From an uncultured Clostridia bacterium (GTDB lineage: Bacteria > Bacillota > Clostridia > Peptostreptococcales > Anaerovoracaceae), in assembly GCA_934271235.1 (NCBI GenBank), contig CAKQQT010000015.1, forward strand, positions 1-64,000: a stretch of DNA of 64,000 nt. The letters run 5' to 3'. The notes under the pieces are model-generated. The model was not told the DNA's origin and did no database searches. It saw nothing but the letters and a program-made list of their open reading frames with translations. A program made the position numbers and the translations under genes. This document shows, piece by piece, positions 1 to 64,000 of the stretch (the first letter of the stretch is position 1; each line of letters starts with the position of its first letter).

Positions 1-50
1 AAACGATACAGCCATCTACTGGCAGATATTTAGAAATCCCTTCTTCTTAA

Positions 51-185
51 AATGTCCTTGACAAGGGGTACACTTTAGCGCGGAAACAGCGTGAGATCGC
101 GAGGAATCTGAAAGCTTCCGGAATTTCGATCGACATCATCGCCCAGAACACCGGGTTGAACACAGAGGAAGTCGAGGCTCTTTAA
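51..185 (+). pseudogene. C-terminal remnant of an Rpn-type (PD-(D/E)XK) nuclease gene
   Basis: One open frame runs from just after a stop at 48-50 to the TAA at 183-185. Its last 36 codons read as a basic helix (RKQREIARNLKASG) followed by IDIIAQNTGLNTEEVEAL. That ending is typical of Rpn-family recombination-promoting nuclease/putative transposase proteins, and the intact homologue at 24457-25365 ends in a related way (SVIQELTALPLEEIEKL). No start codon, nuclease core or upstream part is present in frame, so this is either a decayed gene or a gene cut by the window edge with a frameshift. It cannot encode a working nuclease by itself. Confidence 0.6.
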
Positions 186-226
186 AGTCTATCGATAAAA
201 ATCGAATCGGCGAAGCCGTTTTTCTC
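186..226 (+). repeat. 41-bp repeat, copy 1 (second copy at 801-843)
   Basis: The stretch directly after the Rpn remnant matches 801-843 over about 40 bp, with the shared parts AGTCTA, TAAAAATC, ATCGGC and AAGCCG. Both copies contain a short hairpin (CGGC-GAA-GCCG here, TCGGC-AAA-GCCGA in the second) followed by T-rich sequence, so it may be a weak terminator that travels with Rpn-type gene ends. The function is inferred. Confidence 0.4.
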
Positions 227-336
227 ATATGCAAATACAAGAGGCTGTGCTTTTACGGAATAACCGTTGGGGTACAGCTTTGTTTTGATTTTGAAAAGGA
301 CGTTTACAAGTGGGCTTGTTCCGCGTCAGAAAGCAT

Positions 337-596
337 GTTGTATAGAGTTAGATCCAAATCGCAATTTGAGCCGAAAAAAAGCATTATGTGAGTGGAAAAG
401 AGAGGAATGATGAGCAGGCACGGTCTAGCCGTATGTGCAAAATTTCTCGAAAACGCACGGAAAATGTCGAAACTTGTAAAAAACAGAGGAATTCATCAGG
501 AAGAAAAGTGGCATGAGAGGCTCAACCTAAGGTGAGAAACGTGCCGGCATGCTTTTTTTCGTGCGAAAACGCAAAAAGATAGCAGTTCTATGCAGC
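337..596. repeat. MITE-like element, family 1, copy 1
   Basis: A 260-bp non-coding block that is clearly homologous to 34797-35056, which has the same length. Shared parts are the left end (GATC-AAATCGC-ATTTGAGCCG followed by seven A), a central motif with TCTCGAAAA and AATGTCGAAA, and the right end (CATGC, a T run, then AACGCAAAAAGATAGCAGT). The ends are inverted repeats: left GTTGTATAGAGTT at 337-349 against right AGTTCTATGCAGC at 584-596, 10 of 13 pairs. No transposase is encoded. This fits a non-autonomous miniature inverted-repeat element, although no target-site duplication is obvious. Confidence 0.65.
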
Positions 597-800
597 ATAA
601 TTTTTTTCCGGGTGTTTTTTTGCGGTTTGATAGGATTTCGCTGCGTTTCGGGCGAGCAGAGAGGACAGGGTGAGCTTGCAGGGAAAAGACGTTTTTCGAA
701 TGTTGTTAAATGAATGCCAGCCGTTTTATTATAAATATGCTTGCAGTTTCCTTTTTTTATTATGTAGGAAATATCATTCCGATATTTCCGGAATAACAAG

Positions 801-843
801 AAAGTCTACCGCTAAAAATCTGATCGGCAAAGCCGAATTTCTT
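801..843 (+). repeat. 41-bp repeat, copy 2
   Basis: Second copy of the repeat at 186-226, with the hairpin TCGGC-AAA-GCCGA at its 3' end. It lies inside the candidate small-RNA region and is not attached to an Rpn gene here. Confidence 0.4.
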
Positions 844-851
844 ACAATTCT

Positions 852-895
852 GCAGGTTGAATGACGAGGAAAATGTCGGACAACCTGCGTTTTTT
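852..895 (+). terminator. Orphan intrinsic terminator
   Basis: Perfect 8-bp stem GCAGGTTG (852-859) with CAACCTGC (881-888), followed by G and six T. No gene ends directly upstream, which is why a small transcript was suspected. Confidence 0.55.
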
Positions 896-920
896 GATCA
901 ACGGTACGCGCAGAATTTCC

Positions 921-1219
921 GGATGTATAATGTACTGCTTTTCGATGCTTTTTAGAAAATCTGCACAAGGCAAGGCTATGCATAGAAAAGAAATTTACAA
1001 ACATGGGAAGAACTTACTGCCAACAAAGCGACTCTTTTGTCGAACCTTGTCGAGAATACTCGATACGTGTCGGCGCGAATACATAGAATACATATCAGAG
1101 ATTTTTTGACCCGGCTTAACTTGGGAAAAATAGAAAAAATGCGTGAAAATGCAACGGAACGAGCGCAAAAGCCGTGCAGATTTTTTAAAAAGGGCGCGTA
1201 GGCAGTACATTATGCATAC
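921..1219. repeat. MITE-like element, family 2, copy 1
   Basis: About 300 bp bounded by inverted repeats: GGATGTATAATGTACTGC (921-938) and GCAGTACATTATGCATAC (1202-1219), 16 of 18 positions pairing. A second copy with the same ends lies at 60461-60782. The copies also share TTTCC just outside the left end, AAAATCTGCAC near the left end, and an internal block of repeated TCGA motifs (TGTCGAA, then ACTCGAT). No protein is supported. Interpreted as a non-autonomous mobile repeat distinct from family 1. Confidence 0.65.
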
Positions 1220-1338
1220 TTAGAAAATTATGGAAGCGGCGCAGCATTTTGGTGAAGCAGCATTTCGAGGGGGCCTGAGGAGGTCCTGAAAGTTCCTTTT
1301 TGATTGTAAGAAACGTTAAGAAACCGCCAAGGAACATC

Positions 1339-1367
1339 TTGCAATGCAGCCGGGAAAATGCTATCCT
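1339..1367 (+). promoter_or_regulatory. Promoter of the lrgAB-like pair
   Basis: TTGCAA (1339-1344) and TATCCT (1362-1367) with a 17-bp spacer, 35 bp before the first start codon. Confidence 0.45.
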
Positions 1368-1402
1368 GTTAGCATCTATGCAAAAGAGAGAATGGAGCAG
1401 AC

Positions 1403-1795
1403 ATGAAGTATATCAGGCAATTTATCATCATTCTTTTGATTTCGTTCTTAGGCGAGATCCTGAACTATCTTTTACCGCTGCCGATCCCGGCCAGCATTTA
1501 CGGACTGGTGCTGATGCTCATCGGACTGATCTCGGGGCTGATCCCGCTGCATGCAGTACGCGATACCGGCCATTTTCTGGTTGAGATCATGCCGCTGATG
1601 TTTATTCCGGCGGCTGTGGGGCTGTTGGAATCTTGGGAGGTCCTGAGGCCGGTCTTTTTGCCGATCGTGTCCATCACGGTGCTTTCCACGGTGGCGGTCA
1701 TGGCGGCAGCCGGGCTTTGTACGCAGAGCGTGATCCGCAGCGCGCGGAAAAAAGCCGATAACGCAGGAAAAAAGGAGGTGCGGGACCATGCATGA
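1403..1795 (+). CDS. lrgA: CidA/LrgA-family holin-like membrane protein
   Basis: A 130-residue protein that is almost entirely membrane-embedded, with about four hydrophobic segments and a basic C-terminal tail (RSARKKADNAGKK). The family signature PIPASIYG is at residues 27-34 and PLMFIPAAVGL near 64-74. CidA/LrgA proteins are holin-like and act with an LrgB/CidB partner in control of murein hydrolase activity, cell lysis or, in some species, pyruvate and metabolite transport. The partner gene follows and overlaps by 8 bp, which indicates translational coupling. A GGAG site precedes the chosen ATG. No LytSR-type regulator is adjacent. The family assignment is sure; whether the role is lysis or transport cannot be decided from sequence. 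Confidence 0.9.
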   Translation: MKYIRQFIIILLISFLGEILNYLLPLPIPASIYGLVLMLIGLISGLIPLHAVRDTGHFLVEIMPLMFIPAAVGLLESWEVLRPVFLPIVSITVLSTVAVMAAAGLCTQSVIRSARKKADNAGKKEVRDHA

Positions 1796-2480
1796 ACTTT
1801 TGGAGCAATCTGTTTTCTTCGGCGCGGTGATCAGTATCGCGGCATATGAAGTCGGCTCGCTGCTCAAGAAAAAATATCATCGGGCGTTCCTCAACCCGCT
1901 GCTGATCAGTGTTGCGGTGACGATGGCAGTGCTGCTTGCGTGCCGCATCGACTACGACACCTATTATGAGGGCGCAAAATATCTGAGCTATCTGCTGACC
2001 CCGGCGACTGTCTGTCTGGCGGTGCCGATGTATGAGCAGCTGGAGCTTCTAAAAAAGAATTTTAAAGCGGTCATGGCGGGGATCATCAGCGGTGTGCTAA
2101 CGAGCCTCCTCTGTATTCTGGCTATGGCGGTTGTGTTTGGGCTGGATCACGAGACCTATGTGACGCTGCTGCCGAAATCCATTACGACAGCCATCGGCAT
2201 GGGCGTTTCGGAAGAACTGGGCGGCTATGTGACGATCACGGTCGCGACGATCGTCATTACCGGCGTATTGGGAAACATTATCGGCGAGGGCGTCTGCCGT
2301 CTGTTCCGCATCCGGGAGCCGATCGCCCGCGGGGTTGCTTTGGGAACGGCGTCTCATGCGATCGGAACTGCACGCGCGATGGAAATGGGGGAGATCGAGG
2401 GTGCGATGAGCAGTCTTTCGATTGCGGTCGCCGGACTGCTGACGGTCGCTGCGGCATCTGTGTTTTCCTGCTTCTGGTAA
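1788..2480 (+). CDS. lrgB: LrgB/CidB-family membrane protein
   Basis: 230 residues with about six to seven membrane segments. Family motifs are visible: NPLLIS (36-41), PATVCLAVPMYEQ (72-84), KSITTAIGMGVSEELGG (130-146) and GTASHAIGTARA (186-197). The start is supported by an excellent AAAGGAGGTG site lying inside the end of the upstream lrgA-like gene. LrgB/CidB proteins work with LrgA/CidA in the cytoplasmic membrane, so the two products probably form one unit. No terminator is obvious after the gene; the next gene on the same strand begins 183 bp later with its own ribosome binding site. Confidence 0.92.
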   Translation: MHELLEQSVFFGAVISIAAYEVGSLLKKKYHRAFLNPLLISVAVTMAVLLACRIDYDTYYEGAKYLSYLLTPATVCLAVPMYEQLELLKKNFKAVMAGIISGVLTSLLCILAMAVVFGLDHETYVTLLPKSITTAIGMGVSEELGGYVTITVATIVITGVLGNIIGEGVCRLFRIREPIARGVALGTASHAIGTARAMEMGEIEGAMSSLSIAVAGLLTVAAASVFSCFW

Positions 2481-2663
2481 CTGACTCGGTTCCGTCACAC
2501 TGTCCGGCGAGCACGCGATGACAAGCTCCCTCGAATTCCGACACATTTCTCTGCAAAAGCTGCCTAGCGGCGCGGCAGCGGCTGCGCTATACTACTGTCA
2601 TAGTCAAAGACAAAAGACAAAAGACAGAGTGTATGGGGCACTTGGAGAAAAGAGGGGGAAAAG

Positions 2664-3215
2664 ATGGAGCGTTATCTGACCGCGTTTTACCGTCAGGCAA
2701 AGACGGAAAAACTGTGTTACTTATTTTTGATCTTTTTGACCGGCTGTCTGGTGGGCTGGTTTTATGAGGAGATCTTCTACTGGATCACCGAGGGGATGCT
2801 GCGCAATCGCGGTATCCTGTACGGTCCGTGGCTGCCGATCTACGGTATCGGCGCGTTGGGGATCTACGCTATGAAGCCGCTCAAAAAGAGACCGCTGCTG
2901 CTGTTTGCGCTCTGCATCGCGGTGACCGGCCTGGTGGAATACGGGATCGGGTTTGTCGGCATTCATTTTCTGGGTATCCGGTTGTGGGACTATCGGGGAT
3001 TATTCCTGAACCTGGACGGCATCATCTGTTTTCGCAGTGTGGTGAGCTTCGGATTTTTGGGACTGCTCTTTCACTACCGGATCGAACCGGCAGCTGAGCA
3101 GCTGGTGAAAAAAGCAGGGCCGCATAGGGTAGAGGCTGCCTGCGCGGCTCTCGCGCTGCTGTTTGCGGTCGATTGCATCGTGAGCGCGTTCTTTCGCACG
3201 CCGATCACCTATTGA
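2664..3215 (+). CDS. CmpB-type (PF06541-like) putative ABC transporter membrane protein
   Basis: 183 residues with about five hydrophobic segments. The N-terminal GCLVGWFYEEIFYW, the RNRGILYGPWLPIYGIGA region and the WDYRG-FLNLDGIICFRS block are hallmarks of the putative type IV ABC-transporter family (CmpB). No ATPase or substrate-binding gene lies next to it, so a transport role is not supported by context. The function of this family is poorly known. A GGGGG-AAAAG site precedes the ATG. A short TTGAG/CTCAA hairpin overlaps the stop codon region. Confidence 0.75.
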   Translation: MERYLTAFYRQAKTEKLCYLFLIFLTGCLVGWFYEEIFYWITEGMLRNRGILYGPWLPIYGIGALGIYAMKPLKKRPLLLFALCIAVTGLVEYGIGFVGIHFLGIRLWDYRGLFLNLDGIICFRSVVSFGFLGLLFHYRIEPAAEQLVKKAGPHRVEAACAALALLFAVDCIVSAFFRTPITY

Positions 3216-3233
3216 GTGCGGCTCAATCGTGCA

Positions 3234-3262
3234 TTGACAGAAAAAGGAACCTTTGCTATGAT
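3234..3262 (+). promoter_or_regulatory. Consensus promoter of the secreted protein gene
   Basis: TTGACA (3234-3239), 17-bp spacer and TATGAT (3257-3262). It sits 36 bp before the start at 3298. Confidence 0.7.
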
Positions 3263-3297
3263 GGACAAAAGGAAAAATGGCAAAGGAGGAGAAGAGG

Positions 3298-4293
3298 ATG
3301 ACAGTAAGAAGCAAAAAAATGTGGGCGTCCGCGGCGTTCCTGCCGGTACTGGCGGTGCTGGTCCTGCTGGGCGCGGCCTTCGCGCTGCCGGAGAAAGCCG
3401 ATGCTGCGGCAAAGTACGAGCTGCTCTATGTTGCGGAAAACGTCTATGAAAACGAGCCGATCGAAAAGCGGGAGGCTGCAGGCGGCTGGTATTGGAAACG
3501 GTATGTCTGTGCGGATCTGTCGACGAGCACGCTGTATTATTCCAAGACGGAAGAAGGTACCGGCAGGAAGCTGGTGCGTCTGAAACTCGGCGAAGAGTAC
3601 GGCTCCAACTATATGAACAGTGAGATCCTGACCAACGGGACGAAAGTCTATTACGCGACGGAATATTGGGATCCGTGGACGAAGCATAAAGCAAGGATCT
3701 ATTCGGTCGGCACGAACGGCAAGAACAAAAAATTGGTAAAGACCCTGACCATGCAGCCGGGCGAAACGGTAAATCTGGTACACGTTTACAACGATCGGCT
3801 GTATTTCGAAAAACATAAAGACGAGGGAAAATGCAAGCTGTACTGTCTGACGCTGGGGAAAACCCAAAAGCTGACGAAGGTTTCCGCGAACTTTGATTTT
3901 TGCATCGGGACCGGTATCGAACCCGGCGCACGTTATCTCTACGGACGCAGCTGGAATGACCGCAGCATAAAGGTCTTTGACTGCCGGACAAACAAGATCA
4001 TCCGCACGATCGCGGGATACGTCAGCGGGTTCAAGGCGGAACAGGGAAAGGTATACTATACCGTCTATGATGAAGCGTTCCGGACAAAGGTATATCAAGC
4101 ATCGCTGAGCGGCGCGGGCAGAACGCTGCTGCTGACTCTGCCGTCGGATGCTTCGGTGGACAGTTTCGACAGCACGGCGGTCTATTATCAGCAGATGGTC
4201 GAGACAGAAACCGGCGCGGAACAGTTCCATGTCTATGATCTTGCAGCGAAGACGCATCGCAGTATCTCCATGGAAGAATACAAGTTTGAATAA
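3298..4293 (+). CDS. Secreted protein of unknown function, likely beta-propeller-like
   Basis: 331 residues. The N-terminus has a classic signal peptide: basic RSKK, a hydrophobic core of about 20 residues, and an ADA-A cleavage-like site near residue 33. The rest is beta-rich, with repeated blocks of the type LYYSKTEEG, KVYYATEYW, RLYFEKHK, KVYYTVYDE and AVYYQQM spaced roughly 50 residues apart. This resembles the repeats of DUF5050/TolB-like propellers that read out residues in strings of Y-F-Y. The start at 3298 is chosen because AAAGGAGG (3282-3289) is correctly spaced for it, while an in-frame ATG at 3277 would lie upstream of that site. A consensus promoter precedes it and a strong terminator follows, so it is monocistronic. 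No specific function can be named. Confidence 0.75.
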   Translation: MTVRSKKMWASAAFLPVLAVLVLLGAAFALPEKADAAAKYELLYVAENVYENEPIEKREAAGGWYWKRYVCADLSTSTLYYSKTEEGTGRKLVRLKLGEEYGSNYMNSEILTNGTKVYYATEYWDPWTKHKARIYSVGTNGKNKKLVKTLTMQPGETVNLVHVYNDRLYFEKHKDEGKCKLYCLTLGKTQKLTKVSANFDFCIGTGIEPGARYLYGRSWNDRSIKVFDCRTNKIIRTIAGYVSGFKAEQGKVYYTVYDEAFRTKVYQASLSGAGRTLLLTLPSDASVDSFDSTAVYYQQMVETETGAEQFHVYDLAAKTHRSISMEEYKFE

Positions 4294-4318
4294 AGGACAA
4301 GTGTAAATATACAGACAA

Positions 4319-4349
4319 AAAACCGAAGTCATGGCGGCTTCGGTTTTTT
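4319..4349 (+). terminator. Intrinsic terminator of the secreted protein gene
   Basis: Stem AAACCGAAG with CTTCGGTTT around a 9-nt loop, ending in six T (4344-4349). Confidence 0.85.
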
Positions 4350-4431
4350 GCTGTTTATTTACTTAATGTGTATAGAAGAAGGACCTTATGGGTAAAATCC
4401 TTTTCTTTGCGTAAGAACGACGAGGCTGCAC

Positions 4432-4448
4432 CGGTCGACAGTCGACCG
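4432..4448. other. 17-bp perfect palindrome
   Basis: CGGTCGAC-A-GTCGACCG lies 16 bp beyond the stop codon of the DUF554 gene, between two convergent genes. It could be an operator-like site or a stem without a T-tract. No function is assigned. Confidence 0.35.
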
Positions 4449-4463
4449 ATGGCTCGAATGACG

Positions 4464-5144
4464 CTAAGCGATGAGACTTTTTCCCAAGAAAAAGACAACA
4501 GGCACCAGCAGCGCGGGCAGCAGGTTCATGGTCTTGAAATCTTTGATCTTCAGGATCGAGATACCCGAAGCGGCGATCAGGAAACCGCCGACGATGGAAA
4601 GTTCCGTCATAAAGCTGTCGGAGATGAATTCCGCCAGGAAGCTGGCTCCCAGATAGATGCCGCCCTGCCAGAGAAAGAGCACGACAGCGGCGATGGCGAT
4701 CCCGATCCCGTAGGTGGAAGCGAGCACCATCGAAGTGACCAGATCCAGTGTGCCGTTGGTGAAAAGAAAGGTTTCGTCACCGTAGATCGCACTCTGGATC
4801 GGACCCAGAATGGAAAGCGTCCCGATGCAGAACAGCAGGATGGCGGTCGAAAGTCCCTGTCCGAGCCCGTTTCCGCCTCTGGAATCGACCAGATGCTGAA
4901 ACTTCGCATCGATGTCCAGACTGGTGCCGACGATGCTGCCGACGGCGAGGCTGACGATGAAGAGCACCGGGTACTGACTGTCCGGCATATTATTGACGAT
5001 GGCGTTGATGCCGATGCCGGCGGCAGCAAGCCCCATGGCGTCGAAGAGCACGCGCTGCTGTTTTTCTTTGAGTCCTTTTTTGAGCAGGCTGCCGACGATA
5101 CTGCCGGTGAGGATCATTGCCGTGTTGAAGAGTGTGCCGATCAT
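4464..5144 (-). CDS. DUF554 family membrane protein (YdfK-like)
   Basis: 226 residues, with about seven hydrophobic segments. The opening MIGTLFNTAMILTGSIVGSL, the GIGINAI block, GSIVGTSLDID and LSTAILLFCIGTLSILGPIQ are characteristic of DUF554 proteins. Their role is unknown; small-molecule transport has been suggested because of the membrane topology. An AAAGGAAAG site precedes the ATG. The gene is divergent from a LysR-type regulator 163 bp away, the usual arrangement for a LysR regulator and its target, so regulation by that protein is a reasonable inference. Confidence 0.88.
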   Translation of the reverse strand: MIGTLFNTAMILTGSIVGSLLKKGLKEKQQRVLFDAMGLAAAGIGINAIVNNMPDSQYPVLFIVSLAVGSIVGTSLDIDAKFQHLVDSRGGNGLGQGLSTAILLFCIGTLSILGPIQSAIYGDETFLFTNGTLDLVTSMVLASTYGIGIAIAAVVLFLWQGGIYLGASFLAEFISDSFMTELSIVGGFLIAASGISILKIKDFKTMNLLPALLVPVVFFLGKSLIA

Positions 5145-5239
5145 AGTCTTTCCTTTTGCTTTCTGAACAATTTTTTGTTCGTTTCTCGTGATACAAAACT
5201 AATTTTCTGAAAATTTATAATCTTATTTTACACTTCCCC

Positions 5240-5268
5240 TTGTATCTTGCAAAGCGACAGTTTATAAT
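5240..5268 (+). promoter_or_regulatory. Promoter of the LysR-type gene
   Basis: TTGTAT (5240-5245), 17-bp spacer, TATAAT (5263-5268). A reverse-strand promoter for the DUF554 gene overlaps the same stretch (TTGCAA then TAAAAT on the minus strand, 16-bp spacer), so binding of a regulator here could affect both directions. Confidence 0.5.
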
Positions 5269-5307
5269 ATTGGTATGAAAAAAATTCACAACAGAAAGGA
5301 GCGAAAT

Positions 5308-6321
5308 ATGGACGCGAAGAAAGTGGAGGTCTTGCTGGAAGCGGCGGAAAGCGGCAGTCTGATGGGGGTCGCCGAACGGAACGGCTATACGCCGTCCGGA
5401 CTCTCGCATCTGCTGCAGCGGCTGGAGGAAGAACTCGGCGTGCAGCTGGCAGAGCGGACGAACCGCGGCATCCGGCTCAGTGGAGCGGGGGAGCGTCTGC
5501 TGCCGTATCTGCGCGGCTATGTCGAAAGTTCCGCGGCGCTCGAACGAGAAGCGGCGCTTCTGCGGGGGGAAGCGGAGACCGTGCTGCAGATCGGCGCTTA
5601 CGCGAGTATCGCCAAAAACTGGATGCCGGCGCTCTTGCGGGCTTTTGCAAAAAAACACCCGGAGATCCGCGTAGAACTGGAGGTACTCAGCCGTCAGGAA
5701 TTGTATCGGGGGATGAAAGACGGCAGATTCCGCTTGATCTTTGCGTGTGAAGACAAGACACAGCCTTATCGGTTCCTGCATCTGGCGGACGATCCGTTCT
5801 ATGCGGTCCTGCCGCCGTCCGATGAGGCGCTGCAGGCGATCGCGCTGCCGGCGGTACAGCGTGGGGAAAAAAATGCCGCGGCGCAGCCGCAGAGCGGGAC
5901 CGCCGCGCCGGCAGGACAAGCCGCTGCATCGCGAAACAAACAGGCGGAAACTGCGGCGGCTGCAGCAGGAAATGTGTTTGCGATCGCTGACTTTGAAAAG
6001 TATCCGTTCATCATGCCGTCTTACGGTGAGGATGTGGAGGTGCAGGAGGCCTTTGCGCAGCATCGGGTGCATCCGCAGCTGCTGCCGGCCAGTGCGGATG
6101 ATCCGGTGATCTTGGGAATGGTGGCAGGCGGCATGGGCGTGACCATGCTTTCGGAGCTGGTGATGCGCGGCAGCAGTGAGCCGGTGCGCAAGGTTCCGCT
6201 GCTGCCGGTCTGCGCGCGGCCGCTGGGTATCGTGCACAAAGAGCCGCGCGAGCTGAGCGCGGCGGAGCGCAGTTTTTTGCAGTTTGTGCGGGAAGCGTAC
6301 AAAGCAGGATCAGAACGCTGA
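5308..6321 (+). CDS. LysR-family transcriptional regulator
   Basis: 337 residues. The N-terminal winged helix-turn-helix covers about residues 1-60 (VLLEAAESGSLMGVAERNGY, TPSGLSHLLQRLEEELGVQL, RGIRLSGAGERLLPY). A periplasmic-binding-protein-like effector domain follows. The start at 5308 is chosen for its GAAAGGAGCG site; the in-frame ATG at 5275 has none. An alanine- and glutamine-rich, low-complexity stretch at about residues 184-221 interrupts the effector domain and is not normal for the family, which is usually about 300 residues. It is divergent from the DUF554 gene, its likely target. The effector cannot be predicted. Confidence 0.88.
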   Translation: MDAKKVEVLLEAAESGSLMGVAERNGYTPSGLSHLLQRLEEELGVQLAERTNRGIRLSGAGERLLPYLRGYVESSAALEREAALLRGEAETVLQIGAYASIAKNWMPALLRAFAKKHPEIRVELEVLSRQELYRGMKDGRFRLIFACEDKTQPYRFLHLADDPFYAVLPPSDEALQAIALPAVQRGEKNAAAQPQSGTAAPAGQAAASRNKQAETAAAAAGNVFAIADFEKYPFIMPSYGEDVEVQEAFAQHRVHPQLLPASADDPVILGMVAGGMGVTMLSELVMRGSSEPVRKVPLLPVCARPLGIVHKEPRELSAAERSFLQFVREAYKAGSER

Positions 6322-6942
6322 CGCCGAGAAGCAGGCTCCGTCAATGCGGAGAATGTCTGTGAGCGGGATCGCTCGACGCTCCGGCGTTTGGCAGAACGGC
6401 GGAGCGTCTGCCGCGCTGCCTGCGTCGATTGCCGGGTCTGACATGGTGGCTGCAGCGGCTGCCAGGTCTGTCCCGGCAGTTGACAGAGCCGCGTCCCTCG
6501 CGGCGGCAGGCTCCAGATAAAGAAGCTGTGCGTACGGATCGACTTTTTGAAAGATCCCAGAGGCGGTGAGATAAGCTCCGCCTTCTTTTTTTGTGTCCGG
6601 GCAGAAGTAGGTGACCGTGATCAGCAGCGGCACGGCAGCTTGCGCGGCGTGAGGTGCTTCGGACATATAGGCCTGCGTGTGAGGTGCTGCATCGGGACTT
6701 TTGCAGGCGGCCTCTGCGGCAAGGCTTTGCAGGAAGCTGAGCTGTCGGTTCAGCCGCTCGCGCTGGCTGTCGTCCTGCTCGATGCGCGGAATGGTCAGAC
6801 GGGCGGTTTCCTCTAAGGCCGCTTCGTAACCGGTCAGCGCGGCAAAAGGCATAAACTGTGCCGCCCGGTCTGCGATCAGCATTTGCCGATGCTTCGCGGA
6901 GACCGGGTGCGGCAGCCGGATGATATCGTCGTAGTTTTTCAT
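6310..6942 (-). CDS. YolD-like protein, partner of the Y-family polymerase
   Basis: 210 residues. The first 55 (YDDIIRLPHPVS, DRAAQFMPFAALTGYEAAL, EETARLT) match the conserved core of YolD-like proteins, which are commonly encoded with UmuC-type polymerases in Bacillota and bacteriophages. The C-terminal half is alanine-rich and contains a segment LLITVTYFCPDTKKEGGAY, normal for the longer clostridial versions. The gene starts at an ATGA overlap with the polymerase stop codon, so it is translationally coupled and shares its SOS promoter. The 3' end overlaps the convergent LysR gene by 12 bp. The molecular role of these proteins is not established. Confidence 0.75.
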   Translation of the reverse strand: MKNYDDIIRLPHPVSAKHRQMLIADRAAQFMPFAALTGYEAALEETARLTIPRIEQDDSQRERLNRQLSFLQSLAAEAACKSPDAAPHTQAYMSEAPHAAQAAVPLLITVTYFCPDTKKEGGAYLTASGIFQKVDPYAQLLYLEPAAARDAALSTAGTDLAAAAATMSDPAIDAGSAADAPPFCQTPERRAIPLTDILRIDGACFSASAF

Positions 6943-8711
6943 GCCTTGTGTCCTCCGATCTGATCGTTGCGCTGCATGGCGGTCGCGCCGTCTTCAAGAT
7001 CACGGCCTTTGATGACCGCGTTTTTGCCGAATTTCTGCTTGATCGCCAACAGGGATTGCTGGATCTTGCGCTCATTTTCGAGAGCTGTGGCGGCTTCTTC
7101 TTTTTGCCGCTGTAGTTCTGACGCGTCGCGGCCGAAGATGTCTTTGCCTTCTGCGACAAAGCTGAACAGGTCAAGCTGCTGCTCTTGTTCCGGTCCCTGT
7201 CCTGCGAAAGCCGCGGCGGCCTGCGCAGACTGCGCGTGCTCTGCGGGAACAGCGCTGCCTGCATTTTGCGGCCGACGGCCGGCAGGCAGGACGCCGCGCA
7301 TGGCCGGAGCACTGCTTCCTTTGGGATCTGTGCCGGTGATCCGGTCAGTCTGCGCGGCAAACGGCGCTTCCGGCAGAATATGGTTCGCGCAGAGGGTCAG
7401 GCGGTGCACCGCGAAATCCGGGTTGACGATGCGCTGGTACAGGTCCGAGAGCGCATCGACGAGCATCGAGATCGAGGAGGTAGGCTGCGGCAGGTTGGCC
7501 GTGCCGTGCGCGTGTTTGGGGACGGCACGGCCGTAGCGGTCGATCGTTACAGCGATGCCATCCGCTTCAGGGGGCAGATCTGTTTCCGTTTGTCTGCGGT
7601 GACTTTGCTGTTTTTGCGGTTTTGCGCGGTGCATGCCGGCGGGCAGCGCGGTTTTGTCGTAGCCGACGGTCAGCACGAGCTGGTCGGTAGTCAGATGTTT
7701 TTCAAACAGGTCCATAGCCAGCTGCTCTGCCATTTCGCAGGCTACCAGATGTGCTTTCGCGGCCGGATAAGGGCATTGCAGCACCTGCCCGGAGCTGATG
7801 CTCGACGAGGCGGGACGATAGGCCTTGATATCCGCCATGGTGCAGGGCTCCCAGCCCCAGGCGTGGTCGATCAGCAGCTCGGCGTTGACTCCGAACAGTT
7901 TATAAAGCAGATCTTCGCTATAAAACTCGCCCGCCTTGCCGATCGAGCAGCGGGCGATATCGCCCATGGTATACAGTCCGACCTTAGCAAGCTTCTGCGC
8001 GTAGCCGTGTCCGATACGCCAAAAATCAGTCAGCGGCTGATGCGCCCACAGCCGCTGCCGATAGCTCATTTCATCGAGCTCGGCGATACGGACGCCGTTT
8101 GCGTCGGCGGGAATGTGCTTGGCCTCGATATCCATGGCGATCTTCGCCAAATACAGGTTCGTGCCGATGCCTGCCGTCGCGGTGATACCGGTTTCGCGAA
8201 GGACTTCGAGGATCATTTTCATGGCAAGCTCGCGTGCCGTCAGTCCGTACAGCGGCAGATAATCGGTGGCGTCGATAAAGACTTCGTCGATCGAATAGAC
8301 GTGGATGTCTTCCGGCGCGATATATTTAAGATAGATGCTGTAAATGCGGGAACTTGCATCGATGTAGTGCGCCATACGCGGCCGGGCGGTGATATAGGAG
8401 ATCGCAAGTTCCGGATGCGCGGCCAGCTCGTCCGCGTTTGCCGATTCCCCCGTGAAGTTTTGACGGCGGGCGCGGGTCAGCCGCAGGGCGTTCAGCTCGC
8501 GGATTTTTTGGACGACTTCGAACAGCCTTGCCCGTCCGGGGATGCCATAGGCGCGCAGGCTCGGAGAGACTGCCAGACAGATCGTTTTTTCGGTGCGGGA
8601 GGCGTCGGCGACGACCAGATGGGTGGTCAGAGGATCCAGTCCGCGCTCCATGCATTCCACAGACGCATAAAAAGATTTGAGATCGATAGCAAGATAAACG
8701 CGCCCCGCCAT
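6939..8711 (-). CDS. Y-family DNA polymerase (UmuC/DinB type)
   Basis: 590 residues, starting at MAGRVYLAIDLKSFYASVE behind an AAAGGAGGTG site; longer in-frame extensions have no such site. The first metal-binding Asp is D10, the steric-gate region FYASVE follows, and the catalytic SIDEVFID motif is near residues 138-146. The fingers, thumb and little-finger regions follow to about residue 400. The C-terminus carries an alanine/glutamine-rich linker and ends in a region DLFSFVAEGKD...LERKIQQSLLAIKQKFGKNAVIKG, typical of clostridial UmuC-like proteins. These enzymes copy damaged DNA in translesion synthesis. A LexA box overlaps the transcription start, so induction by the SOS response is expected. 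Operon with the YolD-like gene. Confidence 0.9.
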   Translation of the reverse strand: MAGRVYLAIDLKSFYASVECMERGLDPLTTHLVVADASRTEKTICLAVSPSLRAYGIPGRARLFEVVQKIRELNALRLTRARRQNFTGESANADELAAHPELAISYITARPRMAHYIDASSRIYSIYLKYIAPEDIHVYSIDEVFIDATDYLPLYGLTARELAMKMILEVLRETGITATAGIGTNLYLAKIAMDIEAKHIPADANGVRIAELDEMSYRQRLWAHQPLTDFWRIGHGYAQKLAKVGLYTMGDIARCSIGKAGEFYSEDLLYKLFGVNAELLIDHAWGWEPCTMADIKAYRPASSSISSGQVLQCPYPAAKAHLVACEMAEQLAMDLFEKHLTTDQLVLTVGYDKTALPAGMHRAKPQKQQSHRRQTETDLPPEADGIAVTIDRYGRAVPKHAHGTANLPQPTSSISMLVDALSDLYQRIVNPDFAVHRLTLCANHILPEAPFAAQTDRITGTDPKGSSAPAMRGVLPAGRRPQNAGSAVPAEHAQSAQAAAAFAGQGPEQEQQLDLFSFVAEGKDIFGRDASELQRQKEEAATALENERKIQQSLLAIKQKFGKNAVIKGRDLEDGATAMQRNDQIGGHKA

Positions 8712-8754
8712 ACGGACACCTCCTTTTCGCGGATTTTCCTCAGAAATAGAAATA

Positions 8755-8768
8755 AGAACAGATGTTCT
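8755..8768. promoter_or_regulatory. LexA (SOS) box of the Y-family polymerase operon
   Basis: AGAAC-AGAT-GTTCT is a perfect inverted repeat of the Gram-positive LexA/DinR consensus GAAC-N4-GTTC. It lies 8-21 bp downstream of the -10 element on the minus strand, where a bound repressor would block initiation. Confidence 0.85.
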
Positions 8769-8775
8769 TGATTCC

Positions 8776-8803
8776 ATTATAACAAATCCGCTGCGAAATG
8801 CAA
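8776..8803 (-). promoter_or_regulatory. Promoter of the Y-family polymerase operon
   Basis: On the minus strand TTGCAT (8803-8798), 16-bp spacer and TATAAT (8781-8776). Confidence 0.6.
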
Positions 8804-8939
8804 GCGGAAAAGATAGGAAAAAATCTGCCGCGATCACAAGCCTGTCACGCGTCTGCGGTATACTGTCAGCATAAATGGAAACCATAGACCTTGGCCGCGA
8901 TCGTTCCGGATCTTGACGGCCGGGAAAGGAGCGAGTGAT

Positions 8940-9998
8940 ATGTGTACCGCAGCAACTTACAAGACAAAGGACTTTTATTTCGGCCGAACGCTGGATTATG
9001 AATTTTCTTACGGCGAGGAGATCGTGGTGATGCCGCGGCGGTTGCCGCTGGAGTTTCGTTTCTTGGGAAAATCCGAGGCGCATTACGCGATCATCGGCAT
9101 GGCGCACGTGGCGGACGGTTATCCGCTGTTCTACGACGCGGTCAATGAAAAGGGCCTGGCGATGGCCGGACTGAATTTTGTCGGCAACGCGGTGTATCGG
9201 GAACCTGTTTCAGAGACGGGAGACAGCGAGGCGAGTGATGACACGGAAGTTCCAAAGAAAACGACAAAGCCGTATGAGGACCGGAATGCTCGACGTGTCA
9301 AAAATGTGGCGCAGTTTGAGTTCATCAGTTATCTGCTCAGCCGTTGCGCGTCGGTTGCAGAGGTGCGTACGGAGCTTGCGGATCTGAACCTGACCGGAAC
9401 CCCGTATAATGCGTATTTTCCACCGGCGCAGCTGCACTGGCTGATCGCGGACAAGGACGAGGCCATCGCCGTTGAATCCGTGGCGGAGGGACTCAAGGTC
9501 TACGACAATCCAGCGGGCGTGCTGACCAACAACCCGCCGTTCGATCTGCAGATGTTCAACTTGAACAATTATCTGCAGCTTTCGCCGCGGCAGCCGGAGA
9601 ACCGGTTCGCGCCGAAGCTGCCGCTGGGGACCTACAGCCGCGGCATGGGGGCGCTTGGTCTGCCGGGGGATCTGTCATCGATGTCGCGCTTCGTGCGCGT
9701 GGCGTTTACGCGAGCGCATGCGGTTTCGGATGCTTCGGAATCTGCGAGCGTCAGCCAGTTCTTTCATATTTTGGGATCGGCGGAGCAGCAGCGCGGATGC
9801 TGTGAGGTCGCGGACGGCAAATATGAGATCACGATCTATACGTCCTGCTGCAATGCCAGCCGCGGGATCTATTATTATACGACCTACGACAACCGCCGCA
9901 TTACCGCGGTAGATATGCATCGGGAAGATCTGAACGGCGCGGCGCTGGTCCGCTATCCGATGCTGACCGAGGCGGATATCCGGCTGCAGAACGCATGA
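8940..9998 (+). CDS. Choloylglycine hydrolase family protein (bile salt hydrolase / penicillin V acylase type)
   Basis: 352 residues beginning MCTAATYKTKDFYFGRTLDYE. Removal of Met would expose the catalytic Cys2 of an Ntn-hydrolase. Arg16 and Asp19 match conserved active-site residues, as do NFVGNA (near 75), the TNNPPFD block and the YSRGMGALGLPGD segment. The start at 8940 is fixed by the nucleophile and by an AAAGGAGCG site. A charged, poorly conserved stretch (about residues 93-125, with DSEASDDTEVPKK) makes it longer than the usual 320-330 residues. Members cleave amide bonds of conjugated bile acids, penicillin V or N-acyl homoserine lactones. The substrate cannot be decided here. It has no signal peptide, so it is cytoplasmic. 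Confidence 0.9.
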   Translation: MCTAATYKTKDFYFGRTLDYEFSYGEEIVVMPRRLPLEFRFLGKSEAHYAIIGMAHVADGYPLFYDAVNEKGLAMAGLNFVGNAVYREPVSETGDSEASDDTEVPKKTTKPYEDRNARRVKNVAQFEFISYLLSRCASVAEVRTELADLNLTGTPYNAYFPPAQLHWLIADKDEAIAVESVAEGLKVYDNPAGVLTNNPPFDLQMFNLNNYLQLSPRQPENRFAPKLPLGTYSRGMGALGLPGDLSSMSRFVRVAFTRAHAVSDASESASVSQFFHILGSAEQQRGCCEVADGKYEITIYTSCCNASRGIYYYTTYDNRRITAVDMHREDLNGAALVRYPMLTEADIRLQNA

Positions 9999-10034
9999 GG
10001 CCGGACATTTATGTGAAACGCGGGACCTGCGGTA

Positions 10035-10090
10035 CAAGACATGCTGCACAAGACCTGTTGCACAAGATATGCTGCACAAGACATGCTGCA
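10035..10090. repeat. Four tandem 14-bp repeats
   Basis: Four head-to-tail units of the form CAAGACATGCTGCA (10035-10048, 10049-10062, 10063-10076, 10077-10090), the second and third with two and one changes. Non-coding, 37 bp after the choloylglycine hydrolase stop codon. Confidence 0.8.
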
Positions 10091-10123
10091 CATCTGATCC
10101 GTGCGGTACCGATCTGCGCGGGT

Positions 10124-10378
10124 TGATTGCGTTTTTTTCAGAGAAAGAAAAAAATCTACAATTTTTTCCGGAAAACTATTTGTTTAGCCGGAGCCTGAGA
10201 TGGCTGATTGCGTAAATCCGGCGTATACTGTCAAAAACGCAAGAAAATTACCAATAGTTGGGAAAAACCTTGCGTAAATAAATCACGGTCGTGAAAAATT
10301 ACAATTTCAACTTCAAATATGGAAAATACTGGACAAAATGTTGCGTATTTTGGGCAACCACCGAAAAAAACGCAATCA
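10124..10378. repeat. Element with 16-bp perfect terminal inverted repeats (single copy here)
   Basis: TGATTGCGTTTTTTTC (10124-10139) is repeated exactly in inverted orientation at 10363-10378, enclosing about 225 bp of AT-rich DNA. Inside there are further copies of TTGCGTA (near 10205, 10268 and 10341) and an inverted AAAAACGCAAG. No open frame has a ribosome binding site. It resembles a miniature inverted-repeat element of a third type. Alternatively the ends could form a long RNA stem. Confidence 0.5.
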
Positions 10379-10422
10379 GATCGAATATAGGAAGGAAAAA
10401 AAAGAAAACACCGACCGAAATC

Positions 10423-10462
10423 ATCAGGCACTTGCGGCAAACCTGCAGGGCCTGATTTTTTT
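10423..10462 (+). terminator. Intrinsic terminator upstream of the BlaI-type gene
   Basis: Stem ATCAGGC (10423-10429) with GCCTGAT (10450-10456), then a T run to 10462. It would insulate the blaI promoter from upstream transcription; what it terminates is unclear. Confidence 0.55.
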
Positions 10463-10493
10463 GCGATTTATCGTGGTGATGTGAAAAAATCGC

Positions 10494-10549
10494 TTGACAT
10501 TTTATAACTACAAATGTAAACTAAAAGCACAAAAGGGATTACAAATGTA
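10494..10549 (+). promoter_or_regulatory. BlaI promoter with two operator palindromes
   Basis: TTGACA (10494-10499), 17-bp spacer, TAAACT (10517-10522). Two identical palindromic sites TACAAATGTA lie at 10509-10518 and 10540-10549, 31 bp (three helical turns) apart. TACA-N2-TGTA is the known core of BlaI/MecI-type operators. The first overlaps the -10 element and the second lies just after the transcription start, which implies autorepression. Confidence 0.8.
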
Positions 10550-10605
10550 AACAAAGGGCACAAAAATCAAATAAGATCAAGATACAAATAAGAAAGGGGA
10601 ACAGC

Positions 10606-10983
10606 ATGAACAAGCAAGTTTCCATCAGTGACGCAGAGTGGACGATCATGAAAGCGCTCTGGCAGCACGAGGGGGAAAACATGACGTTAAAGGAGATCGC
10701 CGAGGCGGTGGCGGAATCCGGATGGAGCTACACGACGGTGCGCACGATGGTCGGGCGGCTGGTGGAGAAAGAGGCCATCAACGCAGATGAGAGTCACCCG
10801 CGCAATTTTCGGTATGCCGCGGCGGTATCGGAGGAAGCCTGCCGCCGGGAAGAGATGAAGAGCTTCCTCAACCGCATTTTTGACGGCTCCGCGAAACTTC
10901 TGGTATCCTCTCTGGTTTCCGGCAAGAACCTGACCAAAGAGGAACAGCAGACCTTAATGGAGATCATCGACAAGATGGACTGA
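10606..10983 (+). CDS. blaI: BlaI/MecI/CopY-family transcriptional repressor
   Basis: 125 residues, the family's usual size. An N-terminal winged helix (ISDAEWTIMKALWQHEG, MTLKEIAEAV, WSYTTVRTMVGRLVEKEAI) is followed by a C-terminal dimerisation region. The cleavage and dimer segment around FLNRIFDGSAKLLVSSLV is conserved. Two palindromic operators in its own promoter support autoregulation. The next gene encodes an M56 metalloprotease of BlaR1 type, whose known job is to inactivate such repressors in response to a cell-surface signal. No beta-lactamase or penicillin-binding protein gene is in the window, so the signal is unknown. Confidence 0.93.
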   Translation: MNKQVSISDAEWTIMKALWQHEGENMTLKEIAEAVAESGWSYTTVRTMVGRLVEKEAINADESHPRNFRYAAAVSEEACRREEMKSFLNRIFDGSAKLLVSSLVSGKNLTKEEQQTLMEIIDKMD

Positions 10984-11056
10984 AGCTGCATCGCAGGCTT
11001 TACGGAACAAGGCAAAAAGCAAAGAAAATAGGAAAATCTGCATGGAGGGGTAAAAA

Positions 11057-13534
11057 ATGAACATGCTGAATCTGAGTATCGCGGTGACCGCGGCGGCGCT
11101 TCTTGTGCTGCTGATCAAGCTGGCGGCGGGCAATCGGATCACGCCGCGGGGACATATGCTTTTGTGGCTGCCGGTAGCAGCGGCAATACTGGCGGTACCT
11201 CTGGCAGGCGTTCTGCCGGAGAGTGATCTCGCGGTCAGGACCTATCTGCCGCAGACGCAGGCGCGCGTTGTCATGCCGCATACCGAGCCGGCGCAAGGAA
11301 GTGATTTTTATGAAGATCCGGATGGCAGCGTGCAGGCAAGCGAACAGCCGAGCGATGCGCAAGGAGTGACCGGTACACAAAGCGGGCAGACCCAAGTCAG
11401 CATGCAGGTGCCGTTCACCGACCGGACGATCACCGGTGCCTTTCCGACATCGGCAGGCAGAGACCGTCTCAAGACCGGGATCTACATCACAGGCGTTCTG
11501 ATGGTTTTGGGCGGGCTTTTGATCGGGACCGGAAAGCAGAGAAAAAAGCTGCGCGCACTGGAAGACCGCGAAGACGCACAGCTGCGGCAGCAGCTTACGG
11601 AACTTCGGACGAAGATCGGTATCCGCAGCCGTGCGAAGATCTCGATAAAGCAAGGCGCGGGCAGCACGTTTCTGACGCGGCTGGACGGCCGTTATGTGAT
11701 CGCATTGGAAAGCGGATTCGATGAGGCGGAACAGCGGCAGGTGCTGGCACACGAGCTGACGCACCTTGCGCACGGCGATCTGGAGAAGAATTTTATTGCT
11801 GCGGCTGTGCTGGCGGCGTTCTGGTGGAACCCGATCATCTGGCTGGCCTTTCGTCGGTTTCGGCGCGACATGGAAGTGTACTGCGACTACGACGCGGCAC
11901 GTTTGACGGGGGATAAAAAGAACTATGCGGCGACTTTGGTCAAAGCGGCGGCCGGTACGGAGCGCTTTCTTCTCGGCACGACCTCGTTCATCGGCGGAGA
12001 GAAAGAAGTCAGCGCACGTGTCAAAGCGCTGGCGGCCTTCAAGAAACCGAAGACCTGGATCGCAGTCCTTGCCGTTCTGGCGCTGGCCGCGGCCTGCGTG
12101 TGCTTCACGCTCAACGCCAAGAGCAGCGATCCATGCATCAGGTTCTTTCGCGATATACAGACACAAAACTTTGAAAATATCTGGATCGAAAGAGGCACAG
12201 GCACGCCGTTTGAAGACGATTATATTCATATTAATGACGCAAAACAGCGGAAGAAACTTGCAAAACTGTTCCACACATTCCGTGAAGAGGATTTTGCAGA
12301 CGGAGAACCTGTGAATGAGAACGCCTTTGATTACAAGATTTATATCGACATGGATCTTTCGGAGGAGAACCTGACCAATTTCCTGGTGCTGGGCAGAGAG
12401 GAAGAGGCCGGCGCCGATATATATTGTATTGCCGGCGAGAACGAAGACACAAGGATCAGAGGAAAACGCATACATTCGCCGAAGCTGACGGAACTTCTCA
12501 AAGAATATGAAGATACGAATCTGCACATGTCCTATTGGGCTGAGGCGCAGAATGCCGGCAGTATCACAGTACATATCGAGAACACAGAATACGATAATCC
12601 GGCCCCGCACCTGACTTATAAGGAAAACTTCCGCGTTGAGCGTTATACGGGAAAGAAAGATCCATATACAGACAAGAACAGCTGGGAGGCTGTACCGGAG
12701 CAGAAAGGCTACAAAGGCACAAGAGCAGGCGGAACCGCCATGGGAAACGAATATCTTACAGCCACGATCGATATTTCCACAAAATACGGAGAACTGCCGG
12801 AGGGCATTTATCGACTGATCCTTCCGTTTACGCAGAAATTACAAAACGGAAAAACAATCGAACAGGAAAACGCCGCAGTCTTCGAATGGGTGGAAAACCG
12901 GCTGCATCTTGTAGACTGGGATTTTCTGCTCTCACAGCCGGACGGGGACTTGAACGAAGAAACAAAAAACGAGCTGAACCAGGCATTCCAAACATGGGGC
13001 AAAACTTCCTTGTACTGCTACTTTACAAGTGCGTACAGCAGTCCGGATAAAATGGATTTCTTTGAGTTTTTAAGATATTATCCACAGTTTGATGATGTTA
13101 TGGGCTGGACGCCGGACCTCAAAGCAAAGTTTGAAGACTCCGCGTTCTGGAGCACATACAGGAAAAACGGCTGGACGGTCGATAATTACATTACGCCGGT
13201 GAAACCTTATGATCCTGCGGGGCTGAATCAAAGCCTCACATATTACGCAGGCATCACGCTCGACGATATCCGAACGCACTACACGCAAAAAGAATGGGAG
13301 CGGTTCTATGTGAAAGATATCGACCGCTATATCACCTTTACCAGCGACGCGGGCGGCGGTAAATTCATTGTCACAGAGGGAAAAAAGTCGGGTGATACCG
13401 TTACTTTGGTTGGCGAAACCTTAAGCCTCAAAGAAAAAGGCTTAGATATATACAGCGGTGACGGAATTTCGGTATTGACGCTGCAGGAAGCGGACGGTCG
13501 GTATCTGATCCGGTCACTGCTGCCGAGTGAATAA
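11057..13534 (+). CDS. M56 family (BlaR1-like) membrane metalloprotease, paralogue 1
   Basis: 825 residues. Two N-terminal membrane segments, then a long linker, a third membrane segment near 150-165, a cytoplasmic zinc-protease domain with H232-E-L-T-H236 (AHELTHLAHGDLEKN), and conserved AFWWNP and RRFRRDMEVYCDYDAAR motifs. A fourth membrane segment near 332-352 is followed by an extracellular region of about 470 residues that is not a penicillin-binding domain. Its last 200 residues (WDFLLSQPD, FFEFLRYYPQF, AGITLDDI, DIDRYITFTSDAGGG, LQEADGRYLIRS) are shared with the paralogue at 13884. Such proteins sense an external ligand and cleave or trigger loss of BlaI. It follows blaI by 73 bp. Confidence 0.88.
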   Translation: MNMLNLSIAVTAAALLVLLIKLAAGNRITPRGHMLLWLPVAAAILAVPLAGVLPESDLAVRTYLPQTQARVVMPHTEPAQGSDFYEDPDGSVQASEQPSDAQGVTGTQSGQTQVSMQVPFTDRTITGAFPTSAGRDRLKTGIYITGVLMVLGGLLIGTGKQRKKLRALEDREDAQLRQQLTELRTKIGIRSRAKISIKQGAGSTFLTRLDGRYVIALESGFDEAEQRQVLAHELTHLAHGDLEKNFIAAAVLAAFWWNPIIWLAFRRFRRDMEVYCDYDAARLTGDKKNYAATLVKAAAGTERFLLGTTSFIGGEKEVSARVKALAAFKKPKTWIAVLAVLALAAACVCFTLNAKSSDPCIRFFRDIQTQNFENIWIERGTGTPFEDDYIHINDAKQRKKLAKLFHTFREEDFADGEPVNENAFDYKIYIDMDLSEENLTNFLVLGREEEAGADIYCIAGENEDTRIRGKRIHSPKLTELLKEYEDTNLHMSYWAEAQNAGSITVHIENTEYDNPAPHLTYKENFRVERYTGKKDPYTDKNSWEAVPEQKGYKGTRAGGTAMGNEYLTATIDISTKYGELPEGIYRLILPFTQKLQNGKTIEQENAAVFEWVENRLHLVDWDFLLSQPDGDLNEETKNELNQAFQTWGKTSLYCYFTSAYSSPDKMDFFEFLRYYPQFDDVMGWTPDLKAKFEDSAFWSTYRKNGWTVDNYITPVKPYDPAGLNQSLTYYAGITLDDIRTHYTQKEWERFYVKDIDRYITFTSDAGGGKFIVTEGKKSGDTVTLVGETLSLKEKGLDIYSGDGISVLTLQEADGRYLIRSLLPSE

Positions 13535-13547
13535 AATTTGCAAAAAA

Positions 13548-13582
13548 GAACGCTTGTTCTTGATGAAAAAATATGTTATGAT
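13548..13582 (+). promoter_or_regulatory. LexA-box promoter of the small peptide gene
   Basis: GAAC-GCTT-GTTC (13548-13559) fits the Gram-positive LexA consensus, extended as AAGAAC/GTTCTT. TTGTTC (13554-13559) serves as the -35 element, with a 17-bp spacer to TATGAT (13577-13582). The operator therefore covers the -35 box and should repress the promoter until SOS induction. Confidence 0.7.
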
Positions 13583-13666
13583 GAAAAAGCCAAGAGAATA
13601 GGAGCCGAGCGGCTGAGCTGAATTTCAAAAGGTCTGTATGGATTTGGAGAAAGGAGGCGGCGCGAA

Positions 13667-13768
13667 ATGCGAATCACGATTACGCTGAAGCGTATTAAGA
13701 TCACAATTTCCAGCATAAAAAAAGCCGCTCCTGCTGACACCAAGAGCGGCAATGCCCATAAAGGGTAA
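13667..13768 (+). CDS. 33-residue basic peptide, candidate SOS-induced type I toxin
   Basis: ATG at 13667 follows AAAGGAGG (13650-13657) at a slightly long but usable distance. The peptide starts MRITITLKRIKITISSIKK and ends KSGNAHKG; it alternates beta-branched hydrophobic and basic residues and is strongly cationic. It is not the hydrophobic helix seen in most known type I toxins, so the toxin label is an inference from architecture. Its mRNA starts at a LexA-box promoter about 75 bp upstream. The 3' half of the gene is covered by a convergent antisense RNA with its own promoter and terminator. I do not recognise a named family. It sits between two paralogous M56 genes. Confidence 0.55.
   Translation: MRITITLKRIKITISSIKKAAPADTKSGNAHKG
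13717..13750 (-). terminator. Terminator of the antisense RNA
   Basis: On the minus strand GCCGCTC (13750-13744) pairs with GAGCGGC (13730-13724) around a 13-nt loop and is followed by seven T. Confidence 0.85.
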
Positions 13769-13803
13769 ACGTATAATTGGCTAAGCCGTAAGGCTCATCT
13801 CTT
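13717..13803 (-). ncRNA. Antisense RNA, candidate antitoxin
   Basis: A minus-strand consensus promoter would start a transcript near 13803 and a strong intrinsic terminator would end it near 13717, giving about 87 nt. The RNA is fully complementary to the 3' half and stop codon of the small peptide gene and to its 3' untranslated region. A small AGCC-TTAC-GGCT hairpin lies near its 5' end. This geometry matches type I antitoxins that overlap the 3' end of the toxin mRNA, such as RatA or SR4 in Bacillus. Confidence 0.6.
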
Positions 13804-13809
13804 GGCACT

Positions 13810-13838
13810 AGCATAGCATGATTCCGTAAAAAAGTCAA
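13810..13838 (-). promoter_or_regulatory. Promoter of the antisense RNA
   Basis: Minus strand: TTGACT (13838-13833), exactly 17 bp, TATGCT (13815-13810). A strong constitutive-type promoter, as expected for an antitoxin RNA. Confidence 0.75.
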
Positions 13839-13883
13839 CGAAATCTCAAAGAAGATAAAAGGGAAAAGTATGGAGGATAGGCT

Positions 13884-16544
13884 ATGAACATGCTGAATCT
13901 GTGTATTGCTGCAACTTGCGCCGGAATCTATGTAAAAGTCTCGCAAGATGCTATGAGCTTGCTGAATCTGAGTATTGCCGTGACTGTGGCAGCGGTGCTC
14001 GTGCTGCTGATCAAGCTGGCGGCAGGCAATAAGATCACGCCGAGAGGGCATATGAAGCTTTGGCTTTTGGTGATGATATCGTTTATCGTCAGTCCCATTG
14101 CGGAGCTGATGCCGGAAAGCGAATTCGCGGTGCGCAACTGGCTGCCGCAGAGCGAGACCACTACGGAAACGGTCTGGGTGGAGCCTTATGAAAATCTGGA
14201 CGCCCGGGGGTTTCTGATCGAAGAACAGGGTGATTACTATGCCATTCAAAAGGATTATGTCAGCATGCAGGTACCGTTTTCGGACAAAAGACTGCATACC
14301 GAGTTTGCGGCAACGACTTCGCGTGTCAAACTGGAAAATTGGGTCTGGTTCGGCGGCGCGGCAGCCGTCGGTCTGTGGATGTTCCTCGGAAGCCGGCGAC
14401 AAAAGCAAAAACTCAAAGCCTTGCCGGACAGCAGCGACGCCGCATTGCTCGCGGAGCTGGAAGCCGTGAAAGCGCTGATCGGTGTGGACGGCAAGGTGAA
14501 GATCTGCATCAAAGAGGGCACGGAGACAACGTTTCTGACGCGCATGAACGGCCGTTATGTGATCGCCTTGGAAAACGGATTCAGCGAGGCGGAACGGCGG
14601 CAGGTGCTGGCGCATGAACTGACGCATTTGAAACACGGCGACTTAAACGATAATTTTTCGGCTGCGCTGATCCTGACGACATTCTGGTGGAATCCGGCCA
14701 TCTGGCTGGCCTTTCGCCGGTTCCGCCGCGATATGGAAGTGTTCTGCGATCACGACGCGGCACGTCTGACGGGGGACAAAAAAACTTATGCGGCGACGCT
14801 GGTCAAAGCTGCCGGTACCGAACGCTTCATTCTCGGCACGACCTCGTTCATCGGCGGTGAAAAAGAGGCCAGCGCGCGTGTCAAAGCACTGGCAGCTTTC
14901 AAGAAGCCGAAGACTTGGATCACGGCGGCCGCGCTGCTGGCACTGACAGTCGGCTGTGTGTGTTTCGCGCTGAACCCGGTCGGACAGGACAGCGAAGCAA
15001 ACCGCGCGGCACTCACGCAGGCCTACGAGAATCTGCTCGCGGTAAAAAGCATGGAAGCAACCAGGACGACGGATATCGATTACGGTGCGCTCTCCGGCAC
15101 CCGTACGCATGAAGTGTTTGCATCACAGCAGTCGGAAGAACCGCTGCGCATACTCGGCACGACGACCTTGGAAACCACGGAGCAGGCCACGGGATCGGGG
15201 GATGCCGCGCAGGCGGATACGGCCTACACGTTCGGCTATTATCTCACAGGTACGCGAGGCGGTGCTGTGCGGACCTATATCCAGAGTGTGGACAGCGCCC
15301 CGGGACAAGGGTGGATCGACTTCGGCAGTCAGACCGTGCGGGCCGAAACGACGGTGAGCGGCGGCTATGACCGGGAACCTGCTTCTTACGGACAGGACGA
15401 TCTGCTCGGCAATCTGCGGCAGTGTCTGAAAGCTGCCATAGAGAGCAAGCAGATCACGCGCAGAGGAAATGAATACCGAGTGACGATGCCTTACGATTGG
15501 GAACTGTTCTGCGCGATCGCGGCAAATCAGGGCCTGAACAGCGTTTTGGCGTCAAACGGGATCGGTTTTTACAATCTGTGGTCAGAGGACGACGCACAAA
15601 CGACCGAACTGATACAGAGCGCCGAACTGGTCATCGAAATGGATGAAAAGACCATGCTGCCGCGCAGCTATACCTTGAGCTTCACCAAAACCTGCGAATT
15701 GATCCGCGAACGTATGGGGTCAGAGGGCAGCATCGGCGATGCGGTCGTTTCGGTAGAAGTCAGCAGTTATGACGCGTTTGCGGAACCGGACTACCGCGCG
15801 TTCGGCGGAAAAACGGAATTTCAAAAGATCCTGACGGAAGCAGGTGGCAAGGAAGGACAAGACAACGAACAGCAGGCCGGAGCCGGCAGCGAAACGCAGC
15901 AGACCGGCGCGGAGGATTACGCCTTGAAGCTGGAAAACTGGGATTTCCTGCTTGCGCATCCGGACAGCATGCTGACGCAGGCAGCACTGGAAAAACTGAC
16001 CCGCATGTTCGCGCTCGAGGTATCTGTGGGCGGCAATAACACAGCATACAATCCGAACACGCTGTACTGTTTCCTCAGCAGTCAATATGACGATCCGAAG
16101 GAGATCAATCTGGAGCACTTCCTGCGCTACTATCCGTCTTTCCCGGAATGCTTCCGGTGGACAAAAGCGCAGGAGAAAAAAATGCTGGCGTCCAAAACGT
16201 GGAAAGATCGCTTTGGCGATATGGGCATCAACGACACGCCGACGCCGGTGCGGCTCTTTGATCCGCAGGCACTGAACGTTTCGCTGGAATATTATACGGG
16301 GATCCGGATACAGGACATCCCAAACTGGCAGGAAGCGGAAAGCTACATACCGGAGATCGACCGCTATCTGAACACGAGCAGCGACTTCGGCGGCGTAAGT
16401 TTTGCACCGGCTTCCGGTACGAAGAACGGCGATACCGTAGTCCTGCGCGGCAACATTTACGGCGACGGCAAGGTGGATGTGGTGACCCTGCAGGAAGCAG
16501 ACGGCAGATACCTGATCCGCTCACACCGGCTCGAAAAGGCGTAA
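13884..16544 (+). CDS. M56 family (BlaR1-like) membrane metalloprotease, paralogue 2
   Basis: 886 residues, closely related to paralogue 1 in the membrane and protease regions: H244-E-L-T-H248 (AHELTHLKHGDLNDN), FWWNPAIWLAFRRFRRD, and the TSFIGGEKEASARVKALAAF segment. The N-terminus carries a partial internal duplication, MNMLNLCIA (1-9) and MSLLNLSIA (24-32). The start at 13884 is preferred because a GGAGG site precedes it, while the second Met has none. The extracellular part has an extra region of about 300 residues (near 370-660) that looks like a lipoprotein-type sensor fold, followed by the same 200-residue C-terminal domain as paralogue 1. No BlaI gene or BlaI operator lies directly before it. 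It probably arose by tandem duplication. Confidence 0.86.
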   Translation: MNMLNLCIAATCAGIYVKVSQDAMSLLNLSIAVTVAAVLVLLIKLAAGNKITPRGHMKLWLLVMISFIVSPIAELMPESEFAVRNWLPQSETTTETVWVEPYENLDARGFLIEEQGDYYAIQKDYVSMQVPFSDKRLHTEFAATTSRVKLENWVWFGGAAAVGLWMFLGSRRQKQKLKALPDSSDAALLAELEAVKALIGVDGKVKICIKEGTETTFLTRMNGRYVIALENGFSEAERRQVLAHELTHLKHGDLNDNFSAALILTTFWWNPAIWLAFRRFRRDMEVFCDHDAARLTGDKKTYAATLVKAAGTERFILGTTSFIGGEKEASARVKALAAFKKPKTWITAAALLALTVGCVCFALNPVGQDSEANRAALTQAYENLLAVKSMEATRTTDIDYGALSGTRTHEVFASQQSEEPLRILGTTTLETTEQATGSGDAAQADTAYTFGYYLTGTRGGAVRTYIQSVDSAPGQGWIDFGSQTVRAETTVSGGYDREPASYGQDDLLGNLRQCLKAAIESKQITRRGNEYRVTMPYDWELFCAIAANQGLNSVLASNGIGFYNLWSEDDAQTTELIQSAELVIEMDEKTMLPRSYTLSFTKTCELIRERMGSEGSIGDAVVSVEVSSYDAFAEPDYRAFGGKTEFQKILTEAGGKEGQDNEQQAGAGSETQQTGAEDYALKLENWDFLLAHPDSMLTQAALEKLTRMFALEVSVGGNNTAYNPNTLYCFLSSQYDDPKEINLEHFLRYYPSFPECFRWTKAQEKKMLASKTWKDRFGDMGINDTPTPVRLFDPQALNVSLEYYTGIRIQDIPNWQEAESYIPEIDRYLNTSSDFGGVSFAPASGTKNGDTVVLRGNIYGDGKVDVVTLQEADGRYLIRSHRLEKA

Positions 16545-17060
16545 TGATTTTCGTGCATGTTTTTCCTATTATATACATACCTAACATGCAGACAATGCAG
16601 ACTTAAACGCGAGCAGGCGCTGATAAGCGTGGAACGGGAGGATTCTTCCGGTCGATTGGTTCATGCAATTGACCGGAAGGACCCTCTCATTTTGTTTTTG
16701 CTTTATGCAGCTGTACATGACCTCCCATTTTACCAAAAAAGACGCGAAAAGATGTAATGCAGATGCTGTTCGCCTTTATGGAGAAAGCGGATCGCGGTGG
16801 TTTTGAGGGAGAAAATGTTTTTTGGAATAAAGATATATAAGAATCGTTGTTAATAAAAACAAATATTGCGAAGGAAATGAAACAAAAAGCGCCGGGGGGA
16901 GGCGCAAGAAGGAACGCGCGTTACATCTTTTTGAAGAAAAAAGGGAAAAGTGGGAGGTTAAAAAATGAAATGTAAAAATATGGATCCGTGTAAAAGGGGG
17001 AAAAGCACCGAAAAAGCAAGAAAAGAAAGAAACAAAGAAAAGAATTTTTTCTTTTGCAGG
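16545..17060. other. Gene-poor spacer between the M56 gene and the pst operon
   Basis: A 9-bp hairpin CTTCCGGTC/GACCGGAAG (16645-16653 with 16671-16679), extended by GGGAG/CTCCC-like arms and followed by a T-rich stretch, may terminate the M56 transcript. The rest is AT-rich, with a small GCGCC/GGCGC hairpin near 16890. A 44-codon frame at 16965-17099 has a GGGAGG site, but it runs through the Pho boxes and is lysine- and phenylalanine-rich, so I do not call it a gene. Confidence 0.4.
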
Positions 17061-17116
17061 CTTTACTTGGATTTAACAAAAGGTTCCTTTTTCTTTTAAC
17101 ATAAGGGCGGTATGAT
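17061..17116 (+). promoter_or_regulatory. Pho-box array and -10 element of the pst operon
   Basis: Four half-sites with 11-bp spacing, CTTTACT (17061), TTTAACA (17072), GTTCCTT (17083, weak) and TTTTAAC (17094), are followed 10 bp later by TATGAT (17111-17116). There is no good -35 box. This is the layout of promoters activated by PhoB/PhoP under phosphate limitation. The palindrome TGTACTTGTACA overlaps the end of the -10 element. Confidence 0.65.
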
Positions 17117-17172
17117 GTACTTGTACAAAAGAAAAAGAGAAAAAAAGAAAGAAGAAAAAGGAGATTACAAAA

Positions 17173-18006
17173 ATGAAAAAGTTTGCAAGTATCGCAATGA
17201 TCTTATTGCTTACCATGATGGTATTCACAGGCTGCGGCAGCAATGATAATGGCGCGGCAGACAACGCAGCAACCGGCGGAACGGTTTCCACAGATGGTTC
17301 CACTTCGATGGAAAAAGTCATCGGCGCTCTCGGGGAAGCGTTCCAGGCAGCAAATGACGGCGTGACCGTTACCTACAACCCAACCGGTTCCGGCTCCGGT
17401 ATCACAGCAGTTTCCGAAGGACGCTGCGACATCGGTCTTTCCAGCAGAAGCCTGAAAGACGAAGAAAAGTCCCAGGGACTGCAGGAAACCGTTCTGGCTT
17501 ACGACGGTATCGCGATCATCGTGAACCCGGAAAATCCGGTAACCGATTTAAGCCTTGACCAGATCGCGAAGATCTACACCGGCGAGATCACCAACTGGAA
17601 AGAAGTCGGCGGCAATGACGCAGAGATCGTTCTGATCGGACGTGAAGCGGGAAGCGGCACAAGAGATGGTTTTGAATCCATCACCGGAACTGAGGAAGCT
17701 TGCCAGTATCGTCAGGAATTAACTTCCACAGGTGATGTCATCACCACAGTTTCCCAGAACCCGGATGCCATCGGTTATGCTTCTCTGGCAGCACTGAAAG
17801 ATACCGTTAAGGCAGTATCCGTTGACGGTGTTACCGCAAGTGAAGCAACCGTTAAGGACGGAACTTACAAAGTACAGCGTCCGTTCGTACTGGTAACCAA
17901 GGAAGGAACTGCACTTTCCGATACCGCACAGAAGTTCTTCGACTACGCAACATCCGCTGATGCCGCAGAGGTTATCTCCGCAGCAGGCGCAGTATCCGCA
18001 AACTAA
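17173..18006 (+). CDS. pstS: Phosphate ABC transporter substrate-binding lipoprotein PstS
   Basis: 277 residues with a lipoprotein signal (basic MKK, hydrophobic core, FTGC with the lipidated Cys21). The phosphate-binding loop motifs are present: STDGSTSMEKV, TGSGSGITAV, CDIGLSSRSLK, GREAGSGTRDGFE. PstS captures phosphate outside the membrane for PstCAB. The leader before the ATG is a purine-only-rich tract of about 45 nt containing the AAGGAG site. It is first in a seven-gene operon behind Pho boxes. A strong hairpin directly after its stop probably stabilises this part of the mRNA, so that binding protein is made in excess over the permeases. Confidence 0.97.
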   Translation: MKKFASIAMILLLTMMVFTGCGSNDNGAADNAATGGTVSTDGSTSMEKVIGALGEAFQAANDGVTVTYNPTGSGSGITAVSEGRCDIGLSSRSLKDEEKSQGLQETVLAYDGIAIIVNPENPVTDLSLDQIAKIYTGEITNWKEVGGNDAEIVLIGREAGSGTRDGFESITGTEEACQYRQELTSTGDVITTVSQNPDAIGYASLAALKDTVKAVSVDGVTASEATVKDGTYKVQRPFVLVTKEGTALSDTAQKFFDYATSADAAEVISAAGAVSAN

Positions 18007-18007
18007 T

Positions 18008-18057
18008 CAGGAAAACAGGACTGCGGCGCTCCGAGCAGGAGCGGCCGCGGTTTCCTG
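18008..18057 (+). other. Long hairpin between pstS and pstC
   Basis: CAGGAAA (18008-18014) pairs with TTTCCTG (18051-18057), and the inner stem ACTGCGGC (18020-18027) pairs with GCCGCGGT (18044-18051), with CTCC/GGAG closing the loop. It begins 2 bp after the pstS stop and lacks a T run, so it is more likely an mRNA-stabilising or partial termination structure than a full terminator. Confidence 0.65.
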
Positions 18058-18155
18058 CTATTCACGGTTTGAACGCGCAGCGGCCGAACAGGCTGTGCGC
18101 GGACCGTGTTCCGACAGCGCATGACTTGGGAATGTGTGTGAGAAAGGTAAAGCAT

Positions 18156-19076
18156 ATGAAAACAACGAGCAAATTGCATAAAATAGAAAAGCAGCGTCTG
18201 AACCAGGCGCGGCGCAAACAAATTTTTGAAACAGTCATCCATGGGATCTTTTTAGTTCTGGGACTGGTGACGGTCGGCTGTGTGCTGATGATCACCATCT
18301 ATCTGATCCTTGCAGGGATCCCGGCGATCCGTCAGATCGGCCTGGTGGATTTCCTTTTCGGCAAGGTATGGGCGTCTACCAATCAGGATGCCAAGTTCGG
18401 GATCCTGCCGTTCATTCTGACCAGTATCTACGGCACGGCAGGCGCGATCCTGATCGGCGTGCCGATCGGGTTCTTTACCGCGGTCTATCTGGCGAAGGAA
18501 GCGCCGCCGAAGATGAAGGCCGTCGTGGAAGAAGCGGTCAATCTTTTGGCGGGGATCCCGTCGGTCGTCTACGGCTTAGTCGGCATGCTGGTATTGGTGC
18601 CGGGCATCCGCAAGATCTTCCATGTACCGGACGGTTCCAGCCTGCTGGCGGCTACCATCGTGCTGGCGATCATGATCTTACCGTCGATCATCAAGGTTTC
18701 GATCACCGGTCTGGAAGCAGTGCCGAAAGAATATGAAGACGCGTCGCTGGCATTGGGAGCAACGCCGACGGAGACCTGGTTCAAGGTTTCGGTCCCGGCA
18801 GCCAGAAGCGGCATCGCGGCAGCCGTCGTGCTGGGCGTCGGCCGCGCGATCGGCGAAGCGATGGCGGTCATGATGGTATCCGGCAACGTAGCGAATATGC
18901 CGCATATGTTTGAGAGTGTGCGGTTCCTGACGACGGCGGTGGCCAGTGAGATGTCCTACGCCGGAGCCGGACTGCAGCGGCAGGCGCTGTTTTCCATCGC
19001 GTTGGTGCTGTTCCTCTTCATCATGCTGATCAACGCGACGCTGAACTTTTTCCTCAAACGCAGCAAAGAACGATAA
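18156..19076 (+). CDS. pstC: Phosphate ABC transporter permease PstC
   Basis: 306 residues with about six membrane segments. The EAA-type cytoplasmic loop is visible as VSITGLEAVPKEYEDASLALGA, followed by GVGRAIGEAMAVMMVSGN, the PstC hallmark. PstC and PstA form the membrane channel of the high-affinity phosphate importer. The start at 18156 is used because AGAAAGG precedes it; earlier in-frame starts would run through the intergenic hairpin region. Second gene of the pst-pho operon. Confidence 0.96.
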   Translation: MKTTSKLHKIEKQRLNQARRKQIFETVIHGIFLVLGLVTVGCVLMITIYLILAGIPAIRQIGLVDFLFGKVWASTNQDAKFGILPFILTSIYGTAGAILIGVPIGFFTAVYLAKEAPPKMKAVVEEAVNLLAGIPSVVYGLVGMLVLVPGIRKIFHVPDGSSLLAATIVLAIMILPSIIKVSITGLEAVPKEYEDASLALGATPTETWFKVSVPAARSGIAAAVVLGVGRAIGEAMAVMMVSGNVANMPHMFESVRFLTTAVASEMSYAGAGLQRQALFSIALVLFLFIMLINATLNFFLKRSKER

Positions 19077-19095
19077 AGAATGAGGAGGAAACGAA

Positions 19096-19959
19096 ATGCA
19101 GACGAAAACATTTTCCAAAGAAAGAAAATTTTATATCGGGTTGATGAAAACGCTGATGCTGGTTTCGGCGGGGCTGACCTGCATGCTGGTCGCGTTCCTG
19201 ATCTTTTATGTGATGTATAAGGGACTGCCGAACCTTTCATGGGAGCTGCTGACGACGGCGCCGAGCTATCTGGCGGATAAAATCGGTATTTATCCCGATA
19301 TCCTGAATACCATCTATATTGTCCTGGCGACACTGGTAGTCGTGCTGCCGCTGGGCGTGGGCGCGGCGATCTATCTGACGGAATACGCGCAGAATAAGAA
19401 GATGGTGGGCGTGATCGAATACGCCGCGGAGACGCTTTCCGGGATCCCGTCGATCATCTACGGACTGGTCGGCATGATGTTTTTCTGTCAGTTCTTGGGG
19501 ATGGGAACTTCCCTGCGGGCCGGCAGCCTGACTCTGGTGATCATGAACCTGCCGACGATCATGCGTACGACACAGGAAAGTCTGAAGACCGTACCGCAGT
19601 CTTACCGCGAGGGCGCGTTCGGACTGGGCGCGGGCAAGTGGCGCGTGATCCGCACGGTCGTATTCCCGGGATGCGTGGACGGCATCATCACCGGCTGTAT
19701 CTTGGCAGTCGGCCGCATCTTGGGCGAAACGGCGGCGCTGCTGTACACGGCGGGCTTCGCGCATGCGGTGTATAATCTTGTGGATGGACTGGGCGAAGCC
19801 GGAGCGACCCTTACCGTGGCGCTTTATGTTTACGCCAAGGAGCAGGGCGAGTTCGATGTAGCGTTTGCCATCGCGTCGATCCTGATGATCCTGGCGCTTT
19901 TGATCAATCTGGCGGCAACCCTCGTAGGAAAATATTATAAAAAGAGAAGAGAGGTGTGA
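19096..19959 (+). CDS. pstA: Phosphate ABC transporter permease PstA
   Basis: 287 residues, about six membrane segments. The permease signature region [29 protein letters not shown] and the [15 protein letters not shown] block are typical of PstA. A GAGGAGG site precedes the ATG, 19 bp after pstC. The 3' end is separated from pstB by only 8 bp. Partner of PstC in the phosphate channel. Confidence 0.96.
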
Positions 19960-19967
19960 ATCGAGTT

Positions 19968-20723
19968 ATGAGCGATATCATTACAGTCAAGGACATGTGT
20001 CTGTGGTACGGCAGTGCGCAGGCGCTCAAAAATATCAATATTGACATTCCGGAAAAGAGCATTACCGCGCTGATCGGACCGTCCGGCTGCGGCAAGTCGA
20101 CGTTTTTGAAGACCCTGAACCGCATGAACGATCTGATTCCGGGCGTGAAGATCACCGGCGATATCCGCTATAAGGGACGTGAGATCTTCGATCCGACGGT
20201 AGATGTCAACGAACTGCGTAAAGAAATCGGCATGGTGTTCCAGAAACCGAATCCGTTCCCGATGAGTGTTTACGACAACATCGCTTACGGTCCGCGGACG
20301 CACGGCATCAAGGCCAAGGCGAAGCTGGACGACATCGTGGAACGTTCGCTGCGTGACGCGGCGATCTGGGATGAGGTCAAGGACCGGCTCAAAAAATCGG
20401 CGCTGGGACTTTCCGGCGGACAGCAGCAGCGGCTTTGCATCGCGCGGGCACTGGCTGTGCAGCCGGAGGTGCTTTTGATGGATGAACCGACCAGCGCGCT
20501 GGACCCGATTTCCACTTCCAAGATAGAAGAGCTTGCAATTCAGCTCAAAGACAGGTACACTATAGTTATCGTAACCCACAACATGCAGCAGGCCGTGCGT
20601 ATCTCGGATCAGACTGCTTTCTTCCTGCTCGGCGAGCTGGTCGAATACGGCGATACCGAAAAAATGTTCTCGCAGCCGCGGGAAAAACGTACCGAAGATT
20701 ACATCACAGGGAGGTTTGGTTGA
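19968..20723 (+). CDS. pstB: Phosphate ABC transporter ATPase PstB
   Basis: 251 residues. Walker [10 protein letters not shown] is at 37-45, the signature [15 protein letters not shown] near 147-161, Walker [13 protein letters not shown] near 166-177, and the switch His in VTHNMQQA follows. The PstB-specific [16 protein letters not shown] region is present. An ATG at 19968 with GAGGTG upstream is chosen; a GTG at 19956 overlapping the pstA stop is the alternative. It powers phosphate import at the inner face of the membrane. Confidence 0.97.
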
Positions 20724-20724
20724 T

Positions 20725-21375
20725 ATGAGAAGCAGATTTGATGAAGAACTGCAGCTTTTGAATAAGAAGCTGATTGAAATGGGCGCGCAGTGTGAAGAAG
20801 TCATCGGGCTGGCCGCGCAGGCGCTGATGGACGGCAGCGCGGAGACCGCGAAGACCGTCAAACCGCTGGATGCGGAGATCGACCGCATGGAGCGGGACAT
20901 TGAGAGCCTGTGTCTGAAGCTGCTTTTGCAGCAGCAGCCGGTGGCGCGCGATCTGCGGCAGATCTCGGCCGCGCTGAAGATGATCACGGACATGGAACGG
21001 ATCGGCGATCAGGCGGAGGATATCAGTGAGATCATCACGTTCTTAAAGGGACGTTCCGGGCAGGAGTGCGGGGACATCAACGAGATGGCGAAAGCGACCA
21101 TCAAGATGGTGACCGAGAGCGTGGACGCCTTTGTACACAAGGATACCGAGCTTGCGGAAAGCGTCATTGCTTATGACGATGTGGTGGACGAATTCTTTGA
21201 AAAAGTAAAAAGCGATCTGATCGGTATGATCGCCAAAAATCCGCAGGACGGAGAGTATGCGCTGGATCTTTTGATGATCGCGAAATATTTTGAGCGGATC
21301 GGCGACCATGCGGTCAATATCGCGGAATGGGTCGTTTTCGCCATGACAGGGATCCACAAGGAGGAAGAGCAATGA
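20725..21375 (+). CDS. phoU: Phosphate signalling regulator PhoU
   Basis: 216 residues, all-helical, with the two repeated PhoU three-helix bundles; the metal-binding ERIGDQAEDISE (near 91-102) and ERIGDHAVNIAEW (near 195-207) motifs are both present. PhoU links the Pst transporter to the PhoR kinase and dampens Pho signalling when phosphate is plentiful. GGGAGG precedes the ATG, which nearly overlaps the pstB stop. The gene ends in an ATGA overlap with the response regulator. Confidence 0.95.
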   Translation: MRSRFDEELQLLNKKLIEMGAQCEEVIGLAAQALMDGSAETAKTVKPLDAEIDRMERDIESLCLKLLLQQQPVARDLRQISAALKMITDMERIGDQAEDISEIITFLKGRSGQECGDINEMAKATIKMVTESVDAFVHKDTELAESVIAYDDVVDEFFEKVKSDLIGMIAKNPQDGEYALDLLMIAKYFERIGDHAVNIAEWVVFAMTGIHKEEEQ

Positions 21376-22049
21376 AAATATGGTGCGTAGAGGATGACAG
21401 CAGTATTCGGGATATCGAGATCTATACGCTGAATTCCACGGGATTTGAGGCCAGAGGCTTTGCGGACGGCGCAGAGTTCCGCAAGGCGCTGGAAACGGAA
21501 ACGCCGGACCTGGTGATCTTGGATGTGATGCTGCCGGGTGAAAGCGGCGTAGACCTGCTCAAATTCCTGCGCAAGGCACCGGCGACCGCGGAGATCCCAA
21601 TCATCATGGCGACTGCAAAGGGCATGGAATATGATAAGATCCAGAGCCTGGATCTGGGCGCGGACGATTATCTGGTCAAGCCGTTCGGGATGATGGAAAT
21701 GGTATCCCGCATCAAGGCCATTATGCGGCGTTATAAACCGACGCAGGTGCAGCATCTGCTCAAGGCCGGCGGGCTGGTCATCAATCTGGACGAATATACA
21801 GTCACGGCGGACGGCGCGCGCATCACACTGACATTGAAAGAATATGAACTTTTGAAACTGTTTATGTCTCATCCGGGCACGGCTTTTACCAGAGATCAGC
21901 TGTTCAACGAGATCTGGGGCATTGACTATATGGGCGAGACCCGCACGGTGGACGTGCATATCCGGACGCTGCGGCAAAAGCTGGGCGCTTACGGAGCATT
22001 GATCGAAACGGTGCGCGGGATCGGTTACCGTCTGGAGGTACAGGCATGA
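21372..22049 (+). CDS. phoB: PhoB/PhoP-type response regulator
   Basis: 225 residues: receiver domain (1-120) with acidic pocket E7-D8-D9, phosphoacceptor D51 (LVILDVMLPG) and K in DYLVKPF, then an OmpR-type winged helix (LTLKEYELLKLFMSHPG, TVDVHIRTLRQKLG, IETVRGIGYRL). AAGGAGG lies inside phoU. Overlaps at both ends (ATGA) show tight coupling with phoU and the kinase gene. It presumably binds the Pho-box array before pstS and activates the whole operon. Confidence 0.93.
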   Translation: MKIWCVEDDSSIRDIEIYTLNSTGFEARGFADGAEFRKALETETPDLVILDVMLPGESGVDLLKFLRKAPATAEIPIIMATAKGMEYDKIQSLDLGADDYLVKPFGMMEMVSRIKAIMRRYKPTQVQHLLKAGGLVINLDEYTVTADGARITLTLKEYELLKLFMSHPGTAFTRDQLFNEIWGIDYMGETRTVDVHIRTLRQKLGAYGALIETVRGIGYRLEVQA

Positions 22050-23713
22050 GAAAAAAGATATTTCAAGCGATGATGGCTGCGGCCGGCGCGGTGCTGCTTG
22101 CCAGTCTGATCATCATTTTGGGCTGTTTATATGATTATTTCGGCGGTCTGCAGGAAAAACAGATGCAGGACGAACTTACGCTGGCTTCGGCGGCGATCGA
22201 GGAAAGCGGACAAGCTTATCTGGACGATCTCGATCTGGAAGCCAAGACGTTCCGACTGACCTGGATCGATCCGCAGGGCAATGTTTTGTATGATACGAAA
22301 GCGGACGGCAGCAGCATGGAAAACCACGCGGATCGTGAAGAATTCCAGCAGGCGATCAAAAACGGCTTTGGCGAAAGTTCGCGCTATTCTTCGACGCTGA
22401 TGGAAAAGACCTTGTATCGAGCGCAGAAGCTTGCGGATGGCAGTGTTCTGCGTATCTCGGTCAGCCGGGCGACCTCCGGCGTACTGGTGCTGGGGATGCT
22501 GCAGCCGATCCTGTTAGTGCTGATCGTGGCGTTGATTCTGTCGGCACTGCTTTCCAAACGCATTGCCAAATGGGTGGTCGCGCCGCTGGAAAATCTGGAT
22601 CTGGAGCATCCGCTCGAAAATGATACTTATGAGGAACTGGCGCCGCTTCTTGGCAGGATCAATCAGCAGCGGCGCCAGATCGACCTGCAGCTTGCCAAGC
22701 TGCAGCGTAAAAACGATGAGTTCGCGCAGGTGACCGGCAGCATGAAAGAGGGGCTGATCCTGCTCAATGAAAAGAGTCAGGTCCTCAGCATCAACCCGAT
22801 GGCGCAGCGGCTGTTTGAGACCGATGACAGCTGCGTGGGCGAGGATTTCCTGACTGTCGAGCGCAGCGCGGAAGTCAACACGGCGATCCGGACCGCGCTG
22901 CAAAGCGGTTACTGCGAGCTGCAGATGCAGCGCCGGGAACGGACCTATCAGCTGGATATCAGCGCGATCAGTTCGAGCGGCGCGGTCATCGGCGCAGTTA
23001 TTTTAGCGTTCGATGTAACCGAAACGATGCATGCCGAACAGAGCCGCCGGGAATTTACGGCGAATGTTTCGCATGAGCTGAAGACGCCGCTGCAGTCGAT
23101 CATGGGCAGCGCGGAGCTGATCGAAAACGGTCTGGTAGCGGAGCAGGATCTGCCGCGCTTCGTGGGCCATATCCGTACGGAAGCCGCGCGGCTGGTAAGC
23201 CTGATCGAGGATATCATCCGTCTTTCGCAGCTGGACGAGGGCGGCGAGCTGCCGTTTGAGGTCTGCGATCTTTCGGAGATCGCGCAGGAAACGACCGATT
23301 CGCTTCTGGACACGGCGGATAAAAAGCAGGTAACGCTGGAATTTGAGGGCGAGCCGTTGCCGCTGTGCAGTGTCAAGCGGCTGCTGGCAGAGATCTGCTA
23401 CAACCTCTGCGACAATGCGATCAAGTATAATCGGGAGGGCGGCCGCGTCACGGTATCCACCGGCCGCGCAGGTGAGGAAGCGGTGCTGACGGTCAAGGAT
23501 ACGGGCATCGGGATCCCGCCGCAGCATCAGGACCGCGTCTTTGAACGTTTTTACCGGGTGGACAAGAGCCATTCCAAGGAGTCGGGCGGTACCGGCCTGG
23601 GACTTTCGATCGTCAAGCATGCAGTACAGGATCTGGGCGGACGTATCACACTGGACAGCACGCCGGGCGAGGGTACGGAGATCCGTGTTTTCCTGCCGCT
23701 GAAAGCAAATTGA
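22046..23713 (+). CDS. phoR: PhoR-type sensor histidine kinase
   Basis: 555 residues. Membrane segments near 10-33 and 150-172 flank an extracytoplasmic sensor of about 120 residues. A HAMP-like linker and a PAS-like region (EKSQVLSINPMAQRLFETDDS, near 250-270) precede the HisKA box with H343 (NVSHELKTPLQS). The ATPase domain has N (CYNLCDNAIKYN), G1 (DTGIGIPP), F (VFERFYRVDKSH) and G2 (GGTGLGLSIVKH) boxes. Typical size and order for PhoR. It is the last gene of the operon and is followed by a strong terminator. Confidence 0.93.
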   Translation: MRKKIFQAMMAAAGAVLLASLIIILGCLYDYFGGLQEKQMQDELTLASAAIEESGQAYLDDLDLEAKTFRLTWIDPQGNVLYDTKADGSSMENHADREEFQQAIKNGFGESSRYSSTLMEKTLYRAQKLADGSVLRISVSRATSGVLVLGMLQPILLVLIVALILSALLSKRIAKWVVAPLENLDLEHPLENDTYEELAPLLGRINQQRRQIDLQLAKLQRKNDEFAQVTGSMKEGLILLNEKSQVLSINPMAQRLFETDDSCVGEDFLTVERSAEVNTAIRTALQSGYCELQMQRRERTYQLDISAISSSGAVIGAVILAFDVTETMHAEQSRREFTANVSHELKTPLQSIMGSAELIENGLVAEQDLPRFVGHIRTEAARLVSLIEDIIRLSQLDEGGELPFEVCDLSEIAQETTDSLLDTADKKQVTLEFEGEPLPLCSVKRLLAEICYNLCDNAIKYNREGGRVTVSTGRAGEEAVLTVKDTGIGIPPQHQDRVFERFYRVDKSHSKESGGTGLGLSIVKHAVQDLGGRITLDSTPGEGTEIRVFLPLKAN

Positions 23714-23820
23714 GGCACGAGACGATCCGGAATAGAAAGCGACCGAGTCGAGCCGACCGTGTAACCGGAGCAGTGACTTGGAACGGGCAGATCGGCGAAT
23801 AGGAAAACGGTGAAACAAGA

Positions 23821-23858
23821 AAAACGAGGGAAAACCATTGAATTTTCTCTCGTTTTTT
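23821..23858 (+). terminator. Terminator of the pst-pho operon
   Basis: AAAACGAG-GGAAAA pairs with TTTTCT-CTCGTTTT around a short loop, then further T residues. Stem about 14 bp with one G-T pair. Confidence 0.85.
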
Positions 23859-23997
23859 AGTATAATTAAGTTTCGGGCGGACGGCATAGAACGCATAGGC
23901 GGACGATGCTGTTCGGCTGTTTTCTTTTTTTATGGTTTCGGAAAAATCATTTCGACATTTCCGATGATGATCTATTTCGAATGACATGTGAGGGAGG

Positions 23998-24450
23998 CTG
24001 ATCAATCTCCTGCAGGTGCCGATCGGCATGATCTTTGGCTATTATACGACGTTCAGCAACGATCTTTTTTCCTTGCTGCCGGATACGCAAAATCTTGTGC
24101 TCCGCTTCGGGATGATGACCCTGAGTGCGTTTCTGATCGCGTTCGGCATTTTCCTGTATCTCCCGGCAGATCTGCCGCCGCTCGCAGGTGAGGGCGCGAT
24201 GCAGACGCTGGCGCAGGTGAGCGGGATCGAGATCGCGAAAGTCAAGATTGCTTTCGATTGCAGTATGGTAGGCATTTCGGCGCTGGTCTGCGTATGGATG
24301 CTGCACAGTCTGGGAAGCGTCGGCTTGGGAAACGTGATCGCCGCCGTACTGGTTGGCTTTTTCCTGGGGCTGCTGACGCGGAAGCTCGGCGCGCAGCGCG
24401 ACCGGCTGTACGGGGTTACGGCAGAGCCTGCGGATGAGGGATACGAGTAA
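23998..24450 (+). pseudogene. N-terminally truncated YczE/DUF6198-type membrane protein
   Basis: The frame opens after a stop at 23989-23991 without a convincing start (the first usable codon is GTG 24016). The product begins inside the conserved region LINLLQVPIGMIFGYYTTF and continues to the family-typical LGSVGLGNVIAAVLVGFFLGLLTRKLG near the C-terminus. About 75 residues, including the first two membrane helices of the usual 200-220-residue protein, are missing. Upstream sequence in any frame does not resemble the lost part, so this is a deletion rather than a frameshift. Confidence 0.65.
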
Positions 24451-24456
24451 GGCAGA

Positions 24457-25365
24457 TCAAAGTTTTTCAATCTCCTCGAGCGGCAGCGCGGTAAGTTCTT
24501 GAATAACAGAAAGATCCATATTCTTTTTTTTCATCGCTTTGGCGATCTCGCGCTTTTCTTTCGCTGCGCCCTCGGCAAGGCCTTCGCTACGGCCCTGTTC
24601 CAGGCCCTTGCGCTCGCGTTCTTTCAGCATGTACTCAAATGTCATGTACTTTCGTCTCCATTCGTCGGTATTGAACTTCTTGACGCGCGCGTCGATCCTG
24701 CGCGTCAGCGGCGAAACCTGACTCTGCCGGGGATCATTTAAGTACCCGTAGAGCGGTTTCAGTTCCTCCGGCACTTTCTCCGGAGAACACGCTGCGTTCA
24801 AGACTATTTTATACGAAAAATCGTCCAGCGGCAAGTTCTTTTCAGCGTCCCAGGATCGGAAAAAATATACCGGCTCGTCTTTTTTGAAGTAATCGAACGT
24901 GCAGATGAAGATCACATAGCATTTTTTTAGCTTTATATAATCGGCGCCTTCTTCCAGACAGTCCAGATCCATGTTGGACTGATAGTAGCGGGCACGTTTG
25001 CCGAGAGCAAGATTAGAAGTGGTCTGCATTTCCACTTCGGCCCACATATTTTCAGATCTGATGTACGCATCGAAGCGCACGCCATGCATATCTTTGACAA
25101 ATTTCAGGGTTTTTTGCGTTTCAACAGTTAGCGCGCGTGCATCTTCACCCTCATCGAGCGGCTCGTCGATCAAAGGATTCGGCGATTTCATAAGCTTGAT
25201 CTCACCAAATTCCTCTCCGGGCAGGGCGAGGGTTAAAAGCGCGCGGCAAAGCTCCGGGTCACGCATGACCAGAGAAAAGATAAAATCGTCCGTAAAGGGG
25301 CGAAAGTCCGGGTCAAGCGCTGTGTCGACAGCCGGAAATGTGTTTGCATCGTATTTTTCTTGCAT
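24457..25365 (-). CDS. Rpn family recombination-promoting nuclease / putative transposase
   Basis: 302 residues from MQEKYDANTF, chosen for its AGAAAGGAA site; a start 15 codons upstream has none. The N-terminal block FTDDFIFSLVMRDPELCRALL is typical of the family. The PD-(D/E)XK core is visible as VRFDAYIRSENMWAEVEMQ (Asp, then E-x-E-M-Q). The charged tail (RKGLEQGRSEGLAEGAAKEKREIAKAMKKK) and final SVIQELTALPLEEIEKL are also family features. Rpn proteins are nucleases that stimulate RecA-independent recombination in E. coli; many are annotated as transposases. Related broken genes lie at 51-185 and 63006-63903, so the family is repeated in this genome. Confidence 0.85.
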   Translation of the reverse strand: MQEKYDANTFPAVDTALDPDFRPFTDDFIFSLVMRDPELCRALLTLALPGEEFGEIKLMKSPNPLIDEPLDEGEDARALTVETQKTLKFVKDMHGVRFDAYIRSENMWAEVEMQTTSNLALGKRARYYQSNMDLDCLEEGADYIKLKKCYVIFICTFDYFKKDEPVYFFRSWDAEKNLPLDDFSYKIVLNAACSPEKVPEELKPLYGYLNDPRQSQVSPLTRRIDARVKKFNTDEWRRKYMTFEYMLKERERKGLEQGRSEGLAEGAAKEKREIAKAMKKKNMDLSVIQELTALPLEEIEKL

Positions 25366-25651
25366 AAAAAATTCCTTTCTGAATACTTCAGGTACATGGC
25401 CGCGGCGCATATGGGTAAATACAGAATCTGTAAAATTATTTTAAAGCAAACAGGAAAAAAATGCAAGGAAAAATATAGAAGATACAAAAAAGAAAATTTC
25501 GTCATTTTTCGACAAAAGGTGGAAGCAAAAATGAAAGGCAGCCAGCCGGTCATACAGGAAAAGTTTCGCCCAGACGATGCACAGAACGCAAAAATAGTAT
25601 ATAATAAGGATACAAGCAATACATAAGAGGCAGAAAAGGGGATTTGAGAGA
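25366..25651. other. AT-rich spacer with promoter-like -10 element
   Basis: Divergent region between the Rpn gene and the secreted nuclease gene. TATAAT at 25600-25605 is a likely -10 element for the nuclease gene, without a clear -35 box. A frame across 25360-25626 is lysine-rich and has no ribosome binding site, and I do not call it a gene. Confidence 0.35.
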
Positions 25652-26392
25652 ATGATAAAAAGGACGGGATACCGGAATCGGAACCGAGGCGGCAGCATGG
25701 GCAGAAGCCTGCGCAGGATCAAGAAGCTGGCAGTAGCGGCAGCGGTGCTGCTGTGTGTGGCGGCAGGTCTGCTGGGATTGGATACGGATGGTGATCGAAC
25801 GCAGACTGCGGTTGAAATTCCGGCGTACAGCGGCGAGGCTGTCATCGAACTGGCGGGAAATCAGCCCGGTTTTACAAAGGATGAACTGACAACGGAAGCG
25901 TTTGAAACTTACAGCGGTCTGGACCGGCTGGGGCGATGCGGTACTGCTTATGCGAATGTCTGCCGGGAGCTGATGCCGACAGAGGAGCGTGAAAGCATCG
26001 GCATGATCCGGCCGAGCGGCTGGCAGGTCGCGCGGTATGACGATCTGATCACAAGCAAGTATCTGTACAACCGCTGTCATCTGATCGCGTACAGTCTGAC
26101 CGGCGAAAACGCGAACGAGCGCAATCTGATCACCGGCACGCGGTATATGAACGAGAATATGATCCCCTACGAGGTGGAAGCCGCGAATTATGTGCGGCGG
26201 ACGGACGGTCATGTGCTGTATCGCGTGACGCCGATCTTTGAGGGAAAAAATCTGCTGGCGAGCGGTGTGGAGATGGAGGCCATGTCGGTGGAAGACGCGG
26301 GAGAAAGCGTGTCGTTCCATGTCTTCGTCTACAATGTGCAGCCGGGTGTGGAGATCGACTACGCGACCGGCAACAATCAGCGCGCAGGGTGA
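25652..26392 (+). CDS. Membrane-anchored or secreted DNA/RNA non-specific endonuclease
   Basis: 246 residues. A basic N-terminus (MIKRTGYRNRNRGGS...RRIKK) and one hydrophobic segment (near 27-44) act as signal or anchor. The beta-beta-alpha-metal nuclease motif reads YNRCHLIAY with H143 as the general base, followed by LTGENANERNLITGTRYMN, whose Asn residues bind the metal. This variant of the DRGH motif is common in streptococcal and clostridial DNA-entry nucleases such as EndA. It probably degrades extracellular nucleic acid for nutrition or uptake. It lies 54 bp before an Xaa-Pro aminopeptidase gene and may be co-transcribed with it. Confidence 0.87.
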   Translation: MIKRTGYRNRNRGGSMGRSLRRIKKLAVAAAVLLCVAAGLLGLDTDGDRTQTAVEIPAYSGEAVIELAGNQPGFTKDELTTEAFETYSGLDRLGRCGTAYANVCRELMPTEERESIGMIRPSGWQVARYDDLITSKYLYNRCHLIAYSLTGENANERNLITGTRYMNENMIPYEVEAANYVRRTDGHVLYRVTPIFEGKNLLASGVEMEAMSVEDAGESVSFHVFVYNVQPGVEIDYATGNNQRAG

Positions 26393-26446
26393 CGACAATG
26401 GCAGAGAACGTGGAGAATCGATAACGATAGAAAAGAGGCAGAGAAA

Positions 26447-28399
26447 ATGAGGGAACAGCTTACAGCTTTAAGAGAAGCGATGCGAGAAAACGGGATCGGA
26501 GCTTGGATCGTGCCGACTACGGATTTTCATGGGTCGGAGTATGTGAATGATCACTTTAAGTGCCGGGAATATCTTTCCGGATTTACCGGGTCGGCGGGGA
26601 CACTGGCGGTCACACAGGACGCGGCGGCACTGTGGACGGACGGCAGATATTTTTTGCAGGCGGAAGCGCAGCTCGCAGGCAGCGGGATCGAGCTTATGCG
26701 CGAGAGAACAACCGGCGTGCCGACGCTGAGCGAGTGGCTTCAAAGCCATTTGCCGCAGGCTGACGCCGCGCCGCAGAACGGGCCGAGCGGCGGCGCGGCT
26801 GCTGCGGGGCAAGGAGAAACCGGGCACGCCGCAAGGACGGTCGGTTTCGATGGGCGCATCGTGGATCTGAAGCTGGGCAGGGAGCTGGCGGAACTTTTTC
26901 CGCTGCGCTGGGATCTGGATCTGAGCGGCCTGGTATGGACACAGCGGCCGCAGCTTACGGCATCAAGGCTTTCCGCGCTGCCGCAGGAGGTGACCGGCGA
27001 ATCCGCAGCGTCGAAACTGGGGCGGATCCGCCGGGCGATGCAGGAGCAGGGCGCGGACTATCATTTGATCACGTCGCTGGAGGAGATCGCATGGATCTGG
27101 AATCTGCGCGCGGGGGACGTTGCGCATACGCCGGTTTTCTATGCGTTCCTGCTGCTGACGCCGCAGGAGACGCGGGTTTATCTTTTGAACGAGTCCAAAG
27201 AGGCGGCGGAGCTGTTCCACGCGGCTTTGCGGGAGAGTGGGGAGCATGCAGACAGCGCGGCTGGAAAGGAATGCGAGGAAAGTCTGCGTATCCTTCCGTA
27301 TTTTTCTATTTTTGAAGATCTGAAAGAACTGCCGCCGGGCCGGCTGCTTCTGGATGAGAGCCGTGTCAGCTACGGGATGGCGTCGTCGATCGCAAAGGAG
27401 ATCGAGAAGCTGGCGGGACCGGACCCGGCCATGCGGATGAAAGCGATCAAGAATGAGACGGAGATCGCCGCCACGCGCCGGGCCCACGTGCAGGATGGCG
27501 CGGCGATGGTACGGTTTTTGTACTGGCTGAAGCAGCGCCTGCAGGCAGCACAGGCGGACAGCGAGGCAAACGGACCGCAGGCTGGCGCTGGATGCGTACC
27601 GTTGACAGAGGACGAAGACGCAGACGGCGCACCGCTGACGGAAATATCGGCGGCGGCGCGGCTGGAGCGGGAACGCCGCCGCGCGGGCGCATATGATCTG
27701 AGCTTTGACACGATCGCCGGCTATGGTCCGCATGGGGCGATCGTGCATTATGAATCCACGCCGGAAACGGATGTGCCGCTCGCGCCGGAGGGATTCCTGC
27801 TGGTGGACTCGGGCGGGCAGTATCCGGATGGGACAACGGATATTACAAGAACGATCGCGCTGGGACCGCTGACGGAAAAGATGAAGCATTGTTACACTGC
27901 AGTGCTCAGAAGTCATATCGCCTTGGCGACCGCAGTGTTTGATGAGACCACAATGGGGGCGGATCTGGATCAGATGACGCGCGGGCTGCTGCAGGCGCAG
28001 GGCCTGGACTATCTGCATGGAACAGGCCATGGGGTCGGCCACATGCTGAGCGTGCATGAGGGGCCGAACACCATCAGCCCGCGCGGCAAGGATTCGCATA
28101 TCCTGCCGGGGATGATCACCAGCAATGAGCCGGGGGTCTATCTGACCGGAGAATTCGGGATCCGTCTGGAAAACGAGATCTTATGCCGGGAACAGGCGGC
28201 AGATGCGGACGGCAGGCGCTTTTTCTTTGAAACGATCACGTTCTGCCCGTTCGAGCGGGAGGCGATCCTGACCGAGGAACTGACGGACGCGGAGCGCTGC
28301 TGGCTGAACGATTATCATCGGCAGGTCTGCGAGACATTGGCCCCGCTTTTGGAAACGGAAGTCCGGAACTGGCTGGCAGCGCAGACCGCACCGCTGTAA
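26447..28399 (+). CDS. pepP: M24B aminopeptidase P (Xaa-Pro aminopeptidase)
   Basis: 650 residues. Two creatinase-like N-terminal domains (residues 1-330, with TDFHGSEYVNDHFKCREYLS and FTGSAG) precede a pita-bread metallopeptidase domain. Metal ligands are visible: D454 (LVDSGGQYPDG), the Asp of TDITRT, His in GTGHGVGHMLSVHEGP, Glu in NEPGVYL and Glu in RLENEIL. It releases N-terminal residues before proline in the cytoplasm. Two low-complexity insertions, near residues 105-125 (alanine/glycine-rich) and 365-400, make it longer than the usual 590-600. AGAAAA-type weak ribosome binding site. Confidence 0.92.
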   Translation: MREQLTALREAMRENGIGAWIVPTTDFHGSEYVNDHFKCREYLSGFTGSAGTLAVTQDAAALWTDGRYFLQAEAQLAGSGIELMRERTTGVPTLSEWLQSHLPQADAAPQNGPSGGAAAAGQGETGHAARTVGFDGRIVDLKLGRELAELFPLRWDLDLSGLVWTQRPQLTASRLSALPQEVTGESAASKLGRIRRAMQEQGADYHLITSLEEIAWIWNLRAGDVAHTPVFYAFLLLTPQETRVYLLNESKEAAELFHAALRESGEHADSAAGKECEESLRILPYFSIFEDLKELPPGRLLLDESRVSYGMASSIAKEIEKLAGPDPAMRMKAIKNETEIAATRRAHVQDGAAMVRFLYWLKQRLQAAQADSEANGPQAGAGCVPLTEDEDADGAPLTEISAAARLERERRRAGAYDLSFDTIAGYGPHGAIVHYESTPETDVPLAPEGFLLVDSGGQYPDGTTDITRTIALGPLTEKMKHCYTAVLRSHIALATAVFDETTMGADLDQMTRGLLQAQGLDYLHGTGHGVGHMLSVHEGPNTISPRGKDSHILPGMITSNEPGVYLTGEFGIRLENEILCREQAADADGRRFFFETITFCPFEREAILTEELTDAERCWLNDYHRQVCETLAPLLETEVRNWLAAQTAPL

Positions 28400-28406
28400 C
28401 GTCAAA

Positions 28407-28460
28407 TTAAGAATTCTTTAAGAAAAATCTGGCTTGTTTTTTCGGCGCAGGCGGTATGAT
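28407..28460 (+). promoter_or_regulatory. Promoter region of the two-component system with a tandem TTAAGAA box
   Basis: TTAAGAA-N4-TTAAGAA (28407-28413 and 28418-28424, 11-bp period) precedes TATGAT (28455-28460). An 11-bp tandem repeat is the usual binding mode of OmpR/PhoB-type regulators, and the same box recurs at 30469-30508. Confidence 0.55.
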
Positions 28461-28497
28461 AGCAGCAGTGAAACGGACAGAAGGGGGAGGACTGCAT

Positions 28498-29211
28498 ATG
28501 AAAGGTACGATATTGATCGTGGATGACAATCGGGAGATCGTCGATTCGCTCGGCAAACTGCTGGCGATCGAGGGCTACGAGATCCTGACGGCTTATGACG
28601 GCATGGAGGCCCTTGACGTGCTCGAACGCAGTCAGCCGGATCTGATCCTGCTGGACGTGATGATGCCGCGGCTGAACGGACTTTCGGCTCTGATGAAGAT
28701 CCGAGAGAACCACAACATCCCGGCGATCATCCTTTCCGCCAAAACCGAAGAAAGCGACAAAGTATCCGGGCTGATGCTCGGCGCAGATGACTATATCGAA
28801 AAACCGTACAATCCGGCGGAACTTCTGGCGCGTGTACAGGCACAGCTGCGGCGTTATAAGGCCTACGGCGGCAGCAGACCGGTGCAGGAACACAATCCGG
28901 ACGAGATCCGAAACGGCGGGCTGACGCTGGATATCCGTCAAAAGCTGCTGTTTGCGGATGGCGAGGCCGTGCGGCTGACCGCGACGGAGTACAAGATTAC
29001 GGAGCTTTTGATGCGGCACATCGGGCAGGTTTTTTCGGCAGAGCAGATCTACGAAAACGTATGGAATGAGAACGCGGATTTTTCGGTGGAGAATACGGTC
29101 ATGGTGCATATCCGGCACATTCGGGAAAAGATCGAGATCGATCCGAAAAATCCAAGATATGTAAAGGTGGTATGGGGCATTGGGTACAAAATGGAAAAAC
29201 ATCAAAAGTAG
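28498..29211 (+). CDS. OmpR/PhoB-family response regulator (VanR-like)
   Basis: 237 residues. Receiver with D9-D10, phosphoacceptor D53 (LILLDVMMPR) and Lys in DYIEKPYNP; then a winged helix with LTATEYKITELLMRHIG, MVHIRHIREKIE and YVKVVWGIGYKM. This C-terminal style (VKVVWGIGYK) is that of VanR and related regulators in Clostridia. The ATG at 28498 has GGGGGAGG upstream. It overlaps the kinase gene by 32 bp. TTAAGAA tandem sites in its promoter suggest autoregulation. Confidence 0.9.
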   Translation: MKGTILIVDDNREIVDSLGKLLAIEGYEILTAYDGMEALDVLERSQPDLILLDVMMPRLNGLSALMKIRENHNIPAIILSAKTEESDKVSGLMLGADDYIEKPYNPAELLARVQAQLRRYKAYGGSRPVQEHNPDEIRNGGLTLDIRQKLLFADGEAVRLTATEYKITELLMRHIGQVFSAEQIYENVWNENADFSVENTVMVHIRHIREKIEIDPKNPRYVKVVWGIGYKMEKHQK

Positions 29212-30472
29212 CGTCCGCACGTTCTGGCAGGCACATCGAACGCAGATCCTGACCGGAGTTTTGGCGCTGCTCGCATTGGCGCTGCTTCTGCTGTTGGCTT
29301 TCAACTACCGCAGGATGAACACCCGCACGGTGTGGATCTTCGGCTTGGCGATGAACCTGACCGGAGCGGCAGCACTCACCCGGTGGTTTTCCGGTCATCT
29401 GGAAAGGCGTTACGCGGCGTGGGAAACGCTGGATGAAAGCTTTTATGAGAGCTGGTCTATGCGCTGCAAGGAACAGGAAAGGAGCCTGCTGTACACAGCG
29501 GGGACCGCTTTGGCTGTCATCGCGCTGTTCATCATCATCAAAAAGTTGGTAGAAGGCATCTGGTATCTGCCGAACTACGCGTATTTTTACCTGCTGATCT
29601 TTACGGTTTTGCTGCAGTATCTGGTGCTGTCGATGACCTTGCGGCGTTTCATGCAGGCCAAGCTGGACGCATTTGTCGCAGGACTGCAGGAACTCAACCG
29701 CGCGCGGGTGGCAAAGGCTTTGCAGATCGAAAAGGAAAGCATGGAAAAGGCGGCCAGGAGCGAACAGCTCAAGGTCGATCTGATCTCCAACGTTTCGCAT
29801 GACCTCAAGACGCCGCTGACCTCCATGGTCGGCTATATCGAATTGCTCAAAAAAGAGGAGCTGGGTGACGCGGCGCGCGATTATGTGGAGGTGATCTCCA
29901 GCCGCGCCGAAAAGCTCAAAGAAATGATCAGCAGCCTGTTTTCCTTGGCAAAAGCCAGCAGCGGCAACATTGAGCTGCACGCGGAACGGCTCAGCTTCAA
30001 CACCCTGCTGGAACAGATCCTGGCGGATATGAAAGACCAGATCGACGCGGCGGATCTGGAACTGGTCATCAATCTCAGCGCCGCGCCGGATCAGTTGGTG
30101 ACGGATAATGCGTATCTGTACCGCATCTGTCAGAATCTGATCGAGAACGCGCTCAAATATGCGGCTCCGGGGACTCGTGTTTTCCTCAAAACTTCTGTGA
30201 TCGAGGAAGATCTGCATGTGGAGGTCCGCCGAACGATTTCCTTTGAGATCACCAATACCTCCGGTTATCCGATCGATTTTGAAAAAGAGGACATCGTGGA
30301 GCGTTTCGCGCGGGGCGACAAGGCGCGGAGCAGCGAGGGCAACGGCTTGGGCCTGGCGATCGTCAGCACGTATACGGCGGCGCTCGGCGGCAGCTTTGAC
30401 ATTGCCATTGACTGCGACCAGTTCAAAGCCAGCATCCGCTTCCCGCTGCCGGAGGACGCGCAGGCGGATTAA
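29180..30472 (+). CDS. Sensor histidine kinase (VanS-like)
   Basis: 430 residues, starting at a TTG codon with AAAGGTGG ten bases upstream; the next in-frame ATG would remove the first membrane helix. Membrane segments lie near 21-42, 50-66, 102-122 and 132-152, with little extracellular loop, so it probably senses a membrane-associated signal. HisKA contains H207 (NVSHDLKTPLTS); the ATPase domain has NLIENALKYA, a degenerate G1 region (FEITNTSGYPID), FERF-like VERFARGDKAR and GNGLGLAIVST. Pair of the upstream regulator. A terminator follows. Confidence 0.88.
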   Translation: MGTKWKNIKSSVRTFWQAHRTQILTGVLALLALALLLLLAFNYRRMNTRTVWIFGLAMNLTGAAALTRWFSGHLERRYAAWETLDESFYESWSMRCKEQERSLLYTAGTALAVIALFIIIKKLVEGIWYLPNYAYFYLLIFTVLLQYLVLSMTLRRFMQAKLDAFVAGLQELNRARVAKALQIEKESMEKAARSEQLKVDLISNVSHDLKTPLTSMVGYIELLKKEELGDAARDYVEVISSRAEKLKEMISSLFSLAKASSGNIELHAERLSFNTLLEQILADMKDQIDAADLELVINLSAAPDQLVTDNAYLYRICQNLIENALKYAAPGTRVFLKTSVIEEDLHVEVRRTISFEITNTSGYPIDFEKEDIVERFARGDKARSSEGNGLGLAIVSTYTAALGGSFDIAIDCDQFKASIRFPLPEDAQAD

Positions 30473-30508
30473 GAAACAATTAAGAAATACCTAAGAGGAA
30501 CCTAAAAC
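30469..30508 (+). promoter_or_regulatory. Four direct repeats with 11-bp period upstream of the glycosylation operon
   Basis: TTAAGAA (30469), TTAAGAA (30480), CTAAGAG (30491) and CTAAAAC (30502) follow one another at exactly 11 bp. The first overlaps the stop codon of the kinase gene. The same TTAAGAA-N4-TTAAGAA unit occurs before the response regulator gene. They are predicted binding sites for that regulator. Confidence 0.5.
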
Positions 30509-30541
30509 CCATTTTAAGATGAGAGTCTTAAGATGGGTTTT
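30504..30541 (+). terminator. Terminator after the two-component system
   Basis: 16-bp stem AAAACCCATTTTAAGA (30504-30519) with TCTTAAGATGGGTTTT (30526-30541), one T-G pair, 6-nt loop. The fourth 11-bp repeat overlaps its 5' arm, so regulator binding and termination could interact. Confidence 0.75.
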
Positions 30542-30598
30542 GTTGTTGGAGAAACAAATGGGTAACCAAACAAATTCGATTCTACAAGGAGAAGACAA

Positions 30599-33343
30599 AT
30601 GGGAAGCTTGGAAAACAAGGCGAAAAATCCAAAAGCCAGACAGATAAGAATGCTGCATCTTCTGCTGAGCTGCCTTGCGCTGCTTTTGGCACTGGGGCCT
30701 GCGGCAGTGCGCGGGGAATTCTTTGGCTACGGTTCGGACTGGCTCAGTCAGCATCTGCCGCTGGCGGAAACGCTGCGCAGCGCGATGTTGGATTCCGGGA
30801 GGCTGATCCCGCTGTATCTGAACTTGGGCGGCGGCAGTTCGATCTATGACTTCGCTTATTACGGCCTGCTGCGGCCGGACGTGCTGCTCGGCTGTCTGCT
30901 TCCGCAGGTCGGGATGGAATACATTTTGGCCGGTTACAGTCTGGCGGGCATCGTGCTCGGTACGAACCTGCTGTTTTGGTGGCTGCGGCGAAAGCTGCGC
31001 GGTGAACTGAACGGAACCTATGCGGCAGCCTTTGCCGCAGTGCTGTATGCGGCCGCGCTCTGCTTCTTTCACGCGCATAACCAACTGATGTTCGTCAATT
31101 ACCTGCCGTTTCTGACCCTGACACTGATCGGCATCGACCGGCTGGCAGAGCAAGGAAAAGGTGCATGGCTCGTGACAGCCGGCTTGAGCCTGGTCTATCT
31201 TCACAGCTTCTATTACAGCATCAGCTGTCTGGCCGTCTGCGGCGTCTATGCGGCAGATCGGGTGCGGGTCATGCGCGGCGAGCACAGGCAGATCGTCGAC
31301 AGGCGCCATACAAACGAGCCGACAGGCGCCATGCGCGGCGATCATGCACATGCGCATGCATGCGATCTTCGCGGTGCTGTGGGCGGTGCGGCACGAGAAA
31401 AACGCTTTGTGCTGCGGCTTGCAGGCTGCGTTTGCCTTTCGATCGGTCTATGCGCGGTGCTCCTGCTGCCGACCGGACTGGACATCCTGTCCGGCAGCAA
31501 GGACGGCGGCACATTTGCGGCGCAGCAGCTGAAACTGTTCGATCTGTCGCTGGAGGGCATGCTGTATGCCGGATACGGGATGGGGCTGACGCTGATCAGC
31601 TTGTACTGTCTGCTGGTTTCCCTGACCGTGCGCAAGACCCGCTTCCTCGCGGCGTGCTTGCTTACAGCAGTCACGATCCCGGCAGTCAGTCTGGTACTGA
31701 ACGGCCTGCTCTATGCCAGAGGCAAGATCCTGATCCCGTTTCTGGTGCCGATGATGCTGCTCTGCGCGCAGACCTTTTGCAGGTTCTTGCAGGACCGGCA
31801 GAAACCGCTGCTTTGGGCAGGCATGCTGTGTTTGATCCCGTGGATCGCCATCTGTGTAAACAAAGGCAGGGTGTTGGCAGCCAGCTATCTGCTGCTCGAC
31901 TGGGTGCTTCTGATGGGCTGGATCCTGTGGATGCGCCGCGCGGAGCGAAAGCGAGAGGCGTTGATCGGCACTGACCCGTGCAGGAGAAAAAAGAAACAAG
32001 AGATCCGCATCGCAGTCATACTGTTGGTCCCATGCATCGCATCGTGGACGTTACAGGCAGAAGCCGGCTACGTCGACCGGACCCAGATCCGGTTCGGCAC
32101 GGTGCGGCAGGCACTCGAAAGCGCGCAGCAGATCGTCAGGCGGGAAGAAGCGGACAAGCTTCTTAACGCACGCTGGGAGATCCTCAGCGAGGGCTACACG
32201 ATGAGCAACTACGCGCCGCTGCCGCAGATGCAGCGGAGCTCGATGTATTCCTCGATGACGCAGCCAAGCTACGGCAGGTTCTTTTATGATATCGCGGGCA
32301 ATGCGATCCCCGCCCGCAACCGGGTCGCGCTGGTGCCCGGCAAAAATCCGCTGTTCAATACCTTGATGGGCGTGCGGTATGTGACAGTCAAGGCGGCGGC
32401 CGGACAAGCAGCCGGTACTGCAGCCGACGCACAAGCGCGGCCGGATACCGCAGGCAGCGCGCTGCCGCCTGGTTATGAGGTGATCTGCTGTGAAAACGGT
32501 TATGTGACCGGCAGAAATCCGGATGCTCTGCCGATCGCGTTCGGGACCGACCGTCTGCTCAGTCAAAAGGACTTTACCGAGCAGCTGCAGGCGATCTCCG
32601 CAGGGGAGCAGAGCAAGTTAGCGGAGGCACTCCATCAGGCAGCGTCTAAGACCGATGTCAAACTCGATCTGCGCGGCAATGCGGCGGGAGCGGAAAGCCG
32701 CGCGCCGCAGGAAAACCTGCAGGGGAAAGTGTTGATTTTATCCTTTGATGTCACGCAGGCGGCGGGTCGAGAGATCACCATCGATATCAACGGTATGCGC
32801 AACAAGCTGTCCGGCCGCGGCGCGCCGTACCCGAACGAAAACACGCATTTTACCTATGTTCTGGACGCGAGCGAAGCACAGGAACTGCACATTGAAAAGA
32901 ACAGCAATGAATTTGTCCTGCAAAATCTGCAGTGCCGCTTGCTGGATCTCAAAGCGATGCTGGACAGCCGCAGTATTTGGGAGCCGGATGCCGATGCCCG
33001 CGATGCGGGCAAGGGCGAGGTCTTCCGCGGCACGATCGAAATGCAGAACGCAGGATTCTTTGAAACGACCTATCCGTTCCGCGACGGTTATACTGTGACC
33101 GCGGACGGCGAAACGATCCGGCCGCGACGCACGGCGGCAGGCTTTCTGGTCATTCCGCTGCCCGAGGGCTCGCATGAGATCCGGATCGATTTCCTGCCGC
33201 CGGGTTATCGGGCAGGGTGGGCCATCAGTCTGCTGTCACTGGGGCTGTTCAGTCTGATGCTGTGCTCGGCACGGGCGCGTCAAGATCGATCGCGGTATCC
33301 GTTCCGCGGGCGTTTAACGGAGCGCAGAGGATCCGGGAGATAA
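30599..33343 (+). CDS. YfhO-family membrane glycosyltransferase-like protein
   Basis: 914 residues with more than ten membrane helices and a large extracellular C-terminal region from about residue 490. The YfhO family start is clear: GYGSDWLSQHLPLAETLR, then IPLYLNLGGGSSIYDFAYY. YfhO in Bacillus subtilis works with the lipid-linked sugar synthase CsbB to glycosylate lipoteichoic acid outside the cell, and this gene is followed by GtrA and GT2 genes of exactly that pathway type. The loop near residues 222-265 is an unusual insertion (RGEHRQIVDRRHTNEP, HAHAHA) built from short DNA duplications. The substrate here is unknown. Confidence 0.85.
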   Translation: MGSLENKAKNPKARQIRMLHLLLSCLALLLALGPAAVRGEFFGYGSDWLSQHLPLAETLRSAMLDSGRLIPLYLNLGGGSSIYDFAYYGLLRPDVLLGCLLPQVGMEYILAGYSLAGIVLGTNLLFWWLRRKLRGELNGTYAAAFAAVLYAAALCFFHAHNQLMFVNYLPFLTLTLIGIDRLAEQGKGAWLVTAGLSLVYLHSFYYSISCLAVCGVYAADRVRVMRGEHRQIVDRRHTNEPTGAMRGDHAHAHACDLRGAVGGAAREKRFVLRLAGCVCLSIGLCAVLLLPTGLDILSGSKDGGTFAAQQLKLFDLSLEGMLYAGYGMGLTLISLYCLLVSLTVRKTRFLAACLLTAVTIPAVSLVLNGLLYARGKILIPFLVPMMLLCAQTFCRFLQDRQKPLLWAGMLCLIPWIAICVNKGRVLAASYLLLDWVLLMGWILWMRRAERKREALIGTDPCRRKKKQEIRIAVILLVPCIASWTLQAEAGYVDRTQIRFGTVRQALESAQQIVRREEADKLLNARWEILSEGYTMSNYAPLPQMQRSSMYSSMTQPSYGRFFYDIAGNAIPARNRVALVPGKNPLFNTLMGVRYVTVKAAAGQAAGTAADAQARPDTAGSALPPGYEVICCENGYVTGRNPDALPIAFGTDRLLSQKDFTEQLQAISAGEQSKLAEALHQAASKTDVKLDLRGNAAGAESRAPQENLQGKVLILSFDVTQAAGREITIDINGMRNKLSGRGAPYPNENTHFTYVLDASEAQELHIEKNSNEFVLQNLQCRLLDLKAMLDSRSIWEPDADARDAGKGEVFRGTIEMQNAGFFETTYPFRDGYTVTADGETIRPRRTAAGFLVIPLPEGSHEIRIDFLPPGYRAGWAISLLSLGLFSLMLCSARARQDRSRYPFRGRLTERRGSGR

Positions 33344-33358
33344 GGAGGAAAAAACAAG

Positions 33359-33766
33359 ATGAAGCGATATGCACAACTGATCAAGTACGGGATCACCGGG
33401 GTACTGACGACGGGCGTCAACTACACGCTTTACTTTGCGTTGACGGCCGCTGCCGGCAAAGAGGCTCTGGGCGGACGGTTCTACCTGCTTGCCAATGCGG
33501 CAGCGTGGCTGGGAGCGGTGATCTTTTCTTACGCGGTGAACCGGAACCTTGTCTTCGGATCCCAGAAAAATATCCGACAGGAATTCCTGCAGTTTGCGGG
33601 ACTGCGGCTGGCGACCCTGGCGGTCGAGGAACTGCTGCTGTATCTTTTGGTGGAGCTGTTGTTGGGGGCCGCCGGTCTGTTTTCGAAGCTGGCGGTCAGC
33701 GTGATCACCGTCATCGCGAATTACGCAGCCTGCAAGTGCAGCATTTTCGCGCAGAAAGGCGCATGA
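33359..33766 (+). CDS. GtrA-family flippase-like membrane protein
   Basis: 135 residues with four membrane helices. The opening LIKYGITGVLTTGVNYTLYF and the second-half FSYAVNRNLVF motif are diagnostic of GtrA/GtcA proteins, which help to move or present undecaprenyl-phosphate-linked sugars at the membrane. AAGGAGG precedes the ATG, 15 bp after the yfhO-like gene. It is flanked by the two enzymes it would serve. Confidence 0.93.
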   Translation: MKRYAQLIKYGITGVLTTGVNYTLYFALTAAAGKEALGGRFYLLANAAAWLGAVIFSYAVNRNLVFGSQKNIRQEFLQFAGLRLATLAVEELLLYLLVELLLGAAGLFSKLAVSVITVIANYAACKCSIFAQKGA

Positions 33767-33801
33767 AAGGTGCATGAGGCGGAAAGGGGAAAAACGAAAT
33801 C

Positions 33802-34785
33802 ATGGAGATCCGGAAACAGGAAATAAAAGAAGAAAGAAGAACAGGAAAAACAGACAAGCTCAGCATCATCGTGCCGTGCTATAACGAAGAAGCCTGCGTG
33901 GAGACGTTTTACGCGGAGACCGCAGCGGCGCTGGAAGAACTGAGAAAGAAAGACACGATCCGTTATGAGATCCTTTTTGTCGATGACGGCAGTCGGGACA
34001 GTACGCTGAAACGGCTGCGGGAATTGGCGGAAGCGCATCCGGACGAGCCGGCACAGGTACGGTATCTTTCCTTTTCGCGAAACTTCGGCAAAGAAGCCGC
34101 GATGCTCGCCGGACTGCGAGAAGCGACCGGAGACTATCTGGTGCTGATGGATGCCGACCTGCAGCACCCGCCGGCCCTGCTGCCCAAAATGTACCGCATC
34201 CTGCGTGACAGCGGCGGCGCCTGGGACCTGTGCGGCGGGCGCCGCCGCGGCCGCGCGGGCGAAAGTAAGATCCGCGCTTGTCTGTCACGCAGCTTTTATC
34301 AGGTATGGAACCGGCTCACCGGAATGGAAGCTGCCAGCGGAGAGGGGGATTTCCGCATGATGCGGCGCTGTGTGGCTGACGCGATCCTGCAGCTGGGGGA
34401 ATACAACCGTTATACGAAAGGCATCTTTGCTTATGTCGGTTTTCGGACGACCTGGATCGAGTGCGAAGACATCGCGCGCAGCGCCGGAGAGAGCAAGTGG
34501 AACCTCCGCAGTCTGCTGCGCTATGCAGCGCAAGGTATCTTCGCGTTTTCCGACGCGCCGCTCAAAATCGCCGGACCGCTCGGCACCGGACTGCTTTTCC
34601 TAAGCCTGTTGACCCTGCTGCTGCCGCAGACGCGGAGTCTGACGACCTTCCTGTTGCTGTTCTTGGCAGGCGTGCAGTTGCTGACCCTGCAAGCCATCGG
34701 CTCCTATCTGGCGAAAGCCTACTGGGAGCTGAAAGGCCGGCCGCTGTATTTTATCCGGGAACGCAGCGCGCGGGCCGCCGAGTGA
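33802..34785 (+). CDS. GT2 family glycosyltransferase, undecaprenyl-phosphate sugar synthase type
   Basis: 327 residues. GT-A fold motifs: LSIIVPCYNEE (about 21-31), ILFVDDGSRDSTL (about 60-72), FSRNFGKEAAMLAGL, LMDADLQHPP (the DXD-like metal site, about 115-124) and GEGDFRMMRR. Two C-terminal membrane helices (near 255-300) anchor it. This is the DPMS/GtrB/CsbB subgroup that transfers a sugar from a nucleotide donor to undecaprenyl phosphate on the cytoplasmic side. Together with GtrA and YfhO it makes a three-component surface glycosylation route. The 3' end is followed at once by a MITE-like repeat. Confidence 0.92.
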   Translation: MEIRKQEIKEERRTGKTDKLSIIVPCYNEEACVETFYAETAAALEELRKKDTIRYEILFVDDGSRDSTLKRLRELAEAHPDEPAQVRYLSFSRNFGKEAAMLAGLREATGDYLVLMDADLQHPPALLPKMYRILRDSGGAWDLCGGRRRGRAGESKIRACLSRSFYQVWNRLTGMEAASGEGDFRMMRRCVADAILQLGEYNRYTKGIFAYVGFRTTWIECEDIARSAGESKWNLRSLLRYAAQGIFAFSDAPLKIAGPLGTGLLFLSLLTLLLPQTRSLTTFLLLFLAGVQLLTLQAIGSYLAKAYWELKGRPLYFIRERSARAAE

Positions 34786-34796
34786 AACAGGTCTTT

Positions 34797-35056
34797 GCTG
34801 CATAGAACTAGATCTAAATCGCGATTTGAGCCGAAAAAAAGTATCATGCGGAGAAAAAAAGAAGAGAGTACGGCGGCATTGCCATGGGCGGGTGCGCGAA
34901 AATTCTCGAAAATGCTCGAAGAATGTCGAAATATGTAAAAAACGGGAGGACGGATCGGACTGCAAAGGCAGATAAGACGAGAAACCTGAGGGCGGAAGCA
35001 CTGTGGCATGCTTTTTTTTGACGAAAAACGCAAAAAGATAGCAGTCGTATGCATAA
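34797..35056. repeat. MITE-like element, family 1, copy 2
   Basis: 260 bp homologous to 337-596. Left end GCTGCATAGAACT (34797-34809) is the exact reverse complement of the right end of copy 1. Its own right end AGTCGTATGCAT (35043-35054) is more diverged. AAATCGCGATTT near the left end is a perfect 12-bp palindrome. It lies between the tail-to-tail ends of the GT2 and ANTAR genes. Nothing else is seen in 35057-35138. Confidence 0.65.
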
Positions 35057-35138
35057 ATTTTTTTTGGCATGTCGGAATGTTTGTTCGAAAGAAAGCTTGC
35101 GTTCTGCTGCGCAAGAGCGGCAAGAAAGACTCTAGGGA

Positions 35139-35720
35139 TCAGCGATAAGCGGAAAGGATCTTTTCCGCGACGGCGCGGCGGGAAATGCAGCGATCCATCG
35201 CTTGCTTTTCGATATAGCGATGCGCCTCGGCTTCACTCATGCGGAGCTGGTCGATCAGGACCCCTTTGGCACGGCTGATGATGCGGAGCTCTTCGATCTT
35301 TGCGGAGAGCTCCGCTTTTTCGTCTTCCGCGCGGTTCAGTCGCTCCAGCGTTGCGCGCAGCAGCAGAAGCGACTGCAGGATCATGTCTTTGGAAAGCGGT
35401 TTTGCGAGTGTGAGAATGCCATAAGGAGAAAGTTTGGTACTGACTTCGGTGTAATGATCCGCTTTCACAAAGACCAGCACGCCGCGGCTGCCGTCCGCGC
35501 AGACTTCCGCGGCCAGATGCAGCCCGGACTCATCCGGAAGCGGCGTGTTGATGATGACGATGTCAAAAGACTCGGTATTCAGACAATGCCTCGCCGCCTC
35601 GGCGGTTTCAAGCGCCTTGACGGGACCGAGGGAGCTGTCGGAAAGAAGGGAAAGCAGAGAGGTGTTTAATTTTGTTGAAGATGATAGTAGAAGAATCTTG
35701 TACTTGCGGTTAAAAGTCAT
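35139..35720 (-). CDS. ANTAR-domain RNA-binding response regulator with a degenerate receiver
   Basis: 193 residues, starting behind GGAGGG. Residues 1-115 form a receiver-like domain, but the usual phosphoacceptor position reads VIINTPLP, with Asn where Asp is expected, so phosphorylation is doubtful. A coiled coil follows (LERLNRAEDEKAELSAKIEEL), then the ANTAR domain (ISRAKGVLIDQLRMSEAEAHRYIEKQAMDRCISRRAVAEKIL). ANTAR proteins bind paired hexaloop hairpins and prevent termination in leaders of nitrogen genes. It is the last gene of the glutamate synthase operon and probably controls that operon or the divergent glnN. Confidence 0.9.
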   Translation of the reverse strand: MTFNRKYKILLLSSSTKLNTSLLSLLSDSSLGPVKALETAEAARHCLNTESFDIVIINTPLPDESGLHLAAEVCADGSRGVLVFVKADHYTEVSTKLSPYGILTLAKPLSKDMILQSLLLLRATLERLNRAEDEKAELSAKIEELRIISRAKGVLIDQLRMSEAEAHRYIEKQAMDRCISRRAVAEKILSAYR

Positions 35721-35781
35721 TCTTTCCCTCCTTTCCGGCAGCTCTTGCATGGCCTGTGGATCAATTAAAAGAAAAGCTGTG

Positions 35782-36504
35782 TCAGTTCGCGACATACAGC
35801 TGCCGATACGGATTCTTGCTGTCCGACGTGATGACAGTGTAAGGATCGGCCAGCAGCGCTTCGGCATCATAGCCGAAGAGCGCGCAGAATTTCACGATGA
35901 TCGGACGAAGTTCCGCGAGATCCTCCGCGTCTGCCGCGCGGGAAGTCGTCTGCCGCGGAAAGACGATGCCGGAAAGGTCTCCGCGAAAGATCATTTTGCC
36001 GCCGTGCATGCCGGTGCAGGGGAAAAATCCCGAGATCGGCTTGCCGTCCGTATGCAGGCCCAAGACCAGGATGGTCCCGCCTGCCTGGTATTCACCGGCG
36101 AAACTGCCGACCCGGCCGCCGATGACTAAGACCGGCTGTTTGGTCTCGTAGGCTTTCATATGAACGCCGGCACGGTAACCGGCATTGCCTTTGATGTAGA
36201 TCTCACCACCGCGCATCGCATAGCCGACTGCATCGCCGACATTGCCGAAAACGGCGATATGTCCGTCGTTCATGGTATCGCCGACGGCATCCTGCGCGTT
36301 GCCGCGGACTGTGATCCGCGCGCCCTCCAGATAAGCGCCCAGCGCGTTTCCGGGAGTTCCGTCAATGGTAACCGCGTGGCTGTCAAGGCCGGCGGCCAAA
36401 AAACGCTGTCCCAGACAACCAGTGATCAGGCAGTCATCCTGCGCGGATTTCAGTTTTGCGTTCAGTGTGCGATAATCTAACGTATCTGCTTGTATCTGCA
36501 GCAT
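35782..36504 (-). CDS. Glutamate synthase GXGXG (alpha-subunit domain 3) subunit
   Basis: 240 residues. A right-handed beta-helix made of repeating G-x-x-G-x-x-x-G turns (GTPGNALGAYLEGARITVRG, GNVGDAVGYAMRGGEIYIKG) is the C-terminal domain of glutamate synthase large subunits encoded as a separate protein. It acts as a structural spacer joining the amidotransferase and FMN domains. The ATG at 36504 has AGGAGG upstream. It is third in a minus-strand operon with the amidotransferase and FMN/Fe-S subunits. Confidence 0.9.
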   Translation of the reverse strand: MLQIQADTLDYRTLNAKLKSAQDDCLITGCLGQRFLAAGLDSHAVTIDGTPGNALGAYLEGARITVRGNAQDAVGDTMNDGHIAVFGNVGDAVGYAMRGGEIYIKGNAGYRAGVHMKAYETKQPVLVIGGRVGSFAGEYQAGGTILVLGLHTDGKPISGFFPCTGMHGGKMIFRGDLSGIVFPRQTTSRAADAEDLAELRPIIVKFCALFGYDAEALLADPYTVITSDSKNPYRQLYVAN

Positions 36505-36563
36505 AGCTTGTGCCTCCTGTTTTTGATTCTGCAAAGGCTGCGGCGCCTTGGCCCGGCGGCCTC

Positions 36564-38069
36564 TTATTCTCCGGCGTGGCGGATCCCGAGAATATCCAGT
36601 TCCTTCTGTGTCATACCGATGCCGCGGAGCATGGCGCGGTTGCCGCGCAGCGCTTCAATGGAGTTGATACCCATGCCGCCCATGAATTCTTTGATTTCAT
36701 GCTGCCAGGCGGTCAGAAGATTGATCAGCCTTTGGGCGCCGACATCCGGGTCCAAGCGCGCGACCAGATCCGGCCGCTGTGTCGCGATCCCCCAGCTGCA
36801 TTTGCCGCTTTGGCAGGTGCGGCAGAGATGGCAGCCCATGGCCAGCAGGGCGGCTGTCGCGATGTAACAAGCGTCCGCGCCGAGCGCGATCGCTTTGATC
36901 ACATCCGCCGACGAACGGATGCTGCCGCCGGCGAGGATCGAAACCCGGTTGCGGATCCCTTCATCCCGCAGCCGCTGATCTACAGCGGCCAGAGCGACTT
37001 CGACCGGGATGCCGACGTTATCGCGGATCCGCGTCGGCGCGGCTCCGGTACCGCCCCGAAAACCGTCGATCGCGATGATATCCGCGCCGCTGCGGGCGAT
37101 ACCGCTGGCGATGGCCGCGATATTGTGGACCGCGGCGACTTTGACGATGACCGGCTTCCGGTAGCCGGTGACTTCCTTGATGGAATATACCAGCTGCCGC
37201 AGGTCTTCAATCGAATAAATATCGTGATGCGGAGCGGGCGAAATGGCGTCGGAGCCTTCCGGTACCATGCGGGTCCGGGAAACGTCACCGACCATCTTCA
37301 TGCCCGGAAGATGACCGCCGATCCCGGGCTTCGCGCCCTGACCCATCTTGATCTCCACGGCGGCTCCCGCGTTCAGATACGCCGCATGGACGCCGAAGCG
37401 GCCGGAAGCGACCTGAACGATGGTATGCGGACCGTAGCGGTAAAAATCTTCATGCAGGCCGCCTTCCCCGGTATTGTAGCAGATGCCGAGCGCTTCCGCG
37501 GCCCTGGCAAGACTGGCGTGCGCGTTGTAGCTGATGGAACCGTAACTCATGGCCGAAAACAAGATCGGCATGGAAAGCTCCAGCTGCGGAGGCAGCTCTG
37601 TGCAGAGCGTTCCGTCCGCATTGCGGTTTATAGAAGAGGGTTTCTTACCGAGGAACACCTTGGTTTCCATCGGCTCCCGGAGCGGATCGATGGAGGGATT
37701 GGTGACCTGTGACGCGTTGATGAGGATCCGATCCCAGTATACGGGATAGGATTCCGGGCTGCCCATAGAGGAAAGGAGTACGCCGCTGCTGGAAGCCTGC
37801 TTGTAGATCTCTTCGATCGATTTCTGCTTCCAGTTGGCGTTTTCTCGGAAAGTGCAATCGGTCTTTCGGATTTTCAGTGCATGGGCAGGACAAAAGGAAA
37901 CACAGCGCAGACAGTCCACGCAATGAGCTTCGAAGCTCTGCATTTTTCCGCTTTGCTCATCATAAAGATGAACGCCGTTCGGACATTGTGTCTGACAGAT
38001 CCGGCAGCTTGTGCAGCGGTATGGATCGCGGACAACTTCGTATTCCGGGAAAATATAATCAATGGCCAT
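36564..38069 (-). CDS. Glutamate synthase FMN-binding subunit with N-terminal ferredoxin domain
   Basis: 501 residues. Residues 15-70 carry two 4Fe-4S clusters (CTSCRICQTQCPNG and CVDCLRCVSFCPAHAL). The rest is the glutamate synthase central/FMN TIM barrel: SAMSYGSISYNAH, YNTGEGGLHEDFY, GAKPGIGGHLPG, SPAPHHDIYSIEDL, DGFRGGTGAAPT and the cysteine cluster CHLCRTCQSGKCSWGIAT for a further Fe-S centre. It reduces 2-oxoglutarate plus ammonia from glutamine to glutamate, here probably with ferredoxin-type electrons as no NADPH subunit is adjacent. Its start overlaps the upstream stop (TGATG). Confidence 0.93.
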   Translation of the reverse strand: MAIDYIFPEYEVVRDPYRCTSCRICQTQCPNGVHLYDEQSGKMQSFEAHCVDCLRCVSFCPAHALKIRKTDCTFRENANWKQKSIEEIYKQASSSGVLLSSMGSPESYPVYWDRILINASQVTNPSIDPLREPMETKVFLGKKPSSINRNADGTLCTELPPQLELSMPILFSAMSYGSISYNAHASLARAAEALGICYNTGEGGLHEDFYRYGPHTIVQVASGRFGVHAAYLNAGAAVEIKMGQGAKPGIGGHLPGMKMVGDVSRTRMVPEGSDAISPAPHHDIYSIEDLRQLVYSIKEVTGYRKPVIVKVAAVHNIAAIASGIARSGADIIAIDGFRGGTGAAPTRIRDNVGIPVEVALAAVDQRLRDEGIRNRVSILAGGSIRSSADVIKAIALGADACYIATAALLAMGCHLCRTCQSGKCSWGIATQRPDLVARLDPDVGAQRLINLLTAWQHEIKEFMGGMGINSIEALRGNRAMLRGIGMTQKELDILGIRHAGE

Positions 38070-39160
38070 CAGTAAGCACCCTCTTTCACATGAACGATCA
38101 CCGGCTCGCCGCCCATCGGCGCGTAAACATCTTCCGCATCCGGCTCCATGACACGGATCGCGGCTTCCTCGCTGGCGATTAGCACCTTATCGTCTTTGGA
38201 GGCGACCACCATGGATCGCAGTTTCAGCCGGTCATTGAGCGCCATCAGCCCCCCCTCGAAACCAAGGATGATCGAAAACGGCCCGGTGATCAAAAGACTC
38301 GGATAAACCTTGCGCAGATAAGCCAGCTGGTCAGCTTCCGCCGTGTCCTTCTGCGCGATCGTGCTCCAGAACGGAGCCGCGATGACGGAAGCGGTCTCCT
38401 TCAAGCTGAGACCTTGCCTGCGGAGAAGATAGTCCATCATGTAGGTGATGACTTCGGTATCGGTCTGCAGATTGCATTTGTAACCGAACATCTCCATATA
38501 TCTGCGGTTGGCGTCGTAGGAAGAGATCTCCCCATTGTGCACGACGGAGTAATCCAGCAGCGCGAACGGATGCGCGCCTCCCCACCAGCCCGGCGTATTG
38601 GTCGGGTAACGGCCGTGCGCCGTCCAGGAATAGGCTTCGTATTCGTCCAGACGGTAAAAGCGTCCGACATCTTCAGGGTAACCGACGGCTTTGAAAGCGC
38701 CCATGTTTTTCCCGCAGGAAAAGATGTGTGCGCCCTTTTGTGTGCTGTTGATCCGCATCACGGTCCGAACGGTCAGTTCCTTTTCCTCCAGCTGCTGCCG
38801 CTGCAGGACCGAAGCAAGCGGCGCCGCGAAATAACGCCAGATAAGCGGGATATCCGTGATCTCTTCGATGATCCGGATCGGCATGGCTTCTGCCTCAAAG
38901 ATTTCAAAGCTTTCTTTTAAGGTTTTCTCAAAGGCATGCCTTGCGTCCTCGTCATCGAAAAAAAGATGAAAGGCGTACAAGTCCGTGTGTTCCGGATAAA
39001 TGCCGTAGCCGGCAAAGCCTCCGCCCAGACCGTTGGAACGGTCATGCATGGGGACCATGCTCTGTATGATCTTTTCACCTGTCATGCGAGATCCCTCTTT
39101 GGAGATCATGGCCGAAATGGCGCATCCGGATGGAATCCGTATCTGACCTTCTTTTTTCAT
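38069..39160 (-). CDS. Glutamate synthase glutamine amidotransferase (class II) subunit
   Basis: 363 residues. Cys13 (SGCAISAM) is the likely N-terminal nucleophile after removal of a 12-residue leader. Class II motifs follow: GGGFAGYGIYPEH, the RYPTNTPGWWGGAHPF block, SVVHNGEISSYDANRRYME and QTDTEVITYMMDYLL. It hydrolyses glutamine and passes ammonia to the FMN subunit. It is the first gene of a four-gene operon (amidotransferase, FMN/Fe-S, GXGXG, ANTAR) and diverges from glnN. The leader contains an attenuator-like hairpin. Confidence 0.92.
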   Translation of the reverse strand: MKKEGQIRIPSGCAISAMISKEGSRMTGEKIIQSMVPMHDRSNGLGGGFAGYGIYPEHTDLYAFHLFFDDEDARHAFEKTLKESFEIFEAEAMPIRIIEEITDIPLIWRYFAAPLASVLQRQQLEEKELTVRTVMRINSTQKGAHIFSCGKNMGAFKAVGYPEDVGRFYRLDEYEAYSWTAHGRYPTNTPGWWGGAHPFALLDYSVVHNGEISSYDANRRYMEMFGYKCNLQTDTEVITYMMDYLLRRQGLSLKETASVIAAPFWSTIAQKDTAEADQLAYLRKVYPSLLITGPFSIILGFEGGLMALNDRLKLRSMVVASKDDKVLIASEEAAIRVMEPDAEDVYAPMGGEPVIVHVKEGAY

Positions 39161-39255
39161 TGCCCGCTATCCTTTCTGCTCTGTCGTCTGATCTATTATA
39201 TAGTAGGGAAGTTTCGAAGAACCCCTGCGGGGATGCTCCGAACCTGCAGTACCAA

Positions 39256-39318
39256 AGAAAAAAGAGAAAGGTGTCCACGGTCGGCAGGGAGAAGAAGCTG
39301 CCGAAAATGAACGCCTTT
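39256..39318 (-). promoter_or_regulatory. Attenuator-like hairpin in the glutamate synthase operon leader
   Basis: On the minus strand AAAGG (39318-39314) pairs with CCTTT (39271-39267) outside an inner stem TCGGCAG/CTGCCGA, followed by CTCTTTTTTC. Upstream in the same leader are two 4-bp hairpins with 6-nt loops (39372-39359 CGGC-GGTACT-GCCG and 39349-39336 CCGA-GCGGGA-TCGG). Two hexaloop hairpins before a terminator is the plan of ANTAR targets, but the loops lack the A1/G4 consensus. Confidence 0.4.
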
Positions 39319-39414
39319 GCTCACTTTGGAATGGTCCGATCCCGCTCGGCAGACTGCCCGGCAGTACCGCCGCACTTTCACGCGTTATCAGGCCGTGGTT
39401 TGAATTATGAGAGA

Positions 39415-39443
39415 AGTATAGCACTGCTTTTTTCGCTTGTCAA
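39415..39443 (-). promoter_or_regulatory. Consensus promoter of the glutamate synthase operon
   Basis: Minus strand TTGACA (39443-39438), 17-bp spacer, TATACT (39420-39415). It leaves a leader of about 250 nt. Confidence 0.8.
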
Positions 39444-39518
39444 TAGAAATTTGTGTATACATAACAAAAAATATTGAAAATTTTTAGAAAAAATCATGAA
39501 AAAATTTGCAAAAAGTAC

Positions 39519-39547
39519 TTGACTTCGTACAAGATCCGGTGTATCAT
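39519..39547 (+). promoter_or_regulatory. Promoter of glnN
   Basis: TTGACT (39519-39524), 17-bp spacer, TATCAT (39542-39547). Transcription would begin near 39554, giving a leader of about 155 nt. Confidence 0.7.
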
Positions 39548-39567
39548 CACAGCATACCAAGGCAATG

Positions 39568-39605
39568 GGGTCTTGAAATCGCGCGTCGGTTTCGAGACCC
39601 TTTTT
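39568..39605 (+). terminator. Intrinsic terminator in the glnN leader (attenuator)
   Basis: 11-bp stem GGGTCTTGAAA (39568-39578) with TTTCGAGACCC (39590-39600), one G-T pair, followed by five T. It stands about 15 nt after the predicted transcription start and 100 bp before the glnN start codon, so full-length mRNA needs antitermination. A weak CCA-AGGCAA-TGG hexaloop hairpin overlaps its 5' side. Confidence 0.7.
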
Positions 39606-39708
39606 CGTATATCGCATCATCGCGTGCGAAGAACGATGGAGCAAAAGATGAAACAAAAGCAATGACCATGAAGATGGATCGGAAGTTCAGAAGAAAGGAA
39701 ACAGGAAG

Positions 39709-41826
<2,118 letters not shown>

Positions 41827-41849
41827 AACAGAACCGCAAAACAGAGAAG

Positions 41850-41887
41850 ATCGGCCGGATCACACACAGAAGATGCGGCCGATTTTT
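41850..41887 (+). terminator. Terminator of glnN
   Basis: ATCGGCCG (41850-41857) with CGGCCGAT (41876-41883), then TTTT. Confidence 0.8.
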
Positions 41888-41915
41888 CGTCCCCTAAAGT
41901 TTTTCCGCAAAATCA

Positions 41916-41945
41916 TTGACTTTCCGGAAGGGGTGAGATTATAAT
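41916..41945 (+). promoter_or_regulatory. Promoter of the MATE transporter gene
   Basis: TTGACT (41916-41921), 18-bp spacer, TATAAT (41940-41945). Confidence 0.65.
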
Positions 41946-42004
41946 ATCTGTACAAAGAATGTCCGTGAAAGTTTACGGGCTGATTTTTACGGAGGCTATG
42001 GGAT

Positions 42005-43411
42005 ATGACGCAGAAAGCGCTGTTCAAAAAAGAAAACAAACCGAAAAAGCATGAGATCGATATGATCAACGGTCCGATCCTGAGCCGGATGCTTGTCTTC
42101 GCGTTTCCTTTGGTGTGCTCCAACGTTCTGCAGCTGCTGTTCAACGCGGCGGATATCATCGTAGTGGGACGGTTCGGCAGTGAAAATTCCCTGGCAGCCG
42201 TCGGTTCGACATCTTCGCTGATCAACCTGCTGGTAAACCTTTTCGTCGGACTGGCGATCGGTTCCAACGTTCTGACCGCCAGATACTACGGCGCGCGCAA
42301 GGACAGCGATGTCAGCGAAACGGTGCATACGTCCGTCGCCATCAGTATCGTATCGGGAATCGGACTGGCGATCGTCGGCATTCTGGTAGCGGCGCCGATC
42401 CTGGAGCTGATGGAGACCCCGGAAGAGGTCCTGCCGCTTTCGGCGTTATATATGCGGATCTACTTCATCGGCATGCCGGCGATGATGATCTATAACTTCG
42501 GCAGCGCGATCCTGCGGGCCAAGGGGGATACCAAGCGTCCGCTGCATTATCTGACCATGGCGGGCATCATCAATGTGATCCTCAACCTGTTCTTCGTCAT
42601 CGTTCTGAAGATGGACGTCGCGGGAGTCGCGGCGGCGACTTCGATCTCACAGTGCTTCTCGGCCTTTATGATCCTGCGCTGTCTGATGAAAGAGGAGGGT
42701 CCGTTCCGCCTGCACGCCAAACTGCTGCGGATCCAGAAAGCCAAACTGCTGATGATCCTGGAGATCGGACTTCCGGCCGGATTTCAGGGCGTTCTGTTCG
42801 CTCTGTCCAACGTCATCATCCAGTCCTCGATCAACAGCTTCGGCAAGGATGTCATGGCAGGCAGCGCGGCGTCTTCCAATCTTGAGAACTTCACGTACTT
42901 CGGCATGAACGCGTTCTATCAGGCGGCGATCTCGTTTACCAGCCAGAACATGGGAGCGGGACAGCTGAAACGTATCCATAAGATCGTGCTGACGGCGGCG
43001 AGCTGCGCGGCGGTGACGGGACTGGTGATGGGAAATCTGACCTATCTGTTCGGGCGGCCGCTCCTGGGGATCTATTCCACACAGGAGATCGTCATTAAAG
43101 AGGGTATGAAGCGTCTGCTGCTGATCGCCGCGCCGTATTTTATCTGCGGCATCATGGACACGATGGCAGGCGTCATCCGCGGTCTCGGCTACTCCATCCT
43201 GCCGATGATCGTCAGCCTGTTGGGCGCCTGTGTCCTGCGGATCATTTGGATCAAAGCCTTCTGCTCGATGCCGGCGTTCCACCATGTGGAATACGTCTAT
43301 GCGTCCTATCCGGTAACTTGGACGATCACGCTGACCGCACACATCGTCTGCTACATCCTGATCATGCGAAAGCTGAAAAAACGTCCGCAGACCGAGGAAG
43401 AAGCGGCTTAG
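42005..43411 (+). CDS. MATE family efflux transporter
   Basis: 468 residues with twelve membrane helices in two homologous halves. Typical MATE text: GPILSRMLVFAFPLVCSNVLQLLFNAADIIVVGRF, QPLEMEN-like SAFMILRCL, and in the second half GLPAGFQGVLFALSNVIIQSSIN and GMNAFYQAAISFTSQNMGAG. It exports drugs or metabolites in exchange for cations. GGAGG precedes the ATG, and a consensus promoter lies about 60 bp upstream. RidA and ABC exporter genes follow closely and may be in the same transcript. Confidence 0.93.
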   Translation: MTQKALFKKENKPKKHEIDMINGPILSRMLVFAFPLVCSNVLQLLFNAADIIVVGRFGSENSLAAVGSTSSLINLLVNLFVGLAIGSNVLTARYYGARKDSDVSETVHTSVAISIVSGIGLAIVGILVAAPILELMETPEEVLPLSALYMRIYFIGMPAMMIYNFGSAILRAKGDTKRPLHYLTMAGIINVILNLFFVIVLKMDVAGVAAATSISQCFSAFMILRCLMKEEGPFRLHAKLLRIQKAKLLMILEIGLPAGFQGVLFALSNVIIQSSINSFGKDVMAGSAASSNLENFTYFGMNAFYQAAISFTSQNMGAGQLKRIHKIVLTAASCAAVTGLVMGNLTYLFGRPLLGIYSTQEIVIKEGMKRLLLIAAPYFICGIMDTMAGVIRGLGYSILPMIVSLLGACVLRIIWIKAFCSMPAFHHVEYVYASYPVTWTITLTAHIVCYILIMRKLKKRPQTEEEAA

Positions 43412-43454
43412 CGTTTTCAAATAAAAAATAAGGGGAAAGAAAAGGAGAATCATC

Positions 43455-43832
43455 ATGAGAAAAATCGTAGCAACCGAAAAAGCACCTGCAGCGATCGGAC
43501 CTTACGCACAGGCGAACATCATCGGCAATCTGGTCATCACATCGGGACAGATCCCGATCGATCCGGCAACCGGCGATCTGGTAGAGAGCGATATCGAAAC
43601 ACAGACCAGACAGGTCTTCGCGAACCTCAAAGCCGTTCTGGAGGAAGCCGGCAGCGGTCTGGACAAGATCGTCAAGACAACCTGCTTTATGGATAACATG
43701 AACGACTTCGCGAAGATGAATGAAGTCTATGCGGAGTATTTCAGCGGAGAATATCCGTCCAGATCCGCGGTGGAGGTCGCGAAACTGCCGAAAGGCGCTT
43801 TGATCGAGATCGAAGCGATCGCGTACCTGTAA
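43455..43832 (+). CDS. ridA: RidA family reactive intermediate/imine deaminase
   Basis: 125 residues, full-length for RidA/YjgF. Key features: IGPYAQANIIGNLVITSGQIPIDP, QVFANLKAVLEEAGSGLDKIVKTTCFM, the catalytic Arg in YPSRSAVEVAKLPKGALIEIEAIA. It hydrolyses reactive enamines/imines produced by PLP enzymes. AAAGGAG precedes the ATG, 43 bp after the MATE gene. It ends 4 bp before the ABC exporter start. Confidence 0.95.
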   Translation: MRKIVATEKAPAAIGPYAQANIIGNLVITSGQIPIDPATGDLVESDIETQTRQVFANLKAVLEEAGSGLDKIVKTTCFMDNMNDFAKMNEVYAEYFSGEYPSRSAVEVAKLPKGALIEIEAIAYL

Positions 43833-43836
43833 TATC

Positions 43837-45582
43837 ATGAACAACACAAAAAAAGATTTTCACAGATCATTGTTCCGCATCTTTTTGTCCTATTTTCCGG
43901 CGCACAAGAAGCTCTTTATCCTCGATATGAGCTGTGCGTTCCTGGTAGGAGCGATCGATGTGGCGTTTCCGCTGGTTTCCCGGTATGTGATGTATGATCT
44001 GCTGCCGGACAAGCTGTACCGGACTTTTTTCACCGTCATGGCGATCGTCGTGGCGGCGTTTTTGCTGCGGGCGATCATGAACTTCATCATCACTTATTGG
44101 GGGCATCAGTTCGGGATCCGCGTCGAGGCGGATATCCGACGGGACCTGTATGTGCATTTTCAGGAGCTGGATTTTGACTTTTTCGACAAGAACCGGACCG
44201 GCAAACTGATGAACCGCCTGACGGGCGATCTGTTCGAGATCACCGAACTGGCGCATCACGGCCCGGAGGATCTGCTGATCTCGACGATCACGATCATCGG
44301 GGCGCTGCTCGTCATGTTTGTCGTGGAGTGGCGGCTGGCGCTGATCGTGCTGGTCATCGTTCCGGTCTTTATCCTGATCGTGGTCCTTTGCCGTAAGGAT
44401 ATGATGGATTCGTCGGTGCTGGTCAAGCAGAAGATGGCGAATATCAACGCGGACATCGAATCGACGCTTTCGGGCATGAAAACATCCAAGGCGTTCGACA
44501 ACCAGCGCATCGACTTTGAACGATTTGACCGCTCCAATGAGATGTATAAGGGTTCCAAGACCGGTTATTACAAGGCGATGGGACGTTTCAACGCGTCGTT
44601 GGAATTTTTTATCTGCTTCCTGCAGATCGCGGTGATCACGGCCGGCGGCTGGCTGATCATGCGCGGCAGCATGAACTATATCGATCTGATCACGTTTACG
44701 CTGTATATCACGACGTTCGTCACGCCGGTGCGCAAGCTGGCGACGCTGGCGGAGATCTTTACTAACGGACTGGCAGGTCTGAAGCGCTTTGCGGAAGTGA
44801 TGCGCATCGAGCCGAGCATCCGCGAGGCGGAGAACGCGGTGACGCTGCACGATGTCAAAGGAGAGATCGTGATGGATCATGTCGTCTTCGGCTACAAGGC
44901 GGAGACCGACGTGCTGCACGATATTTCCCTGACGGTACATGCCGGAGAAAGCCTGGCGGTGGTCGGACATTCCGGCGGCGGCAAGAGCACGCTCTGCCAG
45001 CTGATCCCACGTTTCTACGATGTGGAGAGCGGCAGCATTTCCATCGACGGCACGGACATCCGCAAGCTGACCAAGAGCTCGCTTAGGACCAACATCGGGA
45101 TCGTGCAGCAGGATGTGTTCCTGTTCGCGGATACGATCTACGAAAACATCCGCTACGGCAGGCCGGAGGCTTCCTATGAGGAAGTCGTCGAGGCAGCCAA
45201 AAAAGCGGAGATCTATGAGGATATCCTCAAGATGGAAGACGGGTTCGACACCTATGTGGGCGAACGCGGCGCGCTGCTTTCGGGCGGACAGAAACAGCGG
45301 ATCTCGATCGCGCGGATCTTCCTCAAAAATCCGCCGATCCTGATCCTGGACGAGGCGACTTCCGCGCTCGACAGCGTGACGGAAGCACATATCCAAAAGG
45401 CGTTTGACGAGCTTTCGGCGGGAAGGACGACGCTGATGATCGCGCATCGCCTAGCAACGATCCGCAACGCGGACCGCATCGTGGTCATCGAGAACGGCAG
45501 GATCGAGGAAGAGGGCACGCAGGCGGAACTTCTGGCGCGCGGCGGCGAATTCGCCAAGCTGTATCAGACGCAGATGAAATGA
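43837..45582 (+). CDS. ABC exporter, fused permease and ATPase (MsbA/BmrA-like)
   Basis: 581 residues: six membrane helices (1-310), then an ATPase with Walker A GHSGGGKST (about 378-386), Q-loop VQQDVFLF, signature LSGGQKQRISIARIF, Walker B ILILDEATSALD and switch His in IAHRLATI. Works as a dimer. The start has no good ribosome binding site and is 4 bp after ridA, so translation is probably coupled to ridA. Substrate unknown; lipids or drugs are usual. A strong terminator follows. Confidence 0.92.
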   Translation: MNNTKKDFHRSLFRIFLSYFPAHKKLFILDMSCAFLVGAIDVAFPLVSRYVMYDLLPDKLYRTFFTVMAIVVAAFLLRAIMNFIITYWGHQFGIRVEADIRRDLYVHFQELDFDFFDKNRTGKLMNRLTGDLFEITELAHHGPEDLLISTITIIGALLVMFVVEWRLALIVLVIVPVFILIVVLCRKDMMDSSVLVKQKMANINADIESTLSGMKTSKAFDNQRIDFERFDRSNEMYKGSKTGYYKAMGRFNASLEFFICFLQIAVITAGGWLIMRGSMNYIDLITFTLYITTFVTPVRKLATLAEIFTNGLAGLKRFAEVMRIEPSIREAENAVTLHDVKGEIVMDHVVFGYKAETDVLHDISLTVHAGESLAVVGHSGGGKSTLCQLIPRFYDVESGSISIDGTDIRKLTKSSLRTNIGIVQQDVFLFADTIYENIRYGRPEASYEEVVEAAKKAEIYEDILKMEDGFDTYVGERGALLSGGQKQRISIARIFLKNPPILILDEATSALDSVTEAHIQKAFDELSAGRTTLMIAHRLATIRNADRIVVIENGRIEEEGTQAELLARGGEFAKLYQTQMK

Positions 45583-45605
45583 CGAAATGAGATGCAAATC
45601 TATGC

Positions 45606-45633
45606 AAAAAGGGCTTTTATAAAAGCCCTTTTT
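45606..45633 (+). terminator. Bidirectional-looking terminator before pyrH
   Basis: AAAAAGGGCTTTT (45606-45618) and AAAAGCCCTTTTT (45621-45633) form a perfect 13-bp stem with T residues. Confidence 0.9.
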
Positions 45634-45654
45634 ATGTTAGAATAATAAGGATAA

Positions 45655-46392
<738 letters not shown>

Positions 46393-46403
46393 GAGGAGAA
46401 CTC

Positions 46404-46958
46404 ATGGAAAAGACAAAGAAGAATCTCGAAGAGAGAAGCAAAAAAACGATCGCGATCTTAAAAGAAGATCTGAATACCGTCAGAGCGGGCAGAGCGAATC
46501 CGGCGCTCCTGGATAAAGTCATGGTAGACTATTACGGCTCCCCGACACCGCTGAAGAACCTGTCGAACATTTCCGTTCCGGATCCGAGAACTCTTCTGAT
46601 CTCACCGTTTGATCCGAAATCGATCTCCGAGATCGAAAAGGCCATCAACATCGCCAATATCGGCATCAACCCGTCCAACGACGGCAAGGCGGTAAGACTG
46701 GTGATCCCGCAGGTAACCGAAGAAAGAAGAAAAGAACTGACCAAGACGGTCAAGAAAATGGGCGAGGAAAGCAAGGTCGCGATCCGCAATCTCAGAAGAG
46801 AAGCCAACGACGAACTGAAAAAACTCGAAAAGAACCACGAGATCACCGAGGACGAACTCAAAAAGGCATTGGACGATGTACAGAAAGCAACGGACAAGAC
46901 CACCAAGGAGATCGACGAGATCGTGGCGGCAAAAGACAAGGAGATCATGGAAGTCTAA
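46404..46958 (+). CDS. frr: Ribosome recycling factor
   Basis: 184 residues, all features of RRF: LNTVRAGRANPALLDKVMVDYYGSPTPL, SVPDPRTLLISPFDPKS, GINPSNDGKAVRLVIPQVTEERRKEL, and a long basic C-terminal helix KVAIRNLRREANDELKKLEK. It splits post-termination ribosomes together with EF-G. GGAGGAG precedes the ATG, 11 bp after pyrH. Confidence 0.98.
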   Translation: MEKTKKNLEERSKKTIAILKEDLNTVRAGRANPALLDKVMVDYYGSPTPLKNLSNISVPDPRTLLISPFDPKSISEIEKAINIANIGINPSNDGKAVRLVIPQVTEERRKELTKTVKKMGEESKVAIRNLRREANDELKKLEKNHEITEDELKKALDDVQKATDKTTKEIDEIVAAKDKEIMEV

Positions 46959-47003
46959 ACGGGTACTTTCACGAAAACCGAACAGAATAAGAAACAGAAA
47001 CTA

Positions 47004-47032
47004 CAGTGTGGCTGCCGGAGGGAGCCACACTG
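47004..47032 (+). other. Hairpin between frr and uppS
   Basis: Perfect 10-bp stem CAGTGTGGCT (47004-47013) with AGCCACACTG (47023-47032), 9-nt loop, followed by only three T. It may be a partial terminator or mRNA processing/stability element between the ribosomal and cell-envelope genes. Confidence 0.6.
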
Positions 47033-47052
47033 TTTGCAGGAGAGAAAAAACT

Positions 47053-47775
47053 ATGAGTGAAGCGGTCAAAATGCCGCGGCACGTGGCTGTCATCATGGAC
47101 GGCAACGGCCGCTGGGCAGAGCAGCATAAGGTGACCCGGCTGCAGGGACACAATCGTGGGATGTTCACCATGAAAGAGATCATCAAAAAAGCCGATCAGA
47201 TGGGCATCCGCTATCTGACGGTCTACGCGTTTTCCACCGAAAACTGGAAACGCTCGCAGGAGGAAGTCGGCGGCATTTTTAATCTGCTGGTCAAATTTGT
47301 CGGCAGCGAGCTTGCGGAACTGCATGAGAACAACGTAAAAGTGCATATCCTCGGCGAATATGCGAAAGTGCCGGAGGCGGCAGTCAAAAGTATCGAAAAG
47401 GCCTTACAGACCACCAAAAACAACACCGGTCTGCAGTTTAACATAGCACTGAACTACGGCAGCCGGGCCGAGATCGCCCGCGCGGCGCGAAAGCTCTGCG
47501 AGGCGGTCTTGCGCGGAGAGCTTGATCCGGCTGAGATCGACGAAGCGCAGATCGCAAGGAACCTTTATACCGGTTCGGAAAACGACAATATCCCGGATCC
47601 GGATCTGCTCATCCGCACCAGCGGCGAACAGCGGCTTTCCAACTTCCTGCTCTGGCAGGCGGCATACAGCGAGTTCTCGTTCACGGACACCTACTGGCCG
47701 GATTTCACGCCGGAGGAATTTGAGAAGATGGTTGTGGATTTTACGCATAGAGACCGCAGGTTCGGCGGAAGATAA
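47053..47775 (+). CDS. uppS: Undecaprenyl diphosphate synthase
   Basis: 240 residues. Catalytic Asp16 in HVAVIMDGNGRWAE, then YLTVYAFSTENWKRS, FNIALNYGSRAEI and DLLIRTSGEQRLSNFLLWQ, all diagnostic of cis-prenyltransferases. It makes the C55 lipid carrier used for peptidoglycan and for surface sugars such as those of the 30.6-34.8 kb operon. The start is set by the conserved N-terminus and GCAGGAG upstream. Confidence 0.97.
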   Translation: MSEAVKMPRHVAVIMDGNGRWAEQHKVTRLQGHNRGMFTMKEIIKKADQMGIRYLTVYAFSTENWKRSQEEVGGIFNLLVKFVGSELAELHENNVKVHILGEYAKVPEAAVKSIEKALQTTKNNTGLQFNIALNYGSRAEIARAARKLCEAVLRGELDPAEIDEAQIARNLYTGSENDNIPDPDLLIRTSGEQRLSNFLLWQAAYSEFSFTDTYWPDFTPEEFEKMVVDFTHRDRRFGGR

Positions 47776-47785
47776 GGGGGAAAAC

Positions 47786-48571
47786 ATGAAAACAAGGATT
47801 CTATCGGCATGCGTGATGCTGCCGCTTCTGATCTTAGTCTATCTGGGAGGTTATCCGCTGATGGCGGCGGCCTTTGTGGTCGGAGCGATCGGCCTGCATG
47901 AATTTTACCATGGCTTTGAAGCTGCCGGAACGAAACCGTGCAAGGCGATCGGCTATACGGCGCTGATCGTGCTGTACGCGCTGAATCTGGCGTTTCCGTC
48001 GGATTACCGCTTCATCATGGTCTGGATCGTATTGACCGTGATCGCGTCGATGATCTACGGCTTCAACGTCGAGGAACGTAAATTGGAGGACATGACATCG
48101 ACGCTGCTGGGCATCCTCTATGTCGTGTTCTTTTCGTTCCATATCGTGCTCATCGACCAGACGCCGGACAGCGATCTGATCTGGCTGGTATTCCTAGCAG
48201 CGTTCGGCACGGACATCATGGCCTATTTCGTAGGCATGGCGATCGGCAAACACAAACTCTGCCCGCATCTTAGCCCGAAAAAGAGCAAAGAGGGCGCGGT
48301 CGGCGGCGTGCTCGGCAGTGTGCTGTTCTGCGGGATCTTCGCTTGGTTTGCGGAGCCGGATATCCTTCCGGAGTGCATGGCGATCGCGGTGGTCGGCAGC
48401 ATCGTGGCACAGCTCGGAGACCTGTCCGCGTCGGCATTTAAGCGGCAGATGGGAATCAAGGACTACGGCAATCTGATCCCGGGCCACGGCGGCATCCTCG
48501 ACCGTTTCGACAGTGTGCTGTTCACAGCGCCGATGATCTACTACTGCATCCTGTTTGTCAACGAAATGTAG
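47786..48571 (+). CDS. cdsA: Phosphatidate cytidylyltransferase
   Basis: 261 residues with about seven membrane helices and the CDP-DAG synthase signature KDYGNLIPGHGGILDRFDS near the C-terminus. It makes CDP-diacylglycerol for phospholipid synthesis. Its ATG is 10 bp after uppS with AAGGGGG upstream. The gene order uppS-cdsA-dxr is conserved in Bacillota. Confidence 0.96.
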   Translation: MKTRILSACVMLPLLILVYLGGYPLMAAAFVVGAIGLHEFYHGFEAAGTKPCKAIGYTALIVLYALNLAFPSDYRFIMVWIVLTVIASMIYGFNVEERKLEDMTSTLLGILYVVFFSFHIVLIDQTPDSDLIWLVFLAAFGTDIMAYFVGMAIGKHKLCPHLSPKKSKEGAVGGVLGSVLFCGIFAWFAEPDILPECMAIAVVGSIVAQLGDLSASAFKRQMGIKDYGNLIPGHGGILDRFDSVLFTAPMIYYCILFVNEM

Positions 48572-48634
48572 GCAGCGCGGAACGCGTGCCGGGGGCATAC
48601 GGAACGTATAGGTATGGAAGTCGGAGGAAAAGAT

Positions 48635-49774
48635 ATGAAAAGAATTACGATTTTGGGCAGTACGGGTTCCATCGGCACACAGACGCTGGAAGTCATCGCC
48701 GCGAATCCGGAGCGTTTCTGCGTGACGGCCCTAACCTGCGGCAGGAATATCGAGCTTTTGGCAGAGCAGATCGAAGCCTTTCATCCGCGGCTTGCGGTCA
48801 CCGAGCGGGCGGAGGACGCGGCCGCACTGGCAAAGCGGTTTCCCAAGACCGCGTTCGCGTACGGTCCGCAGGGGCTGATCGACGCGGCCGCGGCGGATTG
48901 TGATATGGTGGTGAACGCGCTGATGGGCATGCGCGGGCTGGAACCGACCTATCACGCGATCCGGGCCGGCAGGGATATCGCGCTGGCCAACAAGGAGACG
49001 CTGGTCGCGGGCGGACAGATCGTGATGGACGCGGTCCGGGAGGCAGGTGTGAAATTGCTGCCGGTCGACAGCGAGCACAGTGCGATCTTTCAGTGCCTGG
49101 AGGGCAATCGGAACCGTCCGATCCAAAAGATACTTTTGACGGCGAGCGGCGGTCCGTTCCGCGGATTTTCCCGGGAGCAGCTGGAAACCGTGACACTGGC
49201 GCAGGCCCTGAAACATCCGAACTGGAGCATGGGCGCCAAGATCACGATCGATTCGGCTACGATGATGAACAAGGGACTGGAAGTGATCGAAGCCAAATGG
49301 CTGTTCGATGTGCCGGCGGAAAAGATCCAAGTGCTGGTGCATCCGCAGAGCATTCTGCATTCGGCGGTGGAATTTATGGATAATTCGGTCATCGGCCAGA
49401 TGGGCGTGCCGGACATGCGGATCCCGATCAGCTTGGCGCTGGGCTATCCGGAGCGTCTCGCAAACCCGGACGCACCGTTGGACTTTTTCGGAGCCGGGAG
49501 CTGTCTGACGTTTGAAAAACCGGATCTTGCGACCTTTCGCTGTCTCGCGCTGGCTTACGAGGCGATCCGGATGGGCGGAAGCTGTCCGGTGGTCCTGAAC
49601 GCGGCCAACGAAGTGCTGGTAGACGCCTTTTTACATGAAAAAATCGGATTTACGGACATTCCGCAAAAGCTGGAACTGCTTCTATCGCGGCATACGCCGA
49701 CATATCATTTAGATTTAGAGGGGATTTTGCAGATCGACCGCCAGACGCGCGCAAAGACGCACGAGATCTTATGA
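48635..49774 (+). CDS. dxr: 1-deoxy-D-xylulose 5-phosphate reductoisomerase
   Basis: 379 residues. NADPH-binding GSTGSIGTQTL at 8-18, ANKETLVAGG, PVDSEHSAIFQ (metal and substrate site), LTASGGPFR, HPNWSMGAKITIDSATMMNKGLE and HPQSILHSAVEF. Second step of the MEP isoprenoid pathway, which also includes the ispG gene downstream. The ATG at 48635 is favoured by GGAGG upstream; a start 7 codons earlier overlaps that site. Confidence 0.97.
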   Translation: MKRITILGSTGSIGTQTLEVIAANPERFCVTALTCGRNIELLAEQIEAFHPRLAVTERAEDAAALAKRFPKTAFAYGPQGLIDAAAADCDMVVNALMGMRGLEPTYHAIRAGRDIALANKETLVAGGQIVMDAVREAGVKLLPVDSEHSAIFQCLEGNRNRPIQKILLTASGGPFRGFSREQLETVTLAQALKHPNWSMGAKITIDSATMMNKGLEVIEAKWLFDVPAEKIQVLVHPQSILHSAVEFMDNSVIGQMGVPDMRIPISLALGYPERLANPDAPLDFFGAGSCLTFEKPDLATFRCLALAYEAIRMGGSCPVVLNAANEVLVDAFLHEKIGFTDIPQKLELLLSRHTPTYHLDLEGILQIDRQTRAKTHEIL

Positions 49775-49865
49775 TCGCATCCGGGGGAAAGCGCCGGACG
49801 GCGTGAGGGATGCGGCAGATCCGGCCCGATCTGCATCGAAATGAGAAAAGAATGGAGACTGAACT

Positions 49866-50891
49866 ATGAAAACAGCAATTTTGACGATCGTGCTGTTCTG
49901 CGTGATGATCTTTCCGCATGAGCTGGGACATTTTCTGGCCGCGAAAAGAATGGGCGTGCAGGTCAATGAATTCGCGTTCGGCATGGGGCCGACCATCTGG
50001 AAGAAACAGCGGGGGGAAACGCTGCACAGCATCCGGCTTTTTCCGATCGGCGGCTTCTGCGCCATGGAGGGGGAAGACGAAGAATCGGACAATCCGCGAG
50101 CGTTCAGCTGCAAAAAGCCGTGGCAGAAGATCGTGATCCTGGCGGCGGGTTCGTTTATGAATCTGGTCTGCGCGCTGGTGATCTCTTGGCTTCTGATCGG
50201 ATTGATGGGCTTTACGACGACGACCATCGATACGGTATCGCCGGACAGTCCGGCTATGCAGGCCGGCATGGCGTCCGGCGATAAGATCCTGAAGATCGAC
50301 GGCAGCGAGATCAAAACCTGGAATGATGTCGGTACGGCTGTCGCAGGCGCGCAGGATCAGCCGCTGACCTTTGAGCTGCGATCCGGTAAGGAGGACAAAA
50401 CGGTTACCTTGACGCCGCAGCGGATGAGCACGCTGGACGAGAACGGCAAGGAAGTGTATTATTACGCGGTCGGCATCACCTGCAGGATCAGCCACAGTCC
50501 GTTCAAAGCCATTGTGTCAGGTACGCAGGTGACCTGGAATATGACGAAGACCATGTTTACGGCGCTCGGCGATCTCTTTACCGGCAGAGCGGACACCGAT
50601 GACCTTTCGGGCCCGGTCGGCATGGTGCAGATGGTCAGCAAGACAACGGAATACGGCTGGACCTATTATGGATTTTTGACGATCCTGATCTGTCTCAATC
50701 TGGCCGTGATCAATATGCTGCCGCTGCCGGCGCTGGACGGCGGACGCATCATTTTCGTGCTTTTTACGATGATCACCGGCAGGAAGGTCAGCGAAAAGGT
50801 CGAAGGAACGGTACACTTTATCGGTTTGGCGCTGTTGATGGTGCTGATGATATATGTAACGAAAAACGATATCTTCCGCATCATCGGATAG
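49866..50891 (+). CDS. rseP: Site-2 protease RseP (RIP metalloprotease)
   Basis: 341 residues. H18-E-L-G-H22 in the first membrane helix, a central PDZ domain (IDTVSPDSPAMQAGMASGDKILKIDG, residues about 120-150), and the LDG motif in NMLPLPALDGGRI in a C-terminal helix. It cleaves membrane-embedded anti-sigma factors and signal peptide remnants. Positioned between dxr and ispG, as usual in Clostridia. Confidence 0.95.
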   Translation: MKTAILTIVLFCVMIFPHELGHFLAAKRMGVQVNEFAFGMGPTIWKKQRGETLHSIRLFPIGGFCAMEGEDEESDNPRAFSCKKPWQKIVILAAGSFMNLVCALVISWLLIGLMGFTTTTIDTVSPDSPAMQAGMASGDKILKIDGSEIKTWNDVGTAVAGAQDQPLTFELRSGKEDKTVTLTPQRMSTLDENGKEVYYYAVGITCRISHSPFKAIVSGTQVTWNMTKTMFTALGDLFTGRADTDDLSGPVGMVQMVSKTTEYGWTYYGFLTILICLNLAVINMLPLPALDGGRIIFVLFTMITGRKVSEKVEGTVHFIGLALLMVLMIYVTKNDIFRIIG

Positions 50892-50932
50892 CGGGAGCAA
50901 ACGGCGAAGGAGCATAAGGAGGCAAGGCAGGC

Positions 50933-52030
50933 ATGAATAAGACAAGGCAGGTACGCTGCGGGGACGTCCTGATCGGAGGCGGAGCGCCCGTCAGCATTCA
51001 ATCCATGACGAATACCGATTCCCGTGATGAGACGGCGCTGACGGAGCAGATCGCGCGGCTTGCGGACGCCGGCTGTCAGATCGTGCGCATTTCGGTACCG
51101 GACGCGGAGTCGGCGGAGGTGTTCGGCCGCGTCAAACAGAAATTCCCGCATCTGCCGCTGGTAGCGGACATCCACTTTGACTATCGGATGGCACTGGCGG
51201 CGATCCGGCAGGGAGCGGACAAGATCCGCATCAATCCCGGCAATATCGGCGGCGCGGAACGGGTGCGGGAAGTCGTACAGGCCGCCAAAGAGCGGCAGAT
51301 CCCGATCCGTGTCGGGGTCAATTCCGGTTCTCTGGAAAAACCGATCTTGGAAAAATACGGCGGGGTAACGGCCGAGGCGCTCGCGGAGAGCGCCTTATAT
51401 AATCTGGCGATGATCGAAGACCTGGGTTATGATCAGCTGGTCGTTTCCCTCAAGGCTTCCGATGTGACGCTGAACTACCGGGCGCATCAGATCCTGGCAG
51501 CCGGGACCGACTGTCCGGTGCATATCGGCATCACGGAAGCCGGAACGCCGAAACGCGGCAAACTGAAGTCGGCGATCGGCATCGGTTCGCTGCTGCTTGC
51601 CGGTATCGGCGATACGATGCGTGTCTCTCTGACCGCAGATCCGGTGGAGGAAGTGCTGTTTGCCAAGGAGATCCTGCGCAGCTTGGGCATGCGCAGATCG
51701 TCGATCGACTTGGTATCCTGCCCGACCTGCGGCAGGACGAAGATCGATCTGGAAGCTCTGGCAAACGAGGTGGAGGCAAAACTGGAGCCGCTGGAGGATG
51801 TGCTTGCGGCAAAGAACTGCCCGTCTTTGAAAGTGGCGGTCATGGGCTGCGCGGTCAACGGGCCGGGAGAAGCCCGCGAAGCGGACTTCGGCGTGGCCGG
51901 CGGAGAGAGAACAGGGCTTCTCTTTGCGAACGGACAGATCGTCAAGACCGCCGTGCCGGAGGAGGCGCTGGCGGACGAATTGTTAAATCTGATTAGAAAG
52001 CGAATTTTTGCGGATGAAGCAGCTGATTGA
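50933..52030 (+). CDS. ispG: 4-hydroxy-3-methylbut-2-enyl diphosphate synthase IspG
   Basis: 365 residues. N-terminal TIM barrel (SIQSMTNTDSRDETALTEQI, LVADIHFDYRMALAAI, KIRINPGNIGG) and C-terminal Fe-S domain with Cys residues in SCPTCGRTKID and GCAVNGPGEAREADFG. The penultimate MEP-pathway enzyme, needing a 4Fe-4S cluster. AAGGAGG precedes the ATG. Its 3' end overlaps the polC start by 17 bp. Confidence 0.97.
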   Translation: MNKTRQVRCGDVLIGGGAPVSIQSMTNTDSRDETALTEQIARLADAGCQIVRISVPDAESAEVFGRVKQKFPHLPLVADIHFDYRMALAAIRQGADKIRINPGNIGGAERVREVVQAAKERQIPIRVGVNSGSLEKPILEKYGGVTAEALAESALYNLAMIEDLGYDQLVVSLKASDVTLNYRAHQILAAGTDCPVHIGITEAGTPKRGKLKSAIGIGSLLLAGIGDTMRVSLTADPVEEVLFAKEILRSLGMRRSSIDLVSCPTCGRTKIDLEALANEVEAKLEPLEDVLAAKNCPSLKVAVMGCAVNGPGEAREADFGVAGGERTGLLFANGQIVKTAVPEEALADELLNLIRKRIFADEAAD

Positions 52031-55000
52031 AGACGCTCTGAGCTGGGAACTGCTCGGGGAAGTACATAAAAGTGAATATCGTTTTGAAATCGGCAAAGGC
52101 ACGCTGCATCAGGATAACGGCACGCTGACCTTGCCGATCACCGCGAATTTTGTCATGCCTTATGACGACTGCGAAAAGATCAAGGCGGTCGTGCTGCATA
52201 AGCTGGATATCATCAAGGACGTTGAGCTGGTCTTTACCTATCGGGACCTTGTGATGCCGGCCGAAGACGCGGCCAGACTGTATGTGCCGCACATGGTGCA
52301 CATCCTCAACGGGTCGTATCGGACCATCACCAAGACGATCATCGAAAACCGCATTGCGGTCCGGGCCGGCAGGGTATGGTGTCCGGTGCTCGGGCGGGTC
52401 GCGGCGGAGCAGCTGAATGAAAAGGTTGCGCAGAAATTCCGTGAGATGTTAAACGACGCGCTCGGTTTTGAAATGGAAGTCCTGTTTGAAAATGACGACG
52501 CGCTGCTGGAAGAAACGATGCGTTCGTTCCGCGAAAGTGAAGCGCAGGATATCGAACGTTCGATGCGCGAGTATCGGGAAGTGCTGAAGAACCGAGCCGC
52601 GGAGAAACCGAAACATACCGAAGAAAGCGCCGCAGGCGGATTCGGAGGCGGATTCGGCGGCGCGAACGGAGGCGGTTTTGGCGGCAAAGGCCAGGGCGGC
52701 GGCTGGAAGCGCCGGGAAAAAGAACTGCCGGCAGAGGGCAACCGCATCATGGGACGCGGGATCGTCGGCGGCAAGACTGCGGAGCTGAGGGAGATCGTAC
52801 CGGAACTGGGAACGGTCGTCCTAGAAGGCGTACTGTTCCGCAAGAGCGAGCGTGTCATCAAAAGCGGCAACTATCTGGTGTCGCTTTTGATCACCGACAA
52901 CAAGACGACCATCTGCGCCAAAGCGTTTGTCAGTGAGAATAAGTGGAATGAGATCAACGAGCTGCTCAAACCCGGAGACGGCGTCAAGATCCGCGGCGAA
53001 GTGCAGTGGGATACCTTTGAGAATATGAACACGGTCATGTTCAAGGACCTCGAAAAGACGGACCGCGCGATCGGCCGGGAGGATACCTGGGAGAACGGAC
53101 GCCGTGTGGAACTGCATATCCACTCCAAGATGAGCCAGATGGATGGCTTCAACGAGGCCAAAGACATCGTGGCGATGGCAGCCAAATGGGGACAGCCGGC
53201 GGTCGCGATCACCGATCACGGCGTGGTGCAGGCGTTCCCGGACTGTGCGGCCGAAGCCAAGAAACAGGCGGAAAAAGGACGCGAGATCAAGGTCATCTAC
53301 GGCTTGGAGGGCTATGTGTTCGACGATGCGGACTGCATCAACGAGGACGGCAGCATCGACTACAAGAGCAAGCCTACCCATCACATCATCATTCTGGCAA
53401 AGACCCAGGAGGGCTTGAAGAACATCTACAAACTGGTGTCGTATTCCCACCTGGATTATTACTATAAAAAACCGCGTCTGCCGTGGTCGGTCATCGAAGC
53501 CAACCGCGAGGGTCTGATCATCGGATCGGCCTGCAGTGCCGGCGAAGTGTTTTCCTCGATGGTCAAGCATGTGACCTATCAGAAGCGGACGCACACCGAA
53601 AAGGTGATGGAGCAGAAATCACCGGAAGAGCAGGAGCGCATCGCTTCCCGTTATGATTATCTGGAGATCCAGCCGGTCATCAACAACCGCTTTATGATGG
53701 AAGAAGAATTCTATCTGGACGATAAGCGGATCGAGAGTGAGGACGATATCCGCGAGATCAACAAGCGGATCCTGGCGCTGGCGGACAAGCTCGGCAAGCG
53801 GGTGGTGGCGACGACGGACTCGCACTATACGGAACCGGATGACGCGATCTACCGCAACATCGTCATGGCCGGCATGGGCTTTGAGGACGCGGAGAGCGGC
53901 GAGGGCCTGTACATGAAGACCACCGACGAAATGATGGAAGAATTTTCGTATCTGGGCGCGCGGGCGCAGGAAGTCGTGGTGGACAATACCAACTATATCG
54001 CGAGCCTGATCGACGGCGGTATCCGTCCGGTACCGGCCGGAAAGTTCCCGCCGAAGATCGAGGGCGCAGAGGATACGCTGCGCAAGACCTGTATGGAGCG
54101 CGCGCATGAGCAGTACGGCGACCCGCTGCCCAAAGAGATCGAAGAACGTCTGGATATCGAGCTGAACTCCATCATCAACAACGGCTACGCGGTCATGTAT
54201 GTCAGCGCGCAGATGCTGGTGAACAAATCGCTGTCGGACGGTTATCTGGTCGGTTCCCGAGGGTCGGTCGGCTCGTCGTTCGCGGCGACGATGGCGGGCA
54301 TTACGGAAGTCAATCCGCTGGATCCGCATTATCTGTGCCCGAACTGCAAGAAGATCATCTGGGGCGATATGCAGAAATACGACTGCGGCGTGGATATGCC
54401 GCCGATGGACTGCCCGGACTGCGGCACGCCGATGAAGCGGGACGGCTATACGATCCCGTTCGCGACGTTCCTGGGGTTCAAGGGCAACAAAGAGCCGGAT
54501 ATCGACCTGAACTTCGCCGGAGAATACCAGCCCGTCGCGCATCGCTATGTCGGGACTATCTTCGGCGAAAAGAATGTTTTTAAGGCCGGGACCGTCGGCA
54601 CGGTCGCCGAAAAGACGGCCTTTGGCTATGTAGCGAAGTTTTTTGAGGAACGGGATATCCCGGTCAACAAATATGAAAAGGACCGTCTGGCGCAGCACTG
54701 CACCGGCGTCAAGCGTACGACCGGTCAGCATCCGGGCGGCATCGTCATCTGTCCGGACGATCACGAGATCTATGAATTCTGTCCGGTACAGCACCCGGCC
54801 AACGATACCACGACCGATATCGTGACCACGCACTTTGATTATCATAAGATCGATGAAAACCTGCTCAAGCTGGATATCCTCGGCCACGATGTGCCGTCCA
54901 TGATCCGTCAGCTGCAGGATATGACGGGTACCGACCCGCTGCAGATCGACCTGACAGACCGCAAGGTGCTGAGTATCTTCAACGGCATCGAAGCGCTGGA

Positions 55001-55922
55001 TATCAAGGACCCGGACTATAAATTCAAGCACGGCTCCTACGCGATCCCGGAGTTCGGAACCTCTTTTACCCGGCAGATGCTGGACGATACGAAACCGGAT
55101 AAATTCGCCGATCTGGTGCGCATTTCCGGATTTTCTCACGGTACAGACGTATGGCTGAACAACGCGCAGGACTACATCCGTTCCGGGACGGCGACGATGC
55201 GTGAGGTCATTTCCACTCGTGACGACATCATGAACTATCTGATCCTCAAAGGGGTCGAGAACGAAACGGCGTTCAAGATCATGGAGATCGTCCGTAAGGG
55301 TAAAAAAGACCTCGACGAGCAGCAGGTGGCGACGATGAAAGAGCATGATGTGCCGGACTGGTACATCGATTCCTGCAACAAGATCAAGTACATGTTCCCG
55401 CGCGCGCACGCGGTGGCTTATACGATGATGAGCTTCCGGATGGCCTGGTACAAGGTCTATTATCCGCAGGAGTTCTACGCGACGTATTTTACGACCAAGG
55501 TCGCGAACTTCGACGCGGAAACGATCCTCAAGGGTAAGGACACGATCCTGGCGCGCATGGACGAGATCAACGACAAGGGTACGAACGCTTCCGCCAAGGA
55601 AAAGGATGATTACACGATCTACGAGGTGGCTTATGAGATGTACGCGCGGGGCTACGAGTTTACGCCTGCGCGGCTGGGCAAGTCCGACGCCGTCAAGTTC
55701 GGCGTGGACGAGGGAAAAGTCCTGCTGCCGTTCGTGGCCATCGAGGGCGTGGGCGAGACCGCTGCCAGAGCCTTTGCGGAGGAATATCAGCAGAAGCCGT
55801 TCGACACCATCGAAGAAGCGGTCAAACGCGCCAAACTGAACAAGACTGTTGTCGAGGGCCTGCGCGGCCACGGCGTGTTCGCAGGGCTGCCGGAGACTGA
55901 CCAGCTGAGTATGTTCCTGTAG
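52014..55922 (+). CDS. polC: DNA polymerase III PolC, lacking the inserted 3'-5' exonuclease domain
   Basis: 1302 residues against about 1430 normally. Order: N-terminal domain (1-190), a glycine-rich linker near 203-230 (GGFGGGFGGANGGGFGG), OB fold (near 240-355), PHP domain starting at ELHIHSKMSQMDG (about 365), polymerase core with zinc-finger cysteines CPNCKK and CPDCGT and catalytic Asp pair in EPDIDLNF plus LLKLDILGHD, then HhH and C-terminal region. In ordinary PolC an exonuclease with FDVETTG-type motifs interrupts the PHP domain. Here GLEGYVFDDADCINEDGS runs after a short linker straight into THHIIILAKTQEGLKNIYKL, so it is absent. ATG 52014 or TTG 52008 starts inside ispG; the ribosome binding site is weak, suggesting coupling. 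Confidence 0.93.
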   Translation: MKQLIEDALSWELLGEVHKSEYRFEIGKGTLHQDNGTLTLPITANFVMPYDDCEKIKAVVLHKLDIIKDVELVFTYRDLVMPAEDAARLYVPHMVHILNGSYRTITKTIIENRIAVRAGRVWCPVLGRVAAEQLNEKVAQKFREMLNDALGFEMEVLFENDDALLEETMRSFRESEAQDIERSMREYREVLKNRAAEKPKHTEESAAGGFGGGFGGANGGGFGGKGQGGGWKRREKELPAEGNRIMGRGIVGGKTAELREIVPELGTVVLEGVLFRKSERVIKSGNYLVSLLITDNKTTICAKAFVSENKWNEINELLKPGDGVKIRGEVQWDTFENMNTVMFKDLEKTDRAIGREDTWENGRRVELHIHSKMSQMDGFNEAKDIVAMAAKWGQPAVAITDHGVVQAFPDCAAEAKKQAEKGREIKVIYGLEGYVFDDADCINEDGSIDYKSKPTHHIIILAKTQEGLKNIYKLVSYSHLDYYYKKPRLPWSVIEANREGLIIGSACSAGEVFSSMVKHVTYQKRTHTEKVMEQKSPEEQERIASRYDYLEIQPVINNRFMMEEEFYLDDKRIESEDDIREINKRILALADKLGKRVVATTDSHYTEPDDAIYRNIVMAGMGFEDAESGEGLYMKTTDEMMEEFSYLGARAQEVVVDNTNYIASLIDGGIRPVPAGKFPPKIEGAEDTLRKTCMERAHEQYGDPLPKEIEERLDIELNSIINNGYAVMYVSAQMLVNKSLSDGYLVGSRGSVGSSFAATMAGITEVNPLDPHYLCPNCKKIIWGDMQKYDCGVDMPPMDCPDCGTPMKRDGYTIPFATFLGFKGNKEPDIDLNFAGEYQPVAHRYVGTIFGEKNVFKAGTVGTVAEKTAFGYVAKFFEERDIPVNKYEKDRLAQHCTGVKRTTGQHPGGIVICPDDHEIYEFCPVQHPANDTTTDIVTTHFDYHKIDENLLKLDILGHDVPSMIRQLQDMTGTDPLQIDLTDRKVLSIFNGIEALDIKDPDYKFKHGSYAIPEFGTSFTRQMLDDTKPDKFADLVRISGFSHGTDVWLNNAQDYIRSGTATMREVISTRDDIMNYLILKGVENETAFKIMEIVRKGKKDLDEQQVATMKEHDVPDWYIDSCNKIKYMFPRAHAVAYTMMSFRMAWYKVYYPQEFYATYFTTKVANFDAETILKGKDTILARMDEINDKGTNASAKEKDDYTIYEVAYEMYARGYEFTPARLGKSDAVKFGVDEGKVLLPFVAIEGVGETAARAFAEEYQQKPFDTIEEAVKRAKLNKTVVEGLRGHGVFAGLPETDQLSMFL

Positions 55923-56016
55923 ATCCGGATGCCGTGATCCGATGTTTTCCCGGGAAAAGTTTGGAGAAAAGCCAAAAAATATTTTTTCCCCCCTCGAAAT
56001 CTGTCGAATTTTGTGT

Positions 56017-56022
56017 TACAAT
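56017..56022 (+). promoter_or_regulatory. Probable -10 element before the CarD-like gene
   Basis: TACAAT in TGTTACAATGTACTTACAC; no good -35 box 17 bp upstream. Gives a leader of about 300 nt that contains the nested hairpin and the 66-bp repeat. Confidence 0.35.
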
Positions 56023-56071
56023 GTACTTACACAGCGAGGGGCAAGGCAATGGCCGCAGACAGAGCTGATGT

Positions 56072-56121
56072 AATGATTCCCTCGATAATATTTTCGGCGT
56101 TGCCGAAAAGTAGGAATCATT
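56072..56121 (+). other. Nested perfect inverted repeats in the CarD-like leader
   Basis: Outer arms AATGATTCC (56072-56080) and GGAATCATT (56113-56121), 9 of 9, enclose an inner hairpin TTTTCGGC-GTT-GCCGAAAA (56091-56109), 8 of 8. No T-tract follows. Either a structured RNA in the leader or a small palindromic repeat element. Confidence 0.6.
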
Positions 56122-56146
56122 GAAGCACGCAGAACGTGTTATAAGA

Positions 56147-56212
56147 CAGGTGCCCGAGCGAAGGCGATTGGCGAGCCGTCAGGCGAAGACAGAGCCGCTC
56201 AGCGTCCGGGCC
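56147..56212. repeat. 66-bp repeat, family 3, copy A
   Basis: Matches 63573-63638 at 54 of 66 positions without gaps, with identical ends (CAGGTGCCCGAGCGAAGGCG at the left, CGTCCGGGCC at the right). GCCCG and CGGGC near the ends can pair. The window copy at 63573 interrupts an Rpn gene, so the sequence appears mobile. Confidence 0.65.
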
Positions 56213-56327
56213 GATGCAGATAGAAAGAACGCGATGTTTGTACTGCGAAGCCAAAACTTTGCGGACGAGCATGCGCGTTTTTCGTATGAAGACAGCACAG
56301 GAATTTTAGGAACAGGAAGGCGGAAGA

Positions 56328-56837
56328 ATGTATCAGATCGGTGATATTGTAGTTTACGGCACAGAGGGCATCGCGGAGATCGGCGAAGTGATCGAAAGAG
56401 AGTTCGGAGGCAAGATGATGCAGTATTTTGTTCTGCATCCGCTGGAAAAGAAGACGGAGACCGTCTATGTTCCGATCGAAAATGAGAAAGCCATGAGCAA
56501 GATGCGCAGCGTCCTGTCTCCGGAGGAGGCGGAACGGCTGATCGAGGAACTGCCGCAGGAAAAGGCGCCGTGGATCCGCAACGATCGGGAACGGCAGAAA
56601 GTTTACCGCGACATGCTACTCTACGGAAGCAGCAAGGATGTCCTCTCCATGGCGCGAGCTTTGTATCTGCACCAGATCGAGCAGCTGAAACACGGAAAGA
56701 AACTGCATGCTTCCGATGAACGTTTTATGCGGGATGCCGAAAAAATGATCTTCGGCGAACTGGCTTACGCGCTCGGCGTTACGCGCGAGGATATTTTGCA
56801 GCGGCTCGTCCGGCCAGACAAAAGCAGCCAAAAGTAA
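56328..56837 (+). CDS. CarD-family transcriptional regulator
   Basis: 169 residues. The N-terminal Tudor-like RNA-polymerase interaction domain is clear (YQIGDIVVYGTEGIAEIGEV, YFVLHPLEKKTETVYVPIENE), followed by a helical DNA-binding-type C-terminus (DVLSMARALYLHQIEQLKHGKKLHASDERFMRDAEKMIFGELAYALG). CarD/CdnL proteins bind the RNA polymerase beta subunit and stabilise open promoter complexes. GGAAGGCGGAAG lies before the ATG. The last 59 bp overlap the convergent zinc permease gene. It has an unusual 300-nt leader carrying two repeat structures. Confidence 0.9.
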   Translation: MYQIGDIVVYGTEGIAEIGEVIEREFGGKMMQYFVLHPLEKKTETVYVPIENEKAMSKMRSVLSPEEAERLIEELPQEKAPWIRNDRERQKVYRDMLLYGSSKDVLSMARALYLHQIEQLKHGKKLHASDERFMRDAEKMIFGELAYALGVTREDILQRLVRPDKSSQK

Positions 56838-57633
56838 GCACATCCGCGGAGACGATGGTGGCGCCGACCGGAGTGGAAAAGAGGATGGAGACCAAGATCC
56901 CAAGGGCCGAGGTGACGACTGCGATGACGGCGGAACAAAGGATGACCTGACGGAATGTCCGGTAGACCCGCATGGCGGAAAGCGCCGGAAAGATCATCAG
57001 GGCCGAGGTCAGCAGAGCGCCGACCAGGTTCATTGCCAGCACGATGATGACGGCAGTGACGATCGCGATAAAAAGATTATACAGACCGGTGCGCACGCCG
57101 GTTGCAGCCGTAAAATCTTCGTCAAATGTGATGGCGAAGATTTTGTTGTAAAAGAAAAGAAACAGCAGGATCACCAGTACGGACATGATGACGCAGAGCG
57201 TGACATCGCCTGCGGTCAGAGTCAGGATCGAGGTGGAGCCGAACAACGTGCTGCAGACATCGCCGGAAATATTGGCGGAAGTGCTGAAACAGCTGAGCAG
57301 GAGATAGCCGATCGCCATGGATCCGACGGAGAGCATGGCGAGCGCCGCGTCTCCTTTTATTTTTGCCCGCCTGCCGCCTGCCAGCAGCAGGACCGCGCAG
57401 AGAACGGTGACCGGCATGACGACGAGCATTTCCTTGCGGATCGAAAGCACTGCGGCGATCGCCATAGCGCCGAAAGCGACATGGGAAAGGCCGTCTCCGA
57501 TGAAGGAGTAGCGCTTCAGTACAAGGGTCACGCCGAGCACGGAAGAACAGAGCGCGGTCAGTACGCCGGCGATAAACGCGTAGCGGACAAAGGGATAGCT
57601 GAAATATTCGGAAATCAATGTAAGGATGTTCAT
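56779..57633 (-). CDS. znuB: Zinc/metal ABC transporter permease (ZnuB-like)
   Basis: 284 residues with eight to nine membrane helices of the ABC-3 family: YAFIAGVLTALCSSVLGVTLVLKRYSFIGDGLSHVAFGAMA at the start, then NLVGALLTSALMIFPALSAM. The ATG overlaps the ATPase stop codon (TAATG), with AGGAGG 11 bp upstream. It is the membrane channel of a metal importer; the zur-type regulator and histidine-rich binding protein in the same operon point to zinc. Confidence 0.92.
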   Translation of the reverse strand: MNILTLISEYFSYPFVRYAFIAGVLTALCSSVLGVTLVLKRYSFIGDGLSHVAFGAMAIAAVLSIRKEMLVVMPVTVLCAVLLLAGGRRAKIKGDAALAMLSVGSMAIGYLLLSCFSTSANISGDVCSTLFGSTSILTLTAGDVTLCVIMSVLVILLFLFFYNKIFAITFDEDFTAATGVRTGLYNLFIAIVTAVIIVLAMNLVGALLTSALMIFPALSAMRVYRTFRQVILCSAVIAVVTSALGILVSILFSTPVGATIVSADVLTFGCFCLAGRAAAKYPRA

Positions 57634-58607
57634 TATCTGTAGTACCTCCTGGAACCGGCGCCGCCGCGTTCGGCGCGGCTGCATACGGCATCGTCCACAA
57701 ATCTGGAAAGTTCGCCGCGGTCACGGAAAGACATGCGCAGCGGCGTTTTGACATATTCTTCTTTTGTACCGAAGAACCGGAGCTGGCTGCCCATATGCAG
57801 GATGTGTGTCGCATATTTGACCGAAGCTTCCAGGTCATGCGAGACCATGAGGATGGTCATGCGCCTTTCGCGGTTCAGGTCGGCGATGATGCGGTACATT
57901 TCCTGCATTGCCGCCGGGTCCAGACCGGATACCGGTTCATCCAGCAGCAGCATTTTCTGCGCGGCACAGAGCGCTCTCGCCAGCAGGACGCGCTGCTGCT
58001 GTCCGCCGGAGAGGTCCCGATAACAGCGTTTTGCGAGGTGCGGGATGCCGAGTTCTTCCAACAGATCTTTCGCGCGCTGCTTTTGCGCTTTGCTGCAGAA
58101 CGGACGCCAGCCGTTTGACGCCAAAAAACCGCTGCGGACGATCTCTTCACACGACGCAGGAAAATCTTTCTGCAGGGCGGTCTGCTGCGGGAGATAACCG
58201 ATCTGGCGTGCCGAAAGCCCGTCGCCGAAGAGGATCTGCCCGGCAAGCGGAGGCGTCAGACCCAGCAGCGTTTTGACGAGCGTGGATTTGCCGGAACCGT
58301 TTTCGCCGACGATGCACAGGTAGTCCCCGCGGTTGATCTCAAAATTCAGGTCCGCACAGATCGGATGTCCCTCGTAGCCGAGCGTGAGATCTTTGCAGAG
58401 AAGCTGCGGCGGCGGAGCAGGCTGTGAAGCTTGTCCGGCCTGCTCCGCCTGCGCGAGGCACGCGTATTGCGAGGCGGCGGAGCCGTAAAGATACGTGGAA
58501 TCTGCCTGCGCCTGTATCGGCGCCTGTGGCTGCGTCGGTTCCTGCGTATTTTGTCTGTTTTGTATTTCTTGTTTCGCTTGTTTTTTCAGCATATCTTTTC
58601 TTGTCAT
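57633..58607 (-). CDS. znuC: Zinc/metal ABC transporter ATPase (ZnuC-like)
   Basis: 324 residues. A 65-residue glutamine/alanine-rich N-terminal extension (QPQAPIQAQADS, QAEQAGQASQPAPPPQ) precedes the normal ATPase: Walker A GENGSGKST, Q-loop LPQQTAL, signature [15 protein letters not shown], Walker B MLLLDEPVSGLD, switch His in VSHDLEA. The extension is absent from standard ZnuC. It starts at the base next to the binding protein stop codon and overlaps znuB by one base. Confidence 0.92.
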   Translation of the reverse strand: MTRKDMLKKQAKQEIQNRQNTQEPTQPQAPIQAQADSTYLYGSAASQYACLAQAEQAGQASQPAPPPQLLCKDLTLGYEGHPICADLNFEINRGDYLCIVGENGSGKSTLVKTLLGLTPPLAGQILFGDGLSARQIGYLPQQTALQKDFPASCEEIVRSGFLASNGWRPFCSKAQKQRAKDLLEELGIPHLAKRCYRDLSGGQQQRVLLARALCAAQKMLLLDEPVSGLDPAAMQEMYRIIADLNRERRMTILMVSHDLEASVKYATHILHMGSQLRFFGTKEEYVKTPLRMSFRDRGELSRFVDDAVCSRAERGGAGSRRYYR

Positions 58608-59897
58608 TTACTGTCCTTTCTCGGTCCGGTCCAGCAGGCGCGCGAGGGCGTCGTAATTCTGTTCCATGAGATACAGATAGGTGATCTCACTTTCACTTTG
58701 TATCTTGCCGGCCTGTTTCAGCGCGCGGGTCACCTGCGGCAGGGACTGCATGGAGTACAGGGTCTCGATCTGTGTTTCGGGGAGATCCGCCGCGCGGATG
58801 ATGGTGTCGGCGAGCGCGGGGGAGCCGCAGTCCAGTATGGCAAGGCGGCTCGCAGGCAGAGCTTTCAGGTCATCCGCGAGCGAAATGATCGTTTCAAAGC
58901 TCGCTTCGGTTTCGGCGGAGCAGCCCGGAAAGGCGGCTTCGTGCGCCAGCCCGTAATCGTCGCAAAAATATTTGAACGGATAGCGGTCGGCAAAGATCAA
59001 GGTTTTGTTCTTTGCCTGCTGTGTCAGATCCGTAAACTTCCGGTCCAGAGCGTCCAGCTTTTGGATGTAAGCGGCGGCGTTGGCCTGATAGGCCGCGGCA
59101 GCAGCGGGGTCCAGAGTTTCCAGCTGCGAAGCGATCGCACGGCAGAATTCCTTGGTCATTTTGAGTGAAAGCCAGAGATGTTCGTCGATCTCTTCTTCAT
59201 GGTCTTGATGATCGTCTGTCTGTGCAGACGCCTGCTGACTGTGTTCCTGCTCATGGCTGTGGCCGTGCTCCTGGTCGTGGTCGTGCTCCCCGTCCTGTGT
59301 GTAGGTCGGGAACCGCTCAGGCTGTGTCTCAAAGAGCTCCATCATCGACAGGACTTGCCTGTGCGGATCCGGATAGGCTTGCAGAGCGTCCGCGACCCAG
59401 AACTGCGAAGCGCCGCCGTTATAGATCAGCAGGTCGCAGTTCGCGATCTTGACCATGTCGGCGATCGTCGGCTGGTAACTGTGCAGATCGGCGCCGCCGG
59501 TATTCAGGAGCTGGACGACGATTTTTTTCGTGGACTGTTTCGCGGGAGCAGACGCGTTCTTTTCTGCATCTGTGCCTTGATCGGTCGCTTTGGCCGTGTT
59601 TGCCTCTGCGGCTTGACCGGCAGCTCCGCCCGGGCTTGCCTCTGCGGCAGTGCCGACCAGGATGCGGGTCCAGTCATACTCCGGAAAGTCCACACAGAGA
59701 ACGGTCAGGGTGTCGCTGCCGCGTGTGTCTTGGTCCGCATCCGATGCACCGGCGCCGGGAGCCGAACAGCCGGTGAGCAGTACGATCAGGAGCAGAAAGA
59801 GCAGGAAGAACACATACCGCAGCGCGTCATACCGTAAAAAAGGCAAGATCCCGCGCCTTTCGTGTTTTCCCGGGTAATCTGAAATAAACGATAACAT
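58608..59897 (-). CDS. znuA: Zinc/metal ABC transporter substrate-binding lipoprotein (ZnuA-like)
   Basis: 429 residues from the ATG at 59897. A long N-region leads to a hydrophobic core and LTGC lipobox near residue 44. The cluster A-I fold shows LHSYQPT, LIYNGG, EHLWLSLK and FADRYPFKYF. A histidine/acid-rich loop (HDHDQEHGHSHEQEH, near 203-217) is typical of zinc-specific proteins. A low-complexity alanine/threonine-rich insertion lies near 83-120. A GTG 30 bp upstream is possible but has no ribosome binding site and lies in the zur gene; AAAGGA before the ATG is rather distant. Confidence 0.9.
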   Translation of the reverse strand: MLSFISDYPGKHERRGILPFLRYDALRYVFFLLFLLLIVLLTGCSAPGAGASDADQDTRGSDTLTVLCVDFPEYDWTRILVGTAAEASPGGAAGQAAEANTAKATDQGTDAEKNASAPAKQSTKKIVVQLLNTGGADLHSYQPTIADMVKIANCDLLIYNGGASQFWVADALQAYPDPHRQVLSMMELFETQPERFPTYTQDGEHDHDQEHGHSHEQEHSQQASAQTDDHQDHEEEIDEHLWLSLKMTKEFCRAIASQLETLDPAAAAAYQANAAAYIQKLDALDRKFTDLTQQAKNKTLIFADRYPFKYFCDDYGLAHEAAFPGCSAETEASFETIISLADDLKALPASRLAILDCGSPALADTIIRAADLPETQIETLYSMQSLPQVTRALKQAGKIQSESEITYLYLMEQNYDALARLLDRTEKGQ

Positions 59898-59899
59898 AT

Positions 59900-60319
59900 C
59901 TATTTGAAAGTTCCTTTCTTTTTGCACGCTTCGCAGATGCCGAACAGCAGGGTGCGATCCATATCGAGGTCAAAGCCGGAAACGGAACGGACCTGGCTCA
60001 GCAGCCGGTCGGAGGCCTCGTCACTCATGTGCAGCAGTTTGCCGCAGCCGGTGCATTTGAGGTGCATATGGCAGTGACAATGCTGGCCGTCGATGATCTG
60101 ATAGGAAGATTTGCCGCCGCCGCTCTTGGCGAAGCAGGTCACGAGATTTTCTTCCATCAGCTTCGGCATCAGCCGATAGAGCGTGCTCTTGCCGGGTGGG
60201 TTCGTGATCTCAGGGTCAGCCTGCATGCCGGATACGATCGCGTCGATGGTGTAGGCGCAGTCCTTGTGTTTCCGGAGGAACGCGAGGAGCTGGCTGCGTT
60301 GTTCGGTCTGGTAGGTCAT
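59900..60319 (-). CDS. zur: Fur-family regulator, probably zinc-responsive Zur
   Basis: 139 residues. Winged helix (QRSQLLAFLRKHKDCAYTIDAI, GKSTLYRLMPKLMEENLV), metal region GQHCHCHMHLKCTGCGKLLH and C-terminal CEAC; the two Cys pairs (CTGC and CEAC) form the structural zinc site. Position in front of znuACB supports Zur over Fur. A 7-1-7 palindrome TGAGAATGATTCTCA lies in its promoter, so it probably represses itself and the transporter when zinc is sufficient. Confidence 0.88.
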   Translation of the reverse strand: MTYQTEQRSQLLAFLRKHKDCAYTIDAIVSGMQADPEITNPPGKSTLYRLMPKLMEENLVTCFAKSGGGKSSYQIIDGQHCHCHMHLKCTGCGKLLHMSDEASDRLLSQVRSVSGFDLDMDRTLLFGICEACKKKGTFK

Positions 60320-60357
60320 AGAGGAAAATCTGCCTTTCTGCGTTTTTTACTGAAATA

Positions 60358-60372
60358 TGAGAATGATTCTCA
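60358..60372. promoter_or_regulatory. Zur/Fur box
   Basis: TGAGAAT-G-ATTCTCA, a perfect 7-1-7 inverted repeat of the Fur/Zur/PerR class, 16-30 bp downstream of the -10 element and 39 bp before the zur start codon. Confidence 0.85.
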
Positions 60373-60387
60373 AATTGCGATAATCCT

Positions 60388-60415
60388 ATTATACCGCCGC
60401 CCGGGAAAATGTCAA
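60388..60415 (-). promoter_or_regulatory. Consensus promoter of the zur-znuACB operon
   Basis: Minus strand TTGACA (60415-60410), 16-bp spacer, TATAAT (60393-60388). Confidence 0.85.
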
Positions 60416-60460
60416 GGGGTGAAAGCGCCGGAGAACGCAGGATGCCGCAGAAAAATTTCC

Positions 60461-60782
60461 GGATGAATCATGTACTGCTTTTTTGCGGTTTTTCAAAAAT
60501 CTGCACGGGCGGAGAAAACGGGTGCGTTAAAATGATTGACTAATAAGGGAAAATGTTCCATATTCCAAAAGGCATGATTGTCGAATCTGATCGAATCCTG
60601 TCGAAAGCACTCGATGCATGCCTGCCCGGAAGCAGACCCAATGCCAAAGTTCTGCGGATCTTTGGGATAAAAACGGGCCGGAGCTTGTAAAAATGCGAAA
60701 ATGTGTGGAAAAAGTCCGGCGAGATCTCGAAATCCTGTGCAAAAATGCGAAAATGCTCGTAAAAGCAGTACATTATGCATAC
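60461..60782. repeat. MITE-like element, family 2, copy 2
   Basis: 322 bp with ends GGATGAATCATGTACTGC (60461-60478) and GCAGTACATTATGCATAC (60765-60782). The right end is identical to that of copy 1 at 1202-1219. Shared interior includes AAAATCTGCAC, and TGTCGAA followed by ACTCGAT-GCATG. AATTTCC before the left end and GGAATT after the right end extend the symmetry. The rest of the 478-bp gap between the zur promoter and ddh holds nothing else that I can see. Confidence 0.65.
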
Positions 60783-60893
60783 GGTAAAGGAATTCCCTGG
60801 TAATCCGGAGCACCTCAGAAGCAAGAGAGGGCATATCTTATCGGCATGATTCGATGCGGGGCTTCATATAAATGGAGCAGGGAGGGCGATGTT

Positions 60894-61892
60894 ATGCAGA
60901 AAATCAAATTGGGGATCGTCGGTTACGGCAATCTTGGACGAGGCGTGGAGTGCGCGGCGATGCAGCACGCGGATATGGAAGTGACGGCGATCTATACACG
61001 GCGGGAGCCGGAGCGTTTGAGGGCTTTGACGCCGGGTGCGGATGTCTTGCCGATGTCGGCGCTGGACGCACAGGCGCTGGATGCGGGCAGGCCGGATGTT
61101 TTGCTGCTGTGCGGCGGGAGCGCGGAAGACCTGCCGCGGCAGAGCGCGCGTTACGCGCGGTATTATCATATTGTGGACAGCTACGACAATCATCGCAAGA
61201 TCGCGCAGCATATACGCAGAGTCGAAAAAGCCGCCGAGCGAGGCGGGAAACTGGCGGCGGTTGCCATCGGCTGGGATCCGGGACTGTTTTCCTTGAACCG
61301 CGCGATCGCGGAGATGGTGCTGCCTTGCGGACAAAATGAGACGTTTTGGGGCAGAGGAGTCAGTCAAGGACATTCCAATGCGATCCGTCAGGTGGCGGGC
61401 GTTCTGGACGGCAAGCAGTATACGGTACCGGTCCCGGCCGCGGTCGCGGCGGCACGCAACGGTCGCATCAGTTCGCTCACGGAAACGGAGAAGCATCTGC
61501 GGGAATGCTATGTTGTCGCGGAGGACGGCGCGGATCTCAACCGGATCGAGCATGACATCATGCATATGCCGGGCTATTTTGAAGGATATCATACGATGGT
61601 GCACTTTGTCAGTCAGGAGGAACTGGATCTTTATCACCGGGAAAATCCGCACGGCGGCATCGTGCTGCGGAAAGGACGGACGGGTGCCAACGCCGAACAC
61701 GACGCGCTGTATGAGTTCAAGCTCAAACTTGATTCTAATCCGGAGTTTACGGCGGGTGTGATGGTCTGCTATGCGCGGGCGGTCTATCGACTGGCAGCAG
61801 AGGGCGCGACGGGCTGCCGCACGATCTTGGATATTCCGATCGCCTACGCGTTTCCGGGCGAGCGTGAGGCGCTGCTGCATACGCTTTTATAA
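60894..61892 (+). CDS. ddh: meso-Diaminopimelate D-dehydrogenase
   Basis: 332 residues. Rossmann motif IVGYGNLGRGVE at the N-terminus, then IYTRREPERL, LLLCGGSAEDLP, VDSYDNHRKI, the substrate-binding AIGWDPGLFSLNRA and FWGRGVSQGHSNAIR, and HFVSQEELDLYHRENPHGG. These are specific to Ddh, which makes meso-diaminopimelate from tetrahydrodipicolinate and ammonia in one NADPH-dependent step, for lysine and peptidoglycan. The ATG at 60894 with GGGAGGG is chosen over one 16 codons upstream. It lies next to a MITE-like repeat. Confidence 0.95.
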   Translation: MQKIKLGIVGYGNLGRGVECAAMQHADMEVTAIYTRREPERLRALTPGADVLPMSALDAQALDAGRPDVLLLCGGSAEDLPRQSARYARYYHIVDSYDNHRKIAQHIRRVEKAAERGGKLAAVAIGWDPGLFSLNRAIAEMVLPCGQNETFWGRGVSQGHSNAIRQVAGVLDGKQYTVPVPAAVAAARNGRISSLTETEKHLRECYVVAEDGADLNRIEHDIMHMPGYFEGYHTMVHFVSQEELDLYHRENPHGGIVLRKGRTGANAEHDALYEFKLKLDSNPEFTAGVMVCYARAVYRLAAEGATGCRTILDIPIAYAFPGEREALLHTLL

Positions 61893-61931
61893 GCGGGAGC
61901 TGCGGCCGGAAGTTTCGGTCGGAAGCGATTG

Positions 61932-62804
61932 TCAGAAGATGCTTTTGGGTCCGGCCAGCGTGTGGCGGCAGACTTTGAGAAAGCTGTTTTCGTCGGCACA
62001 GAGGGTCCACTTGATAAGGCGGATCTGTCCGTAGACCAGTTCGACGCAGGTGATGGTGTTCGGATGGACACAGGATCCGGTGTTGATATAGCCCCAGTTT
62101 TCGCTTTCCGAAAGCGTAAGGGATGGGCGGTGCGTGTGCCCAGCGGCGAGGTAAGTTTGGCGGGCGCGCGCCCAGTTTTCCAGGCGCGCGCCGACCGCTT
62201 TGCGCCGATGATAGTTTTTGGCGGCGCTGGTGGGGTCTTTGATACCGGCCAGCTCCAGCGGTTTCCAGAGATAGCGGACAAGCCAGCGGGCGACCTGCCA
62301 GAGCTGATTGTTCAGCGGGTCGACCTGATGTCCGTGCAGCAGATGGACGCGCCGTCCGCCGATCGGCTCTTCGAGGATCAAGGATTCGACGGCGGATGGC
62401 AGGAAACCGGAAGCAGTACCGGCTGCAGGGTAAAACTTGGGACTGCTTTTTGCACGGTCATGATTGCCCCAGAGCAGAAACAGCCGTCCGGCTGCTGCAA
62501 AATCCGCCAGCCTGGCAAAGACATCGCTGTGGATCTCGGCAATGTCCGCGATCCTGCGATTTTCCCATAGTTCATCACCGTCACCGAGTTCTATGTAGGT
62601 AAAATCCCGCGCATAATAATAGTTGAGAGCCGCTTCGTACAGCGGCTTGTTGTTTAGAAAACTGTCGTTCCAAGTGCCGGTTCCGCGGTGGCAGTCGCTG
62701 AACAGGACCAGCCGTGGATAGTCGGCGAGACTGAGAATTTTTGGATCATGAAACGCGCGATCGATCTGACGATCGTAAAAGGCCTTTGTGAGATTGGATT
62801 GCAT
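61932..62804 (-). CDS. Metallophosphoesterase (calcineurin-like)
   Basis: 290 residues. The five metal-binding blocks are present in order: FSDCHRG (with Cys in place of the more usual Ile/Leu), LGDGDELW, GNHD, LLHGHQ and AAGHTHRP. The WxN-type loop and the KPLELAGIKDP region suggest the LpxH/UDP-diacylglucosamine-pyrophosphatase-like subgroup, but a lipid A role is unlikely in this organism, so the substrate is open. GGGGGATAT before the ATG. It is convergent with ddh. Confidence 0.85.
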   Translation of the reverse strand: MQSNLTKAFYDRQIDRAFHDPKILSLADYPRLVLFSDCHRGTGTWNDSFLNNKPLYEAALNYYYARDFTYIELGDGDELWENRRIADIAEIHSDVFARLADFAAAGRLFLLWGNHDRAKSSPKFYPAAGTASGFLPSAVESLILEEPIGGRRVHLLHGHQVDPLNNQLWQVARWLVRYLWKPLELAGIKDPTSAAKNYHRRKAVGARLENWARARQTYLAAGHTHRPSLTLSESENWGYINTGSCVHPNTITCVELVYGQIRLIKWTLCADENSFLKVCRHTLAGPKSIF

Positions 62805-62907
62805 ATTGGATATCCCCCTGCTGCCAGTCTATGCGAGGCGGACGCCGCAGGTGCGGGCACGGAGCACCCGTAGTAAAATGATACGAAAATTAATGGGAAA
62901 ATATGGA

Positions 62908-62936
62908 TTGACAAATAATGGAACTATTAATAAAAT
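62908..62936 (+). promoter_or_regulatory. Promoter of the broken Rpn gene
   Basis: TTGACA (62908-62913), 17-bp spacer, TAAAAT (62931-62936), in AT-rich DNA. Confidence 0.65.
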
Positions 62937-63005
62937 GTAAATATATTACACAATGTAATGGGATAGAATAGCGCTATTCTCCTGAGAATGAAAGGAGAAC
63001 CTAGA

Positions 63006-63903
63006 ATGAGAAAATATCAATTTTCAAACAGTCTGATGTTTGCCATTGTCATGCATGATCCGACCGCTTGCCGCGGATTCATTGAAAAACTATTTCCGGA
63101 GAGAAAAGTGAAAGCAATCTATTTTCCCGGAAAAGATGGAGAAATGCAGGAAACGGAAAGCAACTCCTTACAGGATGCAGTGCATGCTGCGGCAGCAGGA
63201 GTAGGAGTGGAAAAAGCAATCATTACCGGATTGGAATCCAAGTCGGTTCGTTTGGATGTCCTGTTTGAAGAAGATGATACGCTGTATGATATTGAATTAC
63301 AAATGAAACGCGAGGAAGAAATCGCGAAGCGAAGCAGATATTATCATATGGCAATGGCTAGACAAACATTGAAAAAAGGACAATCCTATAGTATGCTTAA
63401 AGCAAGCTATGTAATCTTTGTCTGCTGTTTTGATGCTTTTGACTTAGACGTGCCGATTTACCACTTTGAAATATTTGACAGTAATTTACAGTTGAAATTA
63501 GAGGATGGCTCACGTACAATGATCTTGGCACTGTGATTGGCGAGCGATAGCGAAGACAGAGCAGATGCAAGTCAGGTGCCCGAGCGAAGGCGATTGCCGA
63601 GACGAAAGACGAGAGCAGAGCCGTATCGCGTCCGGGCCAATAATTTTGAACACAAAATGTTCGAGAGAGAAAATTCCGGAAGAGTTGACGTCTTTTTATG
63701 AATTTGTAGATACTATTTTTCATATAAATACGGAAATCACACCTCATTACGCAGAGAAAATCGAAGCACTTGGCCGATGCCTAAAATTCTTTTGGGAAAC
63801 GAGTTTTTGTGCGAGATTTCCGGAGCGGAACATAGCGGTTGATGTTTTCCGGGAATATGAAGATGAAACCTGCATTACGGTTTATCAGAAGCGGAACTTA
63901 TAG
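63006..63903 (+). pseudogene. Rpn-type nuclease gene interrupted by a 110-bp repeat insertion
   Basis: Starts MRKYQFSNSLMFAIVMHDPT behind AAAGGAG. The PD-(D/E)XK core SVRLDVLFEEDDTLYDIELQ is intact and the frame runs to a stop at 63534-63536 (177 codons including the stop). After 110 bp of repeat DNA the homologous frame resumes as IILNTKCSREKIPEELTSFYEFVD and runs to 63903. In an uninterrupted protein GSRTMIL would lead directly into NTKCSREK. The flanks of the insert are CAATGATCTTG (63517-63527) and CAATAATTTTG (63638-63648), an imperfect 11-bp duplication. The gene is clearly more AT-rich than its neighbours, a sign of transfer. The C-terminal charged tail is also shorter than in the 24457 homologue. 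Confidence 0.75.
63528..63638. repeat. Family 3 repeat insertion (copy B with an extra partial unit)
   Basis: 63573-63638 matches the 66-bp repeat at 56147-56212. The preceding 63537-63570 (GATTGGCGAGCGATAGCGAA, then GACAGAGCAGATGCAA) resembles the middle and right flank of the same repeat with an internal deletion, so the insert is one partial plus one full unit. Confidence 0.6.
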
Positions 63904-63932
63904 AAATGTAATCCACAATGAAATGACATATG

Positions 63933-63972
63933 AAAGAGTTTTGCGGTTTGTAATCGAGAGACTCTTTTTTTT
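63933..63972 (+). terminator. Terminator after the broken Rpn gene
   Basis: AAAGAGT (63933-63939) with ACTCTTT (63961-63967) and further T to 63972. Confidence 0.65.
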
Positions 63973-64000
63973 GGTATTTTCGGCGGAAAGTTTAGTTGAC

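Follow-up and report, generated by a model that had tools for sequence, protein, structure and literature searches.

We take Hol_Tox (PF16935), TxpA-RatA and BsrG-SR4 to belong together as type I toxin-antitoxin modules of Firmicutes. For TxpA/RatA and BsrG/SR4, passages of PMC4147584 describe a convergent antisense RNA (~75 and ~120 nt, respectively) that overlaps the 3′ end of the toxin mRNA. In hok/sok and aapA1/isoA1, as set out in parts of PMC8167048, the two mRNA ends, 5′ and 3′, pair with each other, and the antisense RNA has a target in common with one of them; the principle by which mRNAs of type I systems are usually kept inactive is described in part of PMC11228461. The Fst/par module (pAD1 RNA I / RNA II) combines a 33-aa peptide with convergent promoters and a terminator that is a shared element, according to sections of PMC7472228. 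The tisB/istR-1, dinQ/agrB and symE/symR modules of E. coli are SOS-controlled type I modules in portions of PMC6563280 and PMC8309996, the former being a review of Clostridia systems that names tisB, dinQ and symE as SOS-linked, and istR-1 and tisB are divergent in the passages of PMC4147584. The membrane-associated type I toxins classified in the corresponding part of one review all possess an alpha-helical transmembrane domain (PMC8309996).

How does the locus at 13548–13838 of the window, which is the whole 64-kb stretch of DNA that was analysed, compare with these systems as the cited passages describe them? Like RatA and SR4, its predicted antisense RNA is convergent and overlaps the 3′ end of the toxin mRNA. 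Unlike the hydrophobic Hol_Tox, TxpA and BsrG toxins, its peptide is cationic and alternating, and its family has a predicted mRNA panhandle, whereas none is described for Hol_Tox, TxpA or BsrG in the passages of PMC4147584. Pairing between the mRNA 5′ and 3′ ends and an antisense RNA that shares its target with one mRNA end are likenesses to hok/sok and aapA1/isoA1. However, the 5′ site in hok/sok is contested by the antisense RNA and the mRNA 3′ end, and the window presents the mirror image, in which a 3′ site would serve both the antisense RNA and the mRNA 5′ end; its antisense RNA, unlike that of hok/sok, is similar to the 5′ arm of the mRNA and has the 3′ arm as its predicted target. Also unlike blocking of the hok/sok type, folds of the window family give no evidence for hiding of the Shine-Dalgarno sequence, and the peptide has no match to the hok or aapA1 families. 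The 33-aa peptide, convergent promoters and terminator as shared element recall Fst/par, but the complementary regions of par arise from direct repeats (DRa/DRb), whereas inverted arms give the matching 5′ ends in the window family; an Fst-like hydrophobic peptide with direct repeats was not found at the window locus, where the arms are inverted and the peptide has no Pfam match. Finally, the module would be SOS-linked like tisB, dinQ and symE, as judged by its operator box, but it differs from these in its peptide and in having convergent promoters rather than the divergent ones of istR-1/tisB.

Results

Organization of the locus

The sequence-only reading of this DNA had described a LexA-type palindrome on the −35 of a promoter with 17-nt spacing, and both elements are present. 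The predicted LexA/DinR-type operator GAACGCTTGTTC, a perfect GAAC-N4-GTTC, lies at 13548–13559 on the −35 (TTGTTC, 13554–13559) of a plus-strand toxin promoter at 13554–13582, with a 17-nt spacer and the −10 TATGAT at 13577–13582. The mRNA 5′ arm (13589–13622, plus strand) opens with GCCAAGAGA and then carries AGCCGAGCGGCTGAGC. The strong Shine-Dalgarno sequence AAAGGAGG (13650–13657, plus strand) precedes the 33-codon frame that had also been proposed; this candidate toxin ORF, MRITITLKRIKITISSIKKAAPADTKSGNAHKG, occupies 13667–13768 of the plus strand, from its ATG at 13667 to the end of the stop codon at 13768. The mRNA 3′ arm (13775–13806, plus strand) is complementary to its partner, the 5′ arm, and to the 5′ end of the antisense RNA.

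On the minus strand, a promoter at 13810–13838 (TTGACT 13838–13833, 17 nt, TATGCT 13815–13810) scores 9/12, and the predicted antisense RNA that would start from it, the antitoxin candidate, covers ~90 nt at 13717–13806 of that strand with the 5′ end GCCAAGAGATGAGCC and ends inside the peptide gene, in agreement with the earlier claim. Its intrinsic terminator (13717–13750, minus strand) comprises a stem at 13724–13750 and a U7 tract at 13717–13723 that is complementary to the Lys-Lys codons of the ORF; it is GC-rich and lies inside the ORF, as had been stated, but the length of 7 bp given for its stem was too low, since the stem has 10 bp with 7 G-C pairs. The type I feature visible at the level of sequence is present: opposite the toxin mRNA lies a predicted antisense RNA gene that has a promoter and a terminator to itself. 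Rfam gave no match at gathering score in the window, and in 11 related loci its matches were tRNAs only.

Family survey

Within 12900–14500, promoter-like sites (3 versus 1.6 expected) and terminator-like sites (4 versus 1.9 expected) are by count not clearly above chance, and it is the retention of the same layout in 33 other loci that lifts the window locus above it. A protein search returned 16 close peptides without DNA context, 15 of which start with M(R/K)IT, and a DNA pattern search led to a single relative, L006, which lies in a Bacillota MAG. The L006 genome was the starting point for a survey with peptide profiles, in which 36 of 349 genomes of one family match at E ≤ 0.05, the weakest probably by chance. 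The main set consists of the window and 33 loci with both ends recognisable, the latter taken from 42 peptide matches; left out were L095, with a decayed 3′ arm, L100, L107, L115 and L117, all without the 5′ part, L118 and L119, with no recognised second arm or a contig end, and L120 and L121, weak matches that were fetched without inspection. Sampling of the class gave one clear match to the core peptide profile among 341 genomes (G270) and one genome with the terminator pattern among 245 (G001), each being the centre genome, and in a sample of 297 genomes of the order 9 match, all of them already in the 349-genome family list, G615 weakly.

The genome search for the peptide together with the opposing terminator, which the sequence-only reading had called for, gives 33 further loci that share the layout, with the antisense terminator at the ORF end in 34/34 loci versus 29/300 random stretches in the same scan (loops ≤22); a first, stricter scan with loops ≤10 recovered it in only 8/34. 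Predicted antisense RNAs measure 74–92 nt across the 34 loci, and the U-tract of the terminator falls mostly on a Lys-Lys pair, which is present in 28 of the 34 peptides. Promoter scores of at least 8/12 are reached on the sense side in 31/34 loci and on the antisense side in 27/34, versus 7.6% of random places in either case, although the −10 half of these scores is not independent, because the scans that anchored the arms favoured an adjacent −10-like hexamer (arms were anchored by scan, and by hand in 13/34 loci). From these sequences the module looks like a conserved family, and its peptide family looks undescribed.

Several further observations were made among the loci. In L091, L093, L094, L101 and L113, the antisense promoter is overlaid at its −35 region by a sense-strand terminator whose loop supplies TTGC or TTGA. 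L107, L115, L117, L133, L142 and L155 have the antisense half without the toxin 5′ half, which gives them the appearance of decayed modules or of free antisense RNAs. A phage, plasmid or viral origin was considered and rejected: two pattern scans of viral contigs returned no match and five matches, respectively, all five being false positives, DNA searches of phages and plasmids with the window reached only 10–12% coverage at E 0.03–0.4, and the peptide search gave none.

Predicted pairing between the mRNA ends

Within each locus, the mRNA and the antisense RNA resemble each other over their first ~35 nt, and because the antisense gene complements the 3′ half of the mRNA, pairing is possible between the 5′ and 3′ ends of the mRNA. 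The 5′ tag itself varies between loci: the window has GCCAAGAGA, L006 has TTTGACAACGG, and other loci have GTCAGGAA or GTCAAGAGGA. A duplex between this tag in the antisense RNA and the terminator of that RNA (in the window, GCCAAGAG with CUCUUGGU) was entertained and dropped because L006 has the same terminator with a different tag.

The duplex between the window arms has a predicted energy of −41.3 kcal/mol (z −6.2 versus shuffled arms), the minimum-energy fold contains the panhandle, and the window 5′ arm pairs best with its own 3′ arm, which none of the 3′ arms of the 33 other loci equals. In an alignment of 19 loci, RNAalifold recovered the panhandle unprompted, with 96.9% of cells paired versus 26–46% in slid controls and with 30 cells changed on both sides versus 9.7 ± 2.4 in shuffles (0/500 reach that number), counts that are somewhat favoured in that the structure was derived from the same alignment. 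The 11-sequence alignment that holds the window gave only 9 panhandle pairs. Between the tandem copies G523a and G523b, a G-to-A change on one side of the panhandle is accompanied by a matching change on the opposite side, and G581 has a weak panhandle (z −1.7).

A directional test that needs no predicted structure bears on the same question. A difference between the arms is G.U-compatible when the mRNA has G or U opposite A or C in the antisense RNA, and if the 5′ ends were alike for reasons other than pairing of the sense RNA, G/A and A/G differences would be expected equally. In segments chosen by identity across the 34 loci, 64 differences are G.U-compatible, 3 are opposite and 48 are transversions, counts that are not independent in that related loci share changes, and to which the window/L006 pair adds 1, 0 and 6, respectively. 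A global alignment of the complete 42-nt arms, with their hairpins, gives a much weaker excess (112 versus 61, with 193 transversions), and so the directional signal sits in the conserved blocks. The 64:3 excess argues for panhandle folding of the sense RNA itself, and 5′-3′ pairing of the full-length mRNA is supported by these comparisons.

What would this structure do? Mean accessibility of the Shine-Dalgarno sequence over the 34 loci is 0.47 in the full-length fold versus 0.37 in the truncated one, being lower in the full-length fold in 4/34 loci and higher in 17/34, and folding across these loci gave no sign that the panhandle hides it. For this reason, the panhandle may rather serve stability or keep the antisense site closed.

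An apparently shared RNA chassis

A covariance model, R1, was built from 32 antisense RNAs with the window and L006 excluded; holding only 6 base pairs, it is mostly a sequence profile, and its E-values are roughly calibrated. Its best match in the 64 kb is the window antisense RNA (21.3 bits, E 0.0057; the next reaches 12.1 bits, E 0.61), and it also matches the L006 antisense RNA (22.6 bits). Among 345 family genomes, R1 has matches in 66, and 125 of the 126 matches were classified by the ORF that ends at the terminator, one having no assignable place. The 125 comprise 42 with a window-type peptide, 32 with a hydrophobic peptide, a class set by thresholds that has at least one doubtful member (G375), and 51 with neither.

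The hydrophobic loci share the RNA features described above. Both sides bear the exact tag GTCAAGAGGA in four of them (L170, L172, L189 and L190), 16 of the 23 loci tested out of the 32 have a strong panhandle (z ≤ −4), and the arm differences in those 16 count 23 G.U-compatible, 0 opposite and 15 transversions. Like Hol_Tox modules, the chassis also carries a Hol_Tox peptide: when eight hydrophobic peptides were scanned with Pfam Hol_Tox, 1 passed (30.2 versus a cut-off of 23.3 bits), 3 had it as a sub-threshold best match and 4 had none. The locus that passes, L238, is a weak R1 match (E 0.0097) but has a clear panhandle (z −7.3), and the two peptides scanned separately, of three from the exact-tag loci, have no Hol_Tox match at all.

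Type I peptides of known kind and the window peptide therefore seem, on this evidence, to sit on one RNA chassis with the toxins swapped, and such a swap is the strongest argument that the window peptide is a toxin, an argument that would be stronger if the exact-tag loci themselves matched Hol_Tox. The assignment to type I made in the sequence-only reading is supported by the architecture, by conservation of the reading frame and by a chassis in common with hydrophobic, partly Hol_Tox-type peptides. As a separate observation, the hydrophobic frames of L167, L175, L178 and L225 lack an ATG and have an ATT behind a good Shine-Dalgarno sequence (for example GGAGGTGATAATATTTCGGCTTATGAA), so that an AUU start is possible there.

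Predicted SOS control

GAAC-N4-GTTC is the Gram-positive LexA consensus. The pattern occurs twice in the 64 kb versus 0.96 expected in shuffles, 25 of 100 of which have at least two; being expected about once per 64 kb, it is by itself weak evidence, and it is placement on the −35, not frequency, that makes the box count for function. The second window box, at 8756–8767, lies just downstream of a TATAAT, and a Y-family (IMS) DNA polymerase gene (6939–8711, minus strand) has its ATG 44 nt further downstream; this gene is, from its position, a plausible and likely second SOS gene.

Is the module, then, a type I module without SOS control, in which the box is a chance match or the site of another repressor? 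Within the stretch examined, 33 of the 34 main-set loci are without the box even when one mismatch is allowed, the window being the exception, and all fetched loci together with the window hold 7 boxes in 352 kb (one region counted twice), which is about the chance rate. Yet the box sits on the −35, and three of the 125 R1 matches have one within 360 nt upstream: L154, with a window-type peptide, has the identical 12-mer and the identical 17-nt spacing, and L225 (a Hol_Tox-like peptide without ATG) and L212 (a shortened copy) have the box just upstream of a TATAAT. These latter two suggest that SOS control would not be tied to the window-type peptide, and the position of the other window box before the polymerase gene also speaks against chance. 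A module outside SOS control is for these reasons unlikely, although it is the alternative that we take most seriously. The sequence-level support gathered here suggests that the module is probably SOS-controlled in the window genome, as first proposed, and that LexA control likely applies to a minority of these modules.

Neighbouring genes

In the window, 10606–16544 holds a gene for a BlaI-type repressor followed by two tandem paralogous M56/BlaR1-like peptidase genes, and the toxin module sits between the two paralogues. The terminator scan that finds a sense terminator in 12/34 loci finds none within 90 nt downstream in the window, so that the window mRNA may read into the next gene, the second M56 gene. 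This placement would suit a regulatory or leader peptide, or an sORF/antisense pair, that acts on the M56/BlaR1 peptidase genes next to it and involves no toxin. However, when flanks of ~1.3 kb per side were compared by blast for 31/34 loci, those of the window and L006 matched nothing and the others matched only in a few pairs or groups, and the RNA chassis also carries unrelated hydrophobic peptides, which makes control of the M56 genes improbable.

The peptide

The conserved core of the peptide spans ~18–19 residues (about residues 1–19), and peptides of the 34 loci range from 18 to 33 aa with a net charge of +4 to +7, in keeping with the earlier description of a cationic, alternating peptide that is not a hydrophobic helix. 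In one clade the peptide terminates directly after Lys-Lys, and for this reason the C-terminal tail of the window peptide, KAAPADTKSG, appears to be largely the antisense terminator read as codons. In frame, pN/pS of the core is 0.34 (11 loci of one clade) and 0.23 (6 loci of a second clade), and out of frame the values are 1.0–1.8 and 1.7–3.6, with at least 1.0 in both of the other frames. By this measure the peptide is under purifying selection, and the frame has been conserved in relatives where DNA drift had been named as the contrary outcome.

These values bear on two further alternatives. According to the first, the RNA pair is a real regulator, the ORF is incidental and the peptide has no effector role; the C-terminal codons are indeed constrained by the antisense terminator, and 51/125 antisense matches have no recognised ORF. 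Against it, the core with its low pN/pS is largely upstream of the terminator, a Shine-Dalgarno-like hexamer (at least 4/6 matches) is present in 34/34 loci, and several of the printed ORF-less copies look truncated or have a frame without ATG, so that we judge an RNA-only regulator very improbable. The second, least probable of all, traces the matching 5′ ends to the repeats by which a DNA element (a MITE or invertible segment) recombines or transposes, without RNA structure, as matched arms, mostly 7–12 bp exact, that flank loci and the multiple copies in several genomes might suggest, but a DNA repeat would not yield arm differences biased toward sense-RNA G.U pairs (64:3 and 23:0 in the identity-chosen segments), and promoters abut the arms on both sides of a frame under purifying selection.

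The type I module is thereby left as the preferred reading, with a peptide that the sequence-only reading had placed outside described families. The searches agree: the peptide has no Pfam match at E up to 1, and hence stands outside Hol_Tox PF16935, it has no NCBIfam, PHROGs or PADLOC match, the core profile has no match in the PDB, and a text search of a collection of articles for six peptide strings found no paper. AlphaFold places two strands at residues 2–6 and 11–15 of the window peptide at low confidence (mean pLDDT 61.2, pTM 0.23), and the fold is perhaps a beta-hairpin. The suggestion of a new toxin type gains support from the comparisons above, its beta-hairpin part coming from this low-confidence model. 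Viewed by eye and uncounted, many of the loci L084–L089, L091, L093, L094, L097, L101, L102, L112–L114 and L116 show an additional Shine-Dalgarno sequence together with a short leader ORF; these leader ORFs are in varying frames and overlap into the toxin start, which may be compared with mok/hok coupling.

Discussion

We consider it likely that the locus is a type I toxin-antitoxin module, probably LexA-repressed, in which an antisense RNA would displace an mRNA panhandle and from which a cationic peptide, most likely membrane-active, would be made. DNA damage would remove LexA and allow the toxin mRNA to be transcribed, and the full-length mRNA would close into a panhandle, for which there is comparative support, its first ~35 nt pairing with the region that templates the antisense RNA. 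The ~90-nt antisense RNA is predicted to be perfectly complementary to the 3′ half of the mRNA, where the mRNA 5′ arm would pair partly by G.U wobbles, and because perfect pairing is set against wobble pairs, the antisense RNA could displace the 5′ arm and would then mark the mRNA for decay by RNase III. When the toxin mRNA outnumbers the antisense RNA, translation would yield a short peptide, cationic and amphipathic and probably folded as a beta-hairpin, that would slow or kill the cell, most likely at the membrane.

The verdict that we draw from the sequence comparisons is that a type I chassis of known kind would here carry a new toxin variant. A wider proposal, for which we see about even chances, is that it represents a new structural class, in which a cationic beta-hairpin toxin of 18–33 residues replaces the helical Hol_Tox-type toxin on the same chassis, LexA control applies in some lineages, toxin and RNA control are exchangeable, and the antitoxin is the mirror image of hok/sok with invasion enabled by wobble pairs. 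The mRNA panhandle, the family of loci and the toxin swap on one chassis go beyond what the sequence-only reading contained.

A beta-type toxin, if true, would break the all-alpha-helical pattern of membrane-associated type I toxins. Searching for the RNA chassis is a route to toxins that are too short or too varied for protein searches, and with the directional G.U signature, toxin mRNAs of other families can be tested simply for 5′-3′ closure. With an SOS-linked member outside E. coli, a damage response of the tisB kind would extend to other bacteria, probably Bacillota, to which the MAG with L006 belongs, and the toxin swap, if true, would mean that type I modules evolve by effector exchange.
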